Positions 1 to 34,217 of a DNA stretch of 34,217 nt are shown piece after piece. The number at the start of each line of letters is the position of its first letter. Within the stretch, counting starts at the first letter, position 1. Under the pieces are notes generated by a model. It was given only the letters and a program-made list of their open reading frames with translations, was not told where the DNA came from and did not search any database. The stretch is from Ectocarpus siliculosus (Eukaryota; Sar; Phaeophyceae; Ectocarpales; Ectocarpaceae), in contig FN648466.1 in NCBI GenBank assembly GCA_000310025.1, positions 1 through 34,217 of the forward strand, read 5' to 3'. A program made the position numbers and the translations under genes.

Positions 1-2935
1 CTTGTATCTGCAGTTGTGTCGAACCGATGTCCTAACGCGCCCGTCCGAAGAAGGTTGAACGGGCGGTCCTTCGGCCGTCGAAAGCTTTAGAAGCAGGTAC
101 TACTGGTTGCTGCAGGGACTCATCATTCGAGGAGCTCTTCCAATGCTCACCATGTCCCCGTCTCTACTCCCCGCTCTGTCGTTCGCCACACCGCCGCCTG
201 ACCAGAAAGAGCCCTGACGGTACCGGCCCACGTTTGATTTCTGAAGCACATGTACAGATCAGCGCCAGCTTGTACATTATCGGCACCAGCACATGTACCC
301 TATCGGGGCGAACACATGTACCCTATCGGGACGAGAAGAGTACGATATCGAAGAGGGCATCCCGCTGCTTTTGCTGGGAGGTGACTAGGGACAGGTGAGG
401 TCGGCTGTCGCTTGTATCTGCAGTTGTGTCGAACAGATGTCCTAGCGCGCCCGTCCGAAGAAGGTTGAACGGGCGGTCCTTCGGTGGTCGAAAGCTTTAG
501 AAGCAGATACTACTGGTTGCTGCAGGGACAAATCATTCGAGGTGTGCTCTTCCAATGCTCACGATGTCCCCGTCTCTACTCCCCGCTACGTCGTTCGCCA
601 CACGGCCGCCTGACCAGACAGCGCTCTGACGGTACCGGCCCACGTTTGATTTCTGGAGCACATGTACAGATCAGCGCCAGCTTGTACATTATCGGCACCA
701 GCACATGTACCCTATCCGGGCGAACACATGTACCCTATGCGGGGTGAACACATGTACCCTATCGGGACGAGCACAGTACGATATCGAAGCGGGCATCCCG
801 CTGCTTTTGCTGGGGGGTGACTGAGGACAGGTGAGGTCAGCTGGCGCTTGTATCTGCAGTTGTATCGAACCGATGTCCTAACGCGCCCGTCCGGAGAAGG
901 TTGAATTGGCGGTCCTGACGTCGAAAGCTTTAGAAGCAGGTACTACTGGTTACTGCAGGGACTCATCATTCGAGGTGCTCTTCCAATGCTGACCATGTCC
1001 CCGTCTCTACTCCCCGCTCCGTCGTTCGCCACACCGCCGCCTGACCAGAAAGAGCCCTGACGGTACCGGCCCACGTTTGATTTCTGAAGCACATGTACAG
1101 ATCAGCGCCAGCTTGTACATTATCGGCACCAGCACATGTACCCTATCGGGGCGAACACATGTACCCTATCGGGACGAGAAGAGTACGATATCGAAGCGGG
1201 CATCCCGCTGCTTTTGCTGGGAGGTGACTGGGGACAGGTGAGGTCGGCTGTCGCTTGTATCTGCAGTTGTGTCGAACCGATGTCCTAACGCGCCCGTCCG
1301 AAGAAGGTTGAACAGGCGGTCCTTCGGTCGTCGAAAGCTTTAGAAGCAGATACTACTGGTTGCTGCAGGGACTCATCATTCGAGGAGCTCCTCCAACGCT
1401 CACGTTGTCCTTGCCTCTACTCCCCGCTCCGTCGTTCGCCACGCCGGCGCCTGACCAGACAGCGCTCTGACGGTACCGGCCCACGTTTGATTTCTGGAGC
1501 ACATGTACAGATCAGCGCCAGCTTGTACATTATCGGCACCAGCACATGTACCCTATCGGGTCGAACACATGTACCCTATCAGGGGCGAACACATGTACCC
1601 TATCGAGACGAGCACAGTACGATATCGAAGCGGGCATCCCGCTGCTTTCGCTGGGGGGTGACTGAGCACAGGTGAGGTCGGCTGTCGCTTGTATCTGCAG
1701 TTGTGTCGAACCGATGTCCTAACTCGCCCGTCCGAAGAAGGTTGAACTGGCGGTCCTTCGGTCGTCGAAAGCTTTAGAAGCAGATACTACTGGTTGCTGC
1801 AGGGACTCATCATTCGAGGTGTGCTCTTCCAACGCTCACGTTGTCCTTGCCTCTACTCCCCGCTCCGTCGTTCGCCACGCCGGCGCCTGACCAGACAGCG
1901 CTCTGACGGTACCGGCCCACGTTTGATTTCTGGAGCACATGTACAGATCAGCGCCAGCTTGTACATTATCGGCGCCAGCACATGTACCCTATCGGGGCGA
2001 ACACATGTACCCTATCAGGGGCGAACACATGTACCCTATCGGGACGAGCACAGTACGATATCGAAGCGGGCATCCCGCTGCTTTCGCTGGGAGGTGACTG
2101 AGCACAGGTGAGGTCGGCTGTCGCTTGTATCTGCAGTTGTGTCGAACCGATGTCCTAACGCGCCCGTCCGGAGAAGGTTGAATTGGCGGTCCGGACGTCG
2201 AAAGCTTTAGAAGCAGATACTACTGGTTGCTGCAGGGACTCACCATTCGAGGTGTGCTCTTCGAATGCTGACCATGTCCCCGTCTCTACTCCCCGCTCCG
2301 TCGTTCGCCACACCGCCGCCTGACCAGAAAGAGCCCTGACGGTACCGGCCCACGTTTGATTTCTGGAGCACATGTACAGATCAGCGCCAGCTTGTACATT
2401 ATCGGCACCAGCACATGTACCCTATCGGGGCGAACTCATGTACCCTATCAGGGGCGAACACATGTACCCTATCGAGACGAGCACAGTACGATATCGAAGC
2501 GGGCATCCCGCTGCTTTTGCTGGGGGGTGACTGAGGACAGGTGAGGTCGGCTGTCGCTTGTATCTGCAGTTGTGTCGAACCGATGTCCTAACTCGCCCGT
2601 CCGAAGAAGGTTGAACTGGCGGTCCTTCGGTCGTCGAAAGCTTTAGAAGCAGATACTACTGGTTGCTGCAGGGACTCATCATTCGAGGTGTGCTCTTCCA
2701 ACGCTCACGTTGTCCTTGCCTCTACTCCCCGCTCCGTCGTTCGCCACGCCGGCGCCTGACCAGACAGCGCTCTGACGGTACCGGCCCACGTTTGATTTCT
2801 GGAGCACATGTACAGATCAGCGCCAGCTTGTACATTATCGGCACCAGCACATGTACCCTATCGAAGCGGGGATCCCGTTGGTCTGTATGGAGGGGACTGG
2901 CGACAGGTGATGATCCGTTCTGTCTTGTCAACTGT
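1..2935. repeat. Satellite array, ~410-436 bp units with nested 22-bp repeats
   Basis: Seven head-to-tail copies begin with the same words (cttgtatctgcagttg) at 1, 411, 847, 1254, 1688, 2124 and 2557, giving unit lengths of 410, 436, 407, 434, 436 and 433 bp. The length steps are explained mainly by an internal ~22-bp repeat (core acatgtaccctatcgg) present in 2, 3, 2, 3, 3, 3 and 1 copies. The seventh unit jumps from the first 22-bp copy into a diverged tail that fades out near 2935, so this is the right edge of the array; the left edge lies outside the window. Short open frames inside the units are not convincing genes, because the 22-bp step changes frame and each unit reads differently. 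Confidence 0.95.
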
Positions 2936-3298
2936 TGTTCACACTTCAGTGGTTGTTGGATCTGGAGAGCAGCCGCGGGTTGTCCTTACGATTCGATGGG
3001 TGTGCATTGTCGTTGCCCGCTTGTCATTCCTATAGGTTTCTCCCCCCCTCCTGCGGACCACAACCTTCATTGGTTGAGTTTACACATCAATGGACTTCTT
3101 TGCACTCATGAGCGAGATAGGTGTTGAGGGGCTTCAAAACGCGCCACGTTACTTTTGTGTGCGTTCATCCTGCCCAGCGTTCCTTCTCGTTCTCCCCCTT
3201 TCGCCCCTTTCCCTTGATTTGAGCCCTCCGTCTATTGCGTTGTCGCTGCCGTTAGCAGACGCGAGGTACCTACGTCTTCGCAGCGGACAGGCACGAGG
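2936..3298. other. No gene seen
   Basis: Unique-looking sequence between the satellite edge and a coding-like patch. A pyrimidine-rich stretch lies around 3165-3240. I see no conserved protein, RNA gene or repeat. Confidence 0.5.
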
Positions 3299-4060
3299 GT
3301 AGCGGTGGTGATGACCAGCTCCCTGGAGCAGTGGGGAGGCCTCTTCGAGCCTCAACCGGTGAAATCGGTACGTCTTTAAGCCCGTCGCTCGTGGGACGGA
3401 AGGTGAGAGAGGGGGGGTTGAAAGGCTTGCGGGGGCTGATCCAACTACCGCAGGCGGGGAGAACGTGGCATCGCTTCGCGAGAAATTGGCAAAAGCCTAT
3501 TTTTCATATGCATCTCGGCTTGCCGAGCTCTATGGGGGCTGTCAGACGCGTTCGTTTCCTTCCGCTTGGTGTAGCAAGGTGTTCGGGTCGAGGGTATAGG
3601 GTGCTTTGGTCGTCCTCTGCTCGGGCACCATGTTTGTGGGTGCGAATGGCGCCCCTTTACCCTAGATCTTGAACATATGGGGCAATGCCGGCCCTACGTT
3701 TTGGGTTGCCTGTGCCTGACTTCCCGTCCCGGGGGAGCCGGCTGCCGCGATTACGCGGTATGCTGCTGCATCCCCTCTGGTATACCCATCCGTGGTTGGT
3801 GGAGCAACCGCGTTTGGCCAGAGTCCGCCACGTTGGTCCCCAGGTAGGGTAGGGTAGGGTAGAGGAGTCTGGACCGTAACCCTTCCCGATGTGGAAGGCC
3901 TCGTGGTGACGGGGGGCGGGGCGCCACGGGTGCCGTCTCTGGGAAAGCCGCGCGTGCGACGTGGACGTGCTCGAGGACGGGTTCCAGGAGATGGTCGTGC
4001 CGAGCCTCGTTCCAGTGCTCCTGCCTCGCGGGTGGATGACGGCGTCTTCCTCTCTCTGCT
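3299..4060 (+). pseudogene. Broken coding-like region, function unknown
   Basis: Several plus-strand stretches have protein-like composition but do not join into one frame. An ATG at 3311 opens a short segment with SSLEQWGGLFEPQPVKS. From about 3363 a different frame continues to a stop near 3604 and contains an amphipathic, helix-like part (SLREKLAKAYFSYASRLAELY). From about 3900 a further frame is Arg/Gly/Pro-rich. Stops and frame changes separate the parts. It could be a decayed transposon gag-like gene or exons whose splice sites I cannot place. I recognise no domain, so this is only a candidate. Confidence 0.2.
3843..3862. repeat. Short (AGGGT)n repeat
   Basis: About four copies of the pentamer AGGGT. 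It is too short and too internal to be called telomeric. Confidence 0.8.
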
Positions 4061-4740
4061 CGCTGTGTTTTTTTTTCTTCCTTCAGAATTCAGTCCTGAG
4101 TGCGAATCACACACATGTCTACGGTACCTTGTGGCGCGGACGTAGTCCGCATTTTGCTCCGCATTTTTTCGTGGATCGTTTTTTGTTTGTCGCACGTGTC
4201 GCGTCCTCTCTCCACACCACGTGTGTGGCTCGCCAATGCCTGTCCACCGTACGCCAAATCAGTGAACCGGTAGTCCTGGCAGCCAATTGCTGCTTTGTCA
4301 TCGGCATTTGGACCGAGTTGTCTCGTGATCCGTAAGATAGTTTTTCGAGAATTGGGCTGAAATTGGGATAGAACTCCAAGTGTAGGATGATGTGTGAACT
4401 TTACACTAATCTGCAAGACTTGGTAGCGTTCCAACCTTCCTGATGGTATTTGTTATATCAGGCCTGGTGGTAGCATCCAACGCTAGCTTGAAATATCGCG
4501 TGCTCTCTCGTTGCCTGTGTATTTTTTTATCATGTGTGGCGCTTTCTCGAAACACAACCTGAACAGAAACATTTCGTAGCTGCTCCTGCGTTGCCCCCAC
4601 CACCCCCACTCTCCTTGGCACCCATTCTTATCATTGCACCCCAAGACTGCCTGTCAAGAGGACTTGAAATCGGGTCCCCCCCTCATTGAGATAGACATAG
4701 CACAGATGACAGAAATTTTTAAAGAATACTTTGGCAGGCA
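4061..4740. other. No gene seen
   Basis: AT-richer stretch with a poly-T run near 4070. Open frames here are short on both strands and resemble nothing I know. Confidence 0.5.
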
Positions 4741-4858
4741 GAAAGACAAGGATAAACAAGCAGATATGAAGACAGACGGACAAACAACCAGCCAGACGGA
4801 CAGACAGAGAGACAGACAGAGAGACAGACAGAAAGCCAGACAGAGAGACAGACAGTGT
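4741..4858. repeat. (GACA)n-type simple repeat
   Basis: Imperfect GACA/GACAGACAGAGA tract of about 118 bp. It produces artificial Asp/Arg/Gln-rich frames on the plus strand and Leu/Cys/Ser-rich frames on the minus strand, which should not be read as genes. Confidence 0.85.
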
Positions 4859-6989
4859 GAGTGCAAATCGTTTCAGAGAGGACCTCCCTGGTGCCGAAAA
4901 CACTGACGCAACATTGCTCATAGTGCCAGGCACACCAGTTGGGACCGGAAATGCTTCTTTCCGTACAGATGGTGGTTCTATGTAGGCCCTATCGCCAAGA
5001 GACACGGTGTCACATCCGAGGCAGCGGGTGACGCTTTCTGTTCATGTCAGATTTGGACAGCTTCAACCCTTCACTCTTAAGCTATTTTTTCCATGTCAAC
5101 CACACGATGTACTCGTACTTCGTTTGGGGCGAAGGTGCTTTCCCAGACCCCGAAATCCCCCCCCATCCCCCCCGCCCCCCGTTTTCCCAAGACTTTGCCG
5201 CCCTCTATTGCCAATCATTTATTCGAGACCAGCGCCGGTCATGAATTGTTTTCTTGTAGTGTGCCAGCACACTATCGAAGGTGCCGTCACTCTTTCTAGT
5301 TGTTCGAAACGCCTCATGCTAGTGAGAACTTCGAGCTGACCGTGTAAAGAATCTTGCACGAATGACATATCAAATCCCGAGAGCTGCTGTAGAAGAGAAT
5401 CGCCCTATTCTCAGTCACCCAATAGCGTGTTATAGTTTTTGTTTTCCTTTGCGGTACTGCTCAATGTGAGATGTGAGAAGGGACTAGACAAACTGTTCGT
5501 ATCAAAACATCTAGCCAGGGAGTTTTGTCAAACGCTACAGCGTCAAAACTTTGGCAATGTGTCCTTTAATACAGGGACATGACACAAGGCCTCAACCGCA
5601 GTTAGTGTCTCCCACCCCATTACCCTATCCTTTTCTCGCGCACTGCTGTTGACAGCCAACCCCAAGAATATAGTTGGCCCGAACCACAGAGGCAAAGATA
5701 AATCCAAACCCGACGTTGAAAGAAACCGGCTGAAACGGGCCATGACTTTTTGTACGATTACCCCCATGTTTTCCTCCAACGCCGGCACCGCTCTCTGTAT
5801 TGTCCCGCATCAACCCCCCCCGACTTACACAAATTCTGTATTGTGCCGAATCAATCCCCCCCGAACTACACAAACCCGCCCATTGAAAGCTGAGCAGACA
5901 TTTGAAACACCGAAGAGCATGTGGCCTACAGTATAAAGAACCAAAGCTAACCAGTATTTGTCTATCCAGGTTGCAGGGGTCCCCACAAAGGCGTGACGAA
6001 CGCGCGAACCCACGACGTGTGTATTTGGACGACTTTTCGCTCAAGAACAAACGGGGGGGGGGGGTACTCATAGTCGTGCATGCCGTAGTCGTTAGACCAT
6101 TGACCTCGCATCCCTACAAAGTCGGGACGGAGCACGCCGGGTTCTCACCGGACCAGGCTCTCACATCACCAAGCGCGAAGGGCCGTGAGGTATTCGGCGA
6201 GTCGCATGAAGGGTGCGCTGCATCCTGCTAATGGTGTTCGGCATCTGGTGCTTACTTCCTTGCGTACGGATGACAGCTACGTATGATTTAATTTATTTTC
6301 TGGTGCTTTCACTTCAGAGACAGGTATTAGCACTGTGTAAGTGCCTCGAGGATGCTTGACCATTTTAACACAACGTGGTGCGATTATCCCCTTTGCGCGG
6401 AGTGAGGGTTCTCGACCCCGCACAACATGATCTACTCGATCACCATTCATGGTTACCGAAAGAAAATAACAAACAGATGTAAAAAAAAAAGGGTAACCTG
6501 GTTGCCGAGTTCACGAGGTGATTGGCTTGTTTTACAACGTCGTTGCCAAGCGACGAAAACCCAATCCGGATGGCAAACACCGAGGGGGGGAGAACCAACG
6601 GGGAGGGGGGAAACAAATACGAAACCCAGGTGTAGGATGTCGGAATACGTTGATGTATTGTCGAAGTCTACCGGTTTGCATAGCCCCGAAAAACGTTGGT
6701 CTGGACGCCGTCCGGAATTTTACTATTTCCCAGCTTTCCCCTCGAAACCATATAGATCATATAAATGCAGACGGGCTGGGTTGCTGTGAGTTCCCTCCAC
6801 GAAATCTGTTGAAACCGAAATCTAAAACAACTTGGATCCCACAATCAAACCAAATCACACCAAGGTACAATTCCAAAAGTCTTGAGAGTGGTGGCAAATG
6901 TCTCACCAACAGCAATAGAAGCTCTCCCGATGAACGATCCGGAGATTTTCATCGTTGAATTGTCTGGCCCAAAGAAAGATCAGCGCTTG
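4859..6989. other. Unique non-coding DNA, no supported gene
   Basis: No frame longer than about 150 codons and none with a recognisable motif. It holds a C-rich patch at 5155-5185, a 41-bp tandem duplication at 5796-5876, and G runs near 6052 and 6585. Confidence 0.5.
5796..5876. repeat. Two-copy 41-bp tandem duplication
   Basis: The copies begin at 5796 and 5837 with tgtattgt followed by a poly-C core and acttacaca or actacacaa. They differ at a few bases. Confidence 0.75.
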
Positions 6990-7110
6990 GGGGCTGATCT
7001 CCCCCTCCTCCTCTGCTTTAGTCTAATTCTACTAAGAAATGCAGAACTCCTCCTTAGGTAGGAAAGTTTGGCCATATCAAGCTGGTCGCCAAGCTTGGAT
7101 AGAACCCCCC
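6990..7110. repeat. Dispersed repeat A, copy 1
   Basis: Similar over about 120 bp to 8992-9115. Shared landmarks in order are a CT-rich tctcccc..cctcc block, a Leu-poor taat(t/c)ctactaag block, and gctggtcgccaagcttgga (gctggtcgcccagcttgga in the other copy). Both copies lie in the same orientation. Function is unknown; it may be part of an old transposable element. Confidence 0.6.
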
Positions 7111-7127
7111 CCCAACGATTCATGTCC

Positions 7128-7650
7128 TGTTGTCTAGGCAAAACGCGCTTACCGTGCCATTCTATGCCTTGCTCAAGCCTACAACATGCTTACCTCGACC
7201 TTCTGGTCTTTCCGTGTCTCGCCCTAGCCAGAAACACGCTTACCTCGGCCTTACGCTCGTTCCATGTCCTGCTCACAAGCTACAAACACGCGCACCTCTT
7301 GACCTTCCTCTCAAATATACATATGCCTTTCCATGCCCTGCTCAAGTCTAGAGCATGCTTACCTCGACCTTCTGGTCTTTCCGTGTCTCATTCTTGCCAG
7401 AAACACGCTTACCTCGGCCTTGCGGCCGTTCCATGTCCTGCCCAAAAGCAGTCAGAAGCACGCTCACCTTGACTTTCCTCTCAAACATGCCTTTCCATGC
7501 CCTGGTCAAGCCTAGAACATGCTTACTTCGACCTTCTGGTCTTTACATGTCTCGATCTTGTCATAAACACGTCTACCTCGGCCTATCGTTCCATGTCCTG
7601 CTCGTAAGCAGGAGCATGCTTATCTTGACCTTTAATCTCAAAACGTCTTC
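7128..7650. repeat. Nested minisatellite, ~166-bp units made of ~55-bp subunits
   Basis: Three large copies are marked by catgccctgctcaagtcta-type words near 7165, 7330 and 7497, about 166 bp apart. Each holds roughly three subunits that end in cgcttacctcggcc or close variants. Because 166 is not a multiple of three, the repeat appears in all three frames as Leu/Pro/Ser-rich ORFs. These are repeat artefacts rather than evidence of a protein. Confidence 0.8.
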
Positions 7651-7708
7651 CCGTTCCTCTCTCAACTAACTTGTCCGCCCGCCAAAACCATACTCTGTCC
7701 TAGTCAAC

Positions 7709-8010
7709 GCCGTGCTTCTTGGGTGGGTGGGTGGGAAAGAAAACCGACGATGCTCTTGCTCCCTCTCTTCCTGTCTCCTTCTCTCCGCAAGCTCGCTCCT
7801 TCTATCCTTCTGGTCGTTCGCTACTCCTCCCCATTTGCTTATTTTGCTCCTTTGCGTTCGGATGTTTCTGTTGTGGGCAAGTCTACCTCTTTCTTTTTCC
7901 TTCCCTTCTTTTTCCCCGTTGTACCTGCCCATCTCATTTCCTGGTTGATCTGCCTACGTAGATCTTTCTAGCCGTTCTGACAAAACACCAGGTTGTACTA
8001 CACAAAAGCA
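7709..8010. repeat. Dispersed repeat B, copy 1
   Basis: Pyrimidine-rich segment similar along its length to 8614-8915. Shared landmarks are gggtgggtggg, aaccg(a/t)cgatgc, ttgctcctttgcgttcggat, gtgggcaagtc and ccgttctgacaaa followed by caccaggttgta. The copies are clearly diverged, so the duplication is old. Confidence 0.75.
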
Positions 8011-8613
8011 AAACTAAAGTGACCAGTGAAATGATCTCGTGAAAAACGTTCTTGCTATCTGGCACCAAGGGGCATGTCCCTCGAAGCCAGAAAATTAAAT
8101 ATTTCGATCAGATAGATATGCATAATAACAAAAAACACACCTATCGTACAGAACGCGCCCGCACTTAGGAACCCAGGAGTTAGGAACTTGAGCACCATTG
8201 GTGAGCTCGGTTAGGAACCCCTACACTCGAACGAGTATAGCGACCATTCGTAGCATGACCCCAGGAATACCGCAAGGACCCCAGCCTCGGCAGAAACTAT
8301 AATAGAGCTTCTTCAGTGCGAGCGCGTTCTGTACTTGTTAAAACGTTGTAACGACACCGCAACTCCTTCGACCTTTCGCAATCTGCGCTGTAACCGACAC
8401 GAACGGATGCGTGCCGCATCGGGCGGTGTGAGCGAGATCCCTCGTTGTAGTCACTCTTCGCGCACCTGCGTGCCTTTCTCATGGCCTTCGGAAGTTCACA
8501 CCAAGACGTCCCCTCCGTGTATTTCACTGAAAAAGTGTCTCGGCCTGTGACGGAGTGGGATTGAAGGGAAAGGCAGCGCAGAGTCAGGTCTACAGTACCT
8601 TCCAAACACAAAC
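8011..8613. other. No gene seen
   Basis: Spacer between the two B repeats. A small local repeat of taggaacc occurs near 8166-8220. There is no recognisable protein. Confidence 0.45.
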
Positions 8614-8915
8614 CACATGGGAGGGTGGGTGAGAAAAAGAACCGTCGATGCCCTTGCTCTGCCTCTCAGTCTGTCTCCTCTCCGTAATCTCGCTTCCTTC
8701 TTGCTCCTCCTCTCTACTCTCCTCTACTCTACTCCTCCTGGATTGCCTTTCTTGCTCCTTTGCGTTCGGATGCTTCTTCTGTCGTGGGCAAGTCCGTCTC
8801 TTTTCTTTTTGCTTCCTTTACTTTTTATTTATACCTGCCTTACCGGGCTATCTTATTCCTCCAGTGCCTACTTAGATATTTTAACCGTTCTGACAAACAC
8901 CAGGTTGTAAAACAC
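8614..8915. repeat. Dispersed repeat B, copy 2
   Basis: Second copy of the segment at 7709-8010, in the same orientation, with about 900 bp between copy starts. It is followed after a short spacer by repeat A copy 2. Confidence 0.75.
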
Positions 8916-8991
8916 AACCTTCCATTTTTATCTCTGAATTCCCGAACATTCCAGTTTTATTGTTTGCGTCGCCGAAAATGCCGGGTCTTGG

Positions 8992-9115
8992 AGATGGATC
9001 TCTCCTCCTCCCCGGCCCTTAATCCTACTAAGGCATCCACACGCTTCCTTAAGTAGTAAGAACTAGGCTACAGTAACCATATTCCGCTGGTCGCCCAGCT
9101 TGGACACAAAACCTC
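8992..9115. repeat. Dispersed repeat A, copy 2
   Basis: Second copy of 6990-7110, same orientation. The order of the four segments along the window is A, B, B, A, so a simple tandem duplication of one A-B unit does not explain it. Confidence 0.6.
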
Positions 9116-9145
9116 CCCGTCACGAAGCCGTGTTCTTGACGTACT

Positions 9146-9633
9146 CCTGGATTCCTCCTCACGTTGCCTTACGCCATTCTGTCCCTTGCTCCGGTTGTCT
9201 CTAATATTCCTTCTCCCCTTCTTCCAACACCGCCGACGCCCATGCCGGGTCTTGCATATTCGCCCTCGCGTATGCCATAAATGCGTTCGACGACCACCTC
9301 CTTCCCTTCTTTATTACGGTCTTCGGTACCGTTCTGGCTGCCACCCTCGTCGCCCCATCTATCCTTCCTGAATGTAATGCAAACTCTTCCGGCTTGAGCT
9401 TCGCCCCTGCCCCTTTTCCTTTGCAGCCGAGCTTATCCCCTCCTGAGTTGTTCTGTCGCCCTTCCCATCTGCCATACCTTCCACTTCCATTTTCTTTTTT
9501 GGAACATCAACTGTGCCGTTGTACTCAGTCCTTCGCTCTCGTAAATCCCAAATAGTTCCAGCATCAAACCTACCGCTCCTTCCGCCTTCCCTCTCTCCCG
9601 GACCATCACCGCTCCTTCCTCCCTTGGTCCCTT
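9146..9633. other. No gene seen
   Basis: Pyrimidine-rich plus strand. Open frames are Pro/Leu/Ser-rich and unconvincing. Confidence 0.45.
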
Positions 9634-10415
9634 CTAACCTATCACACGCACTTCTGCCTCATATGCCATTATCCTCTCCCGTCCTTCTAGTTGATCATCG
9701 CCAATCAAAAACACCACGTCCCCCCTGCACAGGTATTTCACGTTGTGGACTATGCCATCCTTTTCCGCAGACAAATCAGAAGCTCTCAACATCAGCGATA
9801 CGTCAAGGCTAGTCCAATCCATAGCACCCGCCCCCTGGCACCTCCCCGCCGACGCTCTGCTGCATTGTACTCAGCATTCCCCAGGTCAGGGGTCTCCTCA
9901 CTCTTCTTGTGTACCTGTCTCCGTGTGTCCTGTCTTCATACCGTGCACTACCCCTTTGATTTACGGATTACTCAACGGCAATGACATGTTCTGGAACTGT
10001 TGATAGACATTCACCGCTACGAGCTTCCCCATTATCGTCGAACCCTTATCCCTAGAGACGCACAGCAGTGCTGCCCACAAGTCCCCAAGGTTTGAGGATG
10101 CGATGTCGCGCTGGCGGTGTCCACCGGCTGTTTTGTATCCCGTTGCCTCCCAACCCTCTCTGTGTGGTAAGATTTTCCGCGCCATTGGCGAGCTCTTGGC
10201 GAGCTCGTGATCTACCAACGCGCACAACAGATGGATGTGTGTTGGCGGGACGGGGTTGAACGGACATCCTGCTGTGACGTACGCGACGAGTGATCCCTTC
10301 CTCGTGTCCCCATCCGGTCCCTCACCACAGTTTAGTTTCATCCTGTTAAACCTCGCGAGCGATGTCTAGAAATTGTCCTTGTTGTCAATATCCTGCGATG
10401 AACGACATTGCCACC
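9634..10415 (-). pseudogene. Decayed minus-strand coding-like region, unknown product
   Basis: Two open stretches lie in the same minus-strand frame, 10341-9961 (126 codons) and 9822-9634 (62 codons), separated by several stops. Coding-like sequence may extend upstream to about 10415. Both have ordinary protein composition, with segments such as LVDHELAKSSPMARKILPH in the first and CRGDVVFLIGDDQLEGRERI in the second, unlike the low-complexity shadows around them. The stops could lie in an intron of about 135 bp, but I find no convincing splice pair. I recognise no family. It may be a broken host gene or transposon ORF. Confidence 0.28.
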
Positions 10416-11469
10416 TCTTTCCAGCACCTCCTCTACCTAAATCCGCAAAGGAAGGAAATAAACGATTTCCCTTGACTACTTGTCACGTATTGATACGCGG
10501 ACGCGATATGAAACGAGTCAACAGATTGGTCTCCTCGGGGAGCGGGACCGTAACGATTTGAACATCTCCTGGAGTTGAGTTCAGGCTACCGCAACGAGAT
10601 CGCAAACACAGCAGTTAATGCACACGACCCAGAGAGCACGTGATATTCCGCCCAGGCGATAGGGTCGTTTTTCGTGTTCTTTCTTTGCCAGGCTTTTTTT
10701 TGTGTTTCTTGAAGAATGCTCTGGAACAATACGTAACGTCTCCTAAAGGCGACCCAAGATATTTACCTGCGTATTCGTTCGTGCTTGTCGTCAGCTGAGA
10801 GAACCAAGGGTTTTCTTCGGCCAACAACCCCCAATTGCCAGGGCGTGGTTGCGACCGTGTTTGCTGGTACCGAAGACTGTTGTGTGTGTGATTTGCACCC
10901 TGGGGTAAGTTCTGAAGAGATAGTGAGCGGGGAACGAAAGGGAAGGCGTTCCTGTGACTCTATCCACCCTCGAGGCTCGTGCGTCGGAACGGAGAAGGCG
11001 AGGCCACCATCTGCTGAAAACCCCTTGAGCACCCTCCACCCCACGGCTTTTCCACCGGCACACCAGCCCCGGTATCCCCTTCGTCAGCATGAGGTCGGCT
11101 TCCGGATCAGACTCCCGGGGGAGCGTGGCCGATGGAGATAGGAACCAGAGCAGGTAATGCCAAACGGTCGGGTGCGGTTGCTCCTGTGCAAGGTCGAGGG
11201 TGATGGGCGCGGTACAAAATATTCGTCCCTGCTCGTGTGCTCTTTGAGTATCGACGCCATTCGCTCTTGTCCGAAGGCTGCTCGCCTTGCTGTACAGCTC
11301 GGAGGTGTTGGCGTGGTGTCCCGGGTAGGAAGGAATGCCGAACGCGCGTTCCCCGATGAGGTTCGGCGGGTTGGGGTGGCATAGGAAGAGAGTCACGTTC
11401 ACCTTTCCTTGTCTGCACCGGGCGGAGACGCCCCTTCCTACCTTGATCCCTCTTTCTTTCATCTCCTGC
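10416..11469. other. No supported gene; overlapping long ORFs on both strands
   Basis: Open frames of up to 223 codons (minus strand, 11462-10791) overlap others on both strands. None has a recognisable domain. In GC-rich DNA such overlapping frames arise easily, so I do not call a gene. Confidence 0.4.
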
Positions 11470-13145
11470 GAGTTTGCTCGGCAACGAGCAAGGCGATGCG
11501 CGATTGTTTTCGCGTGTCTCCGTTCACCGGCGGGGGTAAGAGAGCCGGCAGGCGAGGGGGGGCTCGAGGTTGCGATGGTGGTGGCGCATACCTCGAGCTT
11601 CTGCCCGCCCGTTCCGGCGAGCGAAGGGGGGCTCGAGGTTGCGGTGGTGGTGGCGCTTACCTCGAGCTCCCGCCCGCCCGTCGGTGAGGCTCTCGTCTAC
11701 GGCTGTGTGGCGGTAGTGGTTTGCAGTAGGCGAAGGATGGAGGGAGCTCCTGCTACTACTGCTACTGCGGCTGCAGTCCGTAGGCATGGCCGAGGGAGGC
11801 GAGCGTCTGGAAGCCACCGCACACAGGGAATATCACCAGCTGTGGGGTGGCCCCGGCGCGTTGCGATACCACCGTCGCAGCGTCTTCTTCGTTCACGTCT
11901 TCCCGGCTCCGGCGCACATGGCGCGCCTGCATGGGCTCTTCACTGTTCAGGTCGGTAAATTGTCACTATTTTCTGGCATCTCCATCGCTGAATATGTCGG
12001 GTCATTTTGGTGCGAGGTTGGGGTACGGGTCGGTCGATTTATAGGGGGAGTTGCATGCCTTGTATTCTGCAAAATTCATTCCCGTCCCCCTCCCGTCCCC
12101 TCTCCTCCTCTCCCTGAACGTACAACCAACTGGTCCGCTCTGGTGCTGTTTCGCGTGCCTTGATATCCGATGTTGCGCGTGACAGCCGTCCGAAGAATTG
12201 ATCGTTGCCTACTTCGTGTTGCCGCTGCTCATGTTTCAGACAAGGGGTCTACAAACCCGTTAGCGCGCCCTTAATCCGCGCGTTACCGCCCCCCGCTTCC
12301 CGCTTTGCTCGGCAGCGACCGAGGCGAATGGCGACTTTTGTCGCGTGTCTCCGTTCACCGGCGGGGGCGAGAGCCGGCGAGCGAGGGGGAGCTCGAGGTT
12401 GCGATGGTGGTGGCCCATACCTCGGGCTTCCGCCCACCTGTTCCGGCGAGTGAGGGGGGGCTCGATCTTGCGATGGTGGTGTCGCATACCTCGATCTTCT
12501 GTGCGCCCGTCGGTGAGGCTCTCGTCTACGGCTGTGGGGCGGTAGAGGTTGTCGTAGGGGATGGAGGGAGCTCCTGCTACAACTGCTGCGACTGCAGTCC
12601 ATAGAAATGGCCGAGGGAGGCGAGCGTCTGCAAGCCATCGCTCACAAGGAATGTCATCAGCTGTGCTGTGGGCTTACGCGTTGCGATACCACCGTCGCAG
12701 CGCCTTCTTCGGCCACGTCTTCCTGGCTCGGGCTCGCACATGGCGCGCCTGCATGGGCTCTTCACTGTCCAGGTCGGTCAATCGTCTTTTTTATTCTGGA
12801 ACCTCCGTTGCTGTAGATGTCGGGTCATTTTGGTGAAAAGGGTAGGGCATTCATTTTATAGGGGCGTGGCATGCGTCGTCCTCTATGCCAATTCCCTCCC
12901 CTTCCCCTCTCCTCCTCTCCCCTCCCTGCCCTCTCTCCTGACCCTTCATCAGCTGGCCCGCGTTGGAGCTGTGTCGCGTGCCTTGATATCCGATGTTTGC
13001 GTATGACAGCCGTCTGAAGCTGATCGTTGTTTACGTCGTGTTGCCGCTGCTCATGTTTCAGACAAAGGATCTACAGCTCCCGTTACCGCGTCCTTAAACC
13101 GCGCGTTACCGACTCCCCGCTCCGATCACCACGGCAACGACCGGA
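11470..13145. repeat. ~831-bp tandem duplication
   Basis: Unit 1 starts near 11473 (tttgctcggcaacgagc) and unit 2 near 12304 (tttgctcggcagcgacc), an offset of 831 bp. Similarity holds through the whole unit and includes ctgcatgggctcttcactgt (11928, 12752), gatatccgatgtt and ctgctcatgtttcagacaa. A third unit appears to start near 13120 but degrades just before the assembly gap. Each unit carries a smaller direct repeat of ~68 bp around a ctcgaggttgcg(a/g)tggtggtgg core. A coding-like piece with an ATG at 11786 and a possible donor after TTCACTGTTCAG is frame-disrupted in unit 2. Confidence 0.85.
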
Positions 13146-13199
13146 CCAAGTTTTATTTGCGACGGTATCCACTAGCCATCCCCAACACCCGGCCAAGCC

Positions 13200-13299
13200 N
13201 NNNNNNNNNNNNNNNNNNNNNNNNNNNNNNNNNNNNNNNNNNNNNNNNNNNNNNNNNNNNNNNNNNNNNNNNNNNNNNNNNNNNNNNNNNNNNNNNNNN
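13200..13299. other. Assembly gap (100 N)
   Basis: Exactly 100 unknown bases, the usual placeholder for a gap of unknown size. It lies at the end of the 831-bp tandem duplication, where collapse of further copies is plausible. Reading frames that cross it are meaningless. Confidence 0.98.
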
Positions 13300-13612
13300 A
13301 AAAAAAACACCTCCCACCACCACCCCACCACCACCCGCCGGGAATACCTCCAAGACCATCTTTCTATCACACCCTGGCCACACCTGTGATCTCACCCCGT
13401 CACCACCTGCCCGGCGTACCGCCGCCTCACTCCAGCTGTACCGCGATACTCAGGCTCCTACGCCTTTTGAGGCCTACTGGTGTCGACCCGTTGCGTCGCG
13501 CGCCTCCCGGCGACGTTAACGGTGGTGTTCCATGGTGTTTGCCAGGGGAGGAAGATGGGATGCGGCCACGGCTACCTCTGTGACGTCCGCACTCCCTTTT
13601 AATTTCCGGTAG

Positions 13613-14055
13613 TCGTTCTTTGCGCGCGCTACCGATCTCCACGACAAAGACCTTGCCAATTTCCGTCCGGCAGAGTACACCTCCACCTCCACGTCCACCA
13701 ACATCCTTGGCCGGGAGCCCTCCAAAATCCTCTTTGTACCGCACCCTCCTCGTCGCACCACGGCTGGTGAAGTGAGATACGTCGTTGCACCAACCCTACG
13801 GCGCATGATTTGCACGAGGGGCACGGACTTTCAGGTAAATAGGTGTGGATCAAAGGGCTGGTGGTCAATTTTCGGTCTTGGCGGGTTGCTGCTGCGTGGT
13901 CTAAGGATCGCGTCTCCGCCCATGGTTGTCACACGTTGCCACAGGGCACGGTTGCAACCGGTTGTAACCTGGTGCTGTGCGTCGATTTTGATTTTATTTT
14001 GGTTGTGCGGAGGAGAGCAGCTTTTAGGGAGGTGAAAAATTTCTTTCAAAGGTAG
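13613..14055 (+). CDS. Spliced gene fragment, unknown function
   Basis: The interval 13613-13834 is a strong exon candidate. It follows a pyrimidine-rich acceptor ending ttccggtag, runs 74 codons without a stop, and ends at a near-consensus donor CAG|gtaaat; both borders are phase 0. The peptide has ordinary globular composition apart from a short Thr-Ser run (residues 23-29), with basic stretches such as PHPPRR and APTLRR. A possible terminal exon at 13945-14055 follows a 110-bp intron (acceptor gttgccacag), keeps frame for 36 codons and ends in TAG; this second exon is less certain. Upstream, 13300-13519 is also open and protein-like in plus frame, but I cannot place its donor, and the start is probably lost in or before the gap. 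I recognise no domain. Confidence 0.35.
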
Positions 14056-16445
14056 TGGTGGAATGCTGATGTTTCGTTTCCGCCGCCGCCACCGTCTGCT
14101 CGGAGTCCGTGAGTGCATACCACAACAACTATGTACCGCTCTCACAATTACAAGTACATATTCCAAGGTGATTTGTTGGATCCCCACCCGGGACGATTTT
14201 TGGTGCACCATACTGACTGTCTTGTCGTCTTCCACTCGAATTTGGCCCGTTCGGGTCGTCGCTCCTTGTGTTTTCTGTAGGGAAGGAAGGCTGAGCACGA
14301 TAGTTCCTGCCACAACAAGCATGAGGAATAGGTGGTAAAGATGAAAACGGGAAAAGCGCAAATGTGCTGAGCTCGGGCACCATCAGCTCCGTCACCAGCG
14401 GTACGGTCCTCATCGGAGGTGGCGCGGCCACGCCGTAAGCTAGCGGAGCGGTGAGTCTCACGGTGGGCCCCAGCTCCTACGGCACGGGCGGGACGCCCTC
14501 GTTGGCGTCCGGCATGGGCATGACGGCCATGACGGGCAGTCCTGCGTCGACGGCGGCCGGAACCGGCACCACGTCTACAGGCGGGTCGGTGAGTTTGGTT
14601 GCGGGCGCAGGATCGACTGGCGGGGTGATCACGCTGGCGGCGGGTGAAGGAGGGGAGAACGGCGTCGAATCGACCATAGCCTTGTTAGTGTGTCAAGTGG
14701 GGCCGTCACGACCGGGAACAGCGGGGCCGTTATCATCGTCTCCGCCAGCGCCGGACCAACGGGTCATAGCCGTGTCATGACCTTCAGCACTGGCACTACC
14801 ACGTCGGGAAACACCAGCGCCGTCATGATCGCGGCGCCACTCTTGGGAACACCGGAGGTGACGTCAACCTGACGGTGGGCAGCGGATACACTGGTAAGGG
14901 CGGTCCGGTCGAGATTGAAGCCGGTGAGTCGAACGAGGCCATCGGGAGATCGGTGATCATCACCAGCGGTGAGGGCACGGCGACCACCAGCGGCGCGATG
15001 ACCATGCGATCGCCCAACGCCGGCGCCGACGGCGTGAGAGGCGCCATTTTGTTAGGCCAAGGCACCACCAGCGCCGGCACCAGCGGTATGATGCGCACGG
15101 GAAGTTTCGCTGCCCTCCGGGAGCCGGTGGAGCGGTGAGTCTCACGGCGGGCACCGGTCCCTACGGCACGAGCGGGACACTAATGTTGGCGGCCGGCACG
15201 CGCGTGGACAGTGGTTCTGGGTCGATGTTGCCCGGAACCGGCACCAAACAACTACAGGCTGGTCGGGGAGTCTGGCGGCGGGCGCAGGGTCGAAGGGTGG
15301 ATTGCTCACGGTGATATCGTCCATGGGCGCGCAGACCACGGTGACGGCGGGTGAAGAAGCGACCGACGGCGGCGACTTGATGATGGCGGCTAAATGAGTA
15401 GGTTTCAGCGATGATCTTGTTGCTGCGTAGAGCGGGGCCGTGACGGACGGGAACAATGCCACCGTCACCATCGTCTTCACCAGCGCCAGACCAACGGGCC
15501 ATTGCCGTGTCATGACCTTCACCTCCGACCCTACCACGCCAGGAAACACCGCCGCCGTCCGAAACGGTACATTGTAGCGGCGCCGATCTGGGGGGCACCT
15601 GAAGTGATCTGAACCTGACGGTGGGTAGCGGAACACCAGCGAGGGCGGTCCGGTCGAGTTGGCGGCAGGTGAGGTGCCCGCGGCCACCGGAGGATCGGTG
15701 ACCATCACCAGCGGCGAGAGCACGGCGGCCACCAGCGGCGCGATCACCATCCGATCGCCCAACGCCATCGCCGAGGGCGTGAGCGGTGCGGTTGTGTTGG
15801 ACTCAGGCATCACAACCTCCGACACCAGCGGTATGATGCGCAGGGGAAGTGGCGCGGCCACCCCGGGAGCCGGCGGAGCGGTGAGTCTCCCGGTGTGCAC
15901 CAGCGCCTACACCGGGGGCGGGACACTCACGTCGACGGCCGGCACAGGGATGACGGGGTGGTTCTGTGTGTATGACGACCGGAACCGGCACCACGTCCAC
16001 CGGCAGGTCGATTTATCTGGCGGCGGACGCAGGGTCGACGGGTGGATCGTTCATGGTTGTGGCCGGGCAGGACACATCATCAACGGGCGGAGCGATCACG
16101 GTGACGGCGGGCGGTAGACACATTGCGTGTGGTGACGTGAGTATGATGGACTGTTACCTGTGTATATCAGCAGGGACAAGCGGTCAAGCTATCCGGGGTG
16201 CAATGACCATGGTAGCTGCACCGGAGACACTGGTCGTGGACCTGTTGCTGTGTCGAGCGGGGTCGTCACCACCAGGAACAACGACACCGTCACCATCGTC
16301 TCCGACAACGCCGGACCAACGGGCCCCAGCCGTGTCCGACCTATAGCTCTGGCACAACCGCGTTTGGAAACACCGCCGCCATCGCGATCGGCAGCGGCGC
16401 CGCTCTGGGGGGCACCGGAGGCGAACTGAACCTGATGGTGGCCGT

Positions 16446-17460
16446 GGATACACCGGCGAGGGCGGTCTGGTCGAGGTGGTGGCCGGCGAGTCGACCGCGG
16501 CCACCGAAGGATCGGTGACGATCACCAGCGGTGAGGGCACGGTGACCACCAGCGGCGCGATCACCATGCGATCGCCCAACGCCTGCTACCTAGGACGTGA
16601 GCGGGGCCGTTGCGCTGAGCTCGGGTACCATCAGCTCCGGCTCCAGCGGTTCGGTGCTCATCGGAAGTGGCACGGCCACGCCGGGAGGCGGCGGAGCGGT
16701 GAGTCTCACGGTGGGCACCACCGCTACACCACCGGCGGCACACCTATGTTGTTGGCGACCGGCACGGACGTGACAGGCGGCTCTATATCGATAGTGCCCG
16801 GAACCGGCACCAACCTACGGCCTGTTCGGGGAGTCTGGCGGCGGGTGCAGGGTCGACGGGGGGATCCTTCACGGTGGCATTGTTGGCGGGCGCGCAGACC
16901 ACGGTGACGGCGGGTGAAGAAGGGACTGACGGCGGCGACTTGATCATGACAGCGAGATGTGTTGTGTTCAGTGGTGACCTTGTCGTTGCATCGAGCGGGG
17001 CCGTGACGGACGGGAACATCGTACCGTCACCATTGTCCCCGCCAACGCCTGACCAACGGGCCATGGCCGTGTCATGACCTTCACGTCCGGCTCTACCACG
17101 TCGGGAAACACCGCCGCCGTCCGAAACGGTACATTGTAGCGGCGCCGCTCTGGGGGGCACCCGAGGTGATCTGAACCTGACGATGGGCAACGGAAACACC
17201 GGCGAGGGTGGTCTGGTCGAGTTGGCGGCAGGTGAGGTGCCCGCAGACATCGGAGGATCGGTGACCATCACCAGCGGCGAGAGGACGGCCACCACCAGCG
17301 GCGCGATCACCATCCGATCGCCCAACGCCGGCGCCGAGGGCATGGGCGGCGCCATTGTGTTGGGCTCAAGCACCACCACCTCCGGCCCCAGCGGTATGAT
17401 GCGCAGGGGAAGTGGCGCGTCCACGCCGGGAGCCGGCGGAGCGGTGAGTCTCCCGGTGTG
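16446..17460 (+). repeat. Recent ~1-kb duplicated block, copy 1
   Basis: Almost identical to 20312-21326 at a constant offset of 3866 bp. The copies share a 13-bp frameshifting replacement (16584-16596) and an internal stop (17137-17139). Confidence 0.85.
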
Positions 17461-17664
17461 CACCAGCGCCTACAACACGGGCGGGACACTGACGTTGGCG
17501 GCCGGCACGGGCGTGACGAGTGATCCCATGTCGAGTGGGGCCGGAACCGGCACCAAACATCTACGGGCTGGTCGGTGAGTCTGGCTACGGGCGGCGCGTC
17601 GACCGGTGGATCGTTCATGGTGGTGGCCGGGTGGGGCACATAATCAACGGGTGAGACGATCACG

Positions 17665-18768
17665 GTGACGGCGGGTGTAGAAGGCACGAACAGCGTCGCC
17701 TTGATCACGGCAGCTGAACGTGTTGGTAACAGTGATGACCGTGTTGCTGCATCGAGCGGGGCCGCTACGGACGGGAACAACGCAAACATCGTCATCGTCC
17801 CCACCAACGGCGGACCAACGGGCCATTGCCGTGTCAGCATCTTCACCTCCGATAGCACTGCCGCCCTGCGGGGTACCCGAGGTAACCTGAGCATGACGGT
17901 GTGGAGCGGATACACCGGCGAGGGCGGTCTGGTCGAGGTGGTGGCCAGTGAGTCGACCGCGGCCACCGGAGGATCGGTGACCATCACCAGCGGCGAGGAC
18001 ACGGCGACCACCAGCGGCGGGGTCACCATCCGATCGCACAACGCCGGCGCCGGGGGCGTGAGCGGCGCCGCTGTGTTGGGCTCAAGCACCACCACCTCCC
18101 AGCGGTATGATGCGCAGGGGACGTGGCGCGTCCACGCCGGAAGCCGGCGGAGTGGTGAGTCTCCCTGTGTTCACCATCGCCTACACAGCGGGCTGGACGC
18201 TCACGTAGACGTCCAGCACAGGCATGACGGGTGGTCCTGTGGGTATGGCGGCCGGAACTGGCACCACGTCTACCGGCAGGTCGACATGTCTGGCGGCAGG
18301 CGCAGATCGACGGCATCAACGAGCGGAGCTCTCGCGGTGACGGCGGGTGGTGGACACACTGTATGTGATGCCGTGAGAATGACGGCCGGGTGTGGTGACG
18401 CCTCTGTAGACGGTTACCTGTGTATATCAGCACGGGCAAGCGGTCAAGCTCTCCGGGGTGTAATGACGATGGTAGCTGGCACTGGAGACATGCGTGCTGT
18501 GTCGAGCGGGGTCGTCACCACCGGGAACAATGACACCGTCACCATCGTCTCAGACCAAGCCGGACCAACGGGCCACAGCCGTGTCATGACCTATAGCTCT
18601 GGCACAACCGCGTTTGGAAACACCGCCGCCGTTGGAATCGGCATCGGCGTCGCTCTGGGAGGTACCGGAGGCGACCTGAGCCTGACGGTGGCAGCAGAAA
18701 CACCGGCGAGGGCGATGTGGTCGAGATGGCCGCCTGCCAACCGACCGCGGCCACCGGAGGATCGGTGA
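17665..18768 (+). pseudogene. Longest surviving open segment of the coil-repeat array
   Basis: An open frame of 367 codons within the array. The first ~150 codons and the last ~120 keep the coil pattern (GGSVTITSGED near residues 110-120, SGGVTIRS, GGDLSLTV). The middle part, after about 18090, reads in the wrong frame relative to the coils (Trp/Arg/His-rich, for example SPCVHHRLHSG) before the pattern returns near 18320. The segment is therefore open by chance across two compensating frame changes and is unlikely to be a working protein on its own. Confidence 0.5.
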
Positions 18769-20311
18769 CCATCACCAGCAGCGAGAGCACGGTGACCACC
18801 AGCGGCGCGATTACCATCCGATCGCCCAACGCCGACGCCGAGGGCGTGAGCGGCGCCGTTGTGTTGGGCTCAAGCACCACCACCTCCGGCCCCAGCGTTT
18901 CGGTGGTCATCGGAAGTGGCGCGTCCACGTCGGTAGCCGGCGGAGCGGTGAGTCTCCCGGTGTGCACCAGCGCCTACAACACGGGCGGGATACCGACGTT
19001 GGCGGCCGGCACGGGCGTTACGCGTAGTCTCATGTCGAGTGGGGCCGGAACCGGCACGAAACTACAGCGGACTGGTCGGTGAGTCTGGCTGCAGGCGGGG
19101 CGTCGACCGGTGGATCGTTCATGGTGGTGGCCGGGTGGGGCACATTATCAACGGGTGAGACGATCACGGTGACGGCGGGTGTAGAAGGCACGGACGTGAC
19201 AGGCGGCTCTATATCGATAGTGCCCGGAACCGGCACCAACCTACGGCCTGTTCGGGGAGTCTGGCGGCGGGTGCAAGATCGATGGGGGGATCCTTCACGG
19301 TGGCATTGTTGACGGGCGCGCAGACCACGGTGACGGCGGGTGAAGAAGGGACTGACGGCGGCGACTTGATCATGACAGCGAGATGTGTTGTGTTCAGTGG
19401 TGACCTTGTCGTTGCATCGAGCGGGGCCGTGACGGACGGGAACAACGCTACCGTCACCATTGTCCCCGCCAACGCCTGACCAACGGGCCATGGCCGTGTC
19501 ATGACCTTCACGTCCGGCTCTACCACGTCGGGAAACACCGCCGCCGTCCGAAACAGTAGCGACGTCACTCGGGAGGGCACCCGAGGTGATCTGAACCTGA
19601 CGGTGGGCAACGGAAACACCGGCGAGGGCGGTCCGGTCGAGATGGCGACAGGTGACACCGGAGGATCGGTGACCATCACCAGCGGCGAGAGCACGGCGAC
19701 CACCAGCGGCGCGATCACCATCCGATCTTTCAACACCGGCACCGAGGACGTGAGCGGCGCCGTGGTGTTGGGGCTAAAGTACGACAATCTCCGGCCCCAG
19801 CGGTTCAGTGCTCATCGGAAGTGGCGCGGCCACGCCGTGAGTAGGCGGAGCGGTGAGTCTCACGATGGGAACCGGCGCCTACAACACGGGCGGGACACTG
19901 ACGTTGGCGGCCGGCACGGGCGTGACAGGCGGTCCTGTGTCGATTGCGGCCGGAACCGGCACCAAACATCTACGGGCTGGTCGGTGAGTCTGGCTGCAGG
20001 CGGGGCGTCGACCGGTGGATCGTTCATGGTGGTGGCCGGGTGGGGCACATCATCAACGGGTGAGACGATCACGGTGACGGCGGGTGTAGAAGGCACGAAC
20101 AGCGTCGCCTTGATCACGGCAGCTGAACGTGTTGGTAACAGTGATAAACTTGTTGCTGCATCGAGCGGGGCCGTCACCACCGGGAACAAACATCGCCTTC
20201 GCCTCCGCCAACGGTAGACCAACGGGCCATTGCCATGTCAGCATCTTCACCTCCGATAGCACTGCCGCCCTGCGGGGTACCCGAGGTAACCTGAGCATGA
20301 CGGTGTGGAGC

Positions 20312-21326
20312 GGATACACCGGCGAGGGCGGTCTGGTCGAGGTGGTGGTCTGTGAGTTGACCGCGGCCACCGAAGGATCGGTGACGATCACCAGCGGTGA
20401 GGGCACGGCGACCACCAGCGGCGCGATCACCATGCGATCGCCCAACGCCTGCTACCTAGGACGTGAACGGGGCCGTTGCGCTGAGCTCGGGTACCATCAG
20501 CTCCGGCTCCAGCGGTTCGGTGCTCATCGGAAGTGGCACGGCCACGCCGGGAGGCGGCGGAGCGGTGAGTCTCACGGTGGGCACCACCGCTACACCACCG
20601 GCGGCACACCTATGTTGTTGGCGACCAGCACGGACGTGACAGGCGGCTCTATATCGATAGCGCCCGGAACCGGCACCAACCTACGGCCTGTTCGGGGAGT
20701 CTGGCGGCGGGTGCAGGGTCGATGGGGGGATCCTTCACGGTGGCATTGTCGGCGGGCGCGCAGACCACGGTGACGGCGGGTGAAGAAGGGACTGACGGTG
20801 GCGACTTGATCATGACAGCGAGATGTGTTGTGTTCAGTGGTGACCTTGTTGCTGCGTAGAGCGGGGCCGTGACGGACGGGAACATCGTACCGTCACCATT
20901 GTCCCCACCAACGCCGGACCAACGGGCCATGGCCGTGTCATGACCTTCACGTCCGGCTCTACCACGTCGGGAAACACCGCCGCCGTCCGAAACGGTACAT
21001 TGTAGCGGCGCCGCTCTGGGGGGCACCCGAGGTGATCTGAACCTGACGATGGGCAACGGAAACACCGGCGAGGGCGGTCTGGTCGAGTTGGCGGCAGGTG
21101 AGGTGCCCGCAGACATCGGAGGATCGGTGACCATCACCAGCGGCGAGAGGACGGCGACCACCAGCGGCGTGATCACCACCCGATCGCACAACGCCGGCGC
21201 CGAGGGCATGAGCGGCGCCGTTGTGTTGGGCTCAAGCACCACCACCTCCGGCCCCAGCGGTATGATGCGCAGGGGACGTGGCGCGTCCACGCCGGGAGCC
21301 GGCGGAGCGGTGAGTCTCCCGGTGTT
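20312..21326 (+). repeat. Recent ~1-kb duplicated block, copy 2
   Basis: Partner of 16446-17460. It carries the same frameshifting 13-bp replacement (20450-20462) and the same stop (21003-21005). It also has a stop at 20857-20859 that copy 1 lacks but the more distant unit at 15428-15430 shares, so the copies are mosaic. Confidence 0.85.
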
Positions 21327-21451
21327 TACCATCGGCTAAACACCTTCCTTTACCCCCTCGGCCTGCTCCCCGGCCGGGGTCGAAATCGACCTAGTGAGTC
21401 CCTCGCGGGCGAACCAGGCCACAACAGATAGTAGGCGGGTGGTGTCCCAAG

Positions 21452-22477
21452 GTGCAACTCACCGCCGCGCTGGCGGGAGGTGTGTATGGACAGACGGTGG
21501 TAGTGGCGGGAGGTGTGTATGGACACTGTTCCCGCGGCAGCAATGCAAAGCGGCAAACTGCACCTAGCAACCACCGTCGCGGAAAGCGTGGCCCACGAAG
21601 CTGGAGGGGTAGAGAGATTCGTAAATACTACGTCAGTAAGGAACGCTCGCGGGAGAAGGGAGACAACCGCGGGCACCGCGGGGAGGAAGTGCTGCACCCT
21701 CCTCGTCAAAACACCACAGGCAAGAACCGAGCTCTGCAGAGATGGATTGATGCAAGGAAACTCGCCGCTCGGAAAATACGGAAGAAAGCACACCCGCAAC
21801 GCGAGGCGGGCCGAGAGAGACAGGAGACAGCAGCGGCGTCAAAGCGGCTGCGAAGAAGAAGGCACGGGAGGGCGACCTATCGTTCGGCACGTTCAACGTA
21901 CGCACGCTCGCCTACAGCGGTAGGAACCCCATCGGTCACAACGTGATGACGATCACGTAGATCTGTTCCGCGACCGGCTATGATGTGATAGGACTTCAGG
22001 AGACCCGACGAGAGGAGCAAGGTTCAATTGCACATGACGGGTACGTGATCATCTGGAGTGGCGCCTCTGCTGGCACCAAGCACAAGAGGGGCGTGCACGG
22101 TGTGGGCATAGCGATCAAGGAGGCCATGTGGGAGAGTGTGGGCGAGGAAGGTAGGACGACAGAGTGCATTAGCCCGAGTCTGATGAAGGTGCGTCTACAA
22201 ATTGGCCGCACCTGCGGAGTACCGTCTTCCATTTCCAGGGACACGACCTTTCCGGGAAACCGAGACGAATCAGCGACGAGAGGAAGTAGCTGCTCCCATT
22301 TTGGCCACCATTCCGTCTACTGGAACGACCTGCGCAACTTCTTCGGGATGGAACAGCAACAGAAGCAAGCAGGACGACCACAAAGGCAAGCAAAAAACCA
22401 AGCTCTTGAAGGAGATAAATGTTTCGTATATGTTCTTGGTGTTGACGTCTATCTCGGGAGACTTTAACAGGGTCGGC
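21452..22477 (+). pseudogene. Non-LTR retrotransposon (LINE) remnant with endonuclease domain
   Basis: The clear part is an apurinic-type (exonuclease-endonuclease-phosphatase) nuclease. FGTFNVRTL (from 21883) matches the first Asn-containing motif. GYDVIGLQETRREEQG (from 21979) holds the catalytic Glu. YVIIWSG and HGVGIAIKEA follow, then MKVRLQIGRT near 22183, YWNDLRNFFG near 22318, and GDFNRVG at 22457-22477, which matches the Asp-x-Asn motif of LINE endonucleases. A TAG at 21958-21960 interrupts the first motifs, and further frame changes occur after 22200. Upstream (21452-21870) is a basic Arg/Lys-rich stretch that is probably the start of the element's ORF. I see no reverse transcriptase downstream, so the copy is truncated or scrambled and dead. 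Confidence 0.75.
21471..21525. repeat. Two-copy 33-bp-spaced direct repeat
   Basis: tggcgggaggtgtgtatgga followed by ca occurs at 21471-21492 and again at 21504-21525, within the 5' part of the LINE remnant. Confidence 0.85.
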
Positions 22478-22874
22478 CACGGTTACGCTGAAAAGCTAGC
22501 TGTCTGGTACTTGGTTCACGCAACAACATGCCCCTGCCGTTTCCTTTCACAATCGATTGCCGCTTGCCGTTCACCACGCACTCATGATACTAGCACACCA
22601 CCCCTTTAGCCAGACACGATGTAGTGATGTGGCTTTTTTTTCCAGGACTCGAATCGTACTTGTGTACCTGGAAGGACGAGCAGTGCTCTTTTTTGTCGTG
22701 TTTTCGTGTTTGCCGCCGAAGCATAACCTTCGTTTACATACGACGTGTGATGCGCCCGTGTCTCATAATGCATCCAGCTTCGCAAGGTCGAGCGCAACGC
22801 CGCACCGATCTCTAGAACCCTTTTTTCCGCCACGGCCACCGCTTTGTATGTTGACCCCCCGAACCCTTAACCCC

Positions 22875-23696
22875 TTACAGGACAAAACTATCGGTGCTAG
22901 GTTGACGCGTCACGGCCCGGGCAGGCGTCCATCGTTTTTCTGACTGGAGGGCAAACGTTGACGATGGTGCTCGTGCCGATCGAATCTCATCATGCTTGTG
23001 GCCGACATCGGGCGCGGCCTTCGGGGAGCTCGGGAGTGCGTCGGGGGCCGGAACGGGGCTCGTCGTCGGTCTGGCGCAGGAGGCGTTTCGATCTTGGCGG
23101 GGGCAGCGCCAATAAGGGGTCGATGGCCGTACCGCTCTAGCAGGCCGGGGGGGCTGTAGTTTAGGAGGGCTCATCATGCCGACAACAGCGGGACCCGGGG
23201 CGGGCCTTCTGGCCGTGAGGTAAGAACAGCGGCAATCGCGGTGTGCGGACGCGAACGCCGGCCCTGTTGATCCGCGCTTGACAGGTATTGGGATGTGTTC
23301 TTTGTGTACCATGTTATAGGCTCGTTGCAAGTGGACGGCGGCGTTTTGAGGCCAGGCCCGAGGTCTACCGCTGCCGATGCTGCTGCTGCTGCCGCTGCTG
23401 CTGCTGCTTGCTGTGCGTGACGCATACATAGGACCAGCCTCATTCGCAACATCGGGAATATCATCTAGGATGTGTACGCCACACGTACATTTTTTTTGCA
23501 ATGGTGGCGCCGTTTTATATTTTTGGCCACTGACCTGATGAGACTTTTCCCCACTATTTATTGCTTTGCTCGCGCTTTCCCCGTCACCCTCACACTTGGT
23601 CTTACGGGTGGAACACAAGGCCGTGCGAACGCATGCCGGTGTTTTTGTTCGTAACGGAGCGGGCGACAGCGAGTCAAACTCCCACCTTTCGGGCAC
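22875..23696 (-). CDS. Uncertain 273-codon ORF, unknown
   Basis: A single uninterrupted minus-strand frame from an ATG. Residues 95-108 are a poly-Ser-like run encoded by a CTG-type microsatellite on the plus strand. The C-terminal third is Pro/Ala/Arg/Ser-rich. I see no signal peptide, membrane segment or known motif. A small Cys-containing piece (KKCTCGVHILDD) and the mixed-composition N-terminus are the only hints of real coding. In GC-rich low-complexity DNA this could be chance. Confidence 0.18.
   Translation of the reverse strand: MPERWEFDSLSPAPLRTKTPACVRTALCSTRKTKCEGDGESASKAINSGEKSHQVSGQKYKTAPPLQKKCTCGVHILDDIPDVANEAGPMYASRTASSSSSGSSSSIGSGRPRAWPQNAAVHLQRAYNMVHKEHIPIPVKRGSTGPAFASAHRDCRCSYLTARRPAPGPAVVGMMSPPKLQPPRPARAVRPSTPYWRCPRQDRNASCARPTTSPVPAPDALPSSPKAAPDVGHKHDEIRSARAPSSTFALQSEKRWTPARAVTRQPSTDSFVL
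23379..23413. repeat. (CTG)n microsatellite
   Basis: Imperfect run of CTG with one CCG interruption. Confidence 0.85.
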
Positions 23697-24139
23697 GTCA
23701 CGACAACAACCGCCACAACAGCATCAGCGGCGGCAGTATTAAAACGACGGCACGAACGACGTCAACGAAAAAACGAAAAAGAATGTCCGCAACAAGCACA
23801 ACGACACCGCAACCCGGTTGTACATCGACAACAGCCGCCTGCAAGTGGCGTTACGTGCCGGGTGGTCGTCGAGCCATAGCGATCGCTTCGGTATCACGAA
23901 TGGTTTTCGGTGCGTGTACCTGGCTCCTTGCGTCGACCACGTGTGCGTCCCCACAACGCGGTAATATTCAGCATCCGTTCGTACAGCATGTCCAGGTGGC
24001 TTCTGCCACGAACACACTACCGTACCCTGTGTCACAACTGCTACCACTCAAAGCTTACCATTGTAGCGCACGGCTTGCGTTTATCGATCATATGTCATCA
24101 TGCATACCGCAAGTTCACGTTCTATCCATGTCATCCCGC

Positions 24140-24494
24140 ACACCTAGGTACCCCCCCCCGGGAGGGCCGAAAAAAGGTTTTCGATTTTTTGCTTCTCATG
24201 GGGCTAGAGCCCACTGCACGCAAGTAGCTTATGTGCGACATGTCGTGAACAACAAGTGACGACGTTACACGCATAATTTGAGTGGAGTAGGTACTCTCTT
24301 GGTGTGCTACGTTCCCATTTGTGTGATCATGACTTCGGGGTTCGCGAGAAAGGATCCTAGCTCGTGCATAGGGTACCCCACGGAAAAAATGGTTCCCCAC
24401 CGCGGGCCCCCTACGCTTTATATAGGAATTAGAGTACCGGTACCCCCCCCCCCCTCCAAACACCTCCCAAATAAAAAAATGGGTACGTAGGTGT
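24140..24494. mobile_element. Possible short inverted-repeat element
   Basis: The left end acacctaggtaccc (24140-24153) is the inverted counterpart of gggtacgtaggtgt at 24481-24494, differing at one base in 14. Just inside both ends are poly-C tracts and cctccc/gggagg words. There is no open frame of interest and no clear target-site duplication. It could be a small non-autonomous DNA transposon, or a chance match promoted by KpnI-like palindromes (ggtacc) and poly-C. Confidence 0.25.
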
Positions 24495-25904
24495 CGGAGA
24501 AAATTGTTTTCGGGCACCCTTGTTCTATCCCGTGTTTTTTCTCGAAACTGAGCATCTTACCGCATGCATCTCATAGGTTCCCACGCCTCCATCTGCGTGT
24601 TGTTCTACAGTAACGACTAACACCACGACGTCTCGCGTGCGGCTACCCGTTTCTGCCAGTAGATGTGGACAGCGTCGCGTAAGCAGGGCAAGGAAATTCG
24701 GATGTGCAGATCGGAAAGGTATATAATGCGAAAACCACAACAACAACAACGACGACTACGACGACGACGACGATGACGACGATGACGACATCTTCATCGA
24801 CGTCATAACCTAGCGTACCCCGACGACAGGAAAAAACAAAATGAATGAGTGGATCGAAGAGGGGAGACAACAACCTCGAACGAACCCTCTCTGTTGGGCG
24901 CGGGTGTTAGTCCCGTGTGAGACTTTTTGACTTTGCGCCAGTCCCAGGTTCGGCTGGTGTTGTCCTATACACACCACTCACGGTTTTCTTGTGAGTGAAG
25001 ACAGGGCCAACAATCGACCGGCTTGACATTGACAGTATTGAAGTCAGTTGAACGGGACGGGCGGTCGGGTGATGTCGTAGTAAAAATGAGGCAAACGAGC
25101 GTACAAGGCGGGAAAAAAAGGCCATGTAATTGGTTTCTTCCCTTTATTGGGTCTCAATCAGGAAAGTGAAGGTGGATAGAGAGAGAGGCGATCGGGGCTC
25201 GCGTGAAGCTATTCTGCACCACACTGGGTTTTGGCGTGGCTAACGGTGCAGCAGTGCTTATTTGGTGTTTGGCCTGTTTGGGGGCATTCAAGTCTACTCT
25301 TTCGCGTGTACTCGATTGGTTTTGCGGGAATGTTGAAACCGCTGTATAGTAGTGTGCAGACAGCTGCACAGGATTGCCCACTGAAGAGTCATTATTACTT
25401 GGTGGCGCACCATATTCTGTTGTTTTGCGCGATATCGACGGTTGTTAGCACCATTGAGTACCATGTCGCCATTTGTCTCAGCAACTGTTGTTGGAACTAC
25501 GCGAATCATTGACGGAGGAACTTGTTTCGAAACATGCATAATTTTGGGGATGGAAGCCATTCTTCTTGTGAGGGTTGAGTGACACTTGCTGAATACATGT
25601 GCATACTCAGCTGTTTCCATCCGTTGAAAAACAAAACACCATACAAAGAGGCAAGTCGAAATATCGGTGTTCACACCGGTTCCGTTGGCGGCGGGATAAC
25701 CTCGACGTGATCGTTCCAAGAGATGATACTAGCGAAGGGAGGGAGTGTTCGGTCGTGCTGTTTCGGGGCCAAATCATTTATTTGCGATGGAGGAGAGAGC
25801 GGTCTGCTTGGTCGAGCAAGAGGTAGGAGGTAATACATCTGTTGTCAGTAAATCTTAGTCGGAAGGGAGAGAAAGAGAGAGAGAAGGCGTGAGGGTTAAA
25901 TATT
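24495..25904. other. No gene seen
   Basis: Lower-GC stretch with an AAC/GAC microsatellite at 24736-24790. A 141-codon minus-strand frame (25719-25294) has mixed composition but no motif I can name. Confidence 0.45.
24736..24790. repeat. (AAC)n/(GAC)n compound microsatellite
   Basis: CAA repeats run directly into ACG/GAC repeats with GAT variants. On the minus strand it gives a meaningless poly-Val frame. Confidence 0.85.
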
Positions 25905-25956
25905 ATGTGGGAGACGGCGGAGATGGTAGGAAATAGAAGAATGACTGGTGGATGCT

Positions 25957-26024
<68 letters not shown>

Positions 26025-26615
26025 TTGACAATGCTTGGGGGTGGGGCGGGGGGGGACGCAGAAGGCGGCGGGGATGGTAAGAAATGAAAAATGAAAAGAC
26101 ACAGGATACAACCGTGGGTGCTCTCTCTCTAACTCACTCTGAGAGAGGAACTGAGTAAAACGGTTTGGGGGAGTCAGTGACAGAAACGTAGAAAATGGAA
26201 TGAATCTTGAAAAGAGACCAGATACACCGATGGGTGGGTGCTCGACAGAGCGAGAAATTGACAAGGTTTGGGGGTGGGAACAAAAATTGCGGTAGGCGAC
26301 GAGGTTGGATGGAAAAGAAAATGAAGGCGATGGGGTTGGTAGGAAATGAAGAGCGAAAAGAGACTTGGGTGCTCTCTCTCTTTCTCACGCACACTCACTC
26401 TTCTAGAGAGGGAGTGCGTGAAAAGGGTATGGGGGAGTAGCTAAGAACGTGGGAGGCGGTAGGGGTGGTTGGAGATGGAATGAATGGTGAAAACAAACCA
26501 GAGACACGGGTGGGTGCTCGGCAGAGAACGAAATTGATGACGTTTGGGGAAGGGAAAAAAAAAGAACATGTGAGCTACGGCGTGGATGGCAAGGAATGGC
26601 AGATGGAAAAGTTAA
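25905..26615. repeat. Degenerate ~100-160-bp tandem minisatellite
   Basis: About six imperfect copies share the ordered words gatgg(t/a)a(g/t)gaaatga, gaaaaga, (g)ggtgggtgctcg, gagaaattgaca and gtttgggggtggg. Copies begin roughly at 25920, 26060, 26185, 26320, 26465 and 26580. The unit length varies because the GA-rich part inside the unit expands or contracts. Confidence 0.7.
25957..26021. repeat. (GA)n microsatellite
   Basis: About 65 bp of nearly pure GA dinucleotides, located at the position in the surrounding minisatellite unit where other copies carry only a short gagag or gctctctctct block. Confidence 0.95.
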
Positions 26616-27560
26616 CGGGTGGACATGTCCTTTTAACTTCCAAACACGGACGGAGCCCCTGCACTGACAGGTCTTGGGTCTTGCGTCGTGTGCGTCGTGC
26701 AGGTGTGTACACATTCACACATGCATCATGACCCGAACCCGATCTGCGCAGGCGGGCCGACGATAAAATCGCGCGAAGACGTAAAAAATTACGAAGGTCC
26801 TGTGTGATGTGAGCACAAGTGTGGGGATCCCCAATTAGCCAACAACCAAGCAGTTGAAAAAAATGTTGGGAAAATACTCTTTTAGAAAGCCGAGGTGATC
26901 TGGTCGCGGCACCAACAGTACTAGTACAAGCAGCTCTTCCCCGCTTCGGTCACTTCGCGGGAGGATCGACGCCCCGTACTCCCCGTTTTTCTCAGGACCC
27001 CTCCGTTCTCGGACTACAACGCATATCTACCTCATTTTCGTCTCTTGCTCTTCCTTTCTTTGCCTCGCTGCGGCAAACCTCATAGCGGCGCAACATTACT
27101 ACAGGTAGATCTTTGCCTACGCCACCGTCAAATCTCTACGTCGTCCGTGTGGAACGACTACGTACGTGCTTCCTGCCAGCCTCCTTTCTTCCTACAAAGA
27201 AGCGGCCGAACGTGAACACGGAAAGGAGCATCAACGAGAGCCGGAAGGATCAAGGCCCGCAGTGGGCGAAAAGAAGCAAAAAGCAAGTTGCTTCGTTTTT
27301 TTTGTTAATGTTGTTCCTACACATCAACAACAGTCCGGCGTGGGGATACATGATTCAATCCGTTCAAAAAAATGTTTTTTGTCCCAACACGCAACCCAAC
27401 ACAGTAGCATGCCACCAACACGTTCCCGGAAAAAAACATCGTTGCCTGACGCTCAGAAAAAACACCACAATGGTACACGACCAAAACACCCGTCCCTCTA
27501 TGCACACCCATACGCCAGGCCCATCTCAACACCATCCGACTTGACTGACAAACCTCACGA

Positions 27561-27697
27561 GGAAATACTTCCTCGGTCACCGTAGCTCCACCCACACCCG
27601 TTTACCCGCGATGGTACAACCAAAGCACGAGAAATTACTTCCTCGGCCACCGCGGCTTCATCCACACCCATTTACCCGTGATGATACAATCAAAGAC
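27561..27697. repeat. Two-copy ~70-bp tandem duplication
   Basis: The copies start at 27561 and 27631 with acttcctcgg(t/c)caccg and continue through cacccgtttacccgcgatgg or its near match to a tacaa(c/t)caaag end. Confidence 0.8.
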
Positions 27698-28077
27698 AGC
27701 AAGAACTTGACAACACATGAGCACACTTCGGGAGAAGGGGGTCAAGAGAAAGGCCCGAGTACACCCCCCCCCCCCCCCCCCGGGCGCTTTTTAGGTCCCT
27801 CGTGGCCCCCGGGAAACTAAAAACCACCGGACCAACCTTTTCCGAACCAAAGCAGGATTGATTCTCTAACATTCGGACAAAGCAAGCAGTGGGCACGACA
27901 CGGCAGCAGCCCCGCACTCTCTCGCGGCTGAGGCAAACGTCCCCCACCAAAACCAAAACAAGCCAAACACACACACATACACACAAGTCTCCCTCATGCC
28001 GTCCCCTCACGGGGTCCCAGTTAATGGCCTTTAGAAGTGTTTCGTGTTTTCAACCGCACGGAGACTGACGATTTTTC

Positions 28078-28198
28078 ATTGGTCAGCCGGTTAGCGCGGT
28101 CGATGCTAATAATAATACTCACACACATACACGGGACAAAAATAACCTCGCCAGACCAATAGGACGCCGTGAGCCGCCGCCGCACGCTCGCTCATTGG
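28078..28198. promoter_or_regulatory. CCAAT-box cluster
   Basis: Three CCAAT boxes lie within 121 bp: ATTGG at 28078-28082, CCAAT at 28156-28160 and ATTGG at 28194-28198. The two outer ones share the 10-bp word tcattggtca. CCAAT boxes are bound by NF-Y in eukaryotes, and clusters are typical of promoters. The nearest possible product is an ATG at 28244 on the plus strand, which I cannot confirm as a gene, so the promoter role is inferred. Confidence 0.3.
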
Positions 28199-28735
28199 TC
28201 AATAGAAACAACAGGAGTACGTACCGGCGAGCAACGCGGCACGATGACCACCTCTAATTGTTGTAGTAGCGCCCTTCCCAGCGCGCCCAGCCGCATGGTG
28301 CGCAACAACAGGGGGTCTGTTATTGTTTCGTTCGGTGCAATACGATACCGCTGTGCGCCCTGGCCTGGTTTTTGGTTGTCCGTTCGCCCTCTCTCACGCC
28401 ATCAACGTCGACAACAAACAGCACTCGTTGCGAAAACCACGCTTTTGCCGCCGGAGCTTGTTCTACATAGCTCTCTCATCCTCATTCATTCTCTTCCGGA
28501 GGCCGACAACGTGCACGTCCACCCTCCCTTACCGCCCCTGCCCAGCTTCCATTCATGTAGCTTGCAGAAACTGTTGTATTCTGCCATCGATGGCAGAATC
28601 TAAAGGACCGCAGCAAAATACACCAGCGGTGGGCCACACCGGCGCTGCTACTAGTACATGCACGAAGCTTGGCGAACAAAGCGTACGTTTCAAGTCCCAG
28701 CGCCATAACGAGTGCTGTTGCAACTGCTGCCGCTA

Positions 28736-28759
28736 CTGCTGCTGCTGCTGCTGCTGCTG
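28736..28759. repeat. (CTG)n microsatellite
   Basis: About eight CTG units, roughly 25 bp beyond the stop codon of the actin-related gene, thus probably in its 3' untranslated region. Confidence 0.9.
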
Positions 28760-28784
28760 TGTGTCGGCCTTCTTGTGCGTTCAA

Positions 28785-29993
28785 CTACGCCGCGAACTTG
28801 GAGTGAATGTATCCGGCACCGTACTCCTCGTACTCGGCGCGAGTAAACCACAGCCCTGGTTTGGGATTCGGATTCGGATTTCAACGGCGAAGAAAAAAAA
28901 ACGAAAAAAAAAAGACAAAAACATAAGAAGACATGGTTGGTTGCGATGAACGACGAGAACCAAGGAAGATGATGTGAAACGATCGTACTGAAGCGGTGAA
29001 CGGATGAACGCAAGAACACATGCGTGCCCACCCCTACCCTCACCGTCTAGAGCGCCGGCAGATGCAAGCATGGACCCGCCGATCCACACGGTGTTGTTGT
29101 GGTCATCTTCGGGGGCCATGACGGTGTACTTCAGGCGAACCCCGTTGGCACTGCCGGATAAAAAACAAACAAACGATGCGTTGTTGTTGTCACGTTAAAG
29201 TCGTTCCACTTCCGACCCAGCAGAACTTCCACGACACCCCCAGATGGCAGAGGTGGATAAACGAGCGTTTCGCGTTCGAACCAAATCCGAAACGGAAGAA
29301 AGAAGGTATAAACGAACGAATCAACACAATGACGCGTGAAAACAATACACGTACAACGCAGTTCGACTTGGAAACTACAGGACGGACCGACGGGGGCGGA
29401 CACTCGTATTGCTGCTCGCCCTAGTCATTCGACCGCGGCCACAGACCACTCTCCGTACGGAGCCCCATTTCCTCTCCTGTTCACAGATCCAATGCCTTCA
29501 AAGAGACATTACTAACACTTGGAGAGCTTCCCACGTCTTTCTTTCCCCATTTACGCTAGGGTTACATACAACGGTTCAGGAAACTGATATAGGTTACATA
29601 CAACGGTTCAGGAAACTGATATTTGGGGGTCCGAACACCCGAACACAGGCCTAAATAAATCTATAGAGCGCGTGGGTTCTCCTACAAACCCTCGCCAGAT
29701 TTTGAAGGGGCGGTGTTGGTTTTCTAAGGGTCAGGGTCGGCGTCAGGGCAGACAGATCCTGGTATGAAACGCTCTTGCTGTTGCGGCGTACCGGGAGGCC
29801 TTGGTGAGTTCCCTCTGGAGGCGTCGGTTGAGGCCGTGCATCTCGGTTGTGCCCCCGGTGAGGATGACGGTCTGAGCCAGGACCGGCCAGGTCTTGCGGT
29901 CGCAGGACAGGATGGCTGGGCAATGAGAGAGAGCGCGAGGGACGGAACCGTACATTCACCAGCAGCAGCAGCAGCAGCAGCAGTAATACAAAT

Positions 29994-30025
<32 letters not shown>

Positions 30026-33000
30026 ACAACAAACAACACCATCGAAACGGCTGCAGCAGCCGCAACTCAGGGCGGGCAGCAAGCCACACAACCTACCTCA
30101 ACGCCCCCAAAACAAAAAGCCAACCAACACTTCTCACAATCGAGAACGGTGTTCTGCAAAGAATCTTCCTCCCTCAAGCTCATCGCGGGGTCGAACAGCA
30201 GCTCCGCGGCCCTGTAGCGCTCCCGCCCGAGTGTGACCCGAGTGCCATCTGGGAGGGTGTAAGGCTTCGACATGCTCAGCTCTGACGCGTTGTCGACGCC
30301 GTTTACATCGCGGTAAAGTCGCACGTACAGTTCCACGTACCCAGTAGTTATAATAGTTATTGACGGCAGCAGGAAGAACCAGCGGAGAACACGAAGAAGC
30401 ACGTCAGGACATTGTGAATGTTGCAACAGCAGAAAAATCGACAGCACGTGCCGGTGCACCAAGATAATGAGCGTGTGCCGTCTGTTGGGACAAGCAAATC
30501 TGTTTGGAAGAACCGATGCTGGGAAAGGGGGGCGACGCGGAATCAATTGGGCAAACCTCGGGAAGAACGAGTTCAAGTCACACGACCGGGTGTGTGTATG
30601 TGTGAACTTGATGCGATTCTGTTCAGGATCTCGAGCTGCCAGGCTACACAAGGAATTGTGGCGATCCTGCAATGCTGCGTGGCGTGCATCTCTCAACTGA
30701 GTGTCTCCTCCATTCTCTGTCTTCCCTGTTTGCCTCTTTTTGTGTGTGATTTGTCGCTTACCATAGACCTGAATGTTTTGCCTGTCTCTATCTCCGTCTC
30801 TGTCTCTCTAGCTGCCAAACATGGCATGTCTCCCTCTCTCTTGTCTGTCTGTTGTTTCTCTATGTGTCAAGCCTATCCGACTCGGTTCTGTATGTCTCTT
30901 GTCTCTGAGTGCCCCTGGTCCTGCATCTCTTGGTTGGTCAATGGCGTGATGTCGTGTCTTCTCACCCATCTTAGCGTTGTCCTTGTCAACGTCCTCCGAC
31001 ACGAAGCAGACCTTCGCCTTGAGAGCCTCGAGCTCCATCACGTCGCAAGGGTCGTCGGGCTCGAACTCGTCGCCCCCCATCAATCCCACCTGTTGCACAC
31101 AAAAGAGAAATATTGTTATCGTGTTTCTCTATTCTATGCTGTTGTCATCGTCATCATGATGGTCGTTGTTCTAAATATGTGTGTTGTCCTCGCCATCGTT
31201 ATTGCTGTTGCTTCTGCTGTTGTATTTAGTGTTGTGTAACGTAGGTGACACAAGATAACACACCCCGCTGGCCGATCTTCAAGGCTCGATTACTCGACGA
31301 CGAAGAGGACGCAGAAAACGGACCGATACGTTTCCGGAAAGCTCTCCACGAGACGGATTCAACGCCGCCATTCTCGGCGCTGCCACCCGTTCTGTTGTGG
31401 AGATATCGAGCTTTCAAGACCGGTTGACGGTGTGTGGTATCTTGCGTCACCTACGGTATTCGCATCGAAGAAAAGCTCACCTCTACCTCCCCTCACCAGC
31501 ACCCCCCGGTATTCCGAGGATGTCCCAAGTGCTGGTACCAGACACACTCGACTAAACCGGCACACGACTCGACTCGGTCACCGTTGACACTAGAATCTCC
31601 AACTCAGGGACAAAAGACGACGACGACAACGCCTCCCCTTTACACCCAAGAAGCAAACAACAGCCCTGACAACTCCCGCGAGGTCGGTCGGTTGTGACGT
31701 ACGTCTCAGCATCGTAACACGTGCGGGGGTGTTTAGAAGCCGAGCTGAAACCATTAGGCTCGTCAGCCGCTGACTAGCGCAATACTTCGATTTCGCTTTC
31801 GAAAGGCTTGTCACCTCTCAACGATTAGACTCGTCAGCCGCTTACTAGCGTAATACCTTGATTTCGCTTTCGAAAGTTTTGTCAGCGCTGACTAGTCTAG
31901 CGATTTGGTTTCGAAGATGTACCACAGAAACACCGGCAGCAGCAGCAGCAGCGACGTTTCTCGCGTCGTACCGCACTGTACCTTTGCGTTGACCAAGGCC
32001 GCGAGGTGCCTGGTGATGTCCTTGCCTCCGAGACCAACCCATCGGATGCCCGTTTCCAGCACAAAGCCATCGAAGATGGGAGCCACCTGCCATGATGTGG
32101 ATTTCATTTTTCGCGGTATTTTTACGGCACGGAAATGTTATGTTGTCAAAGGCTGTCGTTCGTATTGCTGCCGTTGGTGGTAACGGTGGTTGTTGCTGAT
32201 ATCGTCCTCATAGGCCTTTTTTTTCTTTCAAGGCATTGGTCCTGGCTACCTCCAACGGAGATGCAACAAAAAAAAGAGAGTGTGGGGGGGGGGTTACAAT
32301 GCAGGACGAACAAGCAGACCGCCGCAAACGTTTTGCCGAGGGCGCAAGCAAAATGTGACCAACTCGCCCTTGTTTACCCAACCAACTCCTATTCCCCGTG
32401 CCAACGACAAGGTCTACAAGGTGAAGCGCGATGCGCCGCCGCGTCCACCGGAAGGCCGACGGACACGTCATATGTATTGCCACCACTATTTTTCACGTCA
32501 CACCCTGTGTTACGATTCGTCACCCACGGCGTATGAGTAGCCCTAAAAATCTAAAAAATATTGTTGAGCCCGTTACCCGCAGGGGAGACATCGTTGTGTG
32601 CTGCTCGGGAAACCTTAGACATAAAGGTATTTTCCGCTGACACTATGAATTAATTGCTATTTTATCGCAGACTCTTTTCCATGGATAGAGATGAAATCGT
32701 TGCGTCATACCAAGAAAAAAACAAAAAATCTCGCCGGTGTGACGTGAACCAATTTCTGCACCCAACCTCTCATCACGCCCACGACCAGGCCACGCTGAAG
32801 AACGGGGCCGCGATGGGCTGCAACCTCTCATCATGCAAATCAGATAAAGGCGCGGGAATCAATCCTCAACCATTTAGACCACCAACGCGATCGAGGCCCT
32901 CACCATGTACCCCCTAAAAATTACCCTCCCTCTCTCTCCACTCGCCGAGCAAACAAACTCGCCTGTGTGCCCGATTCTCCGATATCTACGACCAGGCCGG

Positions 33001-34034
33001 ACGTTGGTCCGCACGCATAGAGCGCCAGCACGGGCTGGAGAGCCATGTGCACGGCGGGCGTCGACAGGGTTTCCATGAGCACCTCCGTGGCCTTTTCTCT
33101 GGGGGGGGTTGGGGGGGGGTTGGTTCGTGTCGTACACGGAATATTACGCACGAAACACAAACGAGTCGAGGTTAACAGACAAGACACACAGAAAGACAAG
33201 TACACGGGGGCAACGGCAGCTGCTGCCGCTACCATTTACGATCGTGGAGATAGATGCTGCTACCATACTGTGGTGGAGATTTATTCAAGTCCCCCCGACC
33301 GACAGAAACTATAGCGAACAAGGACAGCAACGTGCCAAAACCTCGAGGAAACTGCAATTGCCATGACACGACATGAAACGCACGGTGTTTTTTCAAGCCG
33401 GCAACGCTTCAGGCCACTGGTGTGATGTCTGCGGCAGCGGCAGTAGCTGCAGCAGCAAGAACAAGAACAAGAAATAACAACAACAACAACAGAGGAAACT
33501 GTGGAGAAAACCTTGACAAAGGTAAAACATCCCCATCGTCTGTTGAGGACGATTCCCTCTTTTCACAAAAATGTCAAAACTGAAAAAAAGAGTCCTCCTC
33601 CTACACCTACCGCCTCCCCGATTTATTCGGTATCCACCGCCGTGTTCAAAAAGCACCCCGATGAAGACCTACCGCCTCCCCGGCATAACAACACCAACAT
33701 CTGCAACACACCCCGCCGTCCCCCTCCACTCATCACTGCAAAGACTCCAAACTCATCCCCTTCGACTGCTGTGGTTACATCTCGAACAGGTACACACAGT
33801 ACATAAGTCTCTCTGTGTGTTCGTGTTCATTTGTCCTATTTCATACCTCGCCGAAGGCTCCGTCGCCGTGGAGTCGGCCATCAGCACGGGGTGTTCCATC
33901 GCGCCCAGCTGCATCTCGTCCTCGATGCCGAACCTCCACAGCTCCTCCATGTCGTCCCAGTCCGTCACCACGCCCTCCGACAGGGGGTGCTGCAGCAAGA
34001 TCGGCCTGGGCATGGGGCCTCTCCTGTCGGGCAG
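28785..34034 (-). CDS. Actin-related protein, divergent (C-terminal eight exons)
   Basis: Exons in transcript order: 34034-33847, 33098-32963, 32086-31982, 31089-30966, 30281-30138, 29915-29792, 29150-29044, 28855-28785 (stop 28787-28785). The joined length of 999 nt gives 332 residues plus stop, in one frame at every junction. Actin landmarks appear in order: VVTDWDDMEELW, EHPVLMADS, EVLMETLSTPAVHMALQPVL, LVVDIGESGTQ (phosphate loop 2), GLGGKDITRHL, KAKVCFV, YTLPDGTRVTLG, ERYRAAELLFDP, VILTGGTTEMHG (GGTT nucleotide loop), APEDDHNNTVWIGGSMLAS, and a tail LWFTRAEYEEYGAGYIHSKF then AA-stop in place of the actin KCF end. Introns are 748, 876, 892, 684, 222, 641 and 188 bp. Actins have about 375 residues, so roughly 55 N-terminal residues with phosphate loop 1 are missing, beyond the window or in the bad end sequence. 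The first acceptor could be 34034 or 34023. The role is probably cytoskeletal or in a chromatin complex; I cannot assign it to a numbered ARP class. Confidence 0.9.
29560..29622. repeat. 31-bp exact tandem duplication
   Basis: The word beginning ggttacatacaacggttc and ending gatat occurs at 29560-29590 and 29592-29622 with one base between. It lies in an intron of the actin-related gene. Confidence 0.95.
29960..30041. repeat. (CAG)n and (CAA)n microsatellites
   Basis: Eight CAG units (29960-29983) followed by a CAA run (about 29994-30041), both within the 222-bp intron of the actin-related gene. The CAG run ends about 45 bp upstream of the acceptor in transcript sense, where it reads CTG. 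Confidence 0.95.
31240..31455. mobile_element. MITE-like element with terminal inverted repeats
   Basis: The left end at 31240 (cgtaggtgacacaagata) is mirrored by the reverse complement of the right end at 31455 (cgtaggtgacgcaagata). The inverted match continues, with mismatches, for about 60 bp on each side through acacacc, a ccg(a/g)tctt block and gctcgat. The element is 216 bp with no coding capacity, which fits a miniature inverted-repeat transposable element. GTA flanks both sides (31236-31238 and 31456-31458), with one extra A on the left, so a 3-bp target duplication is possible but not certain. It sits inside the 892-bp intron of the actin-related gene. Confidence 0.75.
31753..31886. 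repeat. 71-bp tandem duplication
   Basis: The copies start at 31753 and 31824 (attag(g/a)ctcgtcagccgc), share tttcgctttcgaaag and differ at a few sites. It is located in the same intron as the MITE, about 100 bp from the exon end at 31982. Confidence 0.9.
32963..32968 (-). other. GC-AG intron donor site (exon end)
   Basis: The exon ends ...ACA CAG and the intron begins GCGAGT. Joining here to the acceptor before 32086 gives GESGTQ-VAPIFDG, which aligns without gaps to the actin GDGVTHTVPIYEG segment. No GT nearby does so. GC-AG introns are a known minor class spliced by the major spliceosome. Confidence 0.8.
33430..33491. repeat. AGC/AAC-rich simple repeat
   Basis: Runs of (C/A)AGCAG, then AACAAG and AACAAC within the first visible intron of the actin-related gene. 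Confidence 0.7.
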
Positions 34035-34061
34035 CTGTTCAATTCAGTATTTGGCGTGCGC

Positions 34062-34217
34062 GCGCGCGCGCGGGGGGGGGGGGGGGGGGGGGGGGGGCCC
34101 CCTTTTTTTTTGGGGGGCCTAAACAAAAAAACCATTACCCCCCCCCCCCCAAAAAAAAGAACAACCCCCGGGGGGGGGGGGGGGAAAAAGGGGGGGTTTT
34201 TGTGTTATTTTGGTTCC
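34062..34217. other. Low-quality terminal sequence
   Basis: A CG run is followed by a G run of over 30 bases and then blocks of C, T, G, A, C, A, G and T homopolymers. This looks like base-calling failure at a contig edge rather than genomic sequence. It probably obscures the intron preceding the first visible exon of the actin-related gene. Confidence 0.75.

Follow-up and report, generated by a model that had tools for sequence, protein, structure and literature searches.

A decayed array of coil-repeat coding sequence in Ectocarpus siliculosus: loss of constraint, spread of lesions and the timing of multiplication

A tandem array on the plus strand of Ectocarpus siliculosus contig FN648466.1 (14362–21343) carries stop codons and frameshifts that recur in separate units, and raises the question of when the units were multiplied relative to the death of the gene from which they came. 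The initial annotation proposed that a repeat-protein gene had been amplified as DNA after it was already inactivated. Analysis of the whole stretch of 34,217 nucleotides, referred to here as the window, supports that order of events only in part. The array is probably what remains of a coil-protein gene, no longer expressed or at any rate no longer constrained, in which an open unit was multiplied at about the time selection ended and then underwent neutral decay and recombination.

Array layout and coding origin

The array was delimited by self-BLAST, unit anchors, a unit HMM and tblastn with an intact relative, L001. Self-BLAST and the anchors find the units arranged in tandem, head to tail. 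The units span 14362–21339, with array homology extending to 21343, and both ends fall within a repeat, a gene start or end being recognised at neither. The initial annotation counted ten ~750-bp units; the array contains nine such units and one 331-bp partial unit (~9.5 copies, ~7 kb), the nine anchored copies having a spacing of 712–904 bp by the first anchor. Pairwise identity between units is 70–97%, and the unit HMM matches 11 stretches of the window at E ≤ 0.01, every one inside 14348–21340. The partial first unit, U0p (14362–14692, 331 bp; unit alignment and HMM), is followed by U1 (14693–15427; unit anchors and alignment), U2 (15428–16252), U3 (16253–16990), U4 (16991–17751), U5 (17752–18501), U6 (18502–19416), which reaches 915 bp and contains an extra partial repeat, U7 (19417–20160), U8 (20161–20856) and the truncated U9 (20857–21339), all on the plus strand.

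A profile of open array pieces scanned over genome contigs returned L001 as the sole locus. L001 (JARLJI010000109.1) is a 6105-base contig filed under a Rhodoferax MAG, with one frame of 2035 uninterrupted codons that is open at both contig ends. All 41 tblastn matches of L001 to the window fall in the array and on the plus strand, covering 3574 of its 6982 bases, whilst seven scrambled arrays (five shuffled, one reversed, one codon-shuffled) gave no match. The array thus has the homology to coding sequence expected of a pseudogene, and its description as a former coding region is borne out by this intact relative. Differences between the window and L001 at codon positions 1, 2 and 3 amount to 0.509, 0.310 and 0.579, and in the positive control the coils of L001 differ among themselves by 0.456, 0.348 and 0.617; both patterns bear the mark of a constrained past. 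Coding on the minus strand was considered and rejected: long minus-strand ORFs exist, yet comparable ones lie opposite the real frame of L001 as well, and no L001 tblastn match lies on the minus strand.

L001 and the array share a 15-residue coil period and matching coils, for example GG.VTITSG and R[ST].NA...G.SG, the best segment reaching 45% identity. They differ in that the frame of L001 is uninterrupted whereas the array is broken by lesions, and in that the internal units of L001 hardly resemble one another at the DNA level (a single 43-bp match) whereas the window units are highly alike. A lag of 246 residues is strongest only in the C-terminal 635 residues of L001 (z 5.0), a part chosen after the spacings had been seen; over the entire protein a lag of 216 outranks 246, and when Ser and Gly are left out 246 falls outside the top 14. 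The 738-bp unit of the array may nevertheless be inherited protein architecture, given this 246-residue spacing in part of L001.

Among 60 genomes scanned with the coil profile (L001's own and 59 relatives), only L001's own is positive. With none of the 59 related genomes carrying the profile, the contig may be a mis-binned eukaryotic one. Scans of viral contigs yielded no confirmed relative, and tblastn against phages and plasmids gave no match. Pfam recognises no family in any of seven window pieces or in L001; the best NCBIfam match has E 0.087, the only PHROGs match (E 0.013) is to an unknown family, and by sequence nothing in the PDB falls below E 0.27. Searches for RNA families and tRNAs returned none. 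In the portion of the literature consulted no paper on this coil-protein family turned up, although this does not mean that there is none. Together, L001 and the array point to an unnamed coil-protein family that has an intact member, L001.

Lesions and their passage between units

Exact string search places the 13-for-12 replacement TGCTACCTAGGAC at 16584 and 20450. It places ACATTGTAGCGG at 15569, 17131 and 20997, giving TAG at 15575, 17137 and 21003 (the acattgtag stop), and GCTGCGTAGAGC at 15422 and 20851, giving TAG at 15428 (gctgcgtagagc) and 20857 (the gctgcgtag stop). The initial annotation had located all of these correctly, and they occupy homologous places in the multiple alignment of units. 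The replacement, a net 1-bp insertion, occurs only in U3 and U8, and the acattgtag stop, accompanied by 7 extra bases, only in U2, U4 and U9; the gctgcgtag stop stands at the start of U2 and of U9. A further common lesion, absent from that annotation, is TGA at 17050 in U4 and 19477 in U7. U4 also has TAA at 17641, and U5 has TAG at 18206.

Frame-changing states number 17, of which 7 occur in at least two units, by a hand count from the alignment gap table that omits rows from the ragged end insert of U2/U5 and from the end where U9 is truncated. A frame path through the array, built on the author's own residue scores, changes frame 29 times and meets 12 in-frame stops, of which the final one lies at the array end; of the 3574 bases covered by L001 tblastn matches, it coincides with the best match in 3273. 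The array thus carries disabling lesions, as a pseudogene does, at a load of roughly 4 per unit (29 switches of frame plus 11 internal stops in ~9.5 units).

Shared lesions had been taken to mean that dead sequence was copied. By self-BLAST and mosaic analysis, the block at 20264–21343 (plus strand) is a copy of 16399–17478 (plus strand), lesions included, with 95.9% identity across 1081 columns (of the 1074 columns compared, 42 are mismatched) and 98–100% around the 13-for-12 lesion. The replacement at 16584 and 20450 is common to U3 and U8 by one recent ~1.1-kb block copy, U8 being a mosaic with a U5-like first part and a U3-like remainder. The acattgtag stop is shared in two ways, by U4 and U9 via the block copy and by U2 via older common ancestry. 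Around this stop U2 is 90–93% identical to U4 and U9, so that the lesion predates this divergence; U7, 92% identical to U4 otherwise, is without the 7 extra bases. The gctgcgtag stop is absent from U4, to which U9 is most closely related. It lies in an 18-bp patch at 20845–20862 (plus strand) which is identical to 15416–15433, differs from the source of the block (U3/U4) at four sites and brings the stop at 20857. We interpret this patch, which overrides the block, as the product of conversion or of a small-scale exchange.

Such mosaicism extends along the array, where identity for the same unit pair swings between about 82% and 100%. The stretch 19187–20595 (plus strand) is related to 16761–18186 at 89.4% over 1435 columns, in patches between 82% and 100%. 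Within U6, sequence jumps out of register from U4-like to U3-like at 19187–19192, on the common 6-mer GGCACG. Four-gamete conflicts rise from 123 of 577 (21%) within 30 bp to 2236 of 5143 (43%) at distances of at least 200 bp, a rise matched by none of 300 permutations, and the longest identical runs exceed permutations in two comparisons (p 0.046 and 0.003). The four-gamete decay and the mosaic patches are those of units undergoing exchange or homogenisation. The proposed copying of lesion-bearing sequence is upheld: it proceeded via the ~1.1-kb block copy, the out-of-register junction and the conversion-like patches.

Loss of constraint and the order of events

The initial annotation predicted dN/dS (omega) near 1 between units, and named strong purifying selection as one finding that would overturn its reading. 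Omega is 1.12 (0.91–1.42) for 31 old pairs, 1.40 (1.02–2.02) for 6 young pairs and 1.15 (0.94–1.40) for all pairs (44 of 45, one having too few codons), values drawn from mutually dependent pairs of mosaic units. In the two wrong frames, omega for young, old and all pairs is 0.79, 1.02 and 0.99, and 1.06, 1.13 and 1.13. Omega between units is thus near 1 as predicted, and like that of the wrong frames, with strong purifying selection not detected. Simulations on a star tree of 8 tips without conversion, 25 per value, returned 0.27–0.37 for a true omega of 0.3, 0.42–0.59 for 0.5, 0.60–0.89 for 0.7 and 0.75–1.30 for 1.0.

Among 645 codons changed from the majority, stops number 11 against 10.3 expected, synonymous changes are fewer than expected (151 against 195.5), and nonsynonymous changes number 483 against 439.3. 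One 21-codon stretch of the window units has an excess of third-position changes (52, 67 and 95 of 756), which counts against the neutral reading. Strict neutrality fits imperfectly, given the young-pair omega and the synonymous deficit, yet the deviation is not toward constraint. The units have diverged without detectable coding constraint, as a pseudogene does, with omega as in wrong frames and stops close to the number expected.

The majority-rule unit is open: 738 bp (246 codons), with no phase breaks and no stops in 240 majority codons. Each lesion is confined to a subset of units and none is common to all, the closest to a general one being a frame change at column 752 that six of the nine covering units carry, in one of two forms. 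Together, the open majority unit and the restriction of each lesion to a subset indicate that multiplication began from readable sequence. The claim that the gene was already inactivated before amplification is therefore not supported; copying of dead sequence is seen for later rounds only. Inactivation outside the unit, at the promoter or the 5' end, may have preceded amplification. The neutral signal at all depths in turn implies little or no constrained evolution after multiplication.

The ancestral gene would have encoded a large Gly/Ser/Thr/Ala/Val-rich protein of ~15-residue coils. Its 738-bp (246-codon) higher-order unit, then open, would have been multiplied, or last homogenised, about when selection ceased. 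Afterwards, neutral mutation would have added stops and frameshifts at a non-coding rate, whilst the tandem layout kept recombining, through the ~1.1-kb block copy, the out-of-register junction where coils match over 6 bp, and short patches resembling conversion, and so moved lesions between units. From the homology to an intact frame, the lesions and their sharing, the neutral divergence, the mosaicism and the open majority unit, we infer the order of open unit, multiplication without selection and lesion spread, with unequal crossing-over and gene conversion as the presumed molecular events.

It is possible, though rather doubtful, that multiplication of the array took place while the gene was alive, with concerted evolution keeping its units alike, and that the gene died afterwards, only later exchanges copying lesions. 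Such a gene would leave an open majority unit, and the 246-residue spacing in part of intact L001 suggests that units of this kind exist in a live gene. The oldest pairs, however, bear no trace of a constrained period in their omega, and only homogenisation shortly before death would mask it. We regard it as unlikely that the gene was broken before its first multiplication and that the array in its entirety arose by expansion of dead DNA, as the initial annotation held in its strict form. Neutral divergence at all depths, the column-752 change in its two forms and the copying of lesions would all agree with such a beginning, but no lesion occurs in all units and the majority unit remains open across its 246 codons. 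With ~4 lesions per unit gained since, a long prior dead period should have left a fixed one; a rough Poisson bound limits that period to ~0.7 of the array's age, which leaves room for a short one.

That the lesions are an artefact of assembly or base calling is very unlikely. Tandem repeats are difficult to assemble, and the assembly is draft-like, with a 100-N gap at 13200–13299, but the two block copies disagree in 42 of 1074 columns, 41 of the 54 differences between U3 and U8 are variants present in other units, and the lesions include substitutions and multi-base changes beyond homopolymer slips. Least probable of all is a living gene whose lesions are spliced out, recoded or intronic: the window does resemble intron-bearing eukaryotic DNA, with an isolated actin-like segment on the minus strand, but most frame breaks are changes of 1–7 bp within continuous coil homology, with no intervening sequence, omega resembles that of the wrong frames, and stops are as many as by chance.

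Satellite likeness, the ancestral protein and the rest of the window

Satellite DNA consists of tandem repeats that evolve in concert through exchange between units. The array resembles it in being head-to-tail, non-coding by these tests and made of exchanging units, and differs in that it amounts to ~9.5 copies spanning 7 kb, all at a single place in the window, and that its coding origin can still be read. Within the window, the array lacks the high copy number and the length of satellite arrays. The earlier description of the region as behaving like a satellite thus holds for its mode of evolution and fails on scale.

Two published systems offer partial parallels. Spider silk genes are homogenised repeat-protein genes whose units are kept alike by recombination (PMC9779670); the array shares such recombination-homogenised repeat-protein units, but silk genes are alive whereas the array is without detectable constraint. 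In the barley chloroplast, an rpl23 pseudogene exchanges sequence with its gene (PMC6620283); disabled copies recombine in both cases, whereas exchange in the array is among its own units.

A tentative suggestion, less probable than the history preferred above, is that a repeat imposed by the fold, of 15-residue coils within a super-unit of 246 residues, survives the death of its gene as a substrate for recombination. Coil matches of a few bases would misalign units and pass breakages along, so that a repeat-protein gene could turn directly into a satellite. If this is so, protein architecture continues to shape neutral DNA. As a still legible stage between a gene for a repeat protein and tandem DNA that no longer codes, the array lets origin, loss of constraint and lesion spread be separated within one locus. 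The timing of amplification relative to gene death would be testable if intact orthologues exist. In itself the array is interesting but ordinary genome decay.

In the window and in L001 alike, the strongest short period is a lag of 15 residues, a regular coil spacing of the kind that a beta-solenoid would have. AlphaFold placed a strand about every 15 residues in an L001 piece, at low confidence (mean pLDDT 46.9, pTM 0.39), and a window piece was also modelled at low confidence (mean pLDDT 51.0, pTM 0.29). Foldseek with a low-confidence model gave 24 PDB matches at E ≤ 10, the best at 2.4 and none at E ≤ 0.001; many of the 24 are left-handed helices or adhesins by name. The beta-solenoid product guessed in the initial annotation is thus plausible rather than confirmed, in that the period fits whilst the models are of low confidence. 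A solenoid role at the cell surface is a guess from repeat chemistry.

Elsewhere, the window is without gene-dense reading frames. Downstream of the array, an ORF at 21985–22467 matches no Pfam family and may resemble a LINE-type endonuclease. Further repeats include a tandem array at 1–2863, beginning at the window edge (436-bp unit, 6.7 copies, 91% matches, inner 23-bp repeat), a 169-bp tandem repeat at 7155–7584 (2.6 copies, 84% matches), and two ~830-bp copies at 11473–13121 (82% identity, 68-bp sub-repeats) that end just before the 100-N gap. On the minus strand, an ORF at 30067–30696 contains an actin-like segment (Pfam Actin 1.3e-07; PDB best 5.5e-07), apparently a single exon of a gene for actin or an actin-related protein.
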